A DNA stretch of 64,000 bases. Origin: Bacillus pumilus (GTDB lineage Bacteria > Bacillota > Bacilli > Bacillales > Bacillaceae). A program made the position numbers and the translations under genes. Where the stretch lies: NCBI RefSeq assembly GCF_900186955.1, contig NZ_LT906438.1:3224001-3288000 (forward strand). Reading direction: 5' to 3'. The notes beneath the pieces were generated by a model. The model did no database searches and was not told the DNA's origin. It was given only the letters and a program-made list of their open reading frames with translations. Positions 1 to 64,000 of the stretch are shown here, piece after piece. The first letter of the stretch is position 1, and every line of letters begins with the position of its first letter.

Positions 1-714
1 ACGCTGAACACGTACACCTACACTTGAGGCGACAGCATCTCCTAATGTCAACGCATTGAGCGTGCTTGACTGCATCAGCGTAAGCGGCACAAGGCAGACA
101 ATCCAAGGCAGAAGCGCTAACACATGAATCCAGTCTCTTCCCCAGACATTGCCGACAAGCCATCTTGAAGCAAATGTGTATGTATCTTCATCTAGCTTCA
201 ATGACAAAAATAACGTCAAAGCACTGAATCCCGCGGCAACTGCAATTCCTACTAGGATCAGCCGGATGGGAACGAGCCCTTCCTGCCGGTCATACGCCAG
301 AAGCACGATGACCGCTGCCGCAAGAAGCCCTCCGCCAAATGTAAAGAGCGGAATAAGAAGAGAGGGATTGCCTTCTAGTGCGTGGAAATACGTCACATAC
401 ACGATTAAGCCAAATGCGGCGCCTGCATTCAGTCCAATAATCCCTGGATCGGCCAGCGGGTTACGAGATAAACTTTGCAAAATGCCTCCCGCAATACCAA
501 GACCAATTCCCGCTAGCATCGTTACCACGATTCGAGGCAGACGATAGTCAAACAGCACCGTTTCACTTTGAAAATCTCCAAAGCCGAATAACGTTTTGAC
601 GACTACAAGAGGATTTAGTTTCAGCGTACCGGTATTTAAGCTATACAGCACAACGGCCACACTTAAACAAAGCAAAACGACTGTCACAACAAGAGCCCGC
701 TGTTTCTCTCTCAT
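1..714 (-). CDS. yfhA: Siderophore ABC transporter permease, FecCD family (partial)
   Basis: An open minus-strand frame starts at ATG 714 and runs off the left edge, so about 238 N-terminal residues of an expected ~340 are present. The protein opens with a hydrophobic helix and carries the FecCD signature in the region RLPRIVVTMLAG...LSRNPLADPGIIGLNAGA, where Arg-Leu-Pro-Arg and Asn-Pro-Leu-Ala-Asp-Pro-Gly are typical. FecCD permeases form the membrane channel that takes ferric siderophores from a binding lipoprotein. Its ATG overlaps the stop of the upstream permease gene (ATGA), which indicates translational coupling and a heterodimeric channel. B. subtilis YfiZ-YfhA, for schizokinen/arthrobactin-type siderophores, is the closest pair I recall. 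The family call is firm; substrate and symbol are inferred. Confidence 0.85.
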   Translation of the reverse strand, partial: MREKQRALVVTVVLLCLSVAVVLYSLNTGTLKLNPLVVVKTLFGFGDFQSETVLFDYRLPRIVVTMLAGIGLGIAGGILQSLSRNPLADPGIIGLNAGAAFGLIVYVTYFHALEGNPSLLIPLFTFGGGLLAAAVIVLLAYDRQEGLVPIRLILVGIAVAAGFSALTLFLSLKLDEDTYTFASRWLVGNVWGRDWIHVLALLPWIVCLVPLTLMQSSTLNALTLGDAVASSVGVRVQR

Positions 715-1763
715 GACAGGTTCCTCCCTTCTTTTCTGGCAATATACAAGAAGAAAGGAACACCGACAAGTGCCACCATCACGCCAATGGCAAGCTCTCG
801 CGGCGGATTAACGGTGCGGCTGGCAAGGTCAGCAAAGACAAGCAGTACCGCGCCTAATATCGCTGACATCGGAATGACGAAACGATAGTTTACACCAACC
901 AGCTTTCGTGCGATATGCGGGATGACAAGACCGACAAACCCAATGGAGCCGACTGCTGACACAGAAACCCCTGCTAATAATACAGCAGCTACCATTCCTA
1001 GTATTCGCACTTGTCGCGTTTTCACCCCTAAATTTGCCGCTACATCTTCACCAAGCGACAGTAGCGACAGTGACCGTCCTAATAGCATCGCCCATACGAT
1101 CACTACGAGAATGACCGGGGCAAGAATTGTCAGCTGCGGCCATTTCACACCTGCCACTCCGCCTGCATACCAAAACGCAAGGTCCTGACTTAAGTCAAAA
1201 TAAATCGCGATTCCAGAGCTAAGTGCATGAAGCAATGCAGCCACAACGGCTCCTGCTACTGTTAAGCGCATTGGTGTCAAAACGCCACCAGCCGCACCAA
1301 TCGCAAAGATCAGCAGCGTACTGAGCACTGCACCAAAAAAGGAAAACAACATAAGTGCCGAATAAGGGATGCCTGGGAAAAAAGCAAAACAAAGAGCGAC
1401 CACGAACATCGCACCGCCATTGATGCCTAAAATCCCCGCATCGGCCAGCGGGTTTCTTGTAATCCCCTGCATGAGCGCACCCGCTACGGCAAATGCCGCT
1501 CCAACAAGAGCTGCTCCTAAAACACGAGGAAGTCTTAATTCATGGATGATCTGCTGCTCTGTGACATCTGACTGATAGTCAAATACAGCTGTCCAAACCG
1601 TTTGCAGAGACAATGTTTTGGCACCATATGACACAGCCAAAAACATGGCAGCTGCCAAACTAAGGACGGCGAGAAAAAATATCAAAAGGAACAGAATATA
1701 TGATGATCGTTTTTGTTGAGGTGTTCGCTTATCCTGCAAAATCGGTGTCATCCTTTTCTTCAT
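711..1763 (-). CDS. yfiZ: Siderophore ABC transporter permease, FecCD family
   Basis: A 350-residue integral membrane protein with about nine predicted helices, close to the usual length for FecCD permeases. It shows RLPRVLGAALVGAAFAVAGA followed by TRNPLADAGILGINGGA, the FecCD hallmark. It should form the inner-membrane channel for ferric-siderophore uptake together with the next gene, which overlaps it by 4 nt. No binding protein or ATPase gene is visible; they may lie outside the window, and in Bacillus one shared ATPase (YusV/FeuV type) can serve several permeases. The start is uncertain: ATG 1763 has no good Shine-Dalgarno, and the ATG four codons later has AAAGG directly against it. A Fur box and a promoter lie immediately upstream, so iron repression is expected. 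Confidence 0.9.
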   Translation of the reverse strand: MKKRMTPILQDKRTPQQKRSSYILFLLIFFLAVLSLAAAMFLAVSYGAKTLSLQTVWTAVFDYQSDVTEQQIIHELRLPRVLGAALVGAAFAVAGALMQGITRNPLADAGILGINGGAMFVVALCFAFFPGIPYSALMLFSFFGAVLSTLLIFAIGAAGGVLTPMRLTVAGAVVAALLHALSSGIAIYFDLSQDLAFWYAGGVAGVKWPQLTILAPVILVVIVWAMLLGRSLSLLSLGEDVAANLGVKTRQVRILGMVAAVLLAGVSVSAVGSIGFVGLVIPHIARKLVGVNYRFVIPMSAILGAVLLVFADLASRTVNPPRELAIGVMVALVGVPFFLYIARKEGRNLS

Positions 1764-1781
1764 TAAAAGTCTGTTTGAAAA

Positions 1782-1796
1782 TGAGAATCATAATCA
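1782..1796 (-). promoter_or_regulatory. Fur box upstream of siderophore permeases
   Basis: TGAGAATCATAATCA matches the 7-1-7 Fur consensus TGATAATNATTATCA at all but two positions. It lies 19 bp upstream of the permease start codon and covers the expected transcription start of the TTGATT-17-TATAAT promoter. This is the normal arrangement for iron-dependent repression. Confidence 0.85.
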
Positions 1797-1801
1797 TCAA
1801 A

Positions 1802-1830
1802 ATTATATCTGCCTGCCTCTCAAAAATCAA
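1802..1830 (-). promoter_or_regulatory. SigA promoter of siderophore permease operon
   Basis: On the minus strand the -35 TTGATT (1830-1825) is separated by 17 bp from the -10 TATAAT (1807-1802). The predicted start, near 1795, falls inside the Fur box. Confidence 0.7.
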
Positions 1831-1929
1831 TGTACACCTTATTTTTTAATTAATGAAGGTATGCAGATGACAGTCTTTGCTCGTTTGAAATGACCTATCA
1901 TTTTTTCTCATAGTTTAATAGGAAAATAG

Positions 1930-1959
1930 TTGACATTCCGCCTGAATATCCTCTAAAAT
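1930..1959 (+). promoter_or_regulatory. SigA promoter of pdaC
   Basis: -35 TTGACA at 1930-1935, an 18-bp spacer and -10 TAAAAT at 1954-1959, about 90 bp upstream of the pdaC start. The predicted transcription start is near 1966, just before the WalR-like repeat. Confidence 0.7.
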
Positions 1960-1976
1960 GACAAAAGTAAGTCAAA

Positions 1977-1993
1977 TGTTATAAAAATATTAC
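1977..1993 (+). promoter_or_regulatory. Candidate WalR binding site of pdaC
   Basis: TGTTAT-AAAAA-TATTAC fits the WalR direct-repeat consensus TGTWAH-N5-TGTWAH with one mismatch, in the second half-site. It lies just downstream of the predicted pdaC transcription start, a position that fits repression. B. subtilis pdaC (yjeA) is, as I recall, repressed by WalR. The site call comes from the sequence; its function is inferred. Confidence 0.6.
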
Positions 1994-2048
1994 AAACAGA
2001 TGTCAAACTGATAAAGAATGACCCGTCTTGAGAGGAGATTTGAACGTT

Positions 2049-3458
2049 GTGTCATTAAAGGGAAAATGGAGTATCGGCCTATTTGCACTTGCGATCGTCA
2101 TTGGAGTCGTTGCTTTCTTTCAGAATCAACAAGCAAGTGGTACCGAGAAGAAAAATGTAAAGCAGGATACGAACTATAAAAACGTCGAAATCGTCACTCT
2201 CGTAAATGACGGGAAATTTATGAGATATGCAGTCAACTATCCTCTTTTTCATCAAAAAGAGCTAGATGACAAGATTCAAAGCTATGCCAATTCAGCTTTA
2301 GAGCATTTCAAAAAGACGTTTAGTGAAGCCAAGGACGTCGATGAAAACAAACGCTTTGAACTGAATATTGATTATGACATGGTGCATTATGCGAAGCAGT
2401 CGGCTGCTATTCGCTTTACGACTTATACCTATACAGGTCAACAAAATGGGACCACCAATCATCTCACGATCAACTATGATTTTCAGAAAAAAACCTTTCT
2501 TGACACAAAAGATTTATTTCTACCTAAAACCAACTTTTTGAAGAAATTATCCTACATTACATATTCGGAGCTTTTAAAGGACAAAACCTTATCTAAGGAT
2601 CAGACGCTCCTTCAGAAGGGAACAGCCCCTACTGCTCAAAACTTCAGTCAATTTGCCTTGAAAGAGAAATATGTAGAATTTTATTTCCCAGCATCTCAAG
2701 TAGCCAACGAGGATCTTGGTCCCCAAACACTTGCGGTTAAAAAGACGCTGCTGAAGGATATAATGAAGCCAGAATATATGAATAAAACCAAAAATCAAAA
2801 TGAAATGAAAGAACCAAATCCGAAAAGAAAAGCCGTCAAGCTGCCGCAAAAATCAAAGCTTGATCCAAATAAAAAAGCCATCGCCCTCACATTTGATGAT
2901 GGTCCGAATCCAGCGACCACCTCAAAGATTTTAGAAGCACTGAAGGAAAATAAAGGACATGCGACCTTTTTCGTATTAGGCAGCAGGGTGCAGTATTATC
3001 CTAATATGCTTGCTGATATTCTAAAAGGCGGGAATGAAATCGGAAACCATTCTTACAGTCATCCTTTATTAACAAGACTGCCTTTAAAGGAGGCTGTAAA
3101 ACAAGTGAAGGACACTCAGAAGCTGATTGAGAAAGCGAGCGGGTATACACCTACGCACTTTAGACCGCCATATGGTGGAACAAATCAAGACATCAATCAA
3201 GCGGTTGGGATGAAGGTCTCTTTATGGGATGTTGATCCTGAGGATTGGAAAATTCGCAACAGCCAGCAGATCACAAACCACGTTCTTTCACATGCAGCAG
3301 ATGGCAAAACGGTGTTAATGCACGATATTTATGACAGCTCAGCTCAAGCAGCAGTGAAGATCATTCATGAACTCACCAAACAAGGCTATCAGCTCGTCAC
3401 CGTCAGTGAGCTTGATCAATTAAAAAAAGAACGACATGAACAAGCCCCTGTGCAATAA
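2049..3458 (+). CDS. pdaC: Membrane-anchored peptidoglycan deacetylase PdaC
   Basis: Start chosen at GTG 2049, which has AGGAG at a good distance; this gives 469 residues, close to the 467 of B. subtilis PdaC. An N-terminal membrane anchor (~5-25) precedes a DUF4163/DUF3298-type extracellular region (~45-230) and a C-terminal NodB polysaccharide deacetylase domain (~270-455). NodB motifs are visible: LTFDDGP (metal-binding and catalytic Asp), GNHSYSHP (metal His pair), RPPYGG, DVDPEDW and LMHD. The enzyme removes acetyl groups from peptidoglycan sugars on the cell surface, giving lysozyme resistance; in B. subtilis the target is N-acetylmuramic acid. Transcribed alone, with a strong promoter, a WalR-like site and a terminator that overlaps the stop codon. 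Confidence 0.9.
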   Translation: MSLKGKWSIGLFALAIVIGVVAFFQNQQASGTEKKNVKQDTNYKNVEIVTLVNDGKFMRYAVNYPLFHQKELDDKIQSYANSALEHFKKTFSEAKDVDENKRFELNIDYDMVHYAKQSAAIRFTTYTYTGQQNGTTNHLTINYDFQKKTFLDTKDLFLPKTNFLKKLSYITYSELLKDKTLSKDQTLLQKGTAPTAQNFSQFALKEKYVEFYFPASQVANEDLGPQTLAVKKTLLKDIMKPEYMNKTKNQNEMKEPNPKRKAVKLPQKSKLDPNKKAIALTFDDGPNPATTSKILEALKENKGHATFFVLGSRVQYYPNMLADILKGGNEIGNHSYSHPLLTRLPLKEAVKQVKDTQKLIEKASGYTPTHFRPPYGGTNQDINQAVGMKVSLWDVDPEDWKIRNSQQITNHVLSHAADGKTVLMHDIYDSSAQAAVKIIHELTKQGYQLVTVSELDQLKKERHEQAPVQ

Positions 3459-3474
3459 ACACAGGGGTTTTCTT
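3445..3474. terminator. Terminator between pdaC and ABC-F gene
   Basis: Inverted repeat CCCCTGTG (3445-3452) / CACAGGGG (3460-3467) followed by TTTTCTTT. The left arm lies inside the last codons of pdaC, and the convergent ABC-F gene ends right after it, so the hairpin probably serves both. Confidence 0.85.
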
Positions 3475-5033
3475 TATGACTCCAAAGATTTCTTTTGTTT
3501 CAATAATGCTTGAAATGTCTCCTCCAGCTCCTGAGACGGCTCAATACTTAACCGGCTGAGCACTTCAGACAGCTGTAAATCAATTAACAGAAGCTCCTCT
3601 TCTCTTTGGGTCACAGCTGGTTTGTCGCCTTTTTGTTTATACGCTTCATATGTTCCACAAAAAGCTTCAATACGCTTTTCATGAACATGGAAAATGCGAG
3701 TCGCCACATTCTCAATCAGTCTGCGATCATGGGAAACGAACACAACCGTACCCGGGTAATCCTTCAATAGACCTTCAAGCGCTTCAACTGCCGCCAGATC
3801 TAGAAAGTTCGTCGGTTCATCCAGCATGAGAACATTGGCATCGCTGACAAGCAAGGACGCCAGCATGGTCTTCACCCTTTCTCCTCCGCTTAACACCCCG
3901 ACAGGTTTATACACGTCACCCCCTCGAAACCCAAGTCTCGCTAAAACCGTTCGTACCACTGTCTCATCTTGAACTGCCTCTTTCAGCGCATTTTGTAAAA
4001 TCGATTCATCTACCTTTAATCCTGAAAGATCTTGACGAAAATAGCCGAGCTTGACAGCTTCTGAGCGAGAAACTCCGGGATGTCCATTTACCAGCATTCG
4101 GAGAAATGTCGTTTTCCCGCTCCCATTCTTGCCAATGATGGCGACCTTGTCCCCGCCTCTCACTTCCACATTCGCCTGTTTCCAAAGCAATTGATCGCCC
4201 GCCTTGCCATCTACATTTTTCACTCGCAAAATGGTACGGCTCGCTACTTCCTTCATTGTATGCTGCGTCATTTGAATGGGCTGAATGTCTTTTACTTTCT
4301 CAACCTTTTCTAATTTCTCCATCCTTGTTTCAATCGATTTGGCTGTTTTTTGCAGCTTTTTTTGCTTATTTGCATAGTAGGGCTTTGCAATTTTTGGCCC
4401 TGAGGATTTCAGCTTTTGGGATGGCTTTGTAGCTTTGTCGGCTTTTTTCTTTTTCTTTTCTAGCGCATGCTCTAACTGTTTTTTCTTTTGGGTATAAGCT
4501 TCGTACGCTTCCACCTGCTGACGATGCGCCAGCTCTTTTTGATGTGCAAATTGCGTGTAGTTGCCTTTGTATTGATTGAGCTGTCCATGATCCAGCTCCC
4601 AAATCTCCGTACATACCGCATCTAAAAAAGCACGATCATGTGAAACGACAATGAGGGCTCCTTGATAATTGTTCAGCTTCTCTTCCAGCCACTCAATGTG
4701 CTCTGTATCTAAATGAGTCGTTGGTTCATCTGCTAATAAAAGGGCAGAAGGACGGTTTAACGCGCTTTCAATATACGTCTGAGTCATCTCACCACCACTC
4801 TGTATGCCATCCGCTTGTTTTAGCTGAGGAAGCAGTGTGCAGGTCGTTGTGGCGGCAAACGTGCCACTGTCTGGTGTCTCTTGCCCCGCGAGCACATGCA
4901 ATAACGTCGTTTTCCCGCTTCCATTTGCCCCGACAAGTCCAATGCGGTCACTTTGATGGATGGCAAGTTCCTCAATATCAAATAACAATCGATCTTTTCG
5001 AAACACCTTTAACTGATTGGCTTTTACTAACAT
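3474..5033 (-). CDS. ABC-F ATPase, antibiotic-resistance type (VmlR/Vga/Msr-like)
   Basis: A soluble protein with two ATPase domains and no membrane segment. Start set at ATG 5033, after the strong Shine-Dalgarno AAAGGAGAG, giving 519 residues; the longer upstream frame runs through a terminator hairpin. First domain: Walker A GANGSGKTT (~35-43), degenerate signature QSGGE, Walker B LLLADEPTTHLD. Then a long Lys-rich coiled-coil linker (~190-280, the region that reaches into the ribosome). Second domain: GKNGSGKTT, LSGGE, VLMLDEPTNFLD. ABC-F proteins of this type displace lincosamide, streptogramin A, pleuromutilin or macrolide drugs from the ribosome. A housekeeping ABC-F (EttA/Uup-like) is the alternative. 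The divergent first signature, the linker and the attenuator leader favour resistance. Confidence 0.85.
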   Translation of the reverse strand: MLVKANQLKVFRKDRLLFDIEELAIHQSDRIGLVGANGSGKTTLLHVLAGQETPDSGTFAATTTCTLLPQLKQADGIQSGGEMTQTYIESALNRPSALLLADEPTTHLDTEHIEWLEEKLNNYQGALIVVSHDRAFLDAVCTEIWELDHGQLNQYKGNYTQFAHQKELAHRQQVEAYEAYTQKKKQLEHALEKKKKKADKATKPSQKLKSSGPKIAKPYYANKQKKLQKTAKSIETRMEKLEKVEKVKDIQPIQMTQHTMKEVASRTILRVKNVDGKAGDQLLWKQANVEVRGGDKVAIIGKNGSGKTTFLRMLVNGHPGVSRSEAVKLGYFRQDLSGLKVDESILQNALKEAVQDETVVRTVLARLGFRGGDVYKPVGVLSGGERVKTMLASLLVSDANVLMLDEPTNFLDLAAVEALEGLLKDYPGTVVFVSHDRRLIENVATRIFHVHEKRIEAFCGTYEAYKQKGDKPAVTQREEELLLIDLQLSEVLSRLSIEPSQELEETFQALLKQKKSLES

Positions 5034-5064
5034 CCAACCCTCTCCTTTCGTATCAGGAGACATG

Positions 5065-5094
5065 AAAAAGCCTCCCATTCTCAGAATAGGAGGC
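5065..5094 (-). terminator. Leader attenuator of ABC-F gene
   Basis: On the minus strand GCCTCCTATTCT and AGAATGGGAGGC pair over 10-12 bp (one U-G pair) and are followed at once by TTTTT (5069-5065). It is an intrinsic terminator lying inside the leader, 31 bp before the ABC-F start codon, so transcription must pass it for the gene to be expressed. Its 5' arm can instead pair with an upstream segment (5206-5213). Confidence 0.85.
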
Positions 5095-5178
5095 AAAATG
5101 GTGTACAAAAATAAGCGGATCAATTCCAGATGACGTGCCGTTCCTATCTGAACACACACATCCCCCGTATCAATCTTC

Positions 5179-5244
5179 TCATTCTTTGATTCCCAAGCTG
5201 TACCATCCTATTCCGAAGCTAAAAAATGAAAACGCAGCAAACAT
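5179..5244 (-). CDS. Candidate leader peptide of ABC-F gene
   Basis: A 21-codon frame (ATG 5244, TGA 5179-5181) in the transcribed leader encodes a hydrophobic peptide beginning MFAAFSFFSF. It is placed so that its own codons (GGA ATA GGA) contain the segment that can pair with the 5' arm of the attenuator. The Shine-Dalgarno (GGTTTG) is poor, so translation is uncertain. Other very short frames with better upstream purines lie at about 5280-5320. If translated, drug-stalled ribosomes here would alter leader folding, as known for other ABC-F and erm leaders. Confidence 0.4.
   Translation of the reverse strand: MFAAFSFFSFGIGWYSLGIKE
5206..5213 (-). promoter_or_regulatory. Putative anti-terminator segment
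   Basis: Minus-strand GAATAGGA is an exact complement of TCCTATTC (5091-5084) in the 5' arm of the attenuator hairpin. Pairing of the two would break the terminator. It lies inside the candidate leader peptide frame. Confidence 0.5.
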
Positions 5245-5350
5245 GGCAAACCAATCGTTTGCTCACTGCCTTCGTTTTTTCATTTTGCTTACAGGTCATA
5301 GGATTAGTACTTCATTGCATTGGGTCACCCTTCCGTCGTTTGTTACGTTT

Positions 5351-5379
5351 ACAATAAAAGATTGGTTATTTTTTGTCAA
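5351..5379 (-). promoter_or_regulatory. SigA promoter of ABC-F leader
   Basis: -35 TTGACA (5379-5374), 17-bp spacer, -10 TATTGT (5356-5351) on the minus strand. The predicted start is near 5344, which gives a leader of about 310 nt before the ABC-F start codon. Confidence 0.7.
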
Positions 5380-5408
5380 GCTGAAATGGTACAGGTGAGT
5401 CCATTCAT

Positions 5409-5520
5409 TTCAGCGTAATAGAAAACCTTTGAAGTCTTGGAAGGACTGGTACCGAAGCAGAGCGAATTCCACTTTCACGCACGTCAGACACCAAATACGA
5501 GGGTTTGCCTACACGCTGAC
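5409..5520. repeat. Dispersed intergenic repeat, copy A (112 bp)
   Basis: The segment from TTCAGCGTAATAGAAAACC to GGGTTTGCCTACACGCTGAC matches a second segment at 46104-46230 at both ends and over much of the middle. The ends form an imperfect terminal inverted repeat. It sits between the 3' end of the glycosyltransferase gene and the ABC-F promoter, beside the hairpin CAGACTCA/TGAGTCTG at 5519-5538. It has no coding capacity. A MITE-like or REP-like element is the likeliest class. Confidence 0.8.
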
Positions 5521-5524
5521 AGAC

Positions 5525-6694
5525 TCATGATTGAGTCTGTTTCGTCTGCATCCATTGATCAATCGTCCGCAATGCTTTATCTGTTCCACCTGCTGTTTGG
5601 AAGCTTTCTTCAATTTTTTCGATTCCAGCACGGTATGTGTTACTTCCCAGAACAGATTCCACGGTTTCTCTTAGCTGCTTTGCTGTCAGTTGGTCTTTAT
5701 CAAGTGCACGGGCAGCAGATAGCTCGGTCAGTCTTTGTGCGACCATCGGCTGATCTTTGTCGACCGGAATGACAACCATCGGAACGTGATAATGAATGCC
5801 TTCATTGACACTGTTCATTCCGCCATGCGTCACAAACACATCTGTCAGATCAAGCACTTCAAGCTGCGGCACATAAGGCTCGATCAGAAAATGAGAAGGT
5901 GCTTCTTTCAAGAGAGACCGATCCACTTTTTCACCTGTTGCGAGCACCACTTTTCCATCAAAGTCGGCAAAGGCATCTATACACATATTAAAAAATGCCT
6001 CTGTATCCCCAAGAACGGTGCCCATCGAAATAAAGACGACTTTATCTTGCTCAAGTGCTTCCAGCGGGAAATCATGCTGATCTGCCCTTTTTAGAAAGCT
6101 CGGTCCAATGAAAACAAATGAATCGTTCACTGCATCGACAGACGGCTGAAAATACTCACTTGTATACACGATATTCAGTTCTCCGCGATTTTTCATGAAT
6201 TGCATCAAACGCGTTGGCTGAACGCCAAAACGCTCTTGTATGCTTTCTAACAGATGATCGGCTTTCTCATCTTTTCTGTATAGCGGTGTATCAAAATGCG
6301 CCTCTTGCAGCACAAAGGATGGGTTTGAACCGATCCCTGGAATTTGTAAATAATCTCGAACAAGCTCCCCTGCCCCAAACATATCAAAATAGACAAAATC
6401 AAATGAATGCTGCTGAGAAAGTATTTCCACCACCTCTAAAATATCAAATGATGTTTGCAGCATGGCATGAAAGAATGGCTGCATGGAATCGAGATTTCCT
6501 TCATCCACGTGTAATGTCCGAATATAGTCTGGATGTTTATGTACGTGAGCGCCTAAGCGTTTGATTCGTTCCTCATAATGTACAGTTGTGACCGCATGCA
6601 CTTCATCTCCACGATCCGCCCAAGCTTTGATGATCCCTAACATAGGATTCACATGCCCTTCAGCGGGAAATGTAATCAATAAAATCTTTGCCAC
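5525..6694 (-). CDS. yjiC: Macrolide-type UDP-glycosyltransferase (MGT, GT1 family)
   Basis: 389 residues, beginning at GTG 6694 with GGAGGGA seven bases upstream. The N-terminal MAKILLITFPAEGHVNP is the acceptor-domain opening of GT1 enzymes. The C-terminal donor-binding region has VFISMGTV, PYVPQLEVLDLTDVFVTHGGMNS and HYHVPMVVIPVDKDQP, the UDP-sugar binding PSPG-like segment with the HGG core. Family members move glucose from UDP-glucose to macrolides, flavonoids or other phenolic acceptors in the cytosol. B. subtilis YjiC (392 residues) is the closest match I recall. The neighbouring ABC-F ATPase makes an antibiotic-inactivation role plausible, but the acceptor is unknown. Confidence 0.85.
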   Translation of the reverse strand: MAKILLITFPAEGHVNPMLGIIKAWADRGDEVHAVTTVHYEERIKRLGAHVHKHPDYIRTLHVDEGNLDSMQPFFHAMLQTSFDILEVVEILSQQHSFDFVYFDMFGAGELVRDYLQIPGIGSNPSFVLQEAHFDTPLYRKDEKADHLLESIQERFGVQPTRLMQFMKNRGELNIVYTSEYFQPSVDAVNDSFVFIGPSFLKRADQHDFPLEALEQDKVVFISMGTVLGDTEAFFNMCIDAFADFDGKVVLATGEKVDRSLLKEAPSHFLIEPYVPQLEVLDLTDVFVTHGGMNSVNEGIHYHVPMVVIPVDKDQPMVAQRLTELSAARALDKDQLTAKQLRETVESVLGSNTYRAGIEKIEESFQTAGGTDKALRTIDQWMQTKQTQS

Positions 6695-6815
6695 AAGAAA
6701 TCCCTCCTCATTGTCAATTCTCTTCCATGTTAATCATATACAGCCAGCGGGCTCAACAAATACGCCTGTAAAGGGAAGAAATGAGTCTTATGGCTAGTAA
6801 TTTTAAGAAGATATC

Positions 6816-6856
6816 AAAAAAAGACAAAGCCCCCTGTTCAGTGGTTTGTCTTTTTT
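6816..6856. terminator. Bidirectional terminator
   Basis: AAAAAAGACAAAGCC (6816-6830) and GGTTTGTCTTTTTT (6843-6856) form a hairpin flanked by A and T runs, able to stop transcription in both directions. It lies four bases beyond the stop of the gene remnant at 6860 and was probably that gene's own terminator. Confidence 0.8.
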
Positions 6857-6859
6857 CTA

Positions 6860-6955
6860 TTATTTTTTGAGCAGCATTTGTTTAAACGCAGCAGACTGTT
6901 TTTCAATTGAGATCGGATCAGCATAGATAAATTCATTGATTGAAGTTGAAGAACA
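6860..6955 (-). pseudogene. 3' remnant of an unidentified gene
   Basis: A minus-strand frame ending in TAA (6862-6860) reads INEFIYADPISIEKQSAAF and then KQMLLKK. It is open only back to the stop codon of the DinB-like gene at 6956. There is no start codon or Shine-Dalgarno, yet a perfect terminator follows the stop at once. This is what the 3' end of a deleted gene looks like. I cannot name the family from this fragment. The junction coincides with the AT-rich DinB-like gene, suggesting replacement of the 5' part. Confidence 0.4.
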
Positions 6956-7420
6956 TTATTCAAACATTAAAATTTTGGGGTCTTTATTGTAACAGTGAAC
7001 AAGCATAGCATGTAATTGTCCCCTATGATGATAAACATGTGCTAATATCTCTAACAACCATTCATACCTTGTATATGTCACACCCCAATATGAAGTGGTA
7101 CGAGACAGTAGTTCTGTGTCCGATAATTTCATATAATTATTTTTTAATGAATGAAAATTAGTCATTAAGCCATTTTCTATCGACTTTAAAGTTTTATATG
7201 ATACATTAGCATAAAAATTTTCCATCTCTTCTTGGGTAGCCTCATTAGCAATACGCCAGTCAGCTTCACAAATGATCGCAATGTGTTCCAGCAACTCTCC
7301 GATAGACTGCTTATGAGGTGTTGGTCTTTTTTGTAAATCATCTTCTTCTAATTGACTTACTATTTTTATTAATGTTTTAACAGCTACTTCAATTTGATGT
7401 AAAACACTTTCACAATTCAT
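6956..7420 (-). CDS. DinB-family (DfsB-like) protein
   Basis: 154 residues, four-helix DinB/DUF664 fold. The C-terminal EILAHVYHHRGQLHAMLVH contains the metal-binding His pattern (H-x3-H) of this family; an earlier His (GELLEHIAI) would supply the third ligand. The start at ATG 7420 has AAGGAGG. DinB-type proteins are putative metal-dependent enzymes, some of them thiol transferases using bacillithiol or mycothiol; this one's substrate cannot be read from sequence. The gene and its flanks are visibly more AT-rich than their neighbours, and it abuts a gene remnant, so recent acquisition is likely. A -10 TATAAT is visible at 7508-7503 without a convincing -35. Confidence 0.8.
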   Translation of the reverse strand: MNCESVLHQIEVAVKTLIKIVSQLEEDDLQKRPTPHKQSIGELLEHIAIICEADWRIANEATQEEMENFYANVSYKTLKSIENGLMTNFHSLKNNYMKLSDTELLSRTTSYWGVTYTRYEWLLEILAHVYHHRGQLHAMLVHCYNKDPKILMFE

Positions 7421-7651
7421 GAGTGCCTCCTTATTAAAGGATTCTGCCCTTTTAGTTGAACAAGCTTTGAGAATATTGTTGATTCAATGATTTTATACTC
7501 CAATTATAGATTAACTTTACTTAATTGCTATCATAAAGAAAATTTGTCTTTTTAACAATTTCAATCTGTGCTTTTTGATACAAAATGAACTACTTCACTT
7601 AAACGATGATAAATAGTGAAGCTCCTCTCAATTTACTCACACAATAACACT

Positions 7652-7688
7652 CATAAAAAACAAAAAACCCTTTATTTCAAAGGGTTTT
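7652..7688 (-). terminator. Terminator of tRNA-Arg
   Basis: On the minus strand AACCCTTT-GAAAT-AAAGGGTT is followed by TTTTGTTTTTT, about 40 bp beyond the tRNA 3' end. Confidence 0.85.
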
Positions 7689-7726
7689 CAGGTTCTTTCA
7701 CAAATGATCAATCGGATACTATAGAC

Positions 7727-7801
7727 GCGCTCGGAGGGATTCGAACCCCCGGCAGACGTGGTACCGGAAACCACCGCTCTATCCGACTGAGCTACGAGCG
7801 C
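7727..7801 (-). tRNA. trnQ-Arg: tRNA-Arg (anticodon CCG)
   Basis: The minus strand folds into a full cloverleaf: acceptor GCGCTCG/CGAGCGC, D stem GCTC/GAGC, anticodon stem GTGGT/ACCAC around loop TTCCGGT (anticodon CCG, reading CGG), and T loop TTCGAAT. CCA is not encoded. B. subtilis has a single tRNA-Arg at the same place next to clpP. Confidence 0.95.
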
Positions 7802-7915
7802 ACGATATGTTTTTGAACGTCAGCATATCAAATTATAAGGGAAATGCTGCAAGAAAGCAATAATATTCTGATGACTTCAAAGAAGCCTGCACCGAAAAGA
7901 TGCAGACATATCAAT

Positions 7916-8221
7916 TTATGCACTTTTAACAGACGCAATAATTTTTCGTTCTATGTTTTCATTTACTTCATCCACTGTTTTGACAAGACAAATGATCCCA
8001 TCAATAAATGGCCAAATGAAAAATGTCAACCATCCTAGTAGAAGCATGGTCACTGCATAACCTTTTTTTTCATCAAGATAAAAACGATGAATAGCAATAG
8101 CTCCAAGGAACCACCACAAAATAAATACAACTAATTTCGACTTTTTTTTGGCTTGAAGTTCGGTTGATACAACAATACGCTGTTGATCAGTCAAACTACT
8201 TTTCTCCAAAAGATTATCCAC
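7916..8221 (-). CDS. TM2 domain membrane protein
   Basis: 101 residues starting at GTG 8221, preceded by GAAGGAAG. Residues ~28-80 hold the TM2 pattern: KSKLVVFILWWFLGAIAIHRFYLDEKKGYAVTMLLL, with Gly-Ala-x-x-x-His-Arg-Phe-Tyr between two hydrophobic helices, then a second helix ending in PFIDGI. TM2 proteins are small two-helix membrane proteins found widely in bacteria; no enzymatic role is established. The gene is divergent from clpP and shares its 228-bp intergenic region. It is not part of a visible operon. Confidence 0.8.
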   Translation of the reverse strand: MDNLLEKSSLTDQQRIVVSTELQAKKKSKLVVFILWWFLGAIAIHRFYLDEKKGYAVTMLLLGWLTFFIWPFIDGIICLVKTVDEVNENIERKIIASVKSA

Positions 8222-8316
8222 TATTCTTCCTTCTTTCCGACTATATATAATAATAACATAGGTAATATTACCTCATAACAGAAAGTTTTACCATATTTTT
8301 TTAAAACTTTTCCATG

Positions 8317-8342
8317 GTTTAAGAAAAATAAATTTTGGGAAA
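8317..8342 (+). promoter_or_regulatory. SigB-type promoter of clpP
   Basis: GTTTAA (8317-8322), 14-bp spacer, GGGAAA (8337-8342) resembles the general-stress SigB consensus GTTTAA-N12-15-GGGTAT. It lies upstream of the SigA/CtsR promoter. B. subtilis clpP likewise has tandem SigB and SigA promoters. Confidence 0.6.
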
Positions 8343-8380
8343 AATAACATGTGGCTGTCGAATTTTTTGATTGCGTTTTG

Positions 8381-8410
8381 TTTGACCTTTATTGACCAAA
8401 AATGTATCAT
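8381..8410 (+). promoter_or_regulatory. CtsR operator and SigA promoter of clpP
   Basis: TTTGACC-TTT-ATTGACC (8381-8397) is a CtsR heptad direct repeat in the reverse orientation of RGTCAAA-NAN-RGTCAAA. It contains the -35 TTGACC (8382-8387), which is 17 bp from -10 TATCAT (8405-8410). CtsR binding would block this promoter until heat or protein stress. Confidence 0.85.
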
Positions 8411-8449
8411 TGAATTACATACTTACCTAAAAGGTGAAGGAGGAACATT

Positions 8450-9046
8450 ATGAATTTAATACCTACAGTCATTGAACAAACAAATCGTGGGGAAAGAGCT
8501 TACGACATTTATTCTCGTCTTTTAAAAGACCGTATTATCATGCTTGGTTCTGCGATCGATGACAATGTTGCCAACTCCATCGTGTCCCAGCTGCTTTTCT
8601 TAGAAGCTGAAGATCCAGAAAAAGATATTTCTATCTACATTAACAGCCCTGGCGGTTCAATCACAGCTGGTATGGCCATTTACGATACGATGCAATTTAT
8701 TAAACCAAAGGTATCAACCATTTGTATTGGTATGGCTGCATCTATGGGTGCGTTCCTGCTTGCTGCTGGTGAAAAAGGTAAGCGTTATGCTCTTCCAAAC
8801 AGTGAAGTCATGATTCACCAACCACTAGGTGGTGCCCAAGGTCAAGCAACAGAAATTGAAATTGCGGCAAAACGAATCCTTTCTTTACGCGATAAACTGA
8901 ACCAAGTACTTGCTGAACGCACTGGTCAGCCAATCGAAGTGATTGAGCGCGATACAGATCGTGACAACTTCAAAACAGCGGAAGAAGCACTTCAATACGG
9001 ACTCATTGACAAAGTCTTGACCCGTAATGCAGAAGAACAAAAATAA
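8450..9046 (+). CDS. clpP: ATP-dependent Clp protease proteolytic subunit ClpP
   Basis: 198 residues, standard ClpP length. The catalytic triad is in the usual numbering: Ser98 in MAASMGA, His123 in MIHQPLGG and Asp172. It forms a tetradecameric barrel that degrades proteins unfolded and fed in by ClpX, ClpC or ClpE. Preceded by a strong AGGAGG and by CtsR, SigA and SigB signals, so it responds to heat and general stress. Single-gene unit closed by a terminator. Confidence 0.98.
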
Positions 9047-9057
9047 TATGACAAAAC

Positions 9058-9089
9058 AAACCGTCTGCTCCTCGAACAGACGGTTTTTT
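9058..9089 (+). terminator. Terminator of clpP
   Basis: AAACCGTCTG (9058-9067) pairs with CAGACGG (9077-9083), followed by TTTTTT. Confidence 0.9.
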
Positions 9090-9105
9090 GTGGTTGAAAT
9101 ACGCT

Positions 9106-9684
9106 TTAAGACAGCTCCGTCCATTTCTGCTGAAGAGATGGTGTTTGATAAGAAGCCATCTGCGTGATTAATTCCTCCGGTTCGCTGGAGGCATGTAACA
9201 ATTGGAGGTGTGATTCATTCGAGAAACCTTCCTGTACACTAAACTTCACCATGTCAATGAGCGGATTGAAATAGTCATTCACTTGATACAAGCCGATTGG
9301 CTTTTGGTGAATGCCGATTTGTGCCCAGCATAGCACCTCAAATAATTCTTCATATGTACCAAAGCCGCCTGGCATCGCAATAAATCCATCAGCCAGCTCA
9401 CTCATTTTCGCTTTTCGTTCATGCATTCCTGTTACCTCGATTAATTCTGTCAGCTCTTGATGTACAACTTCTCCTCTAAAAAGCCCCTTAGGCATAACTC
9501 CAATGACTTGCCCGCCATGTCTTAAGACCTCATCTGCAATGGCACCCATCAATCCAATTCGTGAACCGCCGTATACAAGACGGATGTCATGCTCTGCCAT
9601 ATAAGTCCCCAGCTCTACAGCCTTTTCTTTGTACACGTCCTTCACGCCTGGATTCGAACCAGCAAACACACAAATCGTTTTCAT
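9106..9684 (-). CDS. yvdD: LOG family nucleoside-monophosphate phosphoribohydrolase
   Basis: Start set at ATG 9684, preceded by GGAG, giving 192 residues, near the 191 of B. subtilis YvdD; the frame continues upstream but without support. The protein opens [13 protein letters not shown] and has the LOG motif [15 protein letters not shown] (PGGxGTxxE) plus an upstream [16 protein letters not shown]ossmann segment. LOG-fold enzymes cleave ribose-5-phosphate from nucleoside monophosphates (cytokinin riboside phosphates in plants); in Bacillus the physiological substrate is unclear. The 136-bp space to the divergent yvdC holds both promoters. Confidence 0.9.
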
Positions 9685-9820
9685 CAAAACAGCTCCATCT
9701 CTCTCTATGATTTCTTCACCCACTCATTCTACTATAATTGTTTTTAAAAAAACAGCCGCTTCATCTATATATAGTGTAAAATCAAAAGGTGCACACCATA
9801 TAAGGAGCTGTATAAAGAGA

Positions 9821-10150
9821 ATGCAAACAAATGAGATGGAGAAATGGATCAAGGATTTTTACAAAAAGAGAAATTGGACAGAATACGGACCGTTTATCCG
9901 GTTAGGGTTCCTGATGGAAGAAACAGGAGAACTCGCTCGCGCTGTTAGAGCCATCGAGATCGGACGTGACCGGCCTGACGAGCAAAAACAAAAATCATCT
10001 GAGTTGAAGAAAGAACTCGTTGAAGAAATGGGAGATGTGTTAGCGAATCTACTTATTTTAGCCGATCTCTATGATGTCACAGTAGAAGAGATTTTCTCCT
10101 CTCATCAACAGAAACTCACAAAGCGTTTTTCAGAACTGAAAAGCACGTGA
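9821..10150 (+). CDS. yvdC: MazG-like all-alpha NTP pyrophosphohydrolase
   Basis: 109 residues from ATG 9821; AAGGAG lies 13 bp upstream, a little far, so the ATG at 9836 is possible. The MazG/dUTPase-type all-alpha metal site is visible: FLMEETGELARAVRAIE and, after a spacer, ELVEEMGDVLANLLILAD (ExxE and ExxD pairs). Such enzymes hydrolyse nucleoside triphosphates to monophosphates, usually non-canonical ones, as housekeeping of the nucleotide pool. The substrate is not determined. Its terminator overlaps the stop codon. Confidence 0.9.
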   Translation: MQTNEMEKWIKDFYKKRNWTEYGPFIRLGFLMEETGELARAVRAIEIGRDRPDEQKQKSSELKKELVEEMGDVLANLLILADLYDVTVEEIFSSHQQKLTKRFSELKST

Positions 10151-10172
10151 CCACATCGTCACGTGCTTTTTT
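10139..10172. terminator. Terminator between yvdC and yvdB
   Basis: AAAAGCACGTGA (10139-10150) and TCACGTGCTTTTTT (10159-10172): a 12-bp stem with T run. The convergent yvdB ends seven bases later, so it probably serves both genes. Confidence 0.9.
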
Positions 10173-10178
10173 CCACCT

Positions 10179-11801
10179 TTATAGCTGCTGTGGTGAGATA
10201 TCATCTGTTCGTTCAAAAAAATACTGTTTTCCAATATGATGGAAAAGACCTGTTCGACGCAAAAGCTCTTTCGGCTGTGATTGAAGTCCGACAATCATCA
10301 GCTTACCATTATGATGCTTTAACCGATTGGAGATATTCATCAGCACCGCTTCTGCTGATGTGTCCATATAATTGACTTTATTCATGAGCAGAATGAGGGT
10401 TTTCGGCTTTGTCTGAACATGGTCAAGAATCGAATTTTCGAGTGAATCTGTTGTCCCGAAAAACAGCGGCCCTTCAATGGCGTACATACTGATGCCTTGC
10501 TGGTCTGTCTGTTTTTCTAAAGCAGCTGCTGTTTCCATCTGGGGAACCGCAACGTTTGGATGAATGCTGGTCGTCTGGCTCATTTTTTTGATGAAAGCGA
10601 TAAAGGCTAAAATGAGACCTGCGGTGACGCCAATAATCAAATCACCGATGACCGTCAGCAGGAAGGTCACAACAAGTACAAGGGAATCCGCATTTTTCAC
10701 TTTTACAATATTGATAAACTCTTTTTTCTCACTCATATTCCAAGCCACAAACATTAAAATCGGTGCCATCGCAGCAAGTGGAATCATCGACGCATATGGC
10801 GCAAAGAGCATTAAGATGAGCAGCACGACGACGCCATGCACAACACCTGAAATCGGGCTTGCTCCGCCATTTTTGATGTTTGTTGCCGTACGGGCAATCG
10901 CCCCAGTCGCCGGTATTCCTCCGAACAGCGGTGCCGCCATATTGGCGATCCCTTGTCCGACAAGCTCCTTGTTGCTATCATGCTTAGAGCCTTTCATATT
11001 ATCAGCAACCATTGCGGACAAGATCGATTCTACTCCGCCTAAAAGCGCAATGACAATCGCTGGAGGGAGGAGGTAGATCATTTTTTCAATCGTTAATTCA
11101 GGAAAAGCAAAGCTTGGCAGCTGACGAGGAATTTCCCCATATGCCGAGCCGATCGTTTCAACTTGTCCTTGGAAAAAGAGAACAGCTAGAAACGTTGAAG
11201 CCAATAGACCTAATAGAGCACCAGGTATTTTGGGAATGTATTTTTGTGCCACCAATATCACAATAAGCCCAATAACAGCTGTGATGATGGCAAGACTGTT
11301 TGCGGTACCGAGATGGACCACAATTTCTCTCATATTGAGGAAAAAGCTTTCATGCTTTTCAACACCCTTTAATCCGAGGAAATTGGCAATCTGTCCTGAA
11401 AAAATAATGACAGCAATGCCAGCAGTAAAGCCGATGATAACCGGACGAGGAATAAATTTCATGAGCTTCCCTAGTTTGAATATCCCGAATAATACAAGCA
11501 TACACCCTGCCATAAAACCGGCAATGAGTAAGTTTTCGATACCGTATTGGCTGACGATACCAAATAAAATCGGAACAAACGCCCCAGTCGGCCCGCCGAT
11601 CTGATACTTTGAACCACCAAACAATGAAATCAAAATGCCGGCAACGATGACTGTGTATAATCCATATTCTGGTCCGACACCAGATGCAATGGCAAAAGCC
11701 ATGCCTAAAGGAATTGCCACAACGCCCACGACAAGCCCAGCGATTAAATCACGTCTAAATTTTGATGAATCATATCCTTCAAATCTTCCATAAAAACGCA
11801 T
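10179..11801 (-). CDS. yvdB: SulP-family anion transporter with STAS domain
   Basis: 540 residues. About twelve membrane helices (residues ~20-410) with SulP motifs in the first third (GVVAIPLGMAFAIASG, IGGPTGAF) are followed by a cytoplasmic STAS domain (~430-540: LEKQTDQQ...YMDTSAEAVLMNIS). SulP proteins carry sulfate, bicarbonate or other anions. It is followed upstream on the same strand by a beta-carbonic anhydrase gene only 37 bp away, so bicarbonate (BicA-like) is a reasonable substrate guess; sulfate is the alternative. AGGAGG is present about 12 bp before the start. Confidence 0.85.
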   Translation of the reverse strand: MRFYGRFEGYDSSKFRRDLIAGLVVGVVAIPLGMAFAIASGVGPEYGLYTVIVAGILISLFGGSKYQIGGPTGAFVPILFGIVSQYGIENLLIAGFMAGCMLVLFGIFKLGKLMKFIPRPVIIGFTAGIAVIIFSGQIANFLGLKGVEKHESFFLNMREIVVHLGTANSLAIITAVIGLIVILVAQKYIPKIPGALLGLLASTFLAVLFFQGQVETIGSAYGEIPRQLPSFAFPELTIEKMIYLLPPAIVIALLGGVESILSAMVADNMKGSKHDSNKELVGQGIANMAAPLFGGIPATGAIARTATNIKNGGASPISGVVHGVVVLLILMLFAPYASMIPLAAMAPILMFVAWNMSEKKEFINIVKVKNADSLVLVVTFLLTVIGDLIIGVTAGLILAFIAFIKKMSQTTSIHPNVAVPQMETAAALEKQTDQQGISMYAIEGPLFFGTTDSLENSILDHVQTKPKTLILLMNKVNYMDTSAEAVLMNISNRLKHHNGKLMIVGLQSQPKELLRRTGLFHHIGKQYFFERTDDISPQQL

Positions 11802-11838
11802 GGTATGTGTTGGCCTCCTTCAAGTATGTGTAGATGAT

Positions 11839-12420
11839 TTAGGTATACTGCGCATCAATCTGATTATCTTTCACAACGACATCCAGCTTTCCCGTTGCTG
11901 GATGAATGACAAGTCCATGAACAGCCACATCACTTGGCATCAATGGATGCTCTTTAACCAATTTCACACTTTGGGACACACTCTCTTCAACCGAATCAAA
12001 GCCTGTCAGCCATCCCTTTAAATCAACTCCTGAGTTTTTCACAATGCTCAAACATTTCTCTTCAATGCCACGCGCTTTCGCCTTTTCAAGTAAAGGATCT
12101 GCCGCAAGACCTGCCATTCCGCATTCATGATGTCCTACAATGCATACCTCTTCTGCCTTTAGCTCATAGATTGCTAGCAGAATACTCCGCATCACACTGC
12201 CAAAAGGATGTGTTACGATGGCGCCCGCATTTTTAATGATCTTCGCATCACCGTTACGTAGCCCCATGGATTGCGGCAATAATTCCAAAAGACGTGTATC
12301 CATACAAGTTAATATGACGAGTTTCTTTTCAGGAAATTTCCCCGCTTTGTAAGGCTCATAATGTCTCTCTTGTACGAACTTTGAATTGTGCTGAAGAATC
12401 TGTTCTAATTTTGATCCCAT
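11839..12420 (-). CDS. yvdA: Beta-class carbonic anhydrase
   Basis: 193 residues from ATG 12420 (MGSKLEQILQHN), which has GGGAGA at eight bases and matches the N-terminus of B. subtilis YvdA; ATG 12435 and GTG 12450 are in-frame alternatives. Zinc ligands of beta carbonic anhydrases are present: Cys and the Asp-Arg dyad in LTCMDTRL, and His/Cys in GHHECGMAG. It interconverts CO2 and bicarbonate in the cytosol. It precedes the SulP gene in one likely operon, suggesting linked inorganic-carbon uptake and use. Confidence 0.9.
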   Translation of the reverse strand: MGSKLEQILQHNSKFVQERHYEPYKAGKFPEKKLVILTCMDTRLLELLPQSMGLRNGDAKIIKNAGAIVTHPFGSVMRSILLAIYELKAEEVCIVGHHECGMAGLAADPLLEKAKARGIEEKCLSIVKNSGVDLKGWLTGFDSVEESVSQSVKLVKEHPLMPSDVAVHGLVIHPATGKLDVVVKDNQIDAQYT

Positions 12421-12570
12421 CCTGCCATCTCCCATCTTTTTATAAGTCACGTAAGCTCCTGCCTGTCCTCCTTTTCTTTCGTGTGTTCTCAAGCATAAAG
12501 ATGAAAAATGATAGAAAAAAAAGAAAAAAATGAGAAAACGATGAGAAGAAATGTGATCATTTTCTCTCAT

Positions 12571-12956
12571 TTACGCTTCATCGCAAGGGGGACGCGGTCT
12601 TCCTTTCAATCTATCGTTCTCTACTCGCCAAAAGACGATGAAATGGTTTAGTAGAAAACGACCTTCCCGTTTAATATGTTTCAAATATAATCATTTTTCT
12701 ATCAAAAAATCTCGATCTATTTTCCAGTTTGTCAGATAATCTCTCAGAAAAACCGGCTTTTTCATATATCACAACTCCCATTAGCTGATTTTCATCTAAG
12801 TAAAAAATGAATCAGATGGCATATGAATACCCTTTTTCACTAAGAAAATGTCTCTCTTTTCCGTTATTTTAGTATATTAAATATTGAGCAGATAACCTTC
12901 AAACGTGTTCAGCCGAAATGGTTGCTTTATAATAAAAGGAGCAAGATGATCATGTG
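12571..12956. other. AT-rich intergenic region between yvdA and yvcT
   Basis: Holds the divergent promoters of yvdA and yvcT. A -10 TATAAT at 12928-12933 precedes yvcT but has no good -35. A second TATAAT (12689-12694 region) and a lone GGGTAT on the minus strand are visible but not supported as promoters. I see no coding frame or strong hairpin here. Confidence 0.4.
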
Positions 12957-12973
12957 AAAGGAGCGAGTTGACA

Positions 12974-13951
12974 ATGAAACCACACATTTTTGTCGCCAAA
13001 CCATTACCTGCTTCATTTGAGGAAATACTAAAGGAACATTGTACATACGAGGTTTGGCAATCCAAGGACCCCATTCCAAAAGATATTTTGTTTCAAAAAT
13101 TGCAGCATGCTGATGGTCTTTTAACGTCTGGAACGAAAATCGATCAAGAGCTATTAGATCACGCACCAAAACTCAAAGTAGTGAGCAACAACTCTGTCGG
13201 CTATGACAATTTCGATATAGAATTGATGAGGCAAAGAGGCGTAATTGGTACACACACGCCTCATACACTCGACCACACTGTGGCTGACCTTGCATTTTCA
13301 CTCATTCTTTCCTCTGCGCGAAGAATTGCCGAGCTTGATCGTTTTATCCGTGAGGGGAAATGGACGAAATTTGTACAGGAAGAGGATATCTTTGGCATCG
13401 ATGTCCATCATCAAACGCTTGGCATTATTGGCATGGGACGAATCGGAGAGCAAGTCGCCAAACGAGCTGCACATGGTTTTGATATGAATGTTCTGTATCA
13501 TAACCGCAGCCGGAATGAAAAGGCTGAATCAGCATATGGCGCTTTATATTGCACACTTGATGACCTGCTAAAGCAAGCTGATATCATTGTGTTGATTACA
13601 CCGCTGACCGATGAAACGTATCATATGATTGGCGAACGAGAATTGAAGTTAATGAAGCAAACGGCTTTATTTGTAAACATCTCCCGCGGGAAAACAGTGG
13701 ACGAAAAAAGCCTCATTCAAGCGCTTCAAGAGGGATGGATCAAAGGCGCAGGTCTTGATGTGTTTGAACAGGAACCGCTTCAGGAGAATCATCCTTTCAA
13801 AGAAATGAACAATGTCACCCTTGTTCCCCACATCGGTTCCGCTACTGAAACAACACGGGATCTTATGCTGAAACGAGCCATTCATAATGTGATTCATGGA
13901 ATTGATGGCAAAGCCCCTGTAGATATTGTGAAGGAGCTTGCTTCATCTTAA
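12974..13951 (+). CDS. yvcT: D-isomer-specific 2-hydroxyacid dehydrogenase
   Basis: 325 residues from ATG 12974, with AAAGGAGCG upstream; matches the length of B. subtilis YvcT. The NAD(P)-binding motif is [14 protein letters not shown] (GxGxxG). Catalytic Arg (VNISRG), Glu (DVFEQEP) and His (VPHIGSAT) of the family are all present. Family members reduce glyoxylate, hydroxypyruvate or 2-ketogluconate to the D-hydroxyacid; B. subtilis YvcT is annotated as a probable gluconate 2-dehydrogenase/GhrB-like reductase. Substrate is inferred. Monocistronic with its own terminator. Confidence 0.9.
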
Positions 13952-13956
13952 TCGGA

Positions 13957-13987
13957 AAAGACGCAGGATTCAGAGCTGCGTCTTTTT
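13957..13987 (+). terminator. Terminator of yvcT
   Basis: AAAGACGCAG (13957-13966) and CTGCGTCTTT (13976-13985) followed by TTT. Confidence 0.85.
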
Positions 13988-14046
13988 ATTTATTTCAATA
14001 GAAGGATATCAGGAGAAAAGCCTCATTTTAGCAAAGATCCTGTTTC

Positions 14047-14078
14047 TTTACATTTCCTTCATATTCGGGTGCTATAAT
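14047..14078 (+). promoter_or_regulatory. Promoter of binase with Pho-box-like repeats
   Basis: A consensus -10 TATAAT (14073-14078) lacks a normal -35. In its place are TTTACA (14047-14052) and TTCATA (14058-14063), spaced 11 bp apart start to start, like the TT(A/C)ACA repeats bound by PhoP. Binase is reported to be induced by phosphate starvation. The assignment is inference from spacing and sequence. Confidence 0.5.
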
Positions 14079-14135
14079 ATGAGGTAGACAAGCATCAAGA
14101 GGACAGCTTCCGATTTCCTTAATAGGAGGATGAAG

Positions 14136-14624
14136 ATGAAAAAAATCAGTTCGGTTTTTACTATGTTTGCTCTGATCGCTGCTATTCTGTTTTCTGGTTT
14201 TATTCCGCAGCAAGCCTATGCCGAAACACCACTTACACCGACCGCCACAAATAAAACAGCTTCTATTCAACTGACATCAGATGTTCATACCCTTGCCGTC
14301 ATTAATACGTTTGATGGTGTAGCCGATTATTTGATTCGCTACAAACGACTGCCTGATAACTACATCACAAAATCACAAGCAAGTGCTCTTGGATGGGTGG
14401 CATCGAAGGGAAATCTAGCAGAGGTTGCCCCAGGCAAAAGCATCGGTGGAGATGTTTTCTCTAACCGGGAGGGACGTCTCCCTTCAGCAAGCGGCCGCAC
14501 ATGGCGTGAAGCAGATATCAACTACGTCTCAGGCTTCCGCAATGCTGATCGCCTCGTGTATTCAAGTGACTGGCTCATTTACAAAACAACAGACCATTAC
14601 GCTACATTCACACGTATTCGATAA
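14136..14624 (+). CDS. Secreted guanyl-specific ribonuclease (binase)
   Basis: 162 residues from ATG 14136, which has AGGAGG at good spacing (ATG 14130 overlaps the Shine-Dalgarno). A signal peptide ends at QAYA, followed by a ~24-residue propeptide, and the mature enzyme starts at AVINTFDGVADYLI. The mature part is 109 residues with catalytic Glu72 (WREAD), Arg82 and His101 (TTDHYATF) in binase numbering. It is nearly identical to binase of B. pumilus/B. intermedius; the C-terminus reads FTRIR where I recall FARIR. It cleaves extracellular single-stranded RNA after G, releasing phosphate-rich nucleotides. No barstar-like inhibitor gene lies next to it. Confidence 0.97.
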   Translation: MKKISSVFTMFALIAAILFSGFIPQQAYAETPLTPTATNKTASIQLTSDVHTLAVINTFDGVADYLIRYKRLPDNYITKSQASALGWVASKGNLAEVAPGKSIGGDVFSNREGRLPSASGRTWREADINYVSGFRNADRLVYSSDWLIYKTTDHYATFTRIR

Positions 14625-14634
14625 TCAATCAAAA

Positions 14635-14667
14635 AACAGCCCCATTTGACGCAGGGCTGTTTTTTTG
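14635..14667 (+). terminator. Terminator of binase gene
   Basis: AACAGCCC and GGGCTGTT flank an 11-nt loop and are followed by a T run ending at 14667. Confidence 0.9.
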
Positions 14668-14674
14668 ATGCTAC

Positions 14675-15418
14675 TTATGGCAGCAGGGTTTTCACGTATT
14701 CCTCAAAAGGCAGAGGCAGCGGTTTTTTCGACACTTCTTCATGTTCATGTATGGTGACATGATCCTCGGTGACGATTACACGTCCTGTTGGTGTGAGCTT
14801 TGAAGCAAGCGGTCTTTTGTTAAAAGGAGAGGCTTCATTTTCATAAATCTGCTTTCTCATTTGGACCAATGTAGGCTCACTCACCTCTTCCAATGTAAAT
14901 GCATAGCCTGTCTCAGCGCCTTCTCCTCTATCTAATTGGACAAGATGCGCACCTTTTTCGGTTTTCTCTTCTTTGACTCGAAACCGAATAGACGCTCCTT
15001 CCACCCATTCTTCAGTAAAGGGTACAGGCTGGAGAGGTAAATTCACACCAAAACCCGCATCAATAAGGAAGCGTTCGTTGTGATGATTCAACGTCATGGC
15101 TACGTGCGTGCCATCGATTGCCCATGTGCCCGCTTCCTTGTTATACACGGTCCCTTGAACGAGCTGTACAGCGAGTCCTGCCTCTTTTAACACATAATAT
15201 AAAAGAGGATTGAGATCGTAACAAAGACCTCCTCTGCCTCCTTCAAGAAGATGCTGCTTCAATCCTTCTTGATTCAAGGCATAGGATTGTTTGTTCAGCA
15301 CAGATCTATTTTCAAATGGAAAGGTGTAGGCCATCTTTTTTAATAATGCAGGCAGGTCATCAAAGGTGATAGACTGTCCTTCGTATCCGATCTTCTGTAA
15401 AAATGCTGATTGCATCAT
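14675..15418 (-). CDS. nat: Arylamine N-acetyltransferase
   Basis: About 247 residues. ATG 15418 is chosen because GAAGGGA lies six bases upstream; ATG 15424 would abut the Shine-Dalgarno, and ATG 15415 is also possible. The Cys-His-Asp triad of NAT enzymes is visible: Cys in GGRGGLCYDLNPL, His in GTHVAMTL, Asp in FLIDAGFG. It transfers acetyl from acetyl-CoA to aromatic amines in the cytosol. It corresponds to B. subtilis YvcN, the last gene of the yvcI-crh cluster; here a terminator separates it from crh, so its expression depends on read-through. Confidence 0.92.
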   Translation of the reverse strand: MMQSAFLQKIGYEGQSITFDDLPALLKKMAYTFPFENRSVLNKQSYALNQEGLKQHLLEGGRGGLCYDLNPLLYYVLKEAGLAVQLVQGTVYNKEAGTWAIDGTHVAMTLNHHNERFLIDAGFGVNLPLQPVPFTEEWVEGASIRFRVKEEKTEKGAHLVQLDRGEGAETGYAFTLEEVSEPTLVQMRKQIYENEASPFNKRPLASKLTPTGRVIVTEDHVTIHEHEEVSKKPLPLPFEEYVKTLLP

Positions 15419-15432
15419 GTTCATTCCCTTCT

Positions 15433-15462
15433 AAAAAAACTGAGTCTGTGAAGAGACTCAGT
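15433..15462 (-). terminator. Terminator after crh
   Basis: Minus strand ACTGAGTCT-CTTCAC-AGACTCAGT followed by TTTTTT. The stem begins in the last codons of crh and lies 14 bp upstream of the nat start, so it attenuates transcription into nat. Confidence 0.85.
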
Positions 15463-15715
15463 TTTCTTGATTGATAAAATCAGTTAACGCATCAATGGCT
15501 TCTTGTTCATCCGCACCATCTGCTATCAGTTTGACAGTGATCCCAGAGCTGATCGCAAGGCTCATGAGACCCATAATGCTCTTCGCATTGACTCTTTTTC
15601 CGTCCTTCTCTAGAAAAATTTCAGCCCCAAAGCGATTCGCTTCCTGTACGAACAAAGCAGCGGGACGTGCCTGCAAGCCTGTTTTCAACTGGATGGTGAC
15701 CGTTTTTTCCACCAT
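15458..15715 (-). CDS. crh: Catabolite repression HPr-like protein Crh
   Basis: 85 residues. It is HPr-like but has Gln15 in GLQARPAA where HPr has the PTS phosphorylation His; the regulatory Ser46 (AKSIMGLMSL) is kept. HprK (35.8-36.7 kb) phosphorylates Ser46 when sugars are plentiful, and P-Ser-Crh then acts as corepressor of CcpA; PpaX/HprK reverse it. Unphosphorylated Crh also controls methylglyoxal synthase in B. subtilis. Located directly downstream of whiA, as in other Bacillus. Confidence 0.97.
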   Translation of the reverse strand: MVEKTVTIQLKTGLQARPAALFVQEANRFGAEIFLEKDGKRVNAKSIMGLMSLAISSGITVKLIADGADEQEAIDALTDFINQEN

Positions 15716-15741
15716 ATGATCTGCCTCCCTTTTTCATTCTC

Positions 15742-16692
15742 CTATTTAAGTGTAACAGCTTGTCCGTTTCGTAATTGTTCTGCAATTTGATCTAGCTTTC
15801 TTAAGCGGTGATTAATGCCTGATTTGCTGATCTTGCCGCTTTCCACCATTTCTCCCAATTCCTTTAGCGTGACCTCTTGATAGTCGACTCGCAGCTTTGC
15901 AATTTCTCGCAGCTTATCTGGCAGGGCATCAAGTCCAATTTTTTCATCAATGAATTGAATGTTCTCGACCTGGCGCAGTGATGCACCAATCGTTTTATTC
16001 AAGTTTGCTGTTTCACAATTGACGAGCCGGTTCACGGAATTCCGCATATCACGGACGATCCGAACGTCTTCGAAGCGAAGAAGTGAATTATGCGCACCTA
16101 CAACACTTAAGAATTCAGTAATTTTTTCGGCTTCTTTCATATATGTGATGTAGCCTTTTTTACGCTCAAGTGTTTTACTGTTGAGATGAAATTGGTTCAT
16201 GAGCTCACAAAGGGCATCATTGTGTTCTTTATATAGGGAAAAAATCTCAAGGTGATAGGAAGACGTTTCTGGATTATTCACAGAACCGCCTGCTAAAAAA
16301 GCACCTCTCATATAGGAGCGCTTACAACATCTTTTCTTTACAAGCTCTTCTGAAATATTACGCTCAAATACAAATTGCTCACCTAATATTTTCAAATCCT
16401 CTAAAATGGTTTTCGCTCGTTCTACTAGTCTGACAATATACACATTATTCTTTTTTAATCTCATTTTCTTACGAACGAGCAGCTCGACTGTGACATCATA
16501 TTTCTTTTTTAGCAGCGTATAAATCCGTCTTGCGATAGCTGCGTTCTCTGTTTGTATATCTAGAATTAATTTTCGATTAGAGAAAGATAATGAACCGTTC
16601 ATACGGATGAGGGCAGAAAGCTCTGCTTTTGTGCAGCAGTCCTTCACGTCCAGATTAGTCAGCTCTTTTTTTGTTTCGGATGCAAATGACAT
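15742..16692 (-). CDS. whiA: DNA-binding protein WhiA
   Basis: 316 residues from ATG 16692 ([13 protein letters not shown]), the same start and length as B. subtilis WhiA; an upstream in-frame ATG at 16707 lies in the Shine-Dalgarno region. It has an N-terminal LAGLIDADG-like degenerate homing-endonuclease domain (about 100-220, [21 protein letters not shown]) and a C-terminal helix-turn-helix ([19 protein letters not shown]). In Bacillus WhiA binds the nucleoid and supports cell division and chromosome segregation. Part of the yvcI-rapZ-glmR-whiA-crh operon. Confidence 0.97.
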
Positions 16693-16709
16693 CCTTGCCA
16701 CCCCCATTC

Positions 16710-17669
16710 CTATTTTTTCTTATGCAGCAGGTCGACAAGCAGCGCGGCTACTTTCAGCGTGTCGTGACGAATCACATGCTGGTCGTATGTAATGATTTCC
16801 CCAGGGATGACTTCCAGTCCCATTGCCTTGAGTACATCTGTGTCGAACTGTACAGGCTGTGCCTGTTCTTCTGCATATTTTGCTTTGATCTCTTCTGGAA
16901 TTTCTTTATTGTTTACAAAAATGGTATCAATAAATGGACGAACCATATGATCGTTTAATGCCTGCACATGATCAGCTGCACTGTAGGAAAGCGTTTCCCC
17001 TGGCTGCGTCATGACATTGCAAATATACACTTTTTTCGCCTTAGAACGAATCACTTCTTCGCCAATATGCGGTACAAGCAAGTTTGGCAAGATACTTGTA
17101 TACAAGCTGCCAGGTCCAATGACGATCAAATCGGCTTCACGAATGACTTGAATCGATTCTGGGAGCGGCTCAATCGTATCAGGTGTGAGGAACACTCGTT
17201 TAATTCGCTCACCGTATGTTGGGATTTTTGATTCTCCTGTTACCACTTGCCCATTTTCTAATTCAGCATGTAGAACAACACTTGAATTCGCTGCTGGCAA
17301 AACTTTTCCTCTCACATTTAAGACCTTGCTCATTTCTGTGACGGCATGAAAAAAATCACCGGTTATATTTGTCATGGCCGCAAGAATGAGGTTGCCAAGA
17401 GAGTGGCCTGTTAAGTCATTCCCTTTGTTAAAACGGTGCTGAAATAAGTCTTCTACAAGCGGTTCAACATCAGAGAGAGCTGCAAGGACATTTCGAATAT
17501 CGCCTGGAGGCGGAATATTCAAATCATGCCGCAGTCTGCCTGAGCTGCCTCCGTCATCAGCAACCGTTACAATAGCGGTAATGTCCACTGGCTTTGTTTT
17601 TAGCCCTCTGAGCAAAACAGATAAGCCAGTGCCCCCGCCAAGAATGACCACCTTTGGAAGTGTCTTCAT
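16710..17669 (-). CDS. glmR: Gluconeogenesis factor GlmR (YvcK)
   Basis: 319 residues of the CofD/YvcK family. The N-terminus [18 protein letters not shown] and [20 protein letters not shown] segment ([10 protein letters not shown]) form the UDP-sugar binding fold; [14 protein letters not shown] is also conserved. GlmR binds UDP-GlcNAc and stimulates GlmS, pushing carbon into amino-sugar and wall synthesis, and is needed for growth on gluconeogenic carbon. It starts one base after the rapZ stop, which suggests coupling. Confidence 0.96.
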
Positions 17670-18557
17670 CTATTTTCTGCTTCTCTTTTCAATGTCCCGG
17701 TGAGTGACATGAGTGTAGTAGTCATTTTTAAAATACTCCGATAAGTAGTTCGCTAGCGTCACTGATCGGTGCTGTCCGCCTGTACAGCCAATAGCGATCA
17801 CAAGCTGGCTTTTTCCTTCTCGTTTATAGGACGGAAGCATAAAGCTGAGAAGGTCAATTAATTTCTCTGTGAATTTTTGTGTCTCGCTCCATTTCATTAC
17901 ATAGGAGCGCACTTCTTCATCGTTTCCAGTCTGTGGACGCATGCTCTCAATATAGTAAGGATTCGGCAGAAATCTCACATCAAATACAAGATCAGCATCA
18001 ATCGGCAGACCGTATTTAAAACCGAAAGACATCACATTCACTGTAAACACCTGCCCTTGGGTCGTGGCAAAGTGCGCGACAATTTTTTCTCGAAGCTGTT
18101 TTGGTTTTAAATCCGATGTATCAAAAATCATTTGAGCCCGACCTTTTAACTCTTCTAACAGATCGCGTTCCATTGCGATTCCTTCGAGCGGCAAACCTGT
18201 AGTCGCAAGAGGATGCGAACGTCTCGTTTCTTTGTATCTTGAGACAAGCACCTTATCGTTTGCATCTAGAAATAATATTCTTGGTGTGATCCAGCCAAGA
18301 TCACTCATTTCATCTAAGGCTGCAATCAAGCTGTCAAAGAATTCTCGTCCGCGCAAATCCATCACAAGGGCAACCTTACTCATCTTCGAATTCGATTCCT
18401 TCATGAGTTCTAGGAACTTTGGTAAAAGTGATGGCGGCAAGTTATCTACACAGAAGTAACCTAAATCTTCAAAGCTTTGAATGGCAACGGTTTTCCCCGC
18501 ACCTGACATTCCTGTAATAATCACAAGCTGAATATCTTCTTGTTTGTGCGTATTCAT
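17670..18557 (-). CDS. rapZ: RapZ-family nucleotide-binding protein (YvcJ)
   Basis: 295 residues from ATG 18557, matching B. subtilis YvcJ; the frame is open upstream but GAGGA sits before this ATG. Walker A GMSGAGKT is at ~18-25, and [11 protein letters not shown] in the C-terminal domain is the RapZ signature. The enterobacterial homologue hands the sRNA GlmZ to RNase E; in Bacillus YvcJ hydrolyses GTP and influences competence, with no known RNA partner. Its constant linkage to glmR suggests a role in amino-sugar control. Confidence 0.96.
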
Positions 18558-18596
18558 GCCTGCTTCCTCTCCTTCTTTATAAAAACGGTTCATGTA

Positions 18597-19061
18597 TTAG
18601 TCTCCTTGAGGATCTAACCGATAAGCAATCAATTCAAAATCAGGTGTATACGTAAAAGTACCGTGAAGAAGTCCTTTTCCCTTTAGCATGAAATCAAGAA
18701 TATGGGAATCCCCTGGTGCCATCGGTAAATGCGGCACATCCTTTACTTCATGCCACTTTAAAATGCCTTCCTCTGACTCTGTCACGTTTTTTCCAGTAAA
18801 TGAATCTGCCATAAAGGTGAACATCATCCACTCTTGAACGATTTGATCGCCTTCTTTTATGATAAAGGTAAAAACACCTTTTAACTGTGGATTTAAAATA
18901 TAAATTCCTGTTTCTTCTCTATACTCTCGAACGACTGAATCCTTGACCGATTCTCCGCTTTCCATTTTTCCGCCCGGCGCTACCCACCAGCCTCGTCTTG
19001 GCTTTTGCAGCAAGAGAACTTGATCTTCGTGATGCAGCACACAATTGGTTACTCGTTGCAT
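18597..19061 (-). CDS. yvcI: Nudix hydrolase YvcI
   Basis: 154 residues. The Nudix box is complete: GGKMESGESVKDSVVREYREETGI (GX5EX7REUXEEXGU). It starts at ATG 19061 after AGGTGAC. Nudix enzymes hydrolyse nucleoside diphosphates linked to another group; the substrate is not evident. It is the first gene of the operon leading to crh, driven by the promoter at 19095-19123. Confidence 0.93.
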   Translation of the reverse strand: MQRVTNCVLHHEDQVLLLQKPRRGWWVAPGGKMESGESVKDSVVREYREETGIYILNPQLKGVFTFIIKEGDQIVQEWMMFTFMADSFTGKNVTESEEGILKWHEVKDVPHLPMAPGDSHILDFMLKGKGLLHGTFTYTPDFELIAYRLDPQGD

Positions 19062-19094
19062 CAGCTGTCACCTACTCTTTTATGTCTTTAACTT

Positions 19095-19123
19095 ATTATA
19101 CAGGTTCATCCTGACGTCCACAA
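19095..19123 (-). promoter_or_regulatory. SigA promoter of yvcI operon
   Basis: -35 TTGTGG (19123-19118), 17-bp spacer, -10 TATAAT (19100-19095) on the minus strand, about 35 bp before the yvcI start. The rest of the 19062-19418 gap holds the trxB terminator and nothing else that I can support. Confidence 0.7.
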
Positions 19124-19265
19124 TGAACATGCCCCTTCTTCACCGAAAACAGACCGAATTTCGTCTGAAAGAAGTGGCGAGCATTTTCTCTACTCTTTAT
19201 TTTACAGCAATCAATGGTTCTCCATGCGTCATTTGTGAACATCTCATGAATTTCTGATTTTAAGC

Positions 19266-19296
19266 AAAAAAAAGGACACGGATTCTCATCCGTGCC
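19266..19296 (-). terminator. Terminator of trxB
   Basis: Minus strand GGCACGGAT-GAG-AATCCGTGTCC followed by eight T (19273-19266). It lies about 120 bp beyond the trxB stop. Confidence 0.85.
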
Positions 19297-19418
19297 AAAC
19301 ATGTATTCCTTATAAAAGGGGGTCAATTACTAGTTTTATCATAACGGAAAATTGTTTCACCCGTGTTACATTCCAGTTAAAAGCCCATGACGCTATATTA
19401 AGGATTTACGACAGCCTT

Positions 19419-20405
<987 letters not shown>

Positions 20406-20531
20406 TTATTAGAATGCCCTTGGGTGATGCTTCCATTCATGACAGAAAGCATCCATTCCACTCTTATTTTTATTCCTTACCCATATCCTATTAAATCTGC
20501 GGATAATAAGCGAATCATTTGCTCATATGTT

Positions 20532-20573
20532 CAAAAAAAGAAAAAGCTTCCTTAAACTGCTGTTTAAGGAAGC
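20532..20573 (-). terminator. Terminator of cwlO
   Basis: Minus strand GCTTCCTTAAAC-AGCA-GTTTAAGGAAGC (20573-20546), a perfect 12-bp stem, followed by TTTTTCTTTTTTT. Confidence 0.92.
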
Positions 20574-20602
20574 CTGTTTACGGTTATATAGTAAGTAATG
20601 AT

Positions 20603-21991
20603 TTATTCAACGACTCTTCTTACAACGCCATTGAATGCTTTTTTCCAGTAAACATTGCTCATAGAGTCAACTGAAACACCGCGAGAGCTGTTATCGTTCA
20701 AGAATGTACCGTTTCCTAAGTAAATACCAACGTGTCCATTTACTTTATACGTATCAAAGAACACAAGGTCTCCGCGTTTCATGTCAGATGCACTTACAGC
20801 TCTTCCTTTACCTACAAGCGTATCTGTTGTTGTACCGCCAACTGGTCCAAGGTTGATGCCTGCTGATGCAAATGCCCAGCGAACGAATGAAGAACAGTCA
20901 AAACGACGTGCGTCAATATCAGCTTGTGATCTGCCACCAGCCCATTTATATGGAGATTGTCCAACAATGGAAGAACCTGTGCTGATTGCACCTTCGATTC
21001 CGCCTACGTTACTGCTGACAGGTGATCCACCGCCAGTAGATGGCTTCTTGCTTGGTGAACTGCTGTTGTTATTATCGTTGTTGTTTGAAGATCCACTGTT
21101 ACTGTTATTTGAAGACGAGCTGCTGTCGTTCGTTGAGCTGTTGTCTTCTGCTTGAACACTAGCTTGACGCTGCTGTTGTCTTTGTACTTTTTCTTCTTTT
21201 GCTTTTTGAGCTGCTTCTCTTGCTTCTTTTTCAGCTTGTTTTTGAGCAGTGATTGTTGCGTCTTTTTCAGATGCAATGCTGTTAGCCTCACTGTTTAACT
21301 CGCTAATTTGAGAAGAAGCACTTCCTTTTTGCTCTTTCACTTGCTTGAATAGCTTGTCTTTTTCATCAAGCTGTTTATTCAAGTCTGTTTGAAGTGTTTC
21401 AAGCTTTGTAAGTGTCTTTTGAACATCTTCAAGCTTTGTGTTTAATTCGTTTTCAGACTTTTGGAGCTCAGCTTTGTCTTTTTCTTGCTCTTTAATGATT
21501 TCGCTGTCTGCGTTGATGAGTGTAGATACTGCACCTGCACGGCTGATGAAATCGCTAAAGCTTTTCGCTCCTAGTAATACATCTATGTATTTCGTAGAAC
21601 CGCCGCTTTCTTGAAGCGCACGTACACGCTTTTTCAAGAATTTGTTTCGATCTTCAATACGTTTTTCAGTATCAGCAATGTCTTTTTTCAGTGCATTGAT
21701 TTCTTTTTTCGTTTGTTCATTTTCTTTTTGTTTTTCTTCGATTTGATCACTTGTTTTTAAAGCTTTCTCGTCAATTTCTTTTAGCTTTAGTGCAAGTGCC
21801 TCTTGTTTTGCTTCAAGCTTTGAAAGCTCATCTTTTTTCTTTTGAAGGTTTTTGTTGACCTCAGATTGCTTGCTGTCCAGCTCTTGTTTCTTTTGTTCAA
21901 AGTTCTGTGCGTTTGCTTCATGAGTAAATGGGATAAATAAACTGCTCGCTCCGATGACCGAAGCTAAACCGAAAGTAATAAACTTTTTCAC
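20603..21991 (-). CDS. cwlO: Peptidoglycan D,L-endopeptidase CwlO
   Basis: 462 residues from GTG 21991, preceded by AAAGGAGGA. A signal peptide ends near ANAQN; residues ~30-250 are a long coiled coil (Lys/Glu/Gln-rich); then a Ser/Asn-rich low-complexity linker (~285-330); then the NlpC/P60 domain with catalytic Cys in [13 protein letters not shown] and His in [11 protein letters not shown]. It cuts the D-Glu-meso-DAP bond of wall peptides and is one of two enzymes essential for elongation in B. subtilis, activated through its coiled coil by FtsEX. The predicted 5' leader is about 185 nt. Confidence 0.95.
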
Positions 21992-22183
21992 GAATAGTTC
22001 CTCCTTTGACAATTTCCAAGCGACATGAGAAAGCAGCAAATTCTCTGCGACCAATCTGTGCTATCTATGTCTTTCTTCCTGATTGATCAGTCAGATGTTG
22101 ACCAGATTGTTTCTATCACTAGGTGTTTCATTATGTATAGTAAAATATCTAAATATATGTCTTTGTTTTAATCCACGATTTTC

Positions 22184-22228
22184 ATTATACATGAGACATC
22201 GACAAAATGAGCTAATATTTTTATTACA
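22184..22228 (-). promoter_or_regulatory. cwlO promoter with WalR-like site
   Basis: -10 TATAAT lies at 22189-22184 on the minus strand without a normal -35. Upstream, TGTAAT-AAAAA-TATTAG (22228-22212) has a perfect first WalR half-site and a weak second one. WalR activates cwlO in B. subtilis. The predicted start near 22177 gives a 5' leader of about 185 nt, similar to the long unstable leader I recall for B. subtilis cwlO. Confidence 0.55.
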
Positions 22229-22300
22229 TTTATGTTTCAAAAACATGTCGTGATTGTCATACTTCGCCAAATCCTTGCAAATCCCACCTTTTTATCCAAG

Positions 22301-22328
22301 AAAAAAGCATGACCTTTTCGGCCATGCT
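22301..22328 (-). terminator. Terminator of yvcD
   Basis: Minus strand AGCATGGCC-loop-GGTCATGCT followed by TTTTT. Confidence 0.88.
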
Positions 22329-22354
22329 GCAATCTTCTAAATCTATTTACCTAT

Positions 22355-23812
22355 TTAATCAATTAATGTACAAATGACTTGTTCATATTTAGACAGTGTT
22401 TGAACACTGATTTGAAAAGAGGCTGCAATCTCTTTTTTGCTCATAGATTCTTCTTGCTCCTGCATCCATAAATAATAGGATGCTGCTGCCCATGCAGGCG
22501 CATTTTTCTTATCTACGCCAGAAGCACGTGCCTGCTGAATAATATGGAATAACCAAAAATAAGGCATATGGCTGTCAGGCTGAACAGCTTCTTCCAAGCT
22601 GGATGCCGCCTGTTTTGCGAAAACCGCATCTTCTGAAAAAGACCGTTCTTCCATTTCATCTTCGTATAAGAGCAGTTCAATGAATTGCTGTTCAAAAGCT
22701 GTTTTCGCTGCGCGTGCATCAAGGACAGATTGAAGAACGTCACGTTCTCCTTTTTGTTTGCTTACATAGTACGCCGTCAGCCGCTCCTCAATGGAGACCA
22801 TTGGCTCAGTCTCCTCAGGTTTATCCTGCCATGGCTTGATTTCATCTGCATCGATATCTTCTTCGACCATCTTATCCCAAACCGTCTGTGCAAGCGTTTT
22901 GTGACCTGTATAATAAGCTGCGCTTGCGAGCCAGTATAAAAATGTACTATCTCCTTGAAAGCCTGTTTTGTACAAAGAATAAAGCCATTTAAATGCCCAT
23001 TCAAATTCTCCAACTAGGGCAAATGTTGCGCCAAGCTTATAACGCTGTTCACTTAATATTGGATACACGTGCGTTAATTGCTTTGCTAACGTATTGACCT
23101 TTTCTTCTTCTTTTTCATAATGATAGAAGACTAGCTGGTTGCAAAGGGCATGCAGATTACCCGGATTTTCATGTAGAACCCGGTTCAGCATCTCTTTTGC
23201 CTGATGGATTTGACCAGAATAAAAATAGGCCAATGCGAGATTGTTATACGCTGACCAAAATTCTGGATACTCAACAATCATCTGTTCCAGCATCTCAATG
23301 GCTTCATCAAGCCTGCCGCTTTCCAGTAAGTGATTTGCTTGATCCTGCTTCACAATCAGGTCATCCTGATCGTAAGGAAAATCTTCGTTCTCTTCGTCAC
23401 TCATATCGAGCAGGTCGAGAAGGTCATCATTTTCATCTGCAAATTCCCCGTTCTCTTCTAATGAAGCATAGGCAGTCGCTGACTTATATGCCTCTTGAAA
23501 GAGTCCTAGATTCGCATAATTATTGGCTTTAAAATAGTGACACTCAAACATATTTTCATCAATATGTTCAAGGATGAAATCAAGCAGTTCATTTGATTGT
23601 TGGAAATGACCCATTTCAGTATAAATAATAGCAAGCTGTGACAGCATTTCTACATTTTCAGGCTCAAGTACGATAGCCCGCTGTATGAGCTTACTCGCTT
23701 TAGATAGATTTCTTTCTCTATAAGCTTTTAGACCTTTATGAAAAAAGTAATGCCCATCTTGGAATAGCTGGACGACTTGTGTGTGATTATTTTGAGAAGT
23801 GTATTTACTCAC
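22355..23812 (-). CDS. yvcD: TPR-repeat protein YvcD
   Basis: 485 residues from GTG 23812, with GGAGGG five bases upstream; equals B. subtilis YvcD in length. At least five tetratricopeptide-like helix pairs are readable between residues 30 and 300 (for example KASKLIQRAIVLEPENVEML and EAIEMLEQMIVEYPEFWSAYN). An acidic stretch (DENDDLLDLLDMSDEENEDF) interrupts the repeats at ~130-150. The C-terminus looks like a short helix-turn-helix (KKEIAASFQISVQTLSKYEQ). TPR proteins are protein-protein scaffolds; partner unknown. Confidence 0.88.
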   Translation of the reverse strand: MSKYTSQNNHTQVVQLFQDGHYFFHKGLKAYRERNLSKASKLIQRAIVLEPENVEMLSQLAIIYTEMGHFQQSNELLDFILEHIDENMFECHYFKANNYANLGLFQEAYKSATAYASLEENGEFADENDDLLDLLDMSDEENEDFPYDQDDLIVKQDQANHLLESGRLDEAIEMLEQMIVEYPEFWSAYNNLALAYFYSGQIHQAKEMLNRVLHENPGNLHALCNQLVFYHYEKEEEKVNTLAKQLTHVYPILSEQRYKLGATFALVGEFEWAFKWLYSLYKTGFQGDSTFLYWLASAAYYTGHKTLAQTVWDKMVEEDIDADEIKPWQDKPEETEPMVSIEERLTAYYVSKQKGERDVLQSVLDARAAKTAFEQQFIELLLYEDEMEERSFSEDAVFAKQAASSLEEAVQPDSHMPYFWLFHIIQQARASGVDKKNAPAWAAASYYLWMQEQEESMSKKEIAASFQISVQTLSKYEQVICTLID

Positions 23813-23914
23813 TGATACCCTCCATTTCGAACAGTGTACCGTGTGTAGTATAACATACTTCAAGAGTCGTCACATAGAACAAAAGAAAAGGAAGGATTTG
23901 TTTTTCACTTAGGA

Positions 23915-23944
23915 AATAAAAAGCCGGAGGTGTCCCCGGCTTTT
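23915..23944 (-). terminator. Terminator of his operon
   Basis: Minus strand AAAAGCCGG...CCGGCTTTT with a short loop, starting in the last codon of hisI and followed by T residues. Confidence 0.85.
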
Positions 23945-24573
23945 CACTCGCCTTGATGACGTTTTTTTAATACTTTTAATACATCATCAAGTGGCAATTG
24001 CTGTTCACGTAATAACACAAGCAGGTGATACAGAAGATCGGCTGTTTCCCATTTCAATTCTTCTTGATCCCGGTTTTTCGCGGCAATGATGACCTCTGAC
24101 GCTTCTTCCCCTACCTTTTTCAGGATTTTATCGACCCCTTTTTCAAATAGATAGGTTGTATAAGCGCCTTCTGGCATTTCTGCCTGACGTTTCGCAATCA
24201 CCTGTTCAAGTTCATTTAAAATTGCAAAACGATCCTGCTCTTCCGTTTGACGCTTCACGCCTTCTTCCGAAAAGCAGCTATAGCTGCCAGTGTGGCACGC
24301 TGGTCCACTTGGTGAGACAAGAATAAGCAGAGCATCCTTGTCACAGTCATATCGAATGGATGTGACTCGCTGAGTATGTCCAGATGTGGCGCCTTTGTGC
24401 CAAAGCTCGTTTCTTGATCGGCTGTAAAACCATGTTTCCCCTGTCTCTAGTGTTTTTTCATAGGATTCTTGATTCATATACGCCAATGTCAATACTTCCT
24501 TACTTTGAGCATCCTGTACAATCGCAGGTATCAGGCCTGCCTCATTAAAGGATAATTCGTTTCCCTGTTTCAT
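23944..24573 (-). CDS. hisI: Bifunctional phosphoribosyl-AMP cyclohydrolase / phosphoribosyl-ATP pyrophosphatase
   Basis: 209 residues, a fused HisI-HisE. The N-terminal half has the PRA-CH zinc/metal residues ([29 protein letters not shown]). The C-terminal half has the all-alpha PRA-PH site ([29 protein letters not shown]). It carries out steps 2 and 3 of histidine synthesis in the cytosol. Last gene of the operon, overlapping hisF by 4 nt and followed by the operon terminator. Confidence 0.97.
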
Positions 24574-25328
24574 CTGACCTTCACCCCGTGTTCTCTCAAG
24601 TATGTCTTTACCTCTTGAATTGAAGTCTCTTTATAATGAAAAATGGAAGCTGCTAAAGCTGCATCCGCTTCTCCTTTTGTAAATGCCTCCAGCATATGCT
24701 GAGCATTGCCAGCACCTCCCGAGGCAATGACAGGTACGGTGACAGCTTCTGACACAAGCTTTGTTAATCGATGATCAAAGCCCTTTTTCTCACCGTCGGC
24801 ATCCATACTTGTCAGCAAGATCTCTCCTGCCCCCCTCAGCACGGCTTCTTTTGCCCAATCGCTAACCTCTATATCCGTTTGACGGCGCCCTCCGTGTGTA
24901 TAAACCATGTACGCTTTTTTCTCTTCATCGTACTTTGCATCTATTGCAACGACGATGCACTGAGAACCAAAAAAATCGGCGCCTTCAGAAATCAGTTCTG
25001 GTCTTAAAACTGCCGCTGTGTTCACAGATACTTTGTCTGCACCCGCTCTTAATATGCGCTTCATGTCATCAAGGTGGTTAATTCCGCCGCCTACCGTAAA
25101 AGGGATGGCAAGAGTGGACGCCACTTGCTTGACCATATCCACCATCGTTTTCCGGCCTTCATGAGAGGCAGAAATATCAAGAAAGACGAGTTCATCCGCC
25201 CCTTCCTCATCATACATCTGCGCTAATTCTACCGGATCACCGGCATCCTTTAAGCCGAGGAATTGCACCCCTTTGACCACACGACCTTCCTTCACATCGA
25301 GACATGGGATGATTCGTTTTGTCATCAT
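24570..25328 (-). CDS. hisF: Imidazole glycerol phosphate synthase subunit HisF
   Basis: 252 residues, (beta/alpha)8 barrel. It begins [20 protein letters not shown] with the catalytic Asp in CLDV; the second catalytic Asp and phosphate loops (VGGGI, ASGGAG) are present. It closes the imidazole ring using ammonia from HisH, producing IGP and AICAR. Overlaps hisA and hisI by 4 nt. Confidence 0.98.
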
Positions 25329-26062
25329 ACGCGGTCAAGCCCTTCAATTGCTTCAGCTAAAGTAAACCGCTCCGTATAAAGTGCCTTTCCAATGATTGCA
25401 CCAGAAACGCCTGACTGTTTTTGTGCTGACAGCTTTTGGAGATCGGCTACCGAACTGATACCGCCTGAGGCAATAACTTGTTTGCCAGTAGCTTCTGCTA
25501 AGCGAATTGTACTTTCCACATTGGGCCCAGCCAGCATGCCGTCCATTTGAATATCTGTGAAAATAAAGACCTCCGCGCCTTCCTTTGCCAATTCTTTGCC
25601 GAGATCCTCTGCCTTCACTTTCGACGTTTCAAGCCACCCCTCAGTCGATACGAATCCATTTCGCGCATCAATGCCAATCGCTATTTTCTCCCCATATTGC
25701 GCAAGCATTTTTTTCACAAAGGCAGGGTTAGAAACAGCCGAGCTGCCAAGGATGACTCTAGCTACACCATTGTTTATATAAAAGGCAACGTCTTCTTCTG
25801 TCCGAATGCCACCACCAATTTGTACATTTACATCTAAGGATGAAGCAATCGCCAGCACATGCTCATGATTGACGCGACTCCCCGCTTTGGCACCATCTAG
25901 GTCAACGAGATGAATCCACTTTGCTCCTTCATTTGCAAATCGCGTCGCCATATCGAGCGGCGAATCTCCATAAATGGTTTCTTGATCATAATCTCCTTGC
26001 ACGAGCCGTACACATTTGCCATTTCTCATATCAATCGCTGGATACAATGTAAAGTCACTCAT
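25325..26062 (-). CDS. hisA: ProFAR isomerase HisA
   Basis: 245 residues, (beta/alpha)8 barrel related to HisF. It opens [21 protein letters not shown] with the catalytic Asp in AIDM; QIGGGIR and ASGGIS are the phosphate-binding loops and [10 protein letters not shown] carries the second Asp. It isomerises ProFAR to PRFAR, step 4 of histidine synthesis. Confidence 0.98.
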
Positions 26063-26697
26063 TTGTTCACCCTCTGTTCGTTTGCTAATTGAATAAATTG
26101 TTTGAGCAGCGCCATGCCCGTTGTACTGCTTTTTTCAGGGTGAAACTGTGCGCCTAGCACATTTCCCATGCCAACAACTGCTGGTACTTGAACGCCATAG
26201 TCTGCGCTTGCTAATTGCTCTTCTGGATTCATATCCCTCACATAATAAGAGTGAACAAAGTACGCAAATCCTTCCGGTACCCCGTCAAACAATGGGGAGG
26301 GCTGATGAAATGTGAGCTCATTCCACCCCATATGAGGCACCTTCAGCCTTTGCCCACCCTGGTCACGATCCTTTAGAAGAACGACACGCCCTTTTAGCAG
26401 CCCCAAACCTTTCGTACGCCCTGCCTCTTCACTTTCTTCAAATAACAGCTGCATCCCAAGACAAATGCCAAATAGCAGCTTTCCTTCCTGCACTACTTGG
26501 TGGATAAACGCCTCAAGCCCTGTCTGTTTTAACAGCTGCATCGCATCACGAAACGAACCGACCCCAGGCAAAATATAAGCATCTGCCTTTTTGAGCTCCT
26601 CCACATCAGAGGAGACGATATAACGGGCACCTGCTCGTTCCAGTGCTTTTGATACGCTGAACAAATTTCCCATTCCGTAATCAATGACTCCGATCAT
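26059..26697 (-). CDS. hisH: Imidazole glycerol phosphate synthase subunit HisH
   Basis: 212 residues, class I glutamine amidotransferase. Nucleophile Cys lies in [12 protein letters not shown]; the His-x-Glu pair is in [10 protein letters not shown]. It makes ammonia from glutamine and channels it to HisF. Shares one base with hisB and overlaps hisA by 4 nt. Confidence 0.98.
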
Positions 26698-27281
26698 TAG
26701 AGCATCCCCTTTGTTGAAGGAATCCCTTTCACACGTGGATCAATGGTTGTTGCTTCATCTAAAGCACGTGCCATTGCTTTAAAAATAGCTTCAATTATAT
26801 GGTGTGTATTGGTTCCATAGTGAACAATTACATGAAGATTTATACGAGCTTCTAACGCAAACTTCCAAAGAAACTCATGTATGAGCTCTGTATCAAAGGT
26901 ACCGACCTTTTGACTTGGAAAGGCCGCTCTCATTTCTAAATGAGGACGATTGCTTAAGTCGACCACGACCTGGGCAAGCGTTTCATCCATTGGAACAAAA
27001 CTGGAGCCATATCGCTTGATTCCCTTTTTATCACCTAACGCTTCCTTAAACATTTGCCCAAGCACGATGCCGATATCTTCCGTTGTGTGGTGATCATCAA
27101 CATCCGTATCTCCTTTCGCATCGACGGTCAAATTAAAGTGTCCATGCTTCGTAAATAGATCGAGCATGTGTGTCATAAAAGGGACATCTGTTTGAATATC
27201 CGCTGTTCCTTCCCCATCAATCTCTAACGATAACGAAATATTCGTTTCATTTGTTTGTCTCGCTGTTTCCGCCTGTCTCAT
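26697..27281 (-). CDS. hisB: Imidazoleglycerol-phosphate dehydratase
   Basis: 194 residues. The two metal-binding His clusters [12 protein letters not shown] and [15 protein letters not shown] are intact. It is monofunctional, without the phosphatase domain of enterobacterial HisB; histidinol-phosphatase (HisJ type) must be elsewhere. It dehydrates IGP to imidazole acetol phosphate. Confidence 0.98.
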
Positions 27282-28567
27282 GACGATTCCCCCCGCTTTC
27301 TCGATTCAATCGACCTTGCATGTGCTTCGAGCCCCTCTAACCTAGCAAAAGCCGCAATGCTATCCCTGTGTGTCTCAAAGGCTTCTTGACTATATGAAAT
27401 AATGCTTGTTTTCTTTTGAAAATCGGTCACACCAAGCGGGCTAGAAAATCTGGCTGTTCCGTTGGTTGGCAGCACGTGATTCGGTCCTGCAAAATAATCT
27501 CCCACCGGCTCAGGGCTATAACGCCCTAAAAAAATCGCCCCTGCATGCTTGATTTGACCAAGAAATGATTCTGGATATGCTGTCAGCACCTCTAAATGCT
27601 CTGGCGCTAACTGATTGACGACGTCTACTGCACGTTCCATGGAATCTGTCACGTATATACGGCCATGATGTTGTATGGATTGTGCAGCGATTGATTTTCT
27701 TGGCAAGGTGTCCAGCTGCGCTTGCACCTCAGCTCGCACATTTTCAGCAAGTGTCTTAGACGGGGTCACCAAAATACTAGATGCTAGCGCATCATGCTCT
27801 GCCTGAGAAAGTAGATCGGCCGCCACCTCATATGCTATGGCCGTGTCATCTGCTAGAACCGCAATTTCACTAGGACCGGCAATCATATCAATGTCTACCT
27901 GACCAAATACTTCCCGCTTTGCCAGTGCGACATAGATGTTGCCTGGACCTGTGATTTTATCAACAGGCTGGATGCTTTCTGTTCCATAGGCAAGTGCCGC
28001 AATCGCCTGTGCACCGCCCATTTTATACATCTCTGTAATGCCGAGCTCCTTCGCAGCAACGAGTACAGCGTCAGAGAGGTAGCCGTTTTTCCCTGGGGGT
28101 GTCACAAGGACAATTCGCTGAACACCAGCGACAAGCGCGGGAATCACATTCATCAAAACAGATGATGGATAAGCAGCTGTTCCGCCGGGGACATACACAC
28201 CAACTGCCTCAAGTGGTGTCACCTTTTGTCCGAGCATCGAGCCATCCTGCTGGTGATAAAACCAAGAGGATGTCAGCTGACGCTCATGGTATGTGCGAAT
28301 ATGACGGATAGCCGTTTGGATCACATGAATCATGGCTGGGTCCAAACGTTCGGAGGCTTTTGTCATTTCCTCATCTGTGACAAGCGGATCTTCAAGCAGC
28401 ACCCCATCAAATTGCTTTGTAAAAGACTGTACCGCTTGATCACCATTTAGCCTCACTTCTTGTATAATCCGCTGAACAGCCAGGCGCTGCTCTTCCGTGC
28501 CTGTATCTAAAGTCCGTTTGAGCGAGAGTGTCTCTGTCTCACCTTCTTGTATATAGGTGATGTTCAT
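27278..28567 (-). CDS. hisD: Histidinol dehydrogenase
   Basis: 429 residues, normal HisD length. Family motifs [38 protein letters not shown] and DMIAGPSEI are present, as is the C-terminal Zn/catalytic region ([23 protein letters not shown]). It oxidises histidinol to histidine in two NAD-linked steps. Overlaps hisG and hisB by 4 nt each. Confidence 0.98.
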
Positions 28568-29205
28568 GATGTTTCCTCCCCTTCAATGATTCTTGCAAGG
28601 CGCTGCGCCATTTCATCGATCACCGCATCCTTCATCCGATAGCTCACAGGATTGACAATAAACCGTGATGTAATATCACAAATATGCTCCGTTTCAACAA
28701 GTCCGTTTTCCTTGAGTGTTTGACCTGTAGAGACAATGTCTACAATACGATCGGCGAGTCCGATGAGCGGTGCTAATTCAATGGAACCATTCAGCTTAAT
28801 GATCTCCACCTGCTCCCCTTGCTCTCTAAAATAGGAAGATGCAACATTTGGGTACTTTGTTGCCACACGCGGTGCGACACCGCCCCAGCTAGCTCCCGGC
28901 AATCCGGCAACCGCTAAATGGCATTTACTGATGTTTAAATCAAGCACCTCGTACACATCACGAGCTTCTTCGAGCATGACATCCTTTCCTGCAATGCCAA
29001 CATCTGCTACACCGTGCTCTACATAAGTCGTCACATCCATTGGCTTCGCTAAAATAAAGCGGAGGTTTTCTTCCGGTACATCGATGATTAACTTTCTTGA
29101 ATCCTCGAATTCCTCTGGCAGTTGATATCCTGCCTGCCTTAACAGCCCTGCGGCTTCTTCAAATATTCGGCCCTTTGGCATCGCCATCGTCAATACTTTA
29201 CCCAT
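28564..29205 (-). CDS. hisG: ATP phosphoribosyltransferase, short form (catalytic)
   Basis: 213 residues, the short HisG that lacks the C-terminal regulatory domain and needs HisZ. PRPP loop [14 protein letters not shown] is present, as are [23 protein letters not shown] and [12 protein letters not shown]. It joins ATP and PRPP in the committed step of the pathway. Its start overlaps the end of hisZ by 8 nt, fitting an obligate complex. Confidence 0.98.
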
Positions 29206-30373
29206 TTTGTTCTCCCTTTCTAGCGCCGATAAAATAAGTCACCTGCTCAAATGCCTTGGTCATCGCGTCAATATTTTCAATCCCTGCTAAGTCTTGCAAG
29301 ACGATCTTTTTCCCTTTTGACCGCTCCTTTTCTGCAAAAGCAAAAGCCTCCAGCCGTTGTTCTTTACTAAAAATCACTGCCTCCTGCGGCTCATTGATTT
29401 CTTTTGCATCAAGCGCTTCAAGCAGACGGTCTAATCGAAGTCCGAATCCTGTAGCTGGTGCAGGTGCATCAAAATGAGCAAGCAATTGGTCATATCTGCC
29501 GCCACTTCCGATGACTGACCCAACATGATCTGCAAATACTTCAAACAAAATACCCGTGTAGTAGCTCATATGACTCACCATGCTTAAATCTAGACGGATA
29601 TATTCTGTACAGTCGTAATCTTCAAGTGTCTCCCAAAGCGACTTTAACTGCGTAAGCACCTCTTTTCCTTCTTGTGAAACGACGATTTCCTCTGCCCGCT
29701 CTGTGACTTCCTGGCCGCCTCTTAACTCTAAAAGCTGTAACAGCCTCGTTTTATCGATGGAGGAGAGTGGCAATTGCTTCACATGCTGACGGTACCCTAC
29801 ATAATTCTTTTCATATAAAAATCGGCGAAGAACGTTTGCACGCTCTGTATTTCCCAGTACATCTACAAATAACGTCTCTGCTAAAGCGACATGCCCAATC
29901 GCGATTTTGAAGGATTTGAGCCCAGCATTTTTTAATGCGAATACGACAAGCGCGATCACTTCAGCATCTGCACTAATCGAACCGTCTCCAATTAACTCAA
30001 TTCCGACCTGCTCAAATTCTGATGGCCTTCCGCCTTCTCTTTCCTGTGCCCGGAACACATTGGCCGCATACCCAACGCGAAGCGGATACGCCTGTTCATG
30101 AAGCTTTGATGCTGCCACTCTCGCAATAGGTCCCGTCATATCAGGTCTGAGTACAAGGGTTTGCCCGTTCTGATCTAAAAGCTTAAAGAGCTGTGTATCT
30201 GTAATCGCCGATTGAACACCGACTGTATCGTAAAATTCAAGCGTTGGTGTCTCCATCAACCGGTAACCCCAACCGTTCATGACCTCTGTTAAGGAATGTC
30301 TCACTTTTTTCTTCGTCTCATACAATCCTGGTAATGAATCCCGCATACCATATGGTTTCTCAAACATAAACAT
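29198..30373 (-). CDS. hisZ: ATP phosphoribosyltransferase regulatory subunit
   Basis: 391 residues from ATG 30373 ([13 protein letters not shown]), with GGAGGTG nine bases upstream. It is a histidyl-tRNA-synthetase-like paralogue: class II motif 2 ([19 protein letters not shown]) and motif 3 region ([26 protein letters not shown]) remain, but the tRNA-binding domain is missing. It forms a hetero-octamer with short HisG and gives feedback inhibition by histidine. First gene of the operon. Confidence 0.97.
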
Positions 30374-30426
30374 GTTCTTCTGCACCTCCAACACATTAAA
30401 ACAAAAAATTCAGAATCCTTTAGTTC

Positions 30427-30448
30427 GCTAATATGATAATATACTAAC
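30427..30448. promoter_or_regulatory. Imperfect palindrome near his promoter
   Basis: GCTAATATG and ATATACTAAC lie as an imperfect inverted repeat (about 14 of 22 positions symmetric) in the AT-rich 233-bp gap between the divergent hisZ and yvpB, within the likely his promoter. No T-box is visible in this leader. A TrpR-like HisR/YerC operator is possible but unproven. Confidence 0.3.
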
Positions 30449-30567
30449 AAAATAAAGTAATTAAATCAATCATTTTTATTTTCTCTCTATTTTCATGAAA
30501 AATTTGTGGAATTATTACATTCAAGTGACACCTATCTCTTTTCTGCATGTTGGGTGAAAGAACGTGC

Positions 30568-30573
30568 TATAAT
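30568..30573 (+). promoter_or_regulatory. Extended -10 promoter of yvpB
   Basis: TGC-TATAAT with no good -35: an extended -10 promoter about 35 bp before the yvpB start. Confidence 0.6.
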
Positions 30574-30606
30574 ACATAAAAATATTGAATAAAACAGGAG
30601 ATTACA

Positions 30607-31401
30607 GTGAAGTTCATCCAGACATTAATCTTAACTTTGTTGTGCGCATGCCTTGTTTATTTCGGCTTTATATACGTGACACAAATCGACCAAGTCAAAA
30701 AGACAGCTTCACCACACGAAGCAGCCAAAGAAAAAGAAAACGATACGGCACTCGCAGCTGAAGAAACACGATCAACGAAAAAAACAGATACCACCTATTC
30801 TTCCTTAAAAGGAAGCAAAAAAGCCATGGACGTCATCCTCTACAATCAAATGGATGCCCCAAAGCTTTATAATGGATGCGAAGTCACAAGCTTAGCGATG
30901 CTTCTTCATTACAGCGGCTACGAGCAAGTGACGAAAGACACATTGGCAAATGAAATTAATCGTGTTCCACTCAATTATGAAAATGGCTTAAAAGGAGACC
31001 CACATGACGGGTTTGTAGGCGATATGGAGAATGGACCAGGTCTCGGTGTATACCATGAACCTATTTATCAGCTTGCGAAAAAATATGCGGGCGCTCAAGT
31101 CGTCGACTTAAGCGGAAAACCTGTCAAAAAGGCCATCTATCAATCACTTGAAAAAGGGTATCCTGTTTGGGTGATTACCACATCCACCTTTGACAAAATA
31201 GATAACATCGAAACATGGAATACACCAAATGGCAAAATAGATGTAAGCTTTAATATGCATAGCGTGGTCATCACAGGCTATGACAAGGAGCATGTCTACT
31301 TAAATAACCCATACGGAGAAAAGAATCAAAAAGTCGATCGCGATCAGTTTGAAGATTCTTGGGAACAGATGGGCAGGCAGGCGATTATCATTAAAGCATA
31401 G
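30607..31401 (+). CDS. yvpB: Membrane-anchored C39-like peptidase/hydrolase YvpB
   Basis: 264 residues, starting at GTG 30607 after AGGAG. An N-terminal hydrophobic helix (~7-28) is a membrane anchor or uncleaved signal. The C39_2 papain-like fold is readable: Cys in KLYNGCEVTSLAMLL, His in FNMHSVVITGYD, and the Asn/Asp in LNNPYGEKN. Such proteins are extracellular cysteine hydrolases of unknown substrate. Single-gene unit with extended -10 promoter and a strong terminator. Confidence 0.85.
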   Translation: MKFIQTLILTLLCACLVYFGFIYVTQIDQVKKTASPHEAAKEKENDTALAAEETRSTKKTDTTYSSLKGSKKAMDVILYNQMDAPKLYNGCEVTSLAMLLHYSGYEQVTKDTLANEINRVPLNYENGLKGDPHDGFVGDMENGPGLGVYHEPIYQLAKKYAGAQVVDLSGKPVKKAIYQSLEKGYPVWVITTSTFDKIDNIETWNTPNGKIDVSFNMHSVVITGYDKEHVYLNNPYGEKNQKVDRDQFEDSWEQMGRQAIIIKA

Positions 31402-31424
31402 AACAATTTCTCTTTGAAAACATG

Positions 31425-31461
31425 AAAACCCATCCTCTATCCGAATAGAGGATGGGTTTTT
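31425..31461 (+). terminator. Terminator of yvpB
   Basis: AAAACCCATCCTCTAT and ATAGAGGATGGGTTTTT around a CCGA loop: a near-perfect 15-bp stem with a T run. Confidence 0.92.
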
Positions 31462-31593
31462 CATGATGATAGTATTTCCTTCAGACTGTTCTCAAGCTTT
31501 TCAGCTGTCATTACTCCTCCGCCTACACTGAAGCATTCAACCTTTTTTAATAAAAATGAGAGATAATTCTTGATCGTTAAACTCCTCACTCAT
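31461..31593 (-). pseudogene. Frameshifted short gene remnant downstream of ywnB
   Basis: Minus-strand ATG 31593 reads MSEEFNDQELSLIFIKK and then stops. One base shift at an A6 run (31543-31548) opens a second frame, KKVECFSVGGGVMTAEKL..., that continues to TGA 31463-31461. The two halves look like one ~43-residue C-terminal piece broken by a slip in the homopolymer. I do not recognise the family. A sequencing indel is the other explanation for the frame break. Confidence 0.35.
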
Positions 31594-31616
31594 CGTTTTT
31601 AGCGGCAACGAATCGC

Positions 31617-32258
31617 TTATTCTGCTTCAGATACAACCGTAAAACGTTCTCCAACATGGGCAGCCTGCTCAATTTCATCGACAAGCGCAATGGCGTAGTC
31701 GGCATAGCTCACATAGCTGTCACCTTTAGAATTGACAATCAGTTGGTCTTTCCCTTTCACATAAGAACCTGTGCGTTTGCCAGCTGGATCAAAGAATGCA
31801 GCAGGGCTGAGGAAAGTCCATTTTAATCCTTCGGTTTGTTGAAGGTCTTTTAAGTTTTCACCTTGCTGTGAAGCAGTAGGCACATACTCCTTTGGAAATT
31901 CCGGTGTGTCAACAAGTCTTGTTGTTTTGGCTTCATCAACAAAAAGACTGCCCGCTCCACCCACAACGATTAAACGGGTACCGGGTACCTCTTTCAAAAT
32001 ATCAATCAGCTTTTTCCCTGCCTCTACGTGAAGGTGCTCTTGTCCAGCAGGTGCGCCAAATGCATTGACGATGACATCAAAGCCTTTGATGTCTTCTGCT
32101 TGTAAATGAAACACATCCTTCTCAATAACAGCTACGGATGAATCTGTCACTTTTTTCGCATCTCGAACGATGGCTGTTACCTCATGTCCTCTTGATTGAG
32201 CCTCTTTTACAATTTCCTGTCCTGCTTTACCTGTAGCGCCAATAATGCCGATTTTCAT
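31617..32258 (-). CDS. ywnB: NAD(P)-binding SDR-like protein YwnB
   Basis: 213 residues. N-terminal MKIGIIGATGKAGQEIVKEA is an atypical SDR (NmrA-like) dinucleotide-binding motif GATGxAG; VVGGAGSLFVDE follows. Family members reduce flavins/quinones or act as redox sensors (BLVRB type). AGGAGG precedes ATG 32258. It is the second gene after the Rrf2 regulator and has its own copy of the palindromic operator (32301-32319). In B. subtilis ywnA and ywnB lie elsewhere on the chromosome, so this pair is placed differently here. Confidence 0.88.
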   Translation of the reverse strand: MKIGIIGATGKAGQEIVKEAQSRGHEVTAIVRDAKKVTDSSVAVIEKDVFHLQAEDIKGFDVIVNAFGAPAGQEHLHVEAGKKLIDILKEVPGTRLIVVGGAGSLFVDEAKTTRLVDTPEFPKEYVPTASQQGENLKDLQQTEGLKWTFLSPAAFFDPAGKRTGSYVKGKDQLIVNSKGDSYVSYADYAIALVDEIEQAAHVGERFTVVSEAE

Positions 32259-32300
32259 ATGAATTCCTCCTGTAAAATGATTTTATTTAATAAACAAAGG

Positions 32301-32319
32301 TGTAACCGATTTAGTTACA
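32301..32319. promoter_or_regulatory. Operator 2 of the Rrf2 regulator (before ywnB)
   Basis: TGTAAC-N7-GTTACA, the same 19-bp palindrome pattern as at 32790-32808, in the gap between ywnA and ywnB. It implies direct control of ywnB by YwnA. Confidence 0.7.
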
Positions 32320-32344
32320 ACAGAGGTAAAAAAAATTGAATAGA

Positions 32345-32773
32345 TCATCCAATTTTTTTGATTAACACCTGCGTTAGTTCACTTAATTTGATCTCAGCAA
32401 GCACTTGCTCCATCGCACTTTGAGCGCGGCACAAGATTAACTCAAGCACAGCCTGGATATTTGCACCGATCGGACAGTCAGGATTTGGGCTTTCATGGAT
32501 TTGAAACAATTCTCCCTCATCCACCACCTCAACCGCTTTATACACATCAAGCAGCGTGATATCGTCTTCACTGCGGTTCAGCTGAGAACCGCCTTTGCCA
32601 AGACTCGTTGAGATTAGGCCTGCTTTTTTTAATTTACTCATAATACGGCGGATGACCACTGGGTTTGTATTTACACTTCCCGCGATATCCTCCGATGTCT
32701 GTAATGATCCTTTTTCAAGTGATAGCAAGGCCAGAATATGGACAGCGACAGTAAATCTGCTGCTGATTTTCAT
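32345..32773 (-). CDS. ywnA: Rrf2-family transcriptional regulator YwnA
   Basis: 142 residues. It has an N-terminal winged helix typical of Rrf2 (FTVAVHILALLSLEKGSLQTSEDIAGSVNTNPVVIRRIM) and a C-terminal helix with a Cys pair (SPNPDCPIGANIQ and ILCRAQ). It lacks the three-Cys cluster of Fe-S Rrf2 proteins, so a thiol or small-ligand signal is likelier. GAGGTGAG precedes ATG 32773. The palindrome TGTAAT-N7-GTTACA directly upstream suggests autoregulation. Confidence 0.88.
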   Translation of the reverse strand: MKISSRFTVAVHILALLSLEKGSLQTSEDIAGSVNTNPVVIRRIMSKLKKAGLISTSLGKGGSQLNRSEDDITLLDVYKAVEVVDEGELFQIHESPNPDCPIGANIQAVLELILCRAQSAMEQVLAEIKLSELTQVLIKKIG

Positions 32774-32789
32774 GTTTTCTCACCTCTGT

Positions 32790-32808
32790 TGTAATCATTA
32801 TAGTTACA
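32790..32808. promoter_or_regulatory. Operator 1 of the Rrf2 regulator (before ywnA)
   Basis: TGTAAT-N7-GTTACA, 17 bp upstream of the ywnA start. It matches the palindrome before ywnB in both half-sites (one difference) and in spacing. Confidence 0.7.
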
Positions 32809-32826
32809 CCATAACATATTGTCAAC

Positions 32827-32855
32827 AAAAAAGTCTGCCGAGCTACTCAGCAGAC
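32827..32855 (-). terminator. Terminator of the hprK-yvoF operon
   Basis: Minus strand GTCTGC...GCAGAC, 23 nt in all, followed by TTTTTT. It overlaps the last codons of yvoF and insulates ywnA. Confidence 0.82.
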
Positions 32856-33361
32856 GTAGATTGACGTGCATTCATTTCTTCTTTCGTATAAATCATGCGC
32901 ATTGGATTTCCTCCAACAAATGAGCCTGCTGGAACATCCTTATGAACAAGTGTACCAGCGGACACGATCGCCCCATCCCCAATAGTCACACCAGGTAAAA
33001 TGGTGGAATTGGCTCCAATTAAGACTTCATCCCCAATATAGACTTCCCCAAGTCTGTATTCTTTAATCAAATACTCATGGGTCAAAATGGTTGTGTTATA
33101 GCCAATCACCGAATTTCGACCGACCGTGATTTTCTCAGGAAACATGAGATCCACCATGACCATTAAGGCAAACGCTGTATCTTCGCCAACCTTCATACGA
33201 AGAAAGGTTCGGTATATCCAATTTTTCATTCCCATAAAAGGCGTGTACCGTGCGATTTGAATGAAAATAAAGTTTTTCACCACTTTGAAAAAGGGGACCG
33301 TCCGATAGACTTGTCGTAACGAATTGACCCCTTTTACAGGATATCGATCTGTTTTTCTCAA
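32843..33361 (-). CDS. yvoF: Left-handed beta-helix acetyltransferase YvoF
   Basis: 172 residues from TTG 33361, one base after the ppaX stop and with GGAG nine bases upstream; this start matches B. subtilis YvoF. Hexapeptide repeats form a left-handed beta helix (ITVGRNSVIGYNTTI, VYIGDEVLIGANSTILPGVTIGDGAIVSAGTLVHKDVPAGSFVGGNP). Members transfer acetyl from acetyl-CoA to sugars or similar acceptors. Last gene of hprK-lgt-yvoD-ppaX-yvoF; acceptor unknown. Confidence 0.9.
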   Translation of the reverse strand: MRKTDRYPVKGVNSLRQVYRTVPFFKVVKNFIFIQIARYTPFMGMKNWIYRTFLRMKVGEDTAFALMVMVDLMFPEKITVGRNSVIGYNTTILTHEYLIKEYRLGEVYIGDEVLIGANSTILPGVTIGDGAIVSAGTLVHKDVPAGSFVGGNPMRMIYTKEEMNARQSTSAE

Positions 33362-33362
33362 C

Positions 33363-34013
33363 TCAATCAGCTCCAACAATCGCCAGAAGATCACTCATTT
33401 TCTTTAGCATAAAATCAGGGCGATGCTTTAAAAGGGCCTCTTCTCCCTTAATTGACCAAGCAACACCTGCTGTTTTTGTCCCTGCCGCTTGACCAGACAA
33501 AATATCGTGATAATTATCGCCGACCATCACCGCTTCATGTGGATCACTGCCAAGCTTGGATAATGCCAGCTGGACTGGCTCCGGATGCGGCTTCTCATTT
33601 TGGACATCATCGAGCGTCACAATCACCTCAAAGAATGGCTCTAAACCGGTCAGCTTCAATCCCATTAACACTGTGTCACGTACCTTTGTTGTGACAATTC
33701 CAAGCTTAAATCCTCGATCCTGCAAAACCTTCAATGTATCTATAACAGTCTCATATTCAGTCACGAGCAGATCATGCTGTTCATGATTAAACGTACGGTA
33801 CATCTGAATCATGTCATCCGTTAGATCAGGGTCCATCGCAGAGAATGTATCAAATAATGACGGACCAATGAAATGGAGGATCTCTTCACGGCTGTACTGA
33901 TCAGGGTAATAATGATCAAGCGTATGTTGAAATGAAGCAATAATTAATTCATTCGTATTGATTAATGTGCCATCTAAATCAAATAGCACGGTGTTAACAG
34001 TTGATTCGTTCAT
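33363..34013 (-). CDS. ppaX: Pyrophosphatase / P-Ser-HPr phosphatase PpaX
   Basis: 216 residues, HAD superfamily. Motif [12 protein letters not shown] (nucleophile Asp), motif II Thr in GIVTTK, motif III Lys in [11 protein letters not shown], motif IV GDNYHDI. PpaX hydrolyses pyrophosphate released when HprK dephosphorylates P-Ser-HPr by phosphorolysis, and can act on P-Ser-HPr. Overlaps yvoD by 4 nt, in the same operon as hprK. Confidence 0.95.
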
Positions 34014-34954
34014 ATGGCTTCCTTTCTAACAACTGCGAGCTCGCGCTTTCGCCAAATATAGCTAATGGCAGCTGTTAATAAAATAGCAGATATCAGACGG
34101 ATGACAAGAAGCGGCCACACAGGAATCCCAAGTGGAATAAATATCAGCGTGTCTTCGACTACTGCATGGCAGGCAACAAGGAAAATGAAAGCAAGGGTTA
34201 AATCCTTTTTACTCACGCCGTCCTCTTCCACTGCCTTCATCATCACGCCAGCTCCGTATGCTAGACCAATGGTTAACCCAGCGACCATCGTCATCGACGT
34301 ATTTTCTTTCATTCCAAGCATTCTCGTAAATGGAGACAGCCACTTAGACAGCGTATGGAGCCATCCTAAATCTCTCATGAATTGAATGATGATCATGAGA
34401 GGGATGACGATACAGGCGAGCTGGAGCACACCGAGTACGGCTTTTTGTAAAGCGACAAGGACGATCATGTACCAGCTGGAAGGCACATCAGCCGTTTGGG
34501 CTGCTGTCAGCAGTCCATATTGTGCCGGCTCCTGGCCTCCCTGCCAAACGAGATGAATAACAATAGCCGAAACAACAGCAAGACTGATTCTGACCAGCAA
34601 AATGACAGACACTCTCAGTCCAACCTTTGCTGCCACAGTCGATTCGATGATCAGGTTGTGACAAAAGGACAGCATCACGGCCAAAATAAACACTTCCTTC
34701 ACAGGAAGATCTAGAGTCAAAATGGCCGCTATGCCCGCATACAAGTTCAGCACATTTCCTAACACAAGCGGAATGGCTGCTTCTCCTGAAAGACCAAACA
34801 ATCCCATAAATGGCCGTATGAATTGAATGATCCAATCCATAACAGGCGTATGCTGCAAGATACTGACGAGAATGGTAACCGGAAAGATGACTTTTCCAAG
34901 TGTCCAAGTTGTCGATAGCCCTGCTTTTAAGCCGTTTTTCCATGTCTCCTGCAT
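34010..34954 (-). CDS. yvoD: Nucleoside-recognition (Gate) domain membrane protein YvoD
   Basis: 314 residues with about eight membrane helices and two Gate-like segments ([18 protein letters not shown] and [20 protein letters not shown]), as in spore maturation proteins SpmA/SpmB and nucleoside transporters. The transported solute is unknown. Kept in the hprK operon in Bacillus without a known link to carbon control. Starts 19 bp after the lgt stop. Confidence 0.88.
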
Positions 34955-34973
34955 CCTTCTGATCCCCCCTGCT

Positions 34974-35798
34974 TTAATTCGATGAGTTGTTCTCTTTATA
35001 CGGGATCGATGCGTGACCTTTTATTCTTCTAAAGATCAGCAGCAGAACAGCCACTACAAAAATGGCAATCGAAATCATTTGAGCGATTCGAAGATGTTCT
35101 GTCAGCATCAAACTGTCCGTTCTCATACCTTCTATGAAGAAACGACCGATTGAATACCAAATTAAATAAGACAAGAAGATTTCGCCTCTGCGCATCGATG
35201 TTCTACGTAATAAAATCAAGATCACAACACCGGCAAGATTCCATAATGATTCGTATAAGAACGTTGGGTGATAATACGTCCCATCAATATACATTTGATT
35301 AATGATAAACTCAGGCAAATGCAAATTCTCTAAAAAGGCTCTTGAAACAGCCTCACCATGCGCTTCCTGATTAATAAAGTTCCCCCAGCGTCCAATGGCC
35401 TGCGCCAGTAAAATACTAGGTGCTGCTACATCCGCTATTTTCCAGAAGGACACCTTTTTCACTTTTGTGAAGACGATCGCTGTCAGCACAGCACCTATCA
35501 GCCCGCCATGGATGGCAATTCCGCCATGCCAAATCTTAATGATTTCATTTGGGTGCTGCTGATAGTAATCCCATTCGAAGGATACATAATAAATTCGTGC
35601 ACAAATAATCGCTATTGGAATGGCAAATAAGATTAAATCAATAAACGTATCTTTATTGATTCCTCTTTTCTCACATTCTCTCAGTGCGAGCCAGAGTCCT
35701 AGTAAGGCTCCGACCCCAATGATCACACCATACCAATGAACCGAAAGAGGTCCGAGCTGAAAAGCAATCGGATCAATTGGCTGAATCGCTTCGTTCAT
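34974..35798 (-). CDS. lgt: Prolipoprotein diacylglyceryl transferase
   Basis: 274 residues, about seven membrane helices. The Lgt signature [17 protein letters not shown] contains the essential Arg and Asn; [13 protein letters not shown] carries the conserved His-Gly region. It moves diacylglycerol from phosphatidylglycerol to the lipobox Cys of prelipoproteins in the cytoplasmic membrane. Substrates in this window include the lipoprotein at 56.8 kb. Starts 11 bp after the hprK stop. Confidence 0.97.
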
Positions 35799-35809
35799 AT
35801 AGACAACTC

Positions 35810-36742
35810 CTATTCATCTTGGCCATTGTCTTCAATGACATCGGCTAGTTTACTTGTAAATTGTTCCGCCGCATTATGTCCCATGCGTTTTAACCTGAAG
35901 TTCATCGCAGCCACCTCAATGATAACCGCTAAGTTTCGACCAGGGCGGACAGGAATGGTCAGCTTCGGTACATCTGTATCGATGATTCGCATTTTCTCTT
36001 CTTCAAGTCCTAAACGATCGTACTGTTTGCCTTGTTCCCAAAGCTCAAGGTTCATGACAATCGTAATTCTCTTATAGCTTCTGACAGCCCCAGCTCCAAA
36101 TAAGGTCATCACATTAATGATGCCTAACCCGCGGATTTCTAAAAGATGTTCAATCAGCTCTGGTGCGCTTCCGACTAGCGTATCCTGATCCTCTTGACGG
36201 ATTTCCACGCAATCATCTGCGACCAGCCTGTGTCCTCTCTTCACTAATTCTAAGGCTGTTTCACTTTTTCCTACTCCGCTTTTTCCAATTAACAATACAC
36301 CTACACCATATACATCAACAAGTACGCCATGAATCGCGGTCGTAGGTGCAAGCTTGCTTTCTAAAAAGTTGGTCAAACGACTCGAAAGTCTTGTCGTTTT
36401 TAGGCTTGAACGTAACACAGGTACACCATTTTCATTTGAAGCTTCAATTAATTCCTTCGGCACTTCACGATCTCGTGACAAAATAATTGCAGGGGTAATA
36501 TCAGTACAAAGAGACATCATTCTCTGCTTTCGTTCGCGTTCTGGGAGCTGTTCAAAAAAAGAAAGCTCTGTTTTCCCTAAAAGTTGAACTCTTTCTTTTG
36601 GGTAATATGTAAAATAACCAGCCATTTCAATACCTGGTCTGGAAAGATCACTGATTGTAATGGGACGATTAATCCCTTCTTCCCCACTTACCAGTTCAAG
36701 ATGAAATTGTTCCATTATGTCCTTCGTACGAACTTTCGGCAC
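35810..36742 (-). CDS. hprK: HPr kinase/phosphorylase
   Basis: 310 residues from GTG 36742, with AAAGGAGGA upstream; matches B. subtilis HprK. Walker [20 protein letters not shown] (the P-loop plus conserved His) is followed by the HprK signature [19 protein letters not shown]. It phosphorylates Ser46 of HPr and Crh with ATP or pyrophosphate when fructose-1,6-bisphosphate is high, and reverses this with phosphate. First gene of the operon; divergent from nagA. Confidence 0.98.
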
Positions 36743-36854
36743 GCTTCTTCCTCCTTTTATCACAGGCGATTCAGAAATACAGCTCTATTTTATCACTTTC
36801 AATGATGATCCCAAAACAGTATTTTATCCTGATCCTGTTTCCGTTCATTTACTG

Positions 36855-36870
36855 GTATAGACAACTATAC
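36855..36870. promoter_or_regulatory. NagR operator (dre site) upstream of nagA
   Basis: GTATAG-ACAA-CTATAC is a perfect 6+4+6 palindrome. It overlaps a -10-like TATACT (36866-36871) and lies 50 bp upstream of nagA. It resembles the dre sites bound by the GntR/HutC regulator NagR in B. subtilis; the regulator gene is the third in this operon. Confidence 0.8.
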
Positions 36871-36919
36871 TTAAAAAGGGTAAACTAAGTCAAAGACAAT
36901 GACTAAAGGGGGCACAATC

Positions 36920-38110
36920 ATGAGCAGCTCTTTATTGCTCTCCAATATTCATATTGTGACAAAGACTGAAATGATTGCAAACGGTTTTGTCGGTTTACGC
37001 GACGGCAAGATTGACTATATTTCAACAACACCACCGACAGGAAATTATGAAAAAGTATATATTTCCCGGGAAAACTTTTATTTACTTCCCGGAATGATTG
37101 ATATTCACATCCATGGCGGATATGGAGCAGATATGATGGATGCGACATCAGAAGCCATGAATACACTCGCTGACAACTTACCGTTAGAAGGAACGACAAG
37201 TTTTTTAGCCACAACCATCACTCAAAACCATCATGAGATAGAGCAAGCACTTAAAAATGTCGCCAAGTGGAAACAATACAATGAAGAACAAGCAGGCGTT
37301 CAGGCACAATGTTTAGGTATCCATCTTGAAGGTCCTTTTATTTCTAAAGATAAAGCAGGGGCACAGCCTGTTCAATGGATACAGCAGCCCGATCGCCCTC
37401 TTTTTGAAAAATGGTTGGATGCTTCTGAACGGCTTATTCGAATTGTCACGTTCGCACCTGAGGAAGACCCTGACTTTGCTTTTCTTTCCTTGTTGCAAGA
37501 AAAAAACATTATTCCTTCTATTGGACATACGAATGCCCATCATGACATGATTGAATTAGCAGCAAAGCATGGTGCACGCCATGTCACGCATCTTTATAAT
37601 GCACTGAGTTCGTTTCAGCATCGTGAACCAAACGCTGTAGGAGCTGCTCTTACAAACGAGGATCTCCATACTGAGCTGATTACGGATGGGATACACTCCC
37701 ACCCACTTTCCATCAAGCTTGCGTATTTGGCAAAAGGAAGTGATCGTTTAATGATGATCACAGACTCGATGCGCGCAAAAGGACTTGGAAATGGCACGTA
37801 TGAATTTGGGGGTCAAACAGTCACAGTGAGCGGCGAACAAGCTTTACTGGCAGATGGTACACTTGCAGGATCGATTCTGCGAATGAAAGATGGCGTCAAA
37901 CGGATGAAACAGATCACACATTGCGAATGGACAGAGATCGCAAAGATGACCTCAACTAATGCAGCCATTCAGCTAGGACTTGATCAGCAGCTTGGTTCGA
38001 TTGAAGTTGGAAAACAAGCAGACCTTGTGATCTGGGATGAGTCTGGTGAACTAATGATGACGATCTGCCATGGACAAATCGTCTTTGAGAAAAAGGAGGC
38101 CAACCACTAA
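36920..38110 (+). CDS. nagA: N-acetylglucosamine-6-phosphate deacetylase
   Basis: 396 residues from ATG 36920, with AAAGGGGG at good distance; equals B. subtilis NagA. Amidohydrolase fold: HIHGGYGADMMDA (metal His), HLEGPFIS (Glu ligand), IGHTNAHH and RHVTHLYNA. It deacetylates GlcNAc-6-P derived from wall turnover or chitin. Its stop overlaps the nagB start (TAATG). Confidence 0.97.
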   Translation: MSSSLLLSNIHIVTKTEMIANGFVGLRDGKIDYISTTPPTGNYEKVYISRENFYLLPGMIDIHIHGGYGADMMDATSEAMNTLADNLPLEGTTSFLATTITQNHHEIEQALKNVAKWKQYNEEQAGVQAQCLGIHLEGPFISKDKAGAQPVQWIQQPDRPLFEKWLDASERLIRIVTFAPEEDPDFAFLSLLQEKNIIPSIGHTNAHHDMIELAAKHGARHVTHLYNALSSFQHREPNAVGAALTNEDLHTELITDGIHSHPLSIKLAYLAKGSDRLMMITDSMRAKGLGNGTYEFGGQTVTVSGEQALLADGTLAGSILRMKDGVKRMKQITHCEWTEIAKMTSTNAAIQLGLDQQLGSIEVGKQADLVIWDESGELMMTICHGQIVFEKKEANH

Positions 38111-38835
38111 TGAACATCATTGAATTTGAAGATAAAGAACAATTAGGAAAAGAAGCAGCAGCCCTGATCGCGCGCACAATCGCTTCTAAACCAGATGCCG
38201 TACTCGGCCTGGCAACGGGCGGTACACCTCTTGATACGTATCAAGAGTTAATTCACCTTCATCAATCACAACAATTGTCTTTCAAACAAACAAAAACAGT
38301 CAATTTAGATGAATATGCAGGCCTTGATCCAGATCATGAAAATAGTTATATGACCTATATGAAACGTCATTTATTTGATCATATTGATCTTCCACAGGAT
38401 CAGTATTTTCTTCCAAATGGCGCTGCACCTGATTTAGAAAAAGAATGCTTAAGATATGATCAGCTCATTCAAGATATAGGCGGCATCGACCTTCAGCTTC
38501 TTGGAATCGGTCAAAATGGACATATTGGGTTTAACGAGCCCGGTACCCCATTTAACTCAAAGACTCATGTCGTGCAACTAGATGAAAACACACGGCAGGC
38601 CAATGCAAGATACTTTTCTTCTATTGATGAAGTGCCTACACATGCCATCACCATGGGCATTGCAAGCATTCTTTCTAGTAAAAAGATTCTCCTTCTTGCA
38701 TCAGGAAAATCAAAAGCGAAAGTGATACAATATTTAGAACAGACTGAGATACACCCAGACTTCCCAGCATCTGCTCTGAAACTTCATGAAGATGTGACGA
38801 TTTTGATTGATCGAGAAGCTGGTTCACTACGCTAA
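38110..38835 (+). CDS. nagB: Glucosamine-6-phosphate deaminase
   Basis: 241 residues. GLATGGTPLDTY (phosphate loop), NLDEYAGL (catalytic Asp), and LGIGQNGHIGFNEPG are all typical of NagB. It converts GlcN-6-P to fructose-6-P and ammonia, opposing GlmS. Translationally coupled to nagA. Confidence 0.98.
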   Translation: MNIIEFEDKEQLGKEAAALIARTIASKPDAVLGLATGGTPLDTYQELIHLHQSQQLSFKQTKTVNLDEYAGLDPDHENSYMTYMKRHLFDHIDLPQDQYFLPNGAAPDLEKECLRYDQLIQDIGGIDLQLLGIGQNGHIGFNEPGTPFNSKTHVVQLDENTRQANARYFSSIDEVPTHAITMGIASILSSKKILLLASGKSKAKVIQYLEQTEIHPDFPASALKLHEDVTILIDREAGSLR

Positions 38836-38859
38836 AGCTAAACACGAGAGGATTTTCAC

Positions 38860-39585
38860 ATGTTTATTGATAAGCAGTCACCTATTCCGATGTACCATCA
38901 GATTATGGAGAACTTGAAAAAACAGATTGAGGATGGAACATTAGCACCTGATACACTCATTCCTTCTGAAAGAGAATATGCCGAGCGCTTTGGTATAAGT
39001 CGAATGACTGTCAGACAAGCCTTATCGAACCTTGTGAACGAAGGATATTTGTATCGACAAAAAGGAAAAGGCACCTTTGTGAGTCGAAAAAAATTTGAAC
39101 AGCCGCTTCAAGGCTTAACAAGCTTTACAGAGGATATGCGTCAGCGTGGTCTTAAAGCTTCAAGCCAGCTGATTGATTTCACAAAAACCGTCTGTCCAGA
39201 TCACTTGCTGCCTGTCTTACAACTGTCAAATGGCGATGCTATATTTGAACTCAAACGGATACGCCTCGCAAATGATGAACCGATGGCGATTGAAACGAGC
39301 TATATCCCTGAAGCATTTGCAGGAGATTTAACAAGGGAACATTTAACTGGCTCTATATATGAATATATAGAGACTCAAACAGGCCTTACAATTGCTCATG
39401 CAAAACAAGAGCTTGAATCGAATGTGGCTTCAAATGAAGAAGCACATGTGCTGTCTATTTCAACAGGCGATCCCGTGCTCTCAATCGCAAGAACGACTTA
39501 TTTTCAGAATGATATTCCGTTTGAATATGTTCTTTCCGTTTATAGAGGAGATCGTTACAAGCTCATTCATACAATGGAAAGATAA
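38860..39585 (+). CDS. nagR: GntR/HutC-family repressor NagR
   Basis: 241 residues. An N-terminal GntR winged helix (IPSEREYAERFGISRMTVRQALSNLVNEGYLYRQKGKGTFV) is followed by a UTRA ligand domain (~85-240). NagR (YvoA) represses nagAB and the GlcNAc transporter, releasing on GlcN-6-P or GlcNAc-6-P. The palindrome at 36855-36870 is its likely target, so the operon is self-controlled. Confidence 0.96.
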   Translation: MFIDKQSPIPMYHQIMENLKKQIEDGTLAPDTLIPSEREYAERFGISRMTVRQALSNLVNEGYLYRQKGKGTFVSRKKFEQPLQGLTSFTEDMRQRGLKASSQLIDFTKTVCPDHLLPVLQLSNGDAIFELKRIRLANDEPMAIETSYIPEAFAGDLTREHLTGSIYEYIETQTGLTIAHAKQELESNVASNEEAHVLSISTGDPVLSIARTTYFQNDIPFEYVLSVYRGDRYKLIHTMER

Positions 39586-39616
39586 ACAGTGCCCTTATAA
39601 AAGGAGCACTGTTTTT
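39584..39616 (+). terminator. Terminator of nagABR
   Basis: AAACAGTGC...GCACTGTTTTT with an inner CCTT/AAGG extension. It spans the nagR stop, and the convergent yvnB ends inside it. Confidence 0.85.
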
Positions 39617-42600
39617 ATTTCCTAAGAAATGTTTCTTCACGATCATTTTTTGTATGGATTTTCCATATCGGTGAAATCGCTTTTCCTTGAAAACGATCTT
39701 TTGCTACGGTGTACCAATAATAGTCTTCGTTTGGCTTTAAGCCTTTCCACTCAAAGCTTGCTTTTTTGCCGCTTTTTACGCCGCGCGCCTCTCCTAACAA
39801 AACATTTGTGTACACATTGAGTTCAAAATAGTTGGTTTTGACAGATTTCATTTTCGGCGTCAAATCCACATCGATTGAAAATTCATCCTGATCTCCATAC
39901 GTTTTAGGATCGTAGAAATGCTCTTGATTCATGTAAGGTGAGTATGTCGTAAAATGAAGCTGGTTTTTTTCTTGATCGGCTGTTATCAATCGCATAAACC
40001 CTTGTCCACCTTCAGGCCCTGACTGATAATCGGCGAGTATTTGATATACTTTCCGGTCTACTTTACCATCCTTGTCATCGTCAAGCTCATCTACTTTCCT
40101 GCTCGCTCCGTGATAGTGACCGCTAAATACCGCCACTATATTGGGATGGCGTTTCACTACCTGGTGGAAGATGAGGTCGCCAATCGGACTGCGGTTGCCA
40201 CTGACCAACAAATACTCATGGAAATTTAAAATGACGATACGGTCTGGATGCTCAGAAATCACACGGTTCAACCAATCAATTTCATCTTGCTTAATCCCCC
40301 AGCCCATGTATACCATCATATAATCATTGCCACCGGCAGAGATGAGATCATAATGACCTCGATTGTTTTGATAGGATTCACCATAGTACGGTTTATTTGC
40401 AAAGCGTTTCTCACCGAAATATTTCCCATATTCCGCATAAAAACCGTCCTTATGTCGAACATCATGATTTCCTGCTAAAACACCATAAGGAATCTGATGC
40501 TCATCTAACACGCGCATAAACGTATCGGCTCGTTGCCATTGTTTATCTTTTGAATCATCCACAATGTCACCTGTATGGAACACATATTGAATGTTTAACT
40601 TTTCTCTCTGGTCTCTGATCCACTCGACCATTTGTTTAAAGATATGAGGATAGCTCTTTGCATAATATTGTGTGTCAGACATCCAAACCATCTTATATGG
40701 CTTTTGCGCTTTACTGATTTCATCCTGTACAAGCAAATCAAACGTATGATTCTTCATGTACTGTCTGACGGACAGCAGTCCTTTCAGGTAAAATTCCTTT
40801 TGATCCTTAGCAAAATGATGAGTAATTTTATCCCACTTTTCTTGCTGATGATTCCATGCATACATGGTCACCTTTCTCCCTGTCAATGAACTCCCTTTCC
40901 ATATCGCTTCGACGACATCCTTTTCACGTACATCTTGATGAACCTTGATTTGAAAACGATGATAGGGAAAACGATGTAAATCCTTCGTTTCAACTGACTT
41001 ACCATCAGCAAATGCAATGCGATTCCTTTCTTCATGAGAAAAGATCATTTCTCCTTTTTCGTTAAAGCTCTTTGGCGGTTCTGTCTCCGCTGCATATTTC
41101 AAAATGTTCATTGATGGATGCAACGATGTATATTGATACGCACGGTAAAAGGAATAATCCAGCTTATCATTCGTTGGGTCCTTGGTGAGCACAGTTTGCT
41201 TTGACGATTTCATTTTCGTCTTATCTGCTACACGCTCTGGTGGCTCAGGGTGTTCATGTACCGTCTTGAATTCCTTTTTCAACGTTGACATGTTTCCTGC
41301 GGCATCTTTTGCTTTAATTGTTAACGTGTGCTCCCCCGGGTTTAATTCGCTAGAGGACGTCTGGTATGGCAAGGAAATTGGCTTGCCATCTACATATGCT
41401 TTCATCTCTTCTATGCTACTCCAACGATCCGTTACCTTTGCTTTTAACGTAAAAGCTCCTTTATATGGATCCTTTGTTTGGACGTTGGTTTTAATTTTTG
41501 GACCCGTATTATCAACCATCACATGTACAGATGCATGCTCGTCTGATGTTTTGGCCTCAATCAGGTGCGGCCCCTCTTTCAACCTTCTTGTATCCCACTT
41601 CATAAACGTTGAAACATAAGCTTCTTTTGGTATTTCAAATTGAAATGTTCTGACCTTTTTGGCGTTACCGCTGTCTCCCATTCTCCATTCTTTTTCCGGC
41701 TTTGCATTGATTGGAGGAATTTGAGTTCCATTCGATAAAATCATTCGGACGTTTTTTAGTTCAAAATCATCGTGATTCTCACCAGGCAACCGATCAACTG
41801 GAGAAGATTTTGTTCCTGCATGGAAGGAGATCGATTGGAGACCTGCTTTTTTCATCTCTGCTTCTGGTATTGGCATTGTATAGGTACGATACACTTTTGT
41901 CGAATCATCAAAAATAGAAAGTAAGTGCTTACCTATGGACACACCATTTTTAAAATATAAATTTGTCCCTTTGACATCAAATGCAATATATGGATCTGCT
42001 TCAAGGGCAGAAAACACTTGCTGATTCCGCTTTCCATCTATCAATAATTCAATGCTTTTTTTCTGATCAGACGTTGCTTTTAATGGAAATAATCCTGAAA
42101 CCGTATCTCCTTCTTCTACATTGAATCGAAGGCCATGAGCTTTGCTAACTTGCTCCACATCAATCATTTTTTTCATCGTCATTGCTGTATTTTCACCGTC
42201 TGACGCTTCAAGCTGATATTCCAATTGTTCTTTACCAATCAACTCAGGTGAGTAAATAATATGATGAAATAATCGGTCGTTATGATCTTTTTGAAGCAGT
42301 ATTTCCTTAAAATCATCTTTCCGATTTGTTTGATAGCGAAGCTTGACGGTTTTGACGACCTGATCATCCTGTACATCTGCTTTAATCTCTATGCTTTCAG
42401 TTGGTTTCACTGGTTTCCTCACTGTCATATCTTCAATCACAGGTTTATGGATATCTTGAGAAATTTCTTTTTTCTCAGATGGAATTTGTGCTTTTAGCAC
42501 TTTGCCAGGCGTAGGCTCTTCTTCAATTTTCGAGATTAGCTTCATTTGCGAAGTACCGTCCATTGGATATTTGAACAGCAAAGATTTATGCTCACTAAAC

Positions 42601-43472
42601 CATGAAGGCTTTAAGCGAAATGCTGCTGAAGAAATCTCCTCCCCTATATTCGTTGTAATGGAAACAAGACGAGATTTAGAGTTGGAAAGCCCTTTGCTTT
42701 CGATGACAGATACATGCTCTCCCTCTTTTAATTGACTTTTGTACATGGCATTGAAGTCCGCTACAGTTAAATGCTCCTGTCCTTTTTTCCTCAGCCAGAA
42801 AACATACGGTTTTCCAGGTGAAAGAGTGACTGGATTTGTGTGAAAGGAATACACATCATCCATTTCGGTTCCTTGTGCAGGATTGCGGTAGCGAAGCTGA
42901 TAATGTTTAAGAGAGATAGGCTCATGTGTTGTGTTATATACCTCAATAAATTCAAATGCATCTTTGCCTTTGCGATTTTTTGAATTGACAACAATTTCTG
43001 TGATGACTAAGTCCGGAATGCGCGAAAGATCCTCTTCAAATCCATTTAAGTGGACAGATTGTTCTGCCGTTTTGATCACGGACTTTTGCGTAAGAAACTC
43101 TGTATAGTAACGAACGGTTGAATTCCATAATTGATCTGGCGGAATTTTCGCTGTAAATTCTGGCTTCATACCTGGCAGCCGTTCCATTGGGATCAAACGG
43201 TACCCTAGCTCATCACTTTGTTTATAATACAAGTTCGCAGACAAAATTTGTTCCGGATCCGTAATCGACGCACGAAAATGGAGATCACGGCTTTTTTCCC
43301 CTAGAACTGGACGGACATCCACATGAAAGGGATCAAAGATAAAAGGAGAAAAAGGCTTGTCCGGTATATTGACCTGTGTTTGAATAAAAGGCCCTGCTGA
43401 AGCAGGCTGATTGAAACAAAAAAGAATGATAAAAAAACATAAAAGCATGATTTGTCTGCTCACGTTCACCAT
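39615..43472 (-). CDS. yvnB: Secreted multidomain metallophosphoesterase YvnB
   Basis: 1285 residues, as long as B. subtilis YvnB. A signal peptide ends near PASAGPF. Residues ~140-260 include a lamin-tail-like domain (VITEIVVNSKNRKGKDAFEFIEVYN), then several beta-sandwich segments. The calcineurin-type phosphoesterase is at ~925-1150, with MSDTQYY (near 931), GDIVDDS (near 968), GNHD (near 1001) and GHYHG (near 1118). The last ~80 residues look like a fibronectin/purple-phosphatase-like domain. It probably cleaves phosphoesters outside the cell; the substrate is unknown. AGGGAGG precedes ATG 43472. Confidence 0.9.
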   Translation of the reverse strand: MVNVSRQIMLLCFFIILFCFNQPASAGPFIQTQVNIPDKPFSPFIFDPFHVDVRPVLGEKSRDLHFRASITDPEQILSANLYYKQSDELGYRLIPMERLPGMKPEFTAKIPPDQLWNSTVRYYTEFLTQKSVIKTAEQSVHLNGFEEDLSRIPDLVITEIVVNSKNRKGKDAFEFIEVYNTTHEPISLKHYQLRYRNPAQGTEMDDVYSFHTNPVTLSPGKPYVFWLRKKGQEHLTVADFNAMYKSQLKEGEHVSVIESKGLSNSKSRLVSITTNIGEEISSAAFRLKPSWFSEHKSLLFKYPMDGTSQMKLISKIEEEPTPGKVLKAQIPSEKKEISQDIHKPVIEDMTVRKPVKPTESIEIKADVQDDQVVKTVKLRYQTNRKDDFKEILLQKDHNDRLFHHIIYSPELIGKEQLEYQLEASDGENTAMTMKKMIDVEQVSKAHGLRFNVEEGDTVSGLFPLKATSDQKKSIELLIDGKRNQQVFSALEADPYIAFDVKGTNLYFKNGVSIGKHLLSIFDDSTKVYRTYTMPIPEAEMKKAGLQSISFHAGTKSSPVDRLPGENHDDFELKNVRMILSNGTQIPPINAKPEKEWRMGDSGNAKKVRTFQFEIPKEAYVSTFMKWDTRRLKEGPHLIEAKTSDEHASVHVMVDNTGPKIKTNVQTKDPYKGAFTLKAKVTDRWSSIEEMKAYVDGKPISLPYQTSSSELNPGEHTLTIKAKDAAGNMSTLKKEFKTVHEHPEPPERVADKTKMKSSKQTVLTKDPTNDKLDYSFYRAYQYTSLHPSMNILKYAAETEPPKSFNEKGEMIFSHEERNRIAFADGKSVETKDLHRFPYHRFQIKVHQDVREKDVVEAIWKGSSLTGRKVTMYAWNHQQEKWDKITHHFAKDQKEFYLKGLLSVRQYMKNHTFDLLVQDEISKAQKPYKMVWMSDTQYYAKSYPHIFKQMVEWIRDQREKLNIQYVFHTGDIVDDSKDKQWQRADTFMRVLDEHQIPYGVLAGNHDVRHKDGFYAEYGKYFGEKRFANKPYYGESYQNNRGHYDLISAGGNDYMMVYMGWGIKQDEIDWLNRVISEHPDRIVILNFHEYLLVSGNRSPIGDLIFHQVVKRHPNIVAVFSGHYHGASRKVDELDDDKDGKVDRKVYQILADYQSGPEGGQGFMRLITADQEKNQLHFTTYSPYMNQEHFYDPKTYGDQDEFSIDVDLTPKMKSVKTNYFELNVYTNVLLGEARGVKSGKKASFEWKGLKPNEDYYWYTVAKDRFQGKAISPIWKIHTKNDREETFLRK

Positions 43473-43556
43473 CGTGCACCGCCTCCCTTCGGATATTGTG
43501 TCTCCTGAAGGAAGTTTTTATGTCAGATGAAACGGAGAAACGATACAAAATGGGTC

Positions 43557-43588
43557 AAAAAAAACCGTTAGCTTTTTTTCGCTAACGG
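43557..43588 (-). terminator. Terminator of yvlABCD
   Basis: Minus strand CCGTTAGC-GAAAAAAA-GCTAACGG followed by eight T, overlapping the 3' end of yvlD. Confidence 0.88.
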
Positions 43589-43954
43589 CTCCACAATTCC
43601 TTTTTGTATCAACAGATGGAAAATGGATAAGATGACAGCCATCCAAATGGCCGTTCCAAACCCATCAATATTAAAACTATCGCCCATAAAACTTGATGTC
43701 ATCATAAGTGTGATGGCATTAATCACAAATAAGAACAATCCTAGTGTAAGAACGGTTACTGGAAGCGTTAAAATGATCAAAAACGGCTTCACTAAAATAT
43801 TGAGCAAGGATAAAATGATACTTGCCACAATGGCTGCGCCAAACCCTTCAATATATACGCTCCCAAGCCCTGGCAGAATGCCTGAATCAAAATATCCAGC
43901 AATGACGATTAAAAGTAATGCATTGACTAAAATACTGACGATCCATCTAAGCAT
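43568..43954 (-). CDS. yvlD: Phage holin family 4-like membrane protein YvlD
   Basis: 128 residues, about four membrane helices, PF04020-type (MLRWIVSILVNALLLIVIAGYF at the start). Function is unknown; the family is kept with PspC-type genes. It starts at the base after the yvlC stop. Last gene of the SigW-type operon. Confidence 0.9.
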   Translation of the reverse strand: MLRWIVSILVNALLLIVIAGYFDSGILPGLGSVYIEGFGAAIVASIILSLLNILVKPFLIILTLPVTVLTLGLFLFVINAITLMMTSSFMGDSFNIDGFGTAIWMAVILSIFHLLIQKGIVEPLAKKS

Positions 43955-44149
43955 TTAGTTAGTGCCTTCTTCCGGAACAACAAAATACCAGATGAAGTAA
44001 ACCAAGAAAATCGGCATAAATGCTGTCATAAATCCGATGATGACCGTTAAAATGCGAAGCAGAGATGCATCGACCCTTAAGTATTCGGCAAGTCCACCAA
44101 CAACACCCGCTATTTTTTTATCTGTTGCTGAACGATAAAGCTTCTTCAT
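43955..44149 (-). CDS. yvlC: PspC-domain membrane protein YvlC
   Basis: 64 residues. [34 protein letters not shown] is the PspC domain: a short amphipathic N-terminus, then one long hydrophobic helix. PspC proteins take part in envelope stress responses, often holding PspA-like proteins at the membrane. Six bases downstream of yvlB. Confidence 0.93.
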
Positions 44150-44155
44150 GTAGAA

Positions 44156-45247
44156 TCACTCCTTGTCTGATTGGTGCTTTACTTGTATTGAACCTGTTTT
44201 TGTTTCTGCAAAAATGGATATACTGTTCACTGCCTGTTGGTTGGCTTTGATCATTTTCTCTTTTTGTAATGTCTCATTTTTCTCTTTAATCATCTCTGCA
44301 TCAAGCAAATCGTGAGAAATAGACCCAAGATTGCTTTTCAGCTCAGCGGTCACTGCACAAGCACGCGGGATCTGGACGTCCACACTGCCTGTTGTCGTTT
44401 TCGCATAAATGGAACGGCACTTCTCATCCGACAGCTGAACAGCAATGTTTCCGTTAAAGCTTTGGGCATCAATTGACTCACTTTTCCCGCGCAGGTCAAT
44501 AAGCCCATTAATGGTTTCTACTTCAATCATACCACACTCGTGATCCGCCAGTTTAATTTGTCCGTTTGCTGTTTCAATTCCAACCTTTTCCGCCTGTAAA
44601 GAGGCAAAAGAGACAACACCATTGGTGGTTTTCGCAGTAAGTTCTTTTGTCTTTAGCTTTTCCCCGCGGATCGGACCATTAAACAGCTTAACCTTGATTT
44701 TATCGTATTGGATACGTGGCACATATAAAGTGACATTGACTTTCATTGTCTTCTTTTCGGTCCGGATAAAAAATTTATCCCCTTCGAGGCCGCAGTCCAA
44801 TTGATTGAGAAATTGCTGTCTTGCCTGCTCTCCGTCTTCTGCACGGTAGATTTTCGCATGGCATTCTGCTCGAATATCACCATCGTCCCAAGGCATCACA
44901 TTGAGACTGCCGTTCGCCAATTGAATATCTAAATGAGAGAGCGAAGCGTCTTTGAACTGAAAAATGTGCTCAACGTCGATCGACTGTCCAAAGTTCAAAT
45001 CAAGATCTACGTCTTTCACCTTTTTCACCGCAGAATCTAACCAGCCAAACAACTTTGCACCAAGATTTTCTGTACCAGTTCCTTTGCTCTCCGTGCCTGC
45101 TTTTTCTTCATGAAAGGTGTGATCAACCGTTGATTTTTCTAATGAAACAGACGGATTTCCCTCCAGTTTTTCAAGCAGCGTAATCGCTTCTTTTGCAGAT
45201 AATGTCCCGTCTTCTACTAATTTTAAAATGCGTTCTTTTTCATTCAT
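44156..45247 (-). CDS. yvlB: DUF4097 beta-helix protein YvlB
   Basis: 363 residues. The N-terminal ~40 residues form a SHOCT-like helix pair (ERILKLVEDGTLSAKEAITLLEKLEG). Residues ~100-360 form the DUF4097 repetitive beta structure (LTAKTTNGVVSFASLQAEKVGIETANGQIKL). It has no signal peptide. Related LiaX-type proteins sense or respond to envelope damage. Third from the end of yvlABCD. Confidence 0.88.
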   Translation of the reverse strand: MNEKERILKLVEDGTLSAKEAITLLEKLEGNPSVSLEKSTVDHTFHEEKAGTESKGTGTENLGAKLFGWLDSAVKKVKDVDLDLNFGQSIDVEHIFQFKDASLSHLDIQLANGSLNVMPWDDGDIRAECHAKIYRAEDGEQARQQFLNQLDCGLEGDKFFIRTEKKTMKVNVTLYVPRIQYDKIKVKLFNGPIRGEKLKTKELTAKTTNGVVSFASLQAEKVGIETANGQIKLADHECGMIEVETINGLIDLRGKSESIDAQSFNGNIAVQLSDEKCRSIYAKTTTGSVDVQIPRACAVTAELKSNLGSISHDLLDAEMIKEKNETLQKEKMIKANQQAVNSISIFAETKTGSIQVKHQSDKE

Positions 45248-45259
45248 ACAAAGCCCCTC

Positions 45260-45595
45260 CTACGATTTGATGGATTGAAGTACTTTAATACCTTGAATGA
45301 TATTCCAAATGACAGAGATCAAAAAGCCAATAGCGACTAAAAAGGACAAGATGAGCATCGTGATCACTGGCATGAGTGAGTCACTTGCCTGTGTCGACAA
45401 TAAAAATGGGATAGACCCAAAAACCAGCAACACGCACGCTGCGACTGGCAAAACATGTGACCATAATGCTCGCAACGCGTGCCGTTTCGGTTCCTTTTGG
45501 TCGACTACAAAATATGCCACGATCGGTACAATAAACGGCATAAAAAATACACTGAAATAACAAATTGATGCAATGATCGACTGATCTCTATTCAT
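45260..45595 (-). CDS. yvlA: DUF4870-like membrane protein YvlA
   Basis: 111 residues from ATG 45595, with AAGGAG nine bases upstream. It has three predicted helices (IIASICYFSVFFMPFIVPIVAYFV; VLPVAACVLLVFGSIPFLL; ITMLILSFLVAIGFLISVIW). First gene of the yvlABCD operon, read from the SigW-type promoter at 45635-45663. Function unknown beyond envelope stress. Confidence 0.88.
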   Translation of the reverse strand: MNRDQSIIASICYFSVFFMPFIVPIVAYFVVDQKEPKRHALRALWSHVLPVAACVLLVFGSIPFLLSTQASDSLMPVITMLILSFLVAIGFLISVIWNIIQGIKVLQSIKS

Positions 45596-45634
45596 ATATA
45601 TTCGCTCCTTCATGATGAAAATTCCTTTCTAACT

Positions 45635-45663
45635 CATACGTTTATTGCGTATCAAAAGTTTCA
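45635..45663 (-). promoter_or_regulatory. SigW-type ECF promoter of yvlABCD
   Basis: TGAAAC (45663-45658), 17-bp spacer, CGTATG (45640-45635) on the minus strand, matching TGAAAC-N16/17-CGTA. B. subtilis yvlABCD is in the SigW regulon. The 5' end lies 40 bp upstream of yvlA. Confidence 0.85.
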
Positions 45664-45792
45664 AAATCATTCGATTTACATATGACCTTAGACACAAATT
45701 ACATCTTTTTGCACCTAAGTGTAGATTCTTCACGGATTACCCTTTAAAATATGTTGAAAAGATGGTGATTATCATTATAGGGGGTAATTATT

Positions 45793-46023
45793 TTGACAGA
45801 TCATCATAATACTAACCACACGGCTCAAACGCTTTTAGACCTTATACAGAAACAAAAAAGCATGAACAGCGATATGATCAGGGAGCTTGAGACCATTCAT
45901 CCGTCTCATCCACAGTATGGTGATATCCGTTATTTAAAAGTACTGCTCGACAGCAGCAGCACGCATATTTTAAAGGATTTAACGCAGCTCAGTCATTTAA
46001 TGCCAAAGGAAGATGCGCAATAA
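45793..46023 (+). CDS. yvkN: Small conserved protein YvkN
   Basis: 76 residues, starting at TTG 45793 with AGGGGG eight bases upstream. Hydrophilic and predicted all-helical (TAQTLLDLIQKQKSMNSDM, DIRYLKVLLDSSSTHILKDL). It has no recognisable domain; it matches YvkN by position, size and sequence feel. Lies between the divergent yvl operon and convergent uvrA. Confidence 0.8.
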   Translation: MTDHHNTNHTAQTLLDLIQKQKSMNSDMIRELETIHPSHPQYGDIRYLKVLLDSSSTHILKDLTQLSHLMPKEDAQ

Positions 46024-46027
46024 AAGG

Positions 46028-46050
46028 AAAACCCCTCTTAACGAGGGGTT
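46028..46050 (+). terminator. Terminator hairpin of yvkN, left copy
   Basis: AACCCCTC-TTAAC-GAGGGGTT just after the yvkN stop, but followed by CAGATTG instead of a T run. An almost identical hairpin with a full T run lies at 46229-46254. Confidence 0.7.
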
Positions 46051-46059
46051 CAGATTGTT

Positions 46060-46105
46060 GACAAAGGGCTAAAATGATCTTGATTTTAGCCCTTTGTCTT
46101 CTTTT
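46060..46105 (+). terminator. Second hairpin between yvkN and repeat copy B
   Basis: GACAAAGGGCTAAAAT (46060-46075) and ATTTTAGCCCTTTGTC (46083-46098) form a perfect 16-bp stem, followed by TTCTTTT. It abuts the left end of the dispersed repeat. Confidence 0.85.
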
Positions 46106-46230
46106 CAGCGTGATAGAAAACCTTTGAAGTCTAGAAAGAGCGAGCACTGGCGCAGCAGAGCGAATTTAACATTCGTGAGCACCAGCGCGCAGACCTGACA
46201 ACGAATGCGAGGGTTTGTCTACACGCTGAA
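46104..46230. repeat. Dispersed intergenic repeat, copy B (127 bp)
   Basis: Begins TTCAGCGTGATAGAAAACC and ends GGGTTTGTCTACACGCTGAA; the first and last nine bases are perfect inverted complements (TTCAGCGTG). The outer ~30 bp on each side match copy A at 5409-5520, and the core shares AGCAGAGCGAATT. Copy B has extra inner symmetry (CGAAT/ATTCG). No coding frame. Confidence 0.85.
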
Positions 46231-46254
46231 ACCCCTCTTAACGAGGGTTTTTTT
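46229..46254 (+). terminator. Terminator, right copy, at uvrA 3' end
   Basis: AAACCCCTCTTAACGAGGG followed by seven T. The first 19 bases are identical to 46029-46047 on the other side of the repeat. Confidence 0.85.
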
Positions 46255-49129
46255 ATGATGAAGTCACACTTTCTATTTCTTTGACCAACTGTTTCATTCG
46301 TTTACGGTCACGCTCTAAAATAGGCTTTAAGTATCGACCAGTGTAAGAAGCTTTTTCTTTTGCAATTTGCTCAGGAGTCCCAGAGGCAATGATCGTTCCG
46401 CCGCCAGCACCGCCCTCTGGTCCGAGATCAACGAGGTAATCAGCAGCCTTGATAATATCAAGGTTGTGCTCAATCACTAGCACCGTATCTCCGTTTTCGA
46501 CCAAACGCTGAAGCACTTTTAATAAACGGGCAATATCATCCACATGCAGACCCGTTGTCGGCTCGTCTAAAATATAAAGAGACCTTCCGTTTGAACGTCG
46601 GTGAAGCTCAGATGCCAATTTCACACGCTGCGCCTCTCCCCCGGACAATGTCGTCGCAGGCTGTCCAAGTGTAATGTACCCTAGTCCAACATCAAAAATC
46701 GTTTGAAGCTTCCGCTTAATTTTCGGGATGTTCTCGAAAAATTGGAGTGCGTCCTCCACAGTCATTTCAAGCACATCAGCAATGTTCTTCCCTTTATATG
46801 TGACCTCAAGCGTCTCGCGGTTATAACGTTTCCCGTGGCACACCTCACAAGGCACATACACATCAGGTAAAAAGTGCATTTCGATTTTAATGATGCCATC
46901 TCCGCGACATGCCTCACAGCGTCCACCTTTGACGTTAAAGCTGAATCTACCTTTTTTATACCCTCGTACCTTTGCTTCATTGGTTTGTGCAAACACATCC
47001 CGCACATCGTCAAATACACCTGTATACGTGGCAGGGTTGGATCTTGGCGTACGGCCGATTGGAGATTGATCAATATCAATCACCTTATCTAAATGATCCA
47101 TTCCTTTGATTTCTTTGTGCTGTCCTGGCTTCGTCTTCGCTCTGTGCAGTTTTTGCGCAAGTGATTTTAATAGAATTTCATTCACAAGCGTACTTTTCCC
47201 TGAACCAGACACCCCAGTTACAGCTGTAAAGACGCCTAGAGGGAACTTCGCATTGACGTTTTTCAGGTTGTTTTCTTTTGCACCTTTGATCTCAATATAG
47301 CGGCCGTCAGGCTTTCTTCTTTCGATCGGCAGAGGGATAAATTTCTCTCCTGATAAATATTGTCCTGTTAAAGATTTCTTGTCCTTCATGACTTCTTCCG
47401 GCGTTCCAGCTGAAATCACTTCTCCTCCATGAACTCCTGCTCCAGGTCCAATATCAATCAAATAATCAGCGGCTAGCATCGTATCTTCATCATGCTCTAC
47501 GACAATGAGGGTATTCCCGATATCGCGCATGTTTTTCAATGTCCCGATCAATCGGTCATTATCACGCTGATGCAGACCAATAGATGGTTCATCTAATATA
47601 TAAAGAACACCTGTCAGCCTTGACCCGATTTGAGTCGCCAGACGAATCCGCTGCGCCTCTCCTCCGGATAGTGTGCCAGCCGAGCGGCTCAATGTGAGGT
47701 AATCTAATCCCACATTATTTAAGAAGGACAAGCGCTCTTTGATTTCACGTAAAATGAGCTGAGCAATCTGCAAATCTTTCTCAGACAACTCGATTTCACC
47801 ATATAAATCAAGGGCATCAGAGACAGACAAATCAGTGATTTCTCCGATATGTTTGCCATTGATCAGAACCGCAAGCGTCTCTTTTTTCAGACGATATCCT
47901 TTACATGTCGGACATGGCTGGTTCGCCATATACTTCTCCATTTGCTCACGAATATAATCAGAGCTGGTTTCCTTATAGCGTCGTTCAATGTTACGAAGAA
48001 CACCTTCAAATTCAATTTCATTTTCACGTACCTGACCAAAATCATTTTCATATTTAAAATAAATCCGTTCAGAGCCGCTGCCATATAAAATTTTATCGAA
48101 TAAATGCGACGGTATATCTTTCACTGGAATGTCCATGTCGATTCCGTAATGTGTACATACTGCCTCAAGAAGCTGAGGATAGTATTGTGAGCTCTGCGGC
48201 TCCCAAGGGGCAATGGCATGCTGTCGTAACGTCAAATCCTTATTAGGAATGACAAGCTCTGGGTCAACTTCTAGTTTAGAGCCAAGCCCATCACAGCTCG
48301 GACAGGCACCAAAAGGACTATTAAATGAAAACATTCTCGGCTCAAGCTCACCAATAGAGAACCCGCAGTGCGGACAGGCATGATGTTCACTGAATAACAG
48401 CTCTTCTTGTCCAATCACGTCAATCATCACACGGCCTTCACCTAGTCGCAGCGCCGTTTCAAGGGAGTCAGACAGCCGAGCCGCAACGCCTTCCTTCACC
48501 ACGATTCGATCAATCACGACTTCAATGGAATGCTTCTTGTTCTTTTCAAGCTCGATCTCTTCTGATAGATCTTCCATCTCTCCGTCGACTCTTACTCGCA
48601 CATAGCCTTGCTTTCGAATTTGATCAAGTACTTTAACATGTGTTCCTTTGCGGCCTGATACGACCGGCGCAAGCACTTGCAATTTCGTTCTTTCTGGATA
48701 TTCTAAAATACGATCTGTCATCTGCTCAATCGTTTGGGACGTGATTTCAATCCCATGTATCGGACAAATAGGTTTCCCAACTCGAGCATACAAGAGTCGT
48801 AAATAATCATAGATTTCAGTAACGGTTCCAACTGTTGATCTAGGGTTCCGGCTCGTCGTCTTCTGATCAATACTAATCGCCGGAGAAAGACCTTCAATGG
48901 CATCTACATCCGGTTTATCCATTTGACCGAGAAATTGGCGCGCATACGCTGAAAGAGATTCAACGTACCTGCGCTGACCCTCTGCATAAATGGTATCAAA
49001 GGCAAGCGACGATTTTCCTGAACCAGATAAACCCGTGATGACCACTAACTGGTCACGCGGGATATTCACATCAATATTTTTAAGGTTGTGGGCTCTAGCA
49101 CCTTTCACCTCTATTCGTTCCATAGCCAT
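46253..49129 (-). CDS. uvrA: Excinuclease ABC subunit A
   Basis: 958 residues. Two ABC ATPase modules: Walker [15 protein letters not shown] near residue 31 and [13 protein letters not shown] near 640; signatures [12 protein letters not shown] and [12 protein letters not shown]; Walker [14 protein letters not shown] and [13 protein letters not shown]. Zinc-binding CxxC pairs appear in CPHCGF, CPTCKG and CEACRGDG...CEVCHG. It recognises bulky DNA lesions and loads UvrB. It lies 7 bp after uvrB in a LexA-controlled operon. Confidence 0.98.
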
Positions 49130-49136
49130 CAGGCAA

Positions 49137-51122
49137 TCATCCTTCCGCTTTTAGCTCTAGCAATAGATCTCTTAATTCTGCTGCTTTTTCAAAATCAAGC
49201 GCTTTTGCTGCATCTTTCATTTCCATCTCGACCTTTTCGATCACTTTTTCTCGTTCTTTTTTGCTCATTTTTGACAGCTTTGGTGCTGCATTTGTTTCAT
49301 ATTCTTCCGATTCTTCATGTATCTTTGTTGCTTTAATGGCATCTCTGATTTTCTTATGGATGGTTTGCGGAGTAATTCCATATTTCTCATTATACGCCTC
49401 TTGCTGCTCTCGTCTTCGCTTCGTTTCTTGAATCGCAATATCCATTGATTTGGTCATTTTATCTGCATACATAATGACCCGGCCTTCCGAATTTCTCGCT
49501 GCACGGCCTATCGTCTGGATGAGGGATCTTTCAGAGCGTAAGAAGCCTTCTTTATCTGCATCTAAAATCGTCACGAGCGAGACCTCTGGAATATCCAGTC
49601 CTTCACGAAGAAGGTTGATTCCCACAAGCACATCATATTTTCCGAGACGTAAATCGCGAATAATCTCAATCCGCTCAAGGGTCTTAATTTCTGAATGCAG
49701 ATAATTGACTTTGATTCCGATCTCTTTTAAGTAATCTGTAAGATCCTCAGACATTTTCTTCGTCAGCGTCGTCACAAGCACACGTTCATTTTTCTCAACC
49801 CGCGCATGAATTTCTCCAATTAAGTCATCAATTTGCCCTTCAATCGGACGCACTTCAATGATTGGATCAAGTAAACCTGTTGGACGAATAATTTGTTCCA
49901 CAACCTCTGGGGTTTTCTCAAGCTCGTAAGGACCAGGAGTGGCAGATACATGTACAATATGGTTGATATGCTTTTCAAACTCATCAAAGGTGAGCGGTCT
50001 GTTATCAAGTGCTGAAGGCAGACGGAATCCGTGATCAACCAACACTTGCTTTCTTGCTTGGTCCCCGTTGTACATCGCGCGTATTTGCGGTATTGTCACA
50101 TGTGACTCATCGACAACAATCATAAAATCATCTGGGAAATAATCAAGCAATGTGTAAGGTGTTGAACCAGAAGGACGCAAGGTCAGGTGCCTTGAGTAGT
50201 TCTCGATTCCTGAACAAAAGCCCATTTCTCTCATCATCTCAAGGTCATATCTTGTCCGCTGCTCAAGACGCTGCGCTTCTAGCAATTTTTCATTATCTCG
50301 AAGTTTTTCGAGCTGCTCTTCAAGCTCTTGTTCAATATTAATAATCGCTTTTTCCATTTTTTCTTCTCTTGTGACGAAGTGAGATGCTGGGAAAATAGCA
50401 ACATGCTCACGATCACCGAGTATTTCTCCAGTCAGTGCATCCACTTCACGAATACGTTCAATTTCATCACCGAAAAACTCCACTCTGATACAATGCTCAT
50501 CACGTGAAGCAGGGAAAATTTCAACGACGTCTCCTCGTACTCGGAAGGTTCCGCGCTGAAAATCTATATCATTACGAGAATACTGAATGTCCACCAGCTT
50601 ACGAAGAAGCTGATTTCGTTCAATCTCCATTTCAGTACGTAAAGACAGCACAAGCTCTCGATATTCCTCTGGCGAACCTAAGCCATAAATACAGGAGACA
50701 CTGGCAATGATGATGACATCTCTCCGCTCAAATAACGAGGACGTAGCGGAGTGTCTCAGCTTATCAATCTCATCATTGATGCTGGCATCCTTTTCAATAA
50801 ATGTATCAGTCTGAGGCACATACGCCTCTGGTTGGTAATAATCATAGTAACTCACAAAATATTCGACAGCATTATTCGGAAAAAATTCCTTGAACTCGCT
50901 GTATAGCTGACCGGCAAGTGTCTTGTTATGCGCAATGACAAGTGTCGGTTTGTTCACTTCTTTGATCAGGTTGGATACAGTAAAGGTCTTTCCCGTACCT
51001 GTAGCACCTAACAGCGTTTGATGCTGTTTCCCCTGATGGATACCCTCAACAAGCTTTTCAATTGCCTTCGGCTGATCTCCTTGGGGCTGATAGTTAGAAA
51101 CTAATTCAAAGCGGTCACTCAC
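49137..51122 (-). CDS. uvrB: Excinuclease ABC subunit B
   Basis: 661 residues from GTG 51122, with GGAGG upstream. Helicase motif [13 protein letters not shown]; the beta-hairpin region [21 protein letters not shown]; motif II DESH; motif [12 protein letters not shown]; and the C-terminal UVR motif ([31 protein letters not shown]). It verifies damage and recruits UvrC. The LexA box lies 68 bp upstream. Confidence 0.98.
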
Positions 51123-51189
51123 ATCAAAGCCTCCGTTTCGTTACGAAATCTATCTAATGAATATATTATCATAAAAGAACACAAAAATA

Positions 51190-51203
51190 CGAACTAAAGT
51201 TCG
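51190..51203. promoter_or_regulatory. LexA (DinR) box of uvrBA
   Basis: CGAACTAAAGTTCG matches the Bacillus SOS consensus CGAAC-N4-GTTCG, with a perfect 5+4+5 palindrome. It lies 68 bp upstream of uvrB and overlaps a candidate -35 (TTCGTA, 17 bp from GATAAT). Confidence 0.92.
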
Positions 51204-51400
51204 GCTCTTACTTGATTTTTATTTCCAATACAGTCATACCCTCTCTTCAATACCAAATAACCCTCTTGCGAAAACCTTCCTTTCAGTATGGAACATTTTG
51301 GTGAGAGATATTCGATGAGCAGAAAAAGAGAACAAAAGAAAGCTGCACTCACTAGAATTCGTAAGCACAGCTTATAAAACGTCATCTTTCTGCCTAACAT
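51194..51400 (-). CDS. Possible small membrane protein downstream of csbA
   Basis: A 68-residue frame from ATG 51400 with one clear membrane helix (LRILVSAAFFCSLFLLIEYL) and a basic C-terminus. It lies 17 bp after csbA on the same strand. Its last codons sit inside the LexA box. The Shine-Dalgarno is weak (AAGAG) and I recognise no family, so it may be chance; the frame is open further upstream, into csbA. Confidence 0.3.
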   Translation of the reverse strand: MLGRKMTFYKLCLRILVSAAFFCSLFLLIEYLSPKCSILKGRFSQEGYLVLKRGYDCIGNKNQVRAEL

Positions 51401-51416
51401 GCTCTTGATGATGATA

Positions 51417-51662
51417 TCAATGATTTTTTTCAGCCTTTTCTCTCTTTTCAATTTCTTTTTTAGCCATATATAATGCCCCAGCTACTAAAGAAATGATATC
51501 TAATCCCACAATAAAGTAGGTTTCTGTATAGCCCTTCATGTACGAGGCAAATAAAAGCGCTGCTGTTAATGCAATGCCCACATAATGATTATAAGTAACC
51601 TTTGAAAATAAAATAACGAGCAGGAAAGGAAAAACAAGTGCAAATATGGCTTTTGTAATCAC
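51417..51662 (-). CDS. csbA: CsbA small membrane protein
   Basis: 81 residues from GTG 51662, with GGGAGGG six bases upstream. Two to three helices (AIFALVFPFLLVILF; GIALTAALLFASYM; FIVGLDIISLVAGALYM) and a Lys/Glu-rich C-terminus. B. subtilis CsbA is a SigB-controlled membrane protein of unknown role beside uvrBA. Here a SigA-like promoter is visible; I did not find a clear SigB motif. Confidence 0.88.
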   Translation of the reverse strand: MITKAIFALVFPFLLVILFSKVTYNHYVGIALTAALLFASYMKGYTETYFIVGLDIISLVAGALYMAKKEIEKREKAEKNH

Positions 51663-51695
51663 AAAAACCCTCCCTCTTCTTGGTCTACTCCCTTG

Positions 51696-51724
51696 ATTAT
51701 AGTAAAGATTGGCATATTGAACAA
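51696..51724 (-). promoter_or_regulatory. SigA-like promoter of csbA
   Basis: -35 TTGTTC (51724-51719), 17-bp spacer, -10 TATAAT (51701-51696) on the minus strand, 34 bp before the csbA start. Confidence 0.65.
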
Positions 51725-51834
51725 TTCACAGTTTTCAATTTCACCTATTTTTCTTTCTGTTCGGAGACTTTTGTTATAGATATAGAAGGAAATTAGTGAG
51801 AATGTCCCCTTTGTAAAGATAGGTCTTTCCGTCT

Positions 51835-51864
51835 TTGACAGTAACATCCAATAAATCCTATGAT
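51835..51864 (+). promoter_or_regulatory. SigA promoter of rph
   Basis: -35 TTGACA (51835-51840), 18-bp spacer, -10 TATGAT (51859-51864). The last base of the -10 is the first base of the 30-bp palindrome, so a bound repressor would block the start site. Confidence 0.75.
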
Positions 51865-51893
51865 TAAAATGATAGTGCGCACTATCATTTTAA
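51864..51893. promoter_or_regulatory. 30-bp perfect palindromic operator upstream of rph
   Basis: Half-site TTAAAATGATAGTGC followed directly by its exact reverse complement, with no spacer. It covers the predicted transcription start. A TetR-family gene is the next gene but one, making it the obvious ligand. It could also form a hairpin in RNA, but there is no T run, so a terminator is unlikely. Confidence 0.85.
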
Positions 51894-51946
51894 AAACAAT
51901 AGAGAGATAGACAAACCATTGGCTATTTGGATAAGGGGGCATTCCC

Positions 51947-54478
51947 ATGTATTCAGTTTTATTTCATGCGGCTGAAGAATCCGCAGCACTCGCAGGGGCA
52001 AAAGGCCTGAATTTAATCAAATTAAACAATCACGGCCTGCCAGTCCCAGATGGATTTATTATCAAAACCAACAGCTTTTCAAGCTTTCTTTCATATCACA
52101 ACCTGCACCAAACTGAACAAAACCTTGCTGACAAAATCAAAAAAGCATCGTTCCCTTCTCAAATGGAAGCAGAACTCCTTTCGTCCTTTCAATCATTGCG
52201 GAAGACTTATCCCTCAGTTGCAGTTCGATCCTCTTCTGTTGCTGAAGATCTCGAAGGCGCCTCATTTGCAGGACAGTACGAGACCTATTTAAATATCAAA
52301 ACAAATGAAGAATTCTTACAGGCTGTCAAAGAATGCTGGTCTTCTTATTTTGAAGCAAGAGTGACAGAATATAAGGAAGAGATGGGTGAAAACGAGGAAG
52401 AGATGCCGCTCATGGCTGTTGTCGTTCAAGGATTGATCCATTCTGACGTCTCCGGTGTCATCTTTAGTGAAAATCCCGTAACAGGAAAAACAAATGAAAT
52501 GATGCTCACAGCAAGCTACGGACTAGGAGAAGCAATCGTCTCCGGGATTGTGACACCAGACACATTTATTGTAGACAAAGAGACACTTTCTATTGAAAAA
52601 TCACTTGGAACGAAAGAACTGCAAATTGTACCTTATCAAGAAGGTGTCATTGAACAATCAGTAACTGAGGAAATGGCTGGTCAGTTTTGCCTGAATGATG
52701 ACCAATTAGTAGAAATCACGCAAATCACCAAACAAGTAGAAACACTTTATGGTCATAGCGTCGATATCGAATTTGGAATAGCAAATGGCACATTTTATTT
52801 ACTTCAAGCCAGGCCGATTACTGCAGCCCTCTCAAAAGCAGCAGATGAGACAGCGGGCGCTTCTTTTCAAATGCAGCCAGACGAGCTGCAGGATTTCTGG
52901 ATCTCAATGGACGATCATATGCCGGGCCCAACAAGTCCTCTCTTTTCAAGTCTGATCATCCCAGCATTAAAAAGCGGTATGAAGAAAAATGGTGAAAAAT
53001 ATCAAGTGCCTGATCTGAATATTAAAGATATCAAGCTTTATAGAGGTCACCTGTATTCATCACCGTCCCTGCCTGAAGCGAGTGCAGAAACTGCACCAGT
53101 TTTTGATGAGAGCATATTTGAGTTATTTCCACATTTAAGTGAACGTATGTATGAGATTTTAGAGAAAAATTTCTTTCCCTTTTATGAAAAACTCGATCGC
53201 CAAATGAAGGAACCGATGACCATTGAAGACGCCATCGTCGGCTTCGAAAAATTAAAGACTTTTTATATACAAGCATACGATGATCATTTTGATATTGTCA
53301 TACCTCAAGTCATTTTATCGACTATGATTGAAGACATGCTTGTGACGTATACTGGTGATCAATCACAAGTGATCCTGCTGCATGAGATGATGATAGGCGT
53401 GATGAACAAATCTCTTGAAACAGACAAGAAGCTATCTGATTTTGCAAAGAGTGTCCTTCAAGATACTGAACTTCATCAAGCGTTTATGAAGCATGAAAAG
53501 AACCCAGAGCTGCTTGATGCACTCACTCAATCGGAAAAAGGCAGACACTTCATTTCGGAATTAGAGGAATTTCTTCAAGTCTATGGCTGGCGATCTGTTA
53601 AAAGTCATGATCTTACGGAGGAGACATGGGCGGAAAACCCTGAGTTTATACTAGATATCATCAGAAACAACATTCAACACCAATGTGATTTTGATGAAGA
53701 ATTTGCACAAGCCGTCATCAAAAGACAAGAGACATATGAACATTTTATGAGCCAAGTGAAGGATGAAGCGTTTAAAACGAAATTTGAGACACTTTATCAA
53801 TTTGCTCTACAGGCTGCTAATATCCGTGACGATCACCACTTCTACATTGATGCCATGTTAGATGCTAAAGCCAGGGTATATCTATTAAAAATTGGTGAAC
53901 TTCTTGTACAAAAAGGAGCGATTCCTCATCCAGAAGATCTATGGTACCTCTACGATGAGGAGGTACACACAGCGCTCACAACCTCTACATCATTTGATAC
54001 GGTCATCGCACAAAGAAAAATTGACATGAAAGATAATGAAGCCATCCAACCACCAGCTTATATGGGTACCCCAACTGAAGCTGAATTGCAGCAAGTAGAA
54101 AGAATGCTCGGTTCATTAAGAGAAAATGAAAACAATACAAGCGATATGATCTATGGAATTGGCGCATCTAGCGGCATTGTTTCTGGAAGAGTAAAAGTCA
54201 TTACATGTGCTGAGGAATTCTCTCAATTTCGAAAGGATGATATTTTAGTTTGCAAAACAACCACACCTTTATGGACGAGCTTATTTAGAGATGCAAAAGC
54301 AGTCATCACCGATGCTGGAGGCATTTTGTCTCATTCAGCTATTATCGCTAGAGAGTATATGATGCCAGCTGTCCTAGGAACCCGAATAGCGACTGAAACA
54401 CTTCAATCAGGTGACCTTGTGACAGTAGATGGAAGCAATGGACGCATTCAGATATTAAAACAGCATGCACGTGTCTAA
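51947..54478 (+). CDS. rph: Rifamycin phosphotransferase / PEP synthase-like protein
   Basis: 843 residues. An ATP-grasp domain (~1-300: AGAKGLNLIKLNNHGLPVPDGF, VAVRSSSVAEDLEGASFAGQYETYLN, LLQARPIT), a middle helical region (~320-740) and a C-terminal swivelling phosphohistidine domain with His796 in TDAGGILSHSAIIAREY. There is no PEP-binding TIM barrel, so it is not a full PEP synthase. This three-part build is that of Rph, which transfers the beta-phosphate of ATP to rifampin. B. subtilis YvkC, in the same place, is the homologue. Followed by tetR and an MFS gene. Confidence 0.88.
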   Translation: MYSVLFHAAEESAALAGAKGLNLIKLNNHGLPVPDGFIIKTNSFSSFLSYHNLHQTEQNLADKIKKASFPSQMEAELLSSFQSLRKTYPSVAVRSSSVAEDLEGASFAGQYETYLNIKTNEEFLQAVKECWSSYFEARVTEYKEEMGENEEEMPLMAVVVQGLIHSDVSGVIFSENPVTGKTNEMMLTASYGLGEAIVSGIVTPDTFIVDKETLSIEKSLGTKELQIVPYQEGVIEQSVTEEMAGQFCLNDDQLVEITQITKQVETLYGHSVDIEFGIANGTFYLLQARPITAALSKAADETAGASFQMQPDELQDFWISMDDHMPGPTSPLFSSLIIPALKSGMKKNGEKYQVPDLNIKDIKLYRGHLYSSPSLPEASAETAPVFDESIFELFPHLSERMYEILEKNFFPFYEKLDRQMKEPMTIEDAIVGFEKLKTFYIQAYDDHFDIVIPQVILSTMIEDMLVTYTGDQSQVILLHEMMIGVMNKSLETDKKLSDFAKSVLQDTELHQAFMKHEKNPELLDALTQSEKGRHFISELEEFLQVYGWRSVKSHDLTEETWAENPEFILDIIRNNIQHQCDFDEEFAQAVIKRQETYEHFMSQVKDEAFKTKFETLYQFALQAANIRDDHHFYIDAMLDAKARVYLLKIGELLVQKGAIPHPEDLWYLYDEEVHTALTTSTSFDTVIAQRKIDMKDNEAIQPPAYMGTPTEAELQQVERMLGSLRENENNTSDMIYGIGASSGIVSGRVKVITCAEEFSQFRKDDILVCKTTTPLWTSLFRDAKAVITDAGGILSHSAIIAREYMMPAVLGTRIATETLQSGDLVTVDGSNGRIQILKQHARV

Positions 54479-54568
54479 CTTTATCGTTTTGGATCATATT
54501 GGCGGTCATAGGTTTTATCGGTATACTTACTTTGTTGCAAACACATTCATAACCTGAGGTGAGTATGC

Positions 54569-55141
54569 TTGTTAAAATCTACAAATCAACGAATCATTCG
54601 TGCAACAATGGATTTATTGACTGAAAAGGGCTATCAAAAAACCACAACAAAAGAAATAGCCACAAAAGCGAATGTCAGTGAAGCAACAATTTTCCGCAAC
54701 TTTAAAAACAAACGCGGCGTTATTGCTGCCATTATGAAAATGAAATCAACGCCGACGAAAACCTTAGAAGCAGAATTTAAAGGGGATTTATACACCGATT
54801 TAAAGTTTCTCGGTTCTTATATCCTTGAACATTTAACTTCAAAAAAAGAATTCATTTATATCAGCATGCGAGAACCGGCTATGTTTAAAGATCTGACCAG
54901 TCATGAAAAAATTTATCCTCAAGAACTAAGGGAAATGCTGATACAATACTTCAAAAAGATGAGTGCTTTGCAGCATGTCTTAAAAGGAAAAGAAGACATT
55001 TATGCAGACATTTTCATTAGTACGTATTTCGGTTTTTTTATTCAGCAGCTTGAGCAAGACTTCCAGCTCGTATTAACACAAAAAGATGATTTTATTGAGA
55101 CATACACACACATTTTCATGAGAGGAATTTCTCCCGCTTAA
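54569..55141 (+). CDS. yvkB: TetR-family regulator YvkB
   Basis: 190 residues, starting at TTG 54569 after GAGGTGAG. The N-terminal helix-turn-helix (ATMDLLTEKGYQKTTTKEIATKANVSEATIFRNFKNKRG) is typical of TetR; the C-terminal ligand domain is not assignable. It lies between rph and the efflux gene, 90 and 40 bp apart, and is the likely repressor acting on the palindrome at 51864-51893. Confidence 0.92.
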   Translation: MLKSTNQRIIRATMDLLTEKGYQKTTTKEIATKANVSEATIFRNFKNKRGVIAAIMKMKSTPTKTLEAEFKGDLYTDLKFLGSYILEHLTSKKEFIYISMREPAMFKDLTSHEKIYPQELREMLIQYFKKMSALQHVLKGKEDIYADIFISTYFGFFIQQLEQDFQLVLTQKDDFIETYTHIFMRGISPA

Positions 55142-55181
55142 AGGGTGGAATTCTTCTTTTTTACAAAAGGTGGTATACACA

Positions 55182-56516
55182 TTGAAATTGCAAAAAGAGA
55201 ATTTGATCATCTATTCTTTGTTACTTGGAGCTATACTAGTTCCGGTCAACTCAACGATGATCGCAGTCGCTTTATCATCCATATCAACTTATTATGATCA
55301 ATCCATTTCAAACATTACTTGGGTTGTCACGATTTATCTTATTGTCATGGCGGTCACACAGCCTATCGCTGGTAAGTTAGGAGATATATATGGACACCGC
55401 CGCATGTATTTAACCGGAGTGACACTCTTTTTAATCGGCTCGATTGGCTGTGCTTTAGCACCTAATCTAGCATTTCTCATCATCTTTCGCTCCATTCAAG
55501 CAGCTGGCGGGGCTATTTTAACACCGAATAGCATTGCTTTGATTCGTGCAACAGTCTCACCCGAAAAGCTATCTAAAACAATGGGTTACTTTGGATTTGG
55601 TGCTGGTATTGGTGCCGCACTTGGGCCATTTATTGGATCGATTCTCATTCAGAGTTTTGATTGGCATTCCATATTCTTAGTAAATATTCCATTTCTGTTT
55701 CTTACACTAGTCACCGGCGTCTTGCTCATTCCAAACATAAAGCATACACGCATACATGCAAGGGTAGATATGATCGGTTCATTGTATTTAACCATCGGAA
55801 TTGCCACAATCATTCTATGCTCAAAAAGCCAGCTACTAAATGAATATTTAATTTATGGCATTCTAGCATTGATTGTCATTCCTTTATTCTTTAAACATGT
55901 ACGGAAAGTAAAGAATCCAATTATCGATTTATCCCTATTTAAAAACAGTTCATTTACAAATGCGAATCTGTCGATCATGCTAAGTAATTTTGTGATGTAT
56001 GCCATCCTTCTCATTATGCCGCTGTTTATGGAACAACAACTTGCGCTTTCTCATACACAAAGCGGTATGATTCTATCGATATTTTCTCTTTGTATGTCTC
56101 TTAGCGGTTTATTAGGCGCAAGACTCCATCCAAAAAAAGGCGCGAAAAAAATGATTCGCTTTTCATTTCTCTGCCTTACTTTATCAAGCATCATGTTAAT
56201 TACACTGAGTCAGTACCCAACCTTACCACTGCTTATCGTGACACTAGTCGCAGGTGGAATTTCATCAGGGATTGGTATGACAAGTATGCAGATGGCTTCT
56301 TTAACAGCTGTTGATCAAAGCTTAACTGGTTCGGCATCTGGTATTTTCTCAACCTTTCGATATTTTGGCAGTATCATTTCGTCGACATTGATTGGTATCA
56401 TGAGTGGTTTTCAATCTTTATTTATTGTATTAATGGGCGCAGGAATCCTTGGCTTCCTTTTATCCCAACGCGTCAAAACGAAATCTACCTCTCCATCATC
56501 TGGACATTCTGCCTAA
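55182..56516 (+). CDS. yvkA: MFS drug-efflux transporter YvkA
   Basis: 444 residues from TTG 55182, with AAAGGTGG nine bases upstream (GTG 55170 lies in the Shine-Dalgarno). About 12-14 membrane helices. Motif A GKLGDIYGHRRMY after helix 2 and motif C-like GIGAALGPFIGS in helix 5 mark a drug:H+ antiporter. Located behind rph and tetR, it probably exports the same or a related compound. A hairpin terminator follows. Confidence 0.9.
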   Translation: MKLQKENLIIYSLLLGAILVPVNSTMIAVALSSISTYYDQSISNITWVVTIYLIVMAVTQPIAGKLGDIYGHRRMYLTGVTLFLIGSIGCALAPNLAFLIIFRSIQAAGGAILTPNSIALIRATVSPEKLSKTMGYFGFGAGIGAALGPFIGSILIQSFDWHSIFLVNIPFLFLTLVTGVLLIPNIKHTRIHARVDMIGSLYLTIGIATIILCSKSQLLNEYLIYGILALIVIPLFFKHVRKVKNPIIDLSLFKNSSFTNANLSIMLSNFVMYAILLIMPLFMEQQLALSHTQSGMILSIFSLCMSLSGLLGARLHPKKGAKKMIRFSFLCLTLSSIMLITLSQYPTLPLLIVTLVAGGISSGIGMTSMQMASLTAVDQSLTGSASGIFSTFRYFGSIISSTLIGIMSGFQSLFIVLMGAGILGFLLSQRVKTKSTSPSSGHSA

Positions 56517-56518
56517 TC

Positions 56519-56558
56519 ACTCCCTGCGCTCTATGGCGATTTAGAGCGGGGGAGTTTT
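56519..56558 (+). terminator. Terminator of the rph cassette
   Basis: ACTCCC-T-GCGCTCTA pairs with TAGAGC...GGGAGT with small bulges, followed by TTT. Confidence 0.75.
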
Positions 56559-56753
56559 CATTATTTTTATCACTGTAAGCTATAGCTGGCACAGGAATCA
56601 AATATTGAAAATCCTTTTTTAAAGAGGAAAAAATGCCACATGACTAGACAAAAAAGGAACTTTAAATCGAATTGTCCTCATTCATTCACCTAAAATCTGT
56701 TTTTCATCTCTTTCAGCATTGATAACTTCGATTTTTTTTCACAATTTTTGTGG

Positions 56754-56759
56754 TATGCT
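56754..56759 (+). promoter_or_regulatory. Extended -10 promoter of lipoprotein/TCS operon
   Basis: TGG-TATGCT with no clear -35, 34 bp before the lipoprotein start. A small perfect palindrome CACAA-TTT-TTGTG lies just upstream at 56740-56752 and could be an operator. Nothing else is seen in the 276-bp gap. Confidence 0.5.
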
Positions 56760-56792
56760 TTTTGAAAATAGAGGACGCAAAGGAGCGGAAGA

Positions 56793-57776
56793 ATGGAACG
56801 TGTAAAATATGTTGTGATCTATTTATCAGCTCTATTGTTATTCCTGTCAGGCTGTGGAAAAGACCAGCAATTTACTCCACCTGACAGCTCTCAATCGATC
56901 GCGGTCATCTCTCAATTAAAAAAAGCCTCCTTTTCAATAGTTGATTTACAAAAGAATAAAATGATCTCTTCCGTTGATTTAAAACATCCGCTCACTGATC
57001 TTATCCAAATCAACAAAGACGTCATCATCGCAACTAGTAAAGAAGGAGAATCGCTTATCGAAATTAATTTAAAAAAAGGTACAGCAACAGATTATATGGA
57101 TGTGAATAAAGGGCTGACTTCCCTTACATATGATGCAGCTTCTCACACCTTAATTGCAGCAGATTCGCAGAAAAACGTCGTTTATTTTATTGATACGCAG
57201 CGTAAAAAAATAAAAGCAACTGTGAAGACCGGAAAGTTACCTTCTTCTATGACACTTTCTCCGTCAGGTACTTTATTTGTTTTAAATGCAGAAAGTCATA
57301 CTGTCTCTGTTATAGATATTGAGAAGGAAAAACATATACGTACGTTCTCTGTACTTGAACGACCATCTGGTATTCATTTTGATGGACAGTCCATTTGGAT
57401 CGGTGGTCACGGAAAACCAGGCACCTTAAATAAGAGCATTTTTGCTTACGACCCTCAAACAGGTAAAAAGCAGCGAGAAATAAAACTAGGCGTTATGCCT
57501 GTTGCATTCTTTTCAGAGAAAAATTCTTCTACTTTATATGTACTTTGTCATGGAGATCATACGCTATACAAAGTAGATACAGAGACGAATAAGCAGCTTG
57601 CTTCTGTTGAAACTGGTCAAAATCCGAATTATATCACCGCTGATACCACATCAATATATGTGAGTAACTTAGATGACAATTCAGTATCAATTATCGATAA
57701 ACATACATTCATGATGAAAAATCGACTGAATGTCCCATCAGGACCTTATGCTATCGTGTTGGAGGAAAAGAAATGA
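56793..57776 (+). CDS. YVTN-type beta-propeller lipoprotein
   Basis: 327 residues with a lipoprotein signal and lipobox LSGC (Cys21). The rest is a run of ~40-residue blades of YVTN/NHL type: for example TLFVLNAESHTVSVIDIEKEK, TLYVLCHGDHTLYKVDTETNK, SIYVSNLDDNSVSIIDKHTF. It should be anchored to the outer face of the membrane. Its stop overlaps the start of the response regulator (ATGA), so the three genes are made together. The likely role is an extracytoplasmic partner or signal binder for the kinase; no enzymatic motif is visible. Confidence 0.85.
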   Translation: MERVKYVVIYLSALLLFLSGCGKDQQFTPPDSSQSIAVISQLKKASFSIVDLQKNKMISSVDLKHPLTDLIQINKDVIIATSKEGESLIEINLKKGTATDYMDVNKGLTSLTYDAASHTLIAADSQKNVVYFIDTQRKKIKATVKTGKLPSSMTLSPSGTLFVLNAESHTVSVIDIEKEKHIRTFSVLERPSGIHFDGQSIWIGGHGKPGTLNKSIFAYDPQTGKKQREIKLGVMPVAFFSEKNSSTLYVLCHGDHTLYKVDTETNKQLASVETGQNPNYITADTTSIYVSNLDDNSVSIIDKHTFMMKNRLNVPSGPYAIVLEEKK

Positions 57777-58459
57777 AAGAACAAATGCATATTTTAATTG
57801 TAGACGATGAGTTCGATATGCTTGAGTTAATCGGATCCTTCTTAAAAAGACAAGGCTTTCACATCATCACAGCTAGTAATGGAATGGATGCCTTACGTCA
57901 GCTTGAAAAGGAACCCGTTGACCTTGTAGTACTAGATATCATGATGCCTGATATGGATGGATTTGAAGTCTGCCAGCGTATCAGGCAAACATCTCAAATC
58001 CCCATCTTATTCTTAACAGCTAGAAGTTATGAGGAGGATCGAATTAGAGGCCTAGAAATTGGTGCGGATGACTACATCATGAAGCCTTTCAGTCTACGTG
58101 AGCTTGCAGCAAGAATTGAAACAACTTTGAGACGAATTAGAGGTCTTTCGCTAAAGCGCAGCCGCATACAGTTTGGTGACATAGAGATTGATCAGGATGG
58201 TAGACAAGTCTATATCCATCAGGAGCCCATTAATTTAACTAGAAGAGAATTCGATTTGCTCATGTTTCTTTTACTCAATCAAGGCCAAGTGTTTTCACGA
58301 GAACAGCTCTATCAAAAATTGTGGGAATCACATTCTACTAGTGGCTCATTACGAACAGTCGATACACATATCAAAACGCTGAGACTGAAATTAAAGGGAG
58401 CGGAACGGCATATAAAAACCGTTTGGGGTGTCGGCTATAAGTTTGAGGAGGAAGAATGA
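57773..58459 (+). CDS. OmpR-family response regulator
   Basis: 228 residues. Receiver domain 1-120 with acidic pocket DDE, phospho-acceptor Asp55 (LDIMMPDMDGFE), Thr in LTAR and Lys104 (YIMKPFS). A winged-helix DNA-binding domain follows (~130-226: LTRREFDLLMFLLLNQGQVFSREQLYQKLW, RTVDTHIKTLRLKL, KTVWGVGYKF). Coupled by ATGA overlaps to the lipoprotein upstream and the kinase downstream. I cannot assign it to a named B. subtilis system. Confidence 0.93.
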   Translation: MKEQMHILIVDDEFDMLELIGSFLKRQGFHIITASNGMDALRQLEKEPVDLVVLDIMMPDMDGFEVCQRIRQTSQIPILFLTARSYEEDRIRGLEIGADDYIMKPFSLRELAARIETTLRRIRGLSLKRSRIQFGDIEIDQDGRQVYIHQEPINLTRREFDLLMFLLLNQGQVFSREQLYQKLWESHSTSGSLRTVDTHIKTLRLKLKGAERHIKTVWGVGYKFEEEE

Positions 58460-59871
58460 AGCCTTTATCGATTAAAAAGAAAGTGCTCTTCTTAATCCTT
58501 GTAGTGACCGGAATCGTTGCTGCCTCAGCTCTTGCCCTCACCTATTACTTATACCAGCACTTATATGTTGATAAGCAGATTGATTCCTTAAGTTTACAAG
58601 GTGAAAAGCTGGCACAAATCTATCATCAACACGGGAAAGATACGTATTTTACCGATAGAATAAAATGGGCTAACGACTCGAGTCAGGCGAACATTATTTT
58701 TACAGATGACCCAATGGAGCTTTCAAGTGGTCTTCCTTTTGATACGAACACAAATGATAACCTCATTACGTTTAAGGAACGCCAAAAGCTCCTTCAAGGG
58801 GAAACCGTCGTGTTGATTAGAGAACACTCACAGTTTCATCAAGATATTCTTGGCATCGCCATCCCTGTTTTTTCAAGCAAAGATGAGCTATCAGGGACAA
58901 TTTTTCTATCCATGCCCTTATCGGATGTATATGAACCCTTTGTCCAAATCAGATTGACACTTGGCATATCCATTTTATTAATTCTGCTCCTGATTTTCTT
59001 TATCGGATATAAAAGCTCCAATAAAGTCGTTCGGACAATTAATCAAATGAAAGAAATTGCGATGGAAATGGAATCTGGTGATTTTTCAAAACGGATGGCT
59101 GTGACCAAAAACGGAGATGAATTAAACCAGCTGAGCCGCTCTTTTAACAAACTGTCTTCTACCCTTGAAAAGGTTGAGCAGCACCGCAGGGAATTTCTTG
59201 CGAATGTCTCTCACGAACTTCGAACTCCGCTAAGTTATATGAAAGGATATGCTGAAGGTATTGAAGAAGGGATCATTGATCAAAAAAAAGGAATGCACAT
59301 CATCCAGGATGAGGCCGCACGTTTAAGCCGGCTTGTGAATGATCTTTTAGACCTTGCACAGCTAGAAGGAGATTCTTATCCACTAACGATGGAGCCAATC
59401 GTCTTTGCTCAGCTGATTCATGACGTTCTTGATCAAATGGCATTTATCGCTAATCAAAAGAGCATTTATCTGAAACGGACACTTGATGAGGATTGTATTG
59501 TGTATGGCGATAGCGATCGGCTGCAACAAGTGGTTCGTAATTTACTGGACAATGCCATTCATTACACTCCCTCTGGAAAATCGGTCTCGATTGAATTACT
59601 AGTTCACCAACATAAAGCTGAATTGAGAGTGACAGATGAGGGCAACGGCATTCCAAAAGAAGACCTTCCACATGTTTCTGAGCGATTTTACCGAGTAAAT
59701 AAGGCACGTACGAGAAAAGATGGCGGCTCAGGTCTTGGACTAGCTATTGTCTATCAAATCATGAAAAAACATCATGGCACGTTCGATATTCAATCTGAGC
59801 CAGGATACGGTACGACAGCCATCATCCAGCTGCCAAATACTCCAATCGATGAAGACCTGCATACGATATAA
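58456..59871 (+). CDS. Membrane sensor histidine kinase
   Basis: 471 residues. Membrane helices at ~11-33 and ~167-184 bracket an extracellular sensor of ~130 residues. HAMP (~185-238), HisKA with phospho-acceptor His253 (FLANVSHELRTPLSYMKGYAEG), and HATPase_c with N box (VVRNLLDNAIHYTP), G1 (VTDEGNGIP), F (VSERFYRVNKAR) and G2 (GGSGLGLAI). A classical kinase that should phosphorylate the preceding regulator. The extracellular domain is free to contact the co-made lipoprotein. Confidence 0.93.
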   Translation: MKPLSIKKKVLFLILVVTGIVAASALALTYYLYQHLYVDKQIDSLSLQGEKLAQIYHQHGKDTYFTDRIKWANDSSQANIIFTDDPMELSSGLPFDTNTNDNLITFKERQKLLQGETVVLIREHSQFHQDILGIAIPVFSSKDELSGTIFLSMPLSDVYEPFVQIRLTLGISILLILLLIFFIGYKSSNKVVRTINQMKEIAMEMESGDFSKRMAVTKNGDELNQLSRSFNKLSSTLEKVEQHRREFLANVSHELRTPLSYMKGYAEGIEEGIIDQKKGMHIIQDEAARLSRLVNDLLDLAQLEGDSYPLTMEPIVFAQLIHDVLDQMAFIANQKSIYLKRTLDEDCIVYGDSDRLQQVVRNLLDNAIHYTPSGKSVSIELLVHQHKAELRVTDEGNGIPKEDLPHVSERFYRVNKARTRKDGGSGLGLAIVYQIMKKHHGTFDIQSEPGYGTTAIIQLPNTPIDEDLHTI

Positions 59872-60037
59872 TCAATTAGATTTTTTAGGTAAGGTCATTC
59901 GTTTCATCCAAATATACGCATCAGTCGCCTAAATTTGAACAACTATTTTCAGCCCCTTTTTGATCATCTACTTTTATGCATCAATTCCTTTCAAAAGGAT
60001 AGTCGATTGCTTTCGTTCAAACAATAAAACTGCATTT

Positions 60038-60078
60038 AAAAAAGCGTGCGAGACCTTCTTCAAGAGTCCTGCACGCTT
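60038..60078 (-). terminator. Terminator of yvbW
   Basis: Minus strand AAGCGTGC...GCACGCTT with an inner extension, followed by TTTTTT, just after the permease stop. The stem may also stop the convergent kinase transcript. Confidence 0.8.
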
Positions 60079-60083
60079 TTAAA

Positions 60084-61433
60084 TTAAACAGCTGTTTCAA
60101 ACCGTTTTCTATTGATGAAGAAAGAAAGCGTAATGATGAGATAGATACCCATTGTGACCAAGGTTTGGACAATCGGAGTTGTTGATACTACGCCGATAAA
60201 AATGGCAATGATTGCAATGACAGAAAACCATGTTGTGAAAGGATACAGCTTGACGCGATATCCTCCTGGTGCTGCTACGCTTCGAGACTTTAAATGCCCG
60301 ACAGCAATAATAAACCAGATGAATAAGACCGTGTAGCTTAAAGATCCCATTAAATAATTAAAGGTTTGACTTCCTACAAAAAGAGAGATTAATACGGCTG
60401 CATACAAAGTAGATGTACATACTAGAATCGCTCTGACTGGCACCTGCTGTTTCGACAGCTTCGAAAAGCCCTTCCATATACGGCCATCCATTGCCTGTGT
60501 AAATAGTACCCTTGAAGAAGCATACAGACCAGAGTTCATAGAAGACAAGATCGCTAATAAAATAATCCCGTTCATGATATCACTTGCATATGGCACACCA
60601 ATCGTTGCAAACACCGTGACGAATGGGCTCACTTGTTCATTGTTTACTTGATTCCAAGGAATTAAGCTGACGATGATGAAGAACGGAAGTACATAAAAAC
60701 CGATGATTCGTACAAATGTACTTTGAATGGCTTTTGGGATGACTTTTTCAGGGTTTTTCGTTTCTGCTAATGTAACCCCAATCATTTCAGTTCCGCCATA
60801 TGAATACACGACCACCAGCATTGCCGCAATTAAGCCGCCTGTTCCATTCGGGAAAAATCCTCCGTGTTCGGTTAAGTTAGATAATCCCGGTGCTGCATGC
60901 TGTCCGAATGAGACAAACAGCATCGTTAACCCAATGATAATAAATAAAAGAATGACAGCAATTTTAATAGAAGCTAACCAGTACTCTGTTTCAGCAAACA
61001 TTTTGACTGAACAAACATTGATCAATGTCACAACAAGTGAAATGATTAACACAAGTGTCCAAATCGGTACTTGTGGGAACCAGTACTGAATAAAGATTGC
61101 AGACACGATCGCTTCTGCTGCAATGTTCAACACCCACATTTTCCAATAGATCCAGTCTAGGAAATAGGCTGGGTATTTGCCTAACACAGGTTCAATTAAA
61201 TCACGGAATGTTCTAGCGCCAGGTCGTGCAACTGTCATTTCGGCAAGTCCTTGCATAATAAATAATAAAATAAGACCACCAATCATATATGCCAAAATGA
61301 CAGCAGGACCCGCGATATCAATGGCAGAACTGCTTCCTTTAAACAGACCAGCACCGATGGCACCGCCAAGTGCGAGCATCATAATATGCCTTGACGTCAT
61401 TGTTCGTTTTAACTGCACATGTTCCTTTTCCAT
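60084..61433 (-). CDS. yvbW: APC-family amino acid permease, T-box regulated (YvbW-like)
   Basis: 449 residues, twelve membrane helices, amino-acid/polyamine/organocation family: helix 1 MLALGGAIGAGLFKGSSSAI (the unwound GxGxG segment), then GLILLFIMQGLAEM, TEMIGVTLAETKNPEKVIPKA. Start ATG 61433 has AAAGGAG nine bases upstream. The leader is a T-box with a leucine CUC specifier, so the substrate is probably leucine or a related branched-chain amino acid; B. subtilis yvbW also has a Leu T-box, as I recall. Confidence 0.85.
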   Translation of the reverse strand: MEKEHVQLKRTMTSRHIMMLALGGAIGAGLFKGSSSAIDIAGPAVILAYMIGGLILLFIMQGLAEMTVARPGARTFRDLIEPVLGKYPAYFLDWIYWKMWVLNIAAEAIVSAIFIQYWFPQVPIWTLVLIISLVVTLINVCSVKMFAETEYWLASIKIAVILLFIIIGLTMLFVSFGQHAAPGLSNLTEHGGFFPNGTGGLIAAMLVVVYSYGGTEMIGVTLAETKNPEKVIPKAIQSTFVRIIGFYVLPFFIIVSLIPWNQVNNEQVSPFVTVFATIGVPYASDIMNGIILLAILSSMNSGLYASSRVLFTQAMDGRIWKGFSKLSKQQVPVRAILVCTSTLYAAVLISLFVGSQTFNYLMGSLSYTVLFIWFIIAVGHLKSRSVAAPGGYRVKLYPFTTWFSVIAIIAIFIGVVSTTPIVQTLVTMGIYLIITLSFFINRKRFETAV

Positions 61434-61489
61434 TTTCTATAGCTCCTTTAAATTTGAATCTTCAGACAAATATAAGATAAAAGCATATA

Positions 61490-61765
61490 AAAAGGCCAGT
61501 CATCTCCTTGAAGAGACGACTGACCTTGCAACCGCGTTACCACTCTTATTGACTCAGACATAGCTGAATCCAACTTGAAACCCGATAACGGAGGTCACAC
61601 GTAAAGACTTACTATTCATTCAGTCTTGCCGCTCCTTGAGCGAGTTCAATGATCCGTTTTACTGCGTTGCACCAACCCGCAGCTCTCTTAAAAAACGGAT
61701 ATTCATTTACTATTCTCAAGTCAAAGCGTTTTATAGTCAATTTGTCTATTTATAAAAGATTTTAT
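61490..61765 (-). promoter_or_regulatory. T-box riboswitch, Leu (CUC) specifier
   Basis: Stem I: base helix CTTGAG/CTCAAG; specifier loop with AGTA on the 5' side and GAA-CTC-G on the 3' side, so the codon is CTC (61644-61642); distal part with GGTTGGTGCAA. The T-box sequence AGAGTGGTAACGCGGTTGC (61546-61528) is followed by a terminator GTCAGTCGTCTC...GAGATGACTGGC and TTTTT (ending near 61490). Uncharged tRNA-Leu(GAG) would pair with the CUC codon and allow read-through into yvbW. Confidence 0.92.
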
Positions 61766-61771
61766 TTTTTA

Positions 61772-61800
61772 AATATACTGACTAACCACGCAATTGTCAA
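61772..61800 (-). promoter_or_regulatory. SigA promoter of yvbW T-box leader
   Basis: -35 TTGACA (61800-61795), 17-bp spacer, -10 TATATT (61777-61772) on the minus strand; the predicted start, near 61765, fits the beginning of stem I about 45 nt later. Confidence 0.75.
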
Positions 61801-61823
61801 CAGCCTTTTTCAGACATTTTCTT

Positions 61824-62498
61824 TTAACGAATCCAAACGGCTACTTCATCCATTGGACGACGCGTTTTGCCGCGCTTTGGCTCAATGACTCGATACCCAA
61901 AGGCAGCCATGACAGAGATGTCGTACTGACCATTTTCAAGTAATCCTTCTTCCTCAAGTATACGATGAATTTCATCGTAGCTGAATCCCTCAACAGGGCA
62001 TGAATCAATGCCGATTTGTGCCGCGGCTGTCATCATATTTCCAAGGGCAATATACGTTTGTTTGGAAGCCCAATCGAAGAGCGTACGGTCAGTTTCCATC
62101 AAATGAAGATCATTCTCTTGGAATTGTTTGTAGCGTTCTTTTACCATCTCAAACGTTTCGTCTGTCATTCCTTTGATTTCCTTGTTGATGTATTCTGCAT
62201 ATGGTGAATCATACCGGGCGTCTGTTCTTGCCAAAATGATCACAAAATGGCTGGCAGTTGGAAGTTGCTTTTGCGCACCCCATGTACATTCTTTTAATTT
62301 CTCTCTAAATGCTTCATTTTGAACGACGAGGAACTTCCAAGGCTCAAATCCGACAGAGCTTGGCGAAAGTCTTCCTGTCTCTAAAATGAACGCAAAGTCA
62401 TCTTCTGGAATCTTTTTCGCCGGGTCAAACTCTTTTGTCGCATGACGGAATTCATACGCCTCAATGATTTCTTTTTTTAATTGCTCTTTGTCTCGCAT
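61824..62498 (-). CDS. hypO: NAD(P)H nitroreductase, HypO (YfkO)-like
   Basis: 224 residues from ATG 62498 (MRDKEQLKKE), with AAAGG ten bases upstream; the frame is open further upstream without support. Nitroreductase FMN fold: RHATKEFD (FMN phosphate Arg), SPSSVGFEPWKFLVV, GNMMTAAAQIGIDSCPVEGF. B. subtilis YfkO (221 residues) reads very similarly. Such enzymes reduce nitro compounds and quinones and help under disulfide/hypochlorite stress. Divergent from a HxlR-type regulator. Confidence 0.88.
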   Translation of the reverse strand: MRDKEQLKKEIIEAYEFRHATKEFDPAKKIPEDDFAFILETGRLSPSSVGFEPWKFLVVQNEAFREKLKECTWGAQKQLPTASHFVIILARTDARYDSPYAEYINKEIKGMTDETFEMVKERYKQFQENDLHLMETDRTLFDWASKQTYIALGNMMTAAAQIGIDSCPVEGFSYDEIHRILEEEGLLENGQYDISVMAAFGYRVIEPKRGKTRRPMDEVAVWIR

Positions 62499-62727
62499 GG
62501 GATTCATCCTTTCTACTGACCGATTAGGGTGTGAAGTTTCATCAATCCAATTTCTTTCCATTCCCATATAGAAATTGTTATGATAAGAAAACAAACAACC
62601 CGAATGTGTGATGTGATATCTCTATGGTAAAAGAAAAGCTTCCCTTGATTCAAGTACGCACATTTTTGTTCGTTAGGTACAATCATGTTCGTTTATCACC
62701 CATTTCGTCTTAGAAAGGAGTGTAAAA

Positions 62728-63093
62728 ATGAGTGCACCATCCAATCCAGTCAGTATTGTCAATCATGGCTGTCCCGTTTCAACCACCTCTAGTGTAATAG
62801 GAGGAAAATGGAAAGGAGTGATCCTTTATCATTTGACTTGCGGTCCAAAACGATACAACGAATTACGCCGGCTTCTGCCAAGAATTTCTCAGCGTGTTCT
62901 TACGCTACAATTGCGCGAGCTAGAACAAGACGGCGTTGTTCACAGAGAAGTCTATGAGGAGGTCCCTCCTCGTGTCGAATATTCACTCACTTCTCTAGGA
63001 GATACGTTAAAGCCTATCATCTTCGCTATGCGTGAATGGGGCGAATCCTATGGAAAAGAAGCGCGCCCAAAAGAAAAAAGCTGCCATCTCTAG
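62728..63093 (+). CDS. hypR: HxlR/DUF24-family redox regulator, HypR-like
   Basis: 121 residues; AAAGGAG precedes ATG 62728. MarR-like winged helix of the HxlR family: [54 protein letters not shown]. The conserved N-terminal redox Cys is Cys15 (NHGCPVS); Cys38 and Cys118 are further candidates. B. subtilis HypR uses such a Cys to sense disulfide stress and activate hypO. There the two genes are unlinked as I recall; here they are divergent neighbours. Assignment to HypR rather than another HxlR member is inference. Confidence 0.85.
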
Positions 63094-63105
63094 CAGCTTT
63101 TTTTT
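63076..63105. terminator. Terminator between hypR and minJ
   Basis: AAAAGCTGC (63076-63084) and GCAGCTTTT (63093-63101) followed by T residues; overlaps the hypR stop and abuts the minJ stop, so it serves both. Confidence 0.88.
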
Positions 63106-64000
63106 ATGATGAAATCGCCGTTGATTCTTGCTGTGGATCATCCTTCACAAACAGGATGCCAAGCTGATGATGCTCCCCTTCGTAAGAAGCGCGTTTCTCA
63201 AACCTTGTCTGACCATTCAAGCCAATGATCTCAAGCTTTGTCAGAGCACCATTGGTTTGAAGGGCTTCGTAAAATTCCGAAACGGTTTTGACTTCAATTC
63301 CATTCACCTTTGTAATGACTTCTCCGATCTCAAGCTTTAAATCAGCTGCAGGTGTATTCGGAATGATTCCCAGCACCATTAGCCCTTGATTACGCTTAGA
63401 GAAGTAGAATGGAGCCGCATTGTCGTTGACTCTCTGTTTCCATGAAAGGAAAGCTCTTCCGGCAATCGCTATCAATACAGCTGCCCATGCAATCGGCGTA
63501 AACCAAATACTTGCAGCACCTAGTAAAGCAACAGCGAGTCCAAGTATGAGAATACGCCGTGCCGTAATTTGAATGCTCACAATTGGCAGCGATCCTTGAA
63601 TCCGCTGCCCGAAACCGATGATGTATGGAATCAAAATAAATGAAAAGCTTTGATCGTGTACTTGAAGCACCGGCCACCATGGCAGAGAAGAAGTAAATTC
63701 ACCTGCCGGCATCAGCAAAACAAGCGGTAAAAGCCACAGACGGTTTGCCCGCTGCTGGCCAATCAAAAGTCCTCTCGCACTCATCACCATTGCAGGCGAT
63801 GTTCGTAAATGCGCCGTTCGATAGGCTAGAATCCCCTCGGTCATTAATAAAAGACCTAGCAGAATAACAACGGCTGATGCATTCATCATTGAGAGCTGCG
63901 GCAGCCATGAATGACTCACTTGGACATACATGAGTCCTAGTGCCGCAATAAAACTGAAACCGAGTGTGTATGCAGACGAAAGCGCACTCGTCTTAAAGAA
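63104..64000 (-). CDS. minJ: Cell-division topological determinant MinJ (partial)
   Basis: 298 C-terminal residues; the frame stays open to the right edge, so the N-terminus (~100 residues if like the 397-residue B. subtilis protein) is missing. Several membrane helices (~25-200 of the visible part) end in a C-terminal PDZ domain (NQGLMVLGIIPNTPAADLKLEIGEVITKVNGIEV). MinJ bridges DivIVA and MinD at cell poles and septa. It lies beside yvkA in B. subtilis; here the TCS, yvbW and hypO/hypR are inserted between them. Confidence 0.9.
   Translation of the reverse strand, partial: FFKTSALSSAYTLGFSFIAALGLMYVQVSHSWLPQLSMMNASAVVILLGLLLMTEGILAYRTAHLRTSPAMVMSARGLLIGQQRANRLWLLPLVLLMPAGEFTSSLPWWPVLQVHDQSFSFILIPYIIGFGQRIQGSLPIVSIQITARRILILGLAVALLGAASIWFTPIAWAAVLIAIAGRAFLSWKQRVNDNAAPFYFSKRNQGLMVLGIIPNTPAADLKLEIGEVITKVNGIEVKTVSEFYEALQTNGALTKLEIIGLNGQTRFEKRASYEGEHHQLGILFVKDDPQQESTAISS

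Follow-up and report, generated by a model that had tools for sequence, protein, structure and literature searches.

A putative ribosome-sensing attenuator before a Vga-like ABC-F gene of Bacillus pumilus, and related leaders before other resistance genes

Induction of vmlR in B. subtilis is controlled by a 3-codon upstream open reading frame (uORF), an anti-antiterminator, an antiterminator and a terminator, as the text of Takada 2022 describes (PMC9226507). The same text reports that the uORF is required for lincomycin induction and that the uORFs MDN and MDK are at least as good as MIN, while MRK is less so (PMC9226507). In this published description SL-2 is a NusG-dependent pause hairpin and SL-4 hides the Shine-Dalgarno sequence (SD) of the resistance gene. 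Attenuation of staphylococcal vga(A) is stated in the text of PMC12421871, and Obana and colleagues list uORFs for CplR, VmlR2 and LsaA (PMC10201436).

The leader discussed here lies in a stretch of 64,000 nucleotides from Bacillus pumilus, the whole of which is called the window. The original prediction, made from the letters of the window, regarded the leader as undescribed. This may hold for this copy, but its kind is described, in the vmlR text of PMC9226507. A leader of the vmlR kind being already published, the window's leader joins a known kind, and it is very probably an attenuator of the vmlR/vga(A) type, which senses ribosomes and acts on transcription (Table 1).

Table 1. Features of the leader and its gene in the window, and loci of the MFS family found behind related leaders
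Feature	Position or loci	Strand	Description
Vga-like ABC-F ribosomal protection gene	3474-5033	minus	519 aa, ATG at 5033
SigA-type promoter	5379-5351	minus	TTGACA 5379-5374, spacer 17, TATTGT 5356-5351
uORF Shine-Dalgarno GGAAGGGTGA	5334-5325	minus	kept across genera
MQ frame ATGCAATGA	5320-5312	minus	overlaps MKY start by ATGA
uORF ATGAAGTACTAA (MKY), proposed sensor	5315-5304	minus	3 codons, runs into segment A
Segment A TAATCCTAT	5306-5298	minus	pairs with B as anti-antiterminator
21-codon frame of the original prediction	5244-5179	minus	judged no functional peptide
Segment B GAATAGGATGG	5213-5203	minus	partner of either A or C
Segment C GCCTCCTATTC	5094-5084	minus	terminator 5' arm; B's partner in the antiterminator
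Segment D GAATGGGAGGC	5080-5070	minus	terminator 3' arm, then U-tract 5069-5065
Hairpin E/F	5060-5041	minus	E TCTCCT 5060-5055 with F AGGAGA 5046-5041
MFS-family loci	L144, L154-L157, L161-L164, L166-L171, L179, L182, L183		
MFS-family loci, continued	L203-L206, L231, L232, L254, L255 (L256 partial)		

The gene downstream was expected to be a resistance-type ABC-F gene, and this is borne out by the NCBIfam model for general ribosomal protection, NF000355, which the protein passes with 502 bits (cutoff 380). Its best model is NF000170 Vga, with 704 bits, just short of the cutoff of 725, and the nearest solved chain is 7nhl. The gene is the sole close copy in its own genome, where the next match has 32% identity and 137 bits. 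For the comparison of leaders, 150 genomes, the window's own included, were searched with the protein and 36 matched at E <= 1e-100. The loci compared were the window's and the best 29 others of the matching genomes, 13 of them near relatives and 16 more distant. The 14 near-relative leaders are those of the window and of the 13 nearest same-genus loci (L009-L021), whose ABC-F proteins are 81-96% identical. Upstream of the leader in the window, on the same strand, is a macrolide-type glycosyltransferase gene at 5528-6694 (TIGR01426, 302.6 bits, cutoff 260). Many near relatives have a different gene end upstream, as judged by eye, and traces of that gene end are seen near 5420-5380 in the window. 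A T-box leader is also present in the window at 61509-61733 on the minus strand (126 bits).

Both the promoter and the intrinsic terminator (5065-5094) that had been predicted are present. If the consensus is the only criterion, chance gives about one such site in every 800 bases. Across the 14 near-relative leaders the promoter's columns are invariant at six of six positions of the -35 box and five of six of the -10 box. The RNA would start near 5344. The terminator hairpin C:D has an energy of -16.6 kcal/mol. GAATAGGA (5213-5206) was also claimed to be the exact complement of TCCTATTC (5091-5084), and it is. An 8-nt complement alone is weak, as 93 of 5000 first-order random leaders contain one of at least 8 nt. 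Two observations mark this one as real: it is part of an extended duplex, CGGAAUAGGA with UCCUAUUCUG, and relatives show coordinated changes in B and C. The MKY uORF and its SD, segment A and the SD-hiding hairpin had been overlooked. The stop codon of the uORF is the UAA of segment A, and GUAC at 5310-5307 pairs with GUAC at 5203-5200. Hairpin E/F can mask the SD of the ABC-F gene, and freed D could pair with E. No other long stretch of the leader is as well conserved as the block that runs from the SD through the uORF to A, in which 38 of 39 columns are invariant in the 14 near-relative leaders versus 41 of 93 in the spacer from B to the terminator.

When the leader is folded without a ribosome, A:B and C:D form, C:D at 0.99. 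Masking 5331-5300, as a 70S ribosome at the MKY start would, gives B:C at 0.98 and 1.00 in RNA ending at 5083 and 5078, respectively, both of which stop short of a complete D. At equilibrium the full-length RNA again favours C:D (0.81 versus 0.19 for B:C) when the ribosome sits at the MKY start, and B:C must therefore form first and persist. With D complete and the ribosome at the MKY stop, B:C is 0.96. Since C:D is regained with the ribosome at the start but not at the stop, timing and ribosome position matter. In the minimum free energy structure the cores of A and B are paired with each other in 114 of 114 leaders, all picked by a pattern that contains both cores.

The most likely sensor is the MKY uORF and not the 21-codon frame, to which the original prediction had given this role by supposing that a stall near the start of its peptide frees GAATAGGA. 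The longer frame does exist. It is open in all 14 near-relative leaders, of which 13 start it with ATG and L021 with GTG, and 8 of the 14 more distant leaders readable by the rule used hold some frame of 15-32 codons through B. A ribosome on its start also gives B:C at 0.51, with A:B at 0.35, in RNA ending at 5078 only. However, no SD is evident by eye ahead of it, its start and length differ among those 8 distant leaders, and the other 6 have no such frame. Its distinct codon changes in the 14 near-relative leaders are 11 nonsynonymous (the start codon change included) to 1 synonymous, and the frame fails to display the Erm/MsrD-type trait of a longer peptide under amino-acid constraint. The folding proposed with the original prediction went against it, as a 70S ribosome on the 21-codon start mostly leaves A:B in place at the five other lengths (0.70-0.71, the value of 0.71 being scored over 5302-5296 rather than 5304-5298, which is 5 of the 7 positions) and C:D ends at 0.97-0.99 at both lengths containing all of D, so that the terminator forms. 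A ribosome translating through the frame would, moreover, cover B. The 21-codon frame was rejected as sensor on these grounds, and it is extremely unlikely to have that role. An attenuator with competing pairings and with GAATAGGA as an antiterminator strand still stands, as does the open frame itself, but it is MKY that would free B.

MKY is kept in 13 of 13 near relatives. Of the 16 more distant ABC-F relatives, which were selected by their protein, 14 also carry a 3-codon uORF at this position, with the peptides MKC, MIF, MKY, MDC, MYN, MKN, MKF, MKL, MIL, MDN and MDQ. The exceptions are L033, with two codons, and L036, with none by the rule and a seven-codon frame by eye. The letters of A and B in L033 differ (CTTCCGTAC, GTACGGAAAG) yet still match each other, as seen by eye. 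When A and B were searched for with a pattern that did not require an ATG, 25 distinct sites turned up, spread over 24 of 299 genomes (strands merged); 24 of the sites were already in the order-wide uORF + A ... B set, and an ATG stands in register at 25 of 25 of these loci on at least one strand. Could the sensor be the MQ frame instead, or MQ and MKY coupled through their shared ATGA? MQ is kept with the same SD in all 14 near-relative leaders, but in the wider set it is found at 4 of 116 places, each being the window or a near relative, whereas a 3-codon frame at the MKY register is widespread; MQ as the sensor, by itself or coupled with MKY, is very unlikely. A switch in which A, B, C and D answer a ligand or a protein rather than the ribosome would suit a leader RNA that is long and structured and whose occupancy by ribosomes is a prediction. 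Against this reading, whose probability is next to negligible, Rfam 15 gave no match to the leader at the gathering score and none credible at E up to 10, the conserved block is the one that holds the uORF in register, and the genes downstream are mostly of ribosome-drug resistance or efflux type. The one candidate for an Rfam-known element in the leader, a 12-bit HepC_CRE match, was rejected as a chance match.

With MKY as the sensor, we infer that the uORF is translated, that ribosomes stall there in the presence of certain drugs and that termination is thereby relieved. Without drug, ribosomes would start at MKY (5315), complete three codons and depart; A would pair with B, leaving C free, C:D would form and RNA polymerase would halt at 5069-5065. 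In the presence of a drug that arrests ribosomes on the first codons, a ribosome would stay in place over A. By analogy with vmlR, the inducers may be lincosamide, pleuromutilin and streptogramin A. B, once freed, would capture C ahead of the synthesis of D, and transcription would run on into the gene. D, left without its partner, may in turn pair with E, which would expose the gene's SD as a second layer. For the window, this corrects the sensor peptide and yields a testable prediction of the drugs that would switch on an intrinsic resistance gene.

Sequence and comparison together show the segments, their covariation and the in-register uORF. Covariation was measured with a swap test, in which the duplex energy of each leader's own B with its own C was compared with that obtained when C was dealt out among leaders in 20,000 permutations. 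For 108 unique B:C pairs the self mean was -8.09 versus -5.40 (sd 0.21), and 0 of 20,000 permutations did as well; the pattern used for the terminator left out 27 of 109 leaders in the first B:C comparison and, in a relaxed form, 21 of 148. The count was again 0 of 20,000 for 35 distinct B types and for 33 pairs before non-ABC-F genes, and the signal was weaker, 139 of 20,000, for the 15 unique pairs whose loci had been selected solely by their ABC-F protein. The cores of A and B are fixed by the search pattern, and A:B covariation was computed for their flanks only; the outer flank (105 unique) and the inner flank (107 unique) each gave 0 of 20,000. The original prediction was to be given up if GAATAGGA and TCCTATTC did not covary among relatives, and the B:C pairing to which they belong does covary. 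The E:F and D:E tests gave 0 of 20,000 each. The E motif is present in 62 of 125 leaders and in 0 of 33 before non-ABC-F genes. The permutations ignore kinship, and taking one leader per distinct B or A flank reduces this effect without removing it.

The same module is found before other genes. The genome survey used a uORF + A ... B pattern, of which A, B and the ATG are part; outside it are the C partner, the 5' flank of B, the SD, the type of gene downstream and the uORF at the 25 loci of the ATG-free pattern. The order yielded matches in 88 of 397 genomes and the class in 34 of 398, some genomes being in both draws, and a reversed control pattern gave 0 in every genome listed. Of 120 places, 116 were read, and the remaining L022, L024, L026 and L032 are Vga-like. 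Codon 2 of the uORF varies over the 116 (K 57, I 35, W 10, D 6, N 4, S 2, T 1, R 1). A gene follows at 114 of the 116, and 113 of these genes are of resistance or efflux type. ABC-F genes follow at 77 places, by best match among five reference proteins of which one is ABC-F, and one MFS family at 24. The others are Vat (4), LmrB-like MFS (3), Tet/Bmr-like MFS (2), Vgb (2), Cfr (1) and an SDR oxidoreductase (1). The two places without a gene are L154 on the plus strand, antisense of a true match, and L190, opposite a coding frame.

Examples of these genes were checked against NCBIfam models. Cfr scores 604 bits (cutoff 468) and three of the four Vat proteins 338-351 bits (cutoff 300). The Vgb proteins score 389 and 396 bits, under the cutoffs of 600 of the Vgb models, the only ones matched. 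One LmrB-like protein has 482 bits, under 800, and passes the general EmrB-type model; both Tet/Bmr-like MFS proteins are under their cutoffs. One member of the MFS family matches TIGR00900 with 156 bits, under the cutoff of 320. Proteins of this family have roughly 400-450 aa and also stand behind the leader on P. megaterium plasmids. Only MFS or permease names, none specific, were found for the family among the 120 of 2949 matches listed. It is predicted that the family exports drugs that block early translation. The SDR oxidoreductase gene (L209:1773-2579) stands behind a complete copy of the leader. L158, L188 and L228 have only short ABC-F frames after the leader (211, 156 and 143 aa), and the genes may be broken. 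In L029 and L197, and by eye in L030 and L031, a second A-like and B-like segment lies between the first B and the terminator. Doubled leaders such as L029 and L197 may work as a nested relay; folding covered L029.

The module was not found before three Priestia vgb-vat operons (L244, L245, L257), nor before vgb(A), vat(E), cfr(B), cfr(D) and an msr gene. The linearised records of vga(C) (L246) and cfr(A) (L249) hold about 100 and 0 bases upstream, respectively, and both stand outside this list. A weak, decayed-looking copy of the module with no ATG (L249:1154-1259, 21.7 bits) lies downstream of cfr on the S. aureus plasmid pSA8589. Plasmids and phages searched by BLASTN with the entire leader gave no match. 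A module this short and variable escapes such a search, as is shown by the matches of a covariance model on plasmids.

This model, R1, contains 9 base pairs only. Among its 39 training leaders are that of the window (as L132) and the vga(A)-like L221, but none of vmlR. Phylum-wide, with stricter filters, R1 had matches in 10 of 398 genomes, one of them that of the window. Eight are in the window's class, and the module is therefore mainly one of Bacilli. Beyond leaders trained on or near those, the finds precede genes for VmlR, two VmlR2-like, one Lsa-like and one CplR-like ABC-F protein, Vat and MFS (names by eye). In named records, the leader of B. tequilensis vmlR scores 54.7 bits without vmlR in the training, and a B. 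thermotolerans ABC-F leader 57.0 bits. The score of the S. epidermidis vga(A) leader, 70.8 bits, is not independent, since training row L221 is identical to it at 242 of 245 positions. Three P. megaterium plasmids score 78.5-84.7 bits, two with annotated MFS genes and one with a partial unannotated MFS match. In a set of ABC-F loci, R1 matched 2 of 21 picked as mainly Bacillota and 0 of the other 59, some of which have little upstream DNA. L243, an ABC-F locus outside the window's class that is CplR-like by eye, scores 37 bits.

It is likely that the leader belongs to a single portable RNA sensor for drugs that arrest ribosomes on their first codons. Such a sensor would have been inherited from a common ancestor and moved between resistance genes that are themselves unrelated (ABC-F, Vat, Vgb, Cfr, LmrB-like and other MFS pumps), in Bacilli and in a few of their neighbours; it would constitute an unnamed RNA family and in some copies be doubled into a longer relay. 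Sharing is suggested by the letters that the SD, A and B have in common before unrelated genes. No published account of one module serving unrelated resistance genes was found in the literature searched, which lay mostly outside subscription papers. The main text of PMC9226507 has 0 mentions of LmrB, MFS, Cfr or Vat, and the portion of PMC10219788 that was covered gives no account of such sharing. If the same RNA controls ribosome protection, rRNA methylation, streptogramin destruction and drug efflux, it marks resistance genes. Genes of uncharacterised role behind the module, the MFS family and the SDR enzyme, would then become testable resistance candidates, and a portable sensor would make the RNA family a pointer to new resistance genes, the MFS family first.

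How does the window's leader compare with the described systems? Like the leader of C. difficile cplR, it has a short uORF (MRI in cplR), an anti-terminator, a terminator and control of the SD, but in cplR, according to the text of PMC10201436, the terminator itself hides the SD. With the published vmlR leader it shares an SD, a 3-codon uORF inside the anti-antiterminator, an antiterminator, a terminator and an SD-hiding hairpin. Traits of the vmlR/vga(A) type seen in the window are a short 5' uORF with an SD, an anti-antiterminator placed so that a ribosome on the uORF would disrupt it, an antiterminator set against an intrinsic terminator, an SD-hiding hairpin and a sequence relation to known members. 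Letters of B. tequilensis vmlR that match the window's are ATGATTAACTAATCTTATTTT and AATAGGATTAG. The uORF is MIN in vmlR and MKY in the window, and the window has a longer spacer between A and B, in which a separate inner stem lies. The partner of C in the window is the 5' face of B, whereas the C of vmlR (CTAATCC) resembles A, and B:C pairing in vmlR is near zero by the same measure (-0.7 kcal/mol). The vga(A) leader of S. epidermidis pC100MK3 shares the SD, ATGATTAACTAATCCTATTTT, CAGGATAGGAT and CCTCCTATTCTGAATAG with the window but has the uORF MIN and is plasmid-borne. Erm leaders need a drug- and sequence-specific nascent peptide. The text of PMC9226507 says the same of MsrD. In MsrD and Erm leaders, as proposed for the window, a drug-stalled ribosome controls an attenuator (text of PMC10314930). 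In the window's module, by contrast, codon 2 varies and the stall is expected at initiation.
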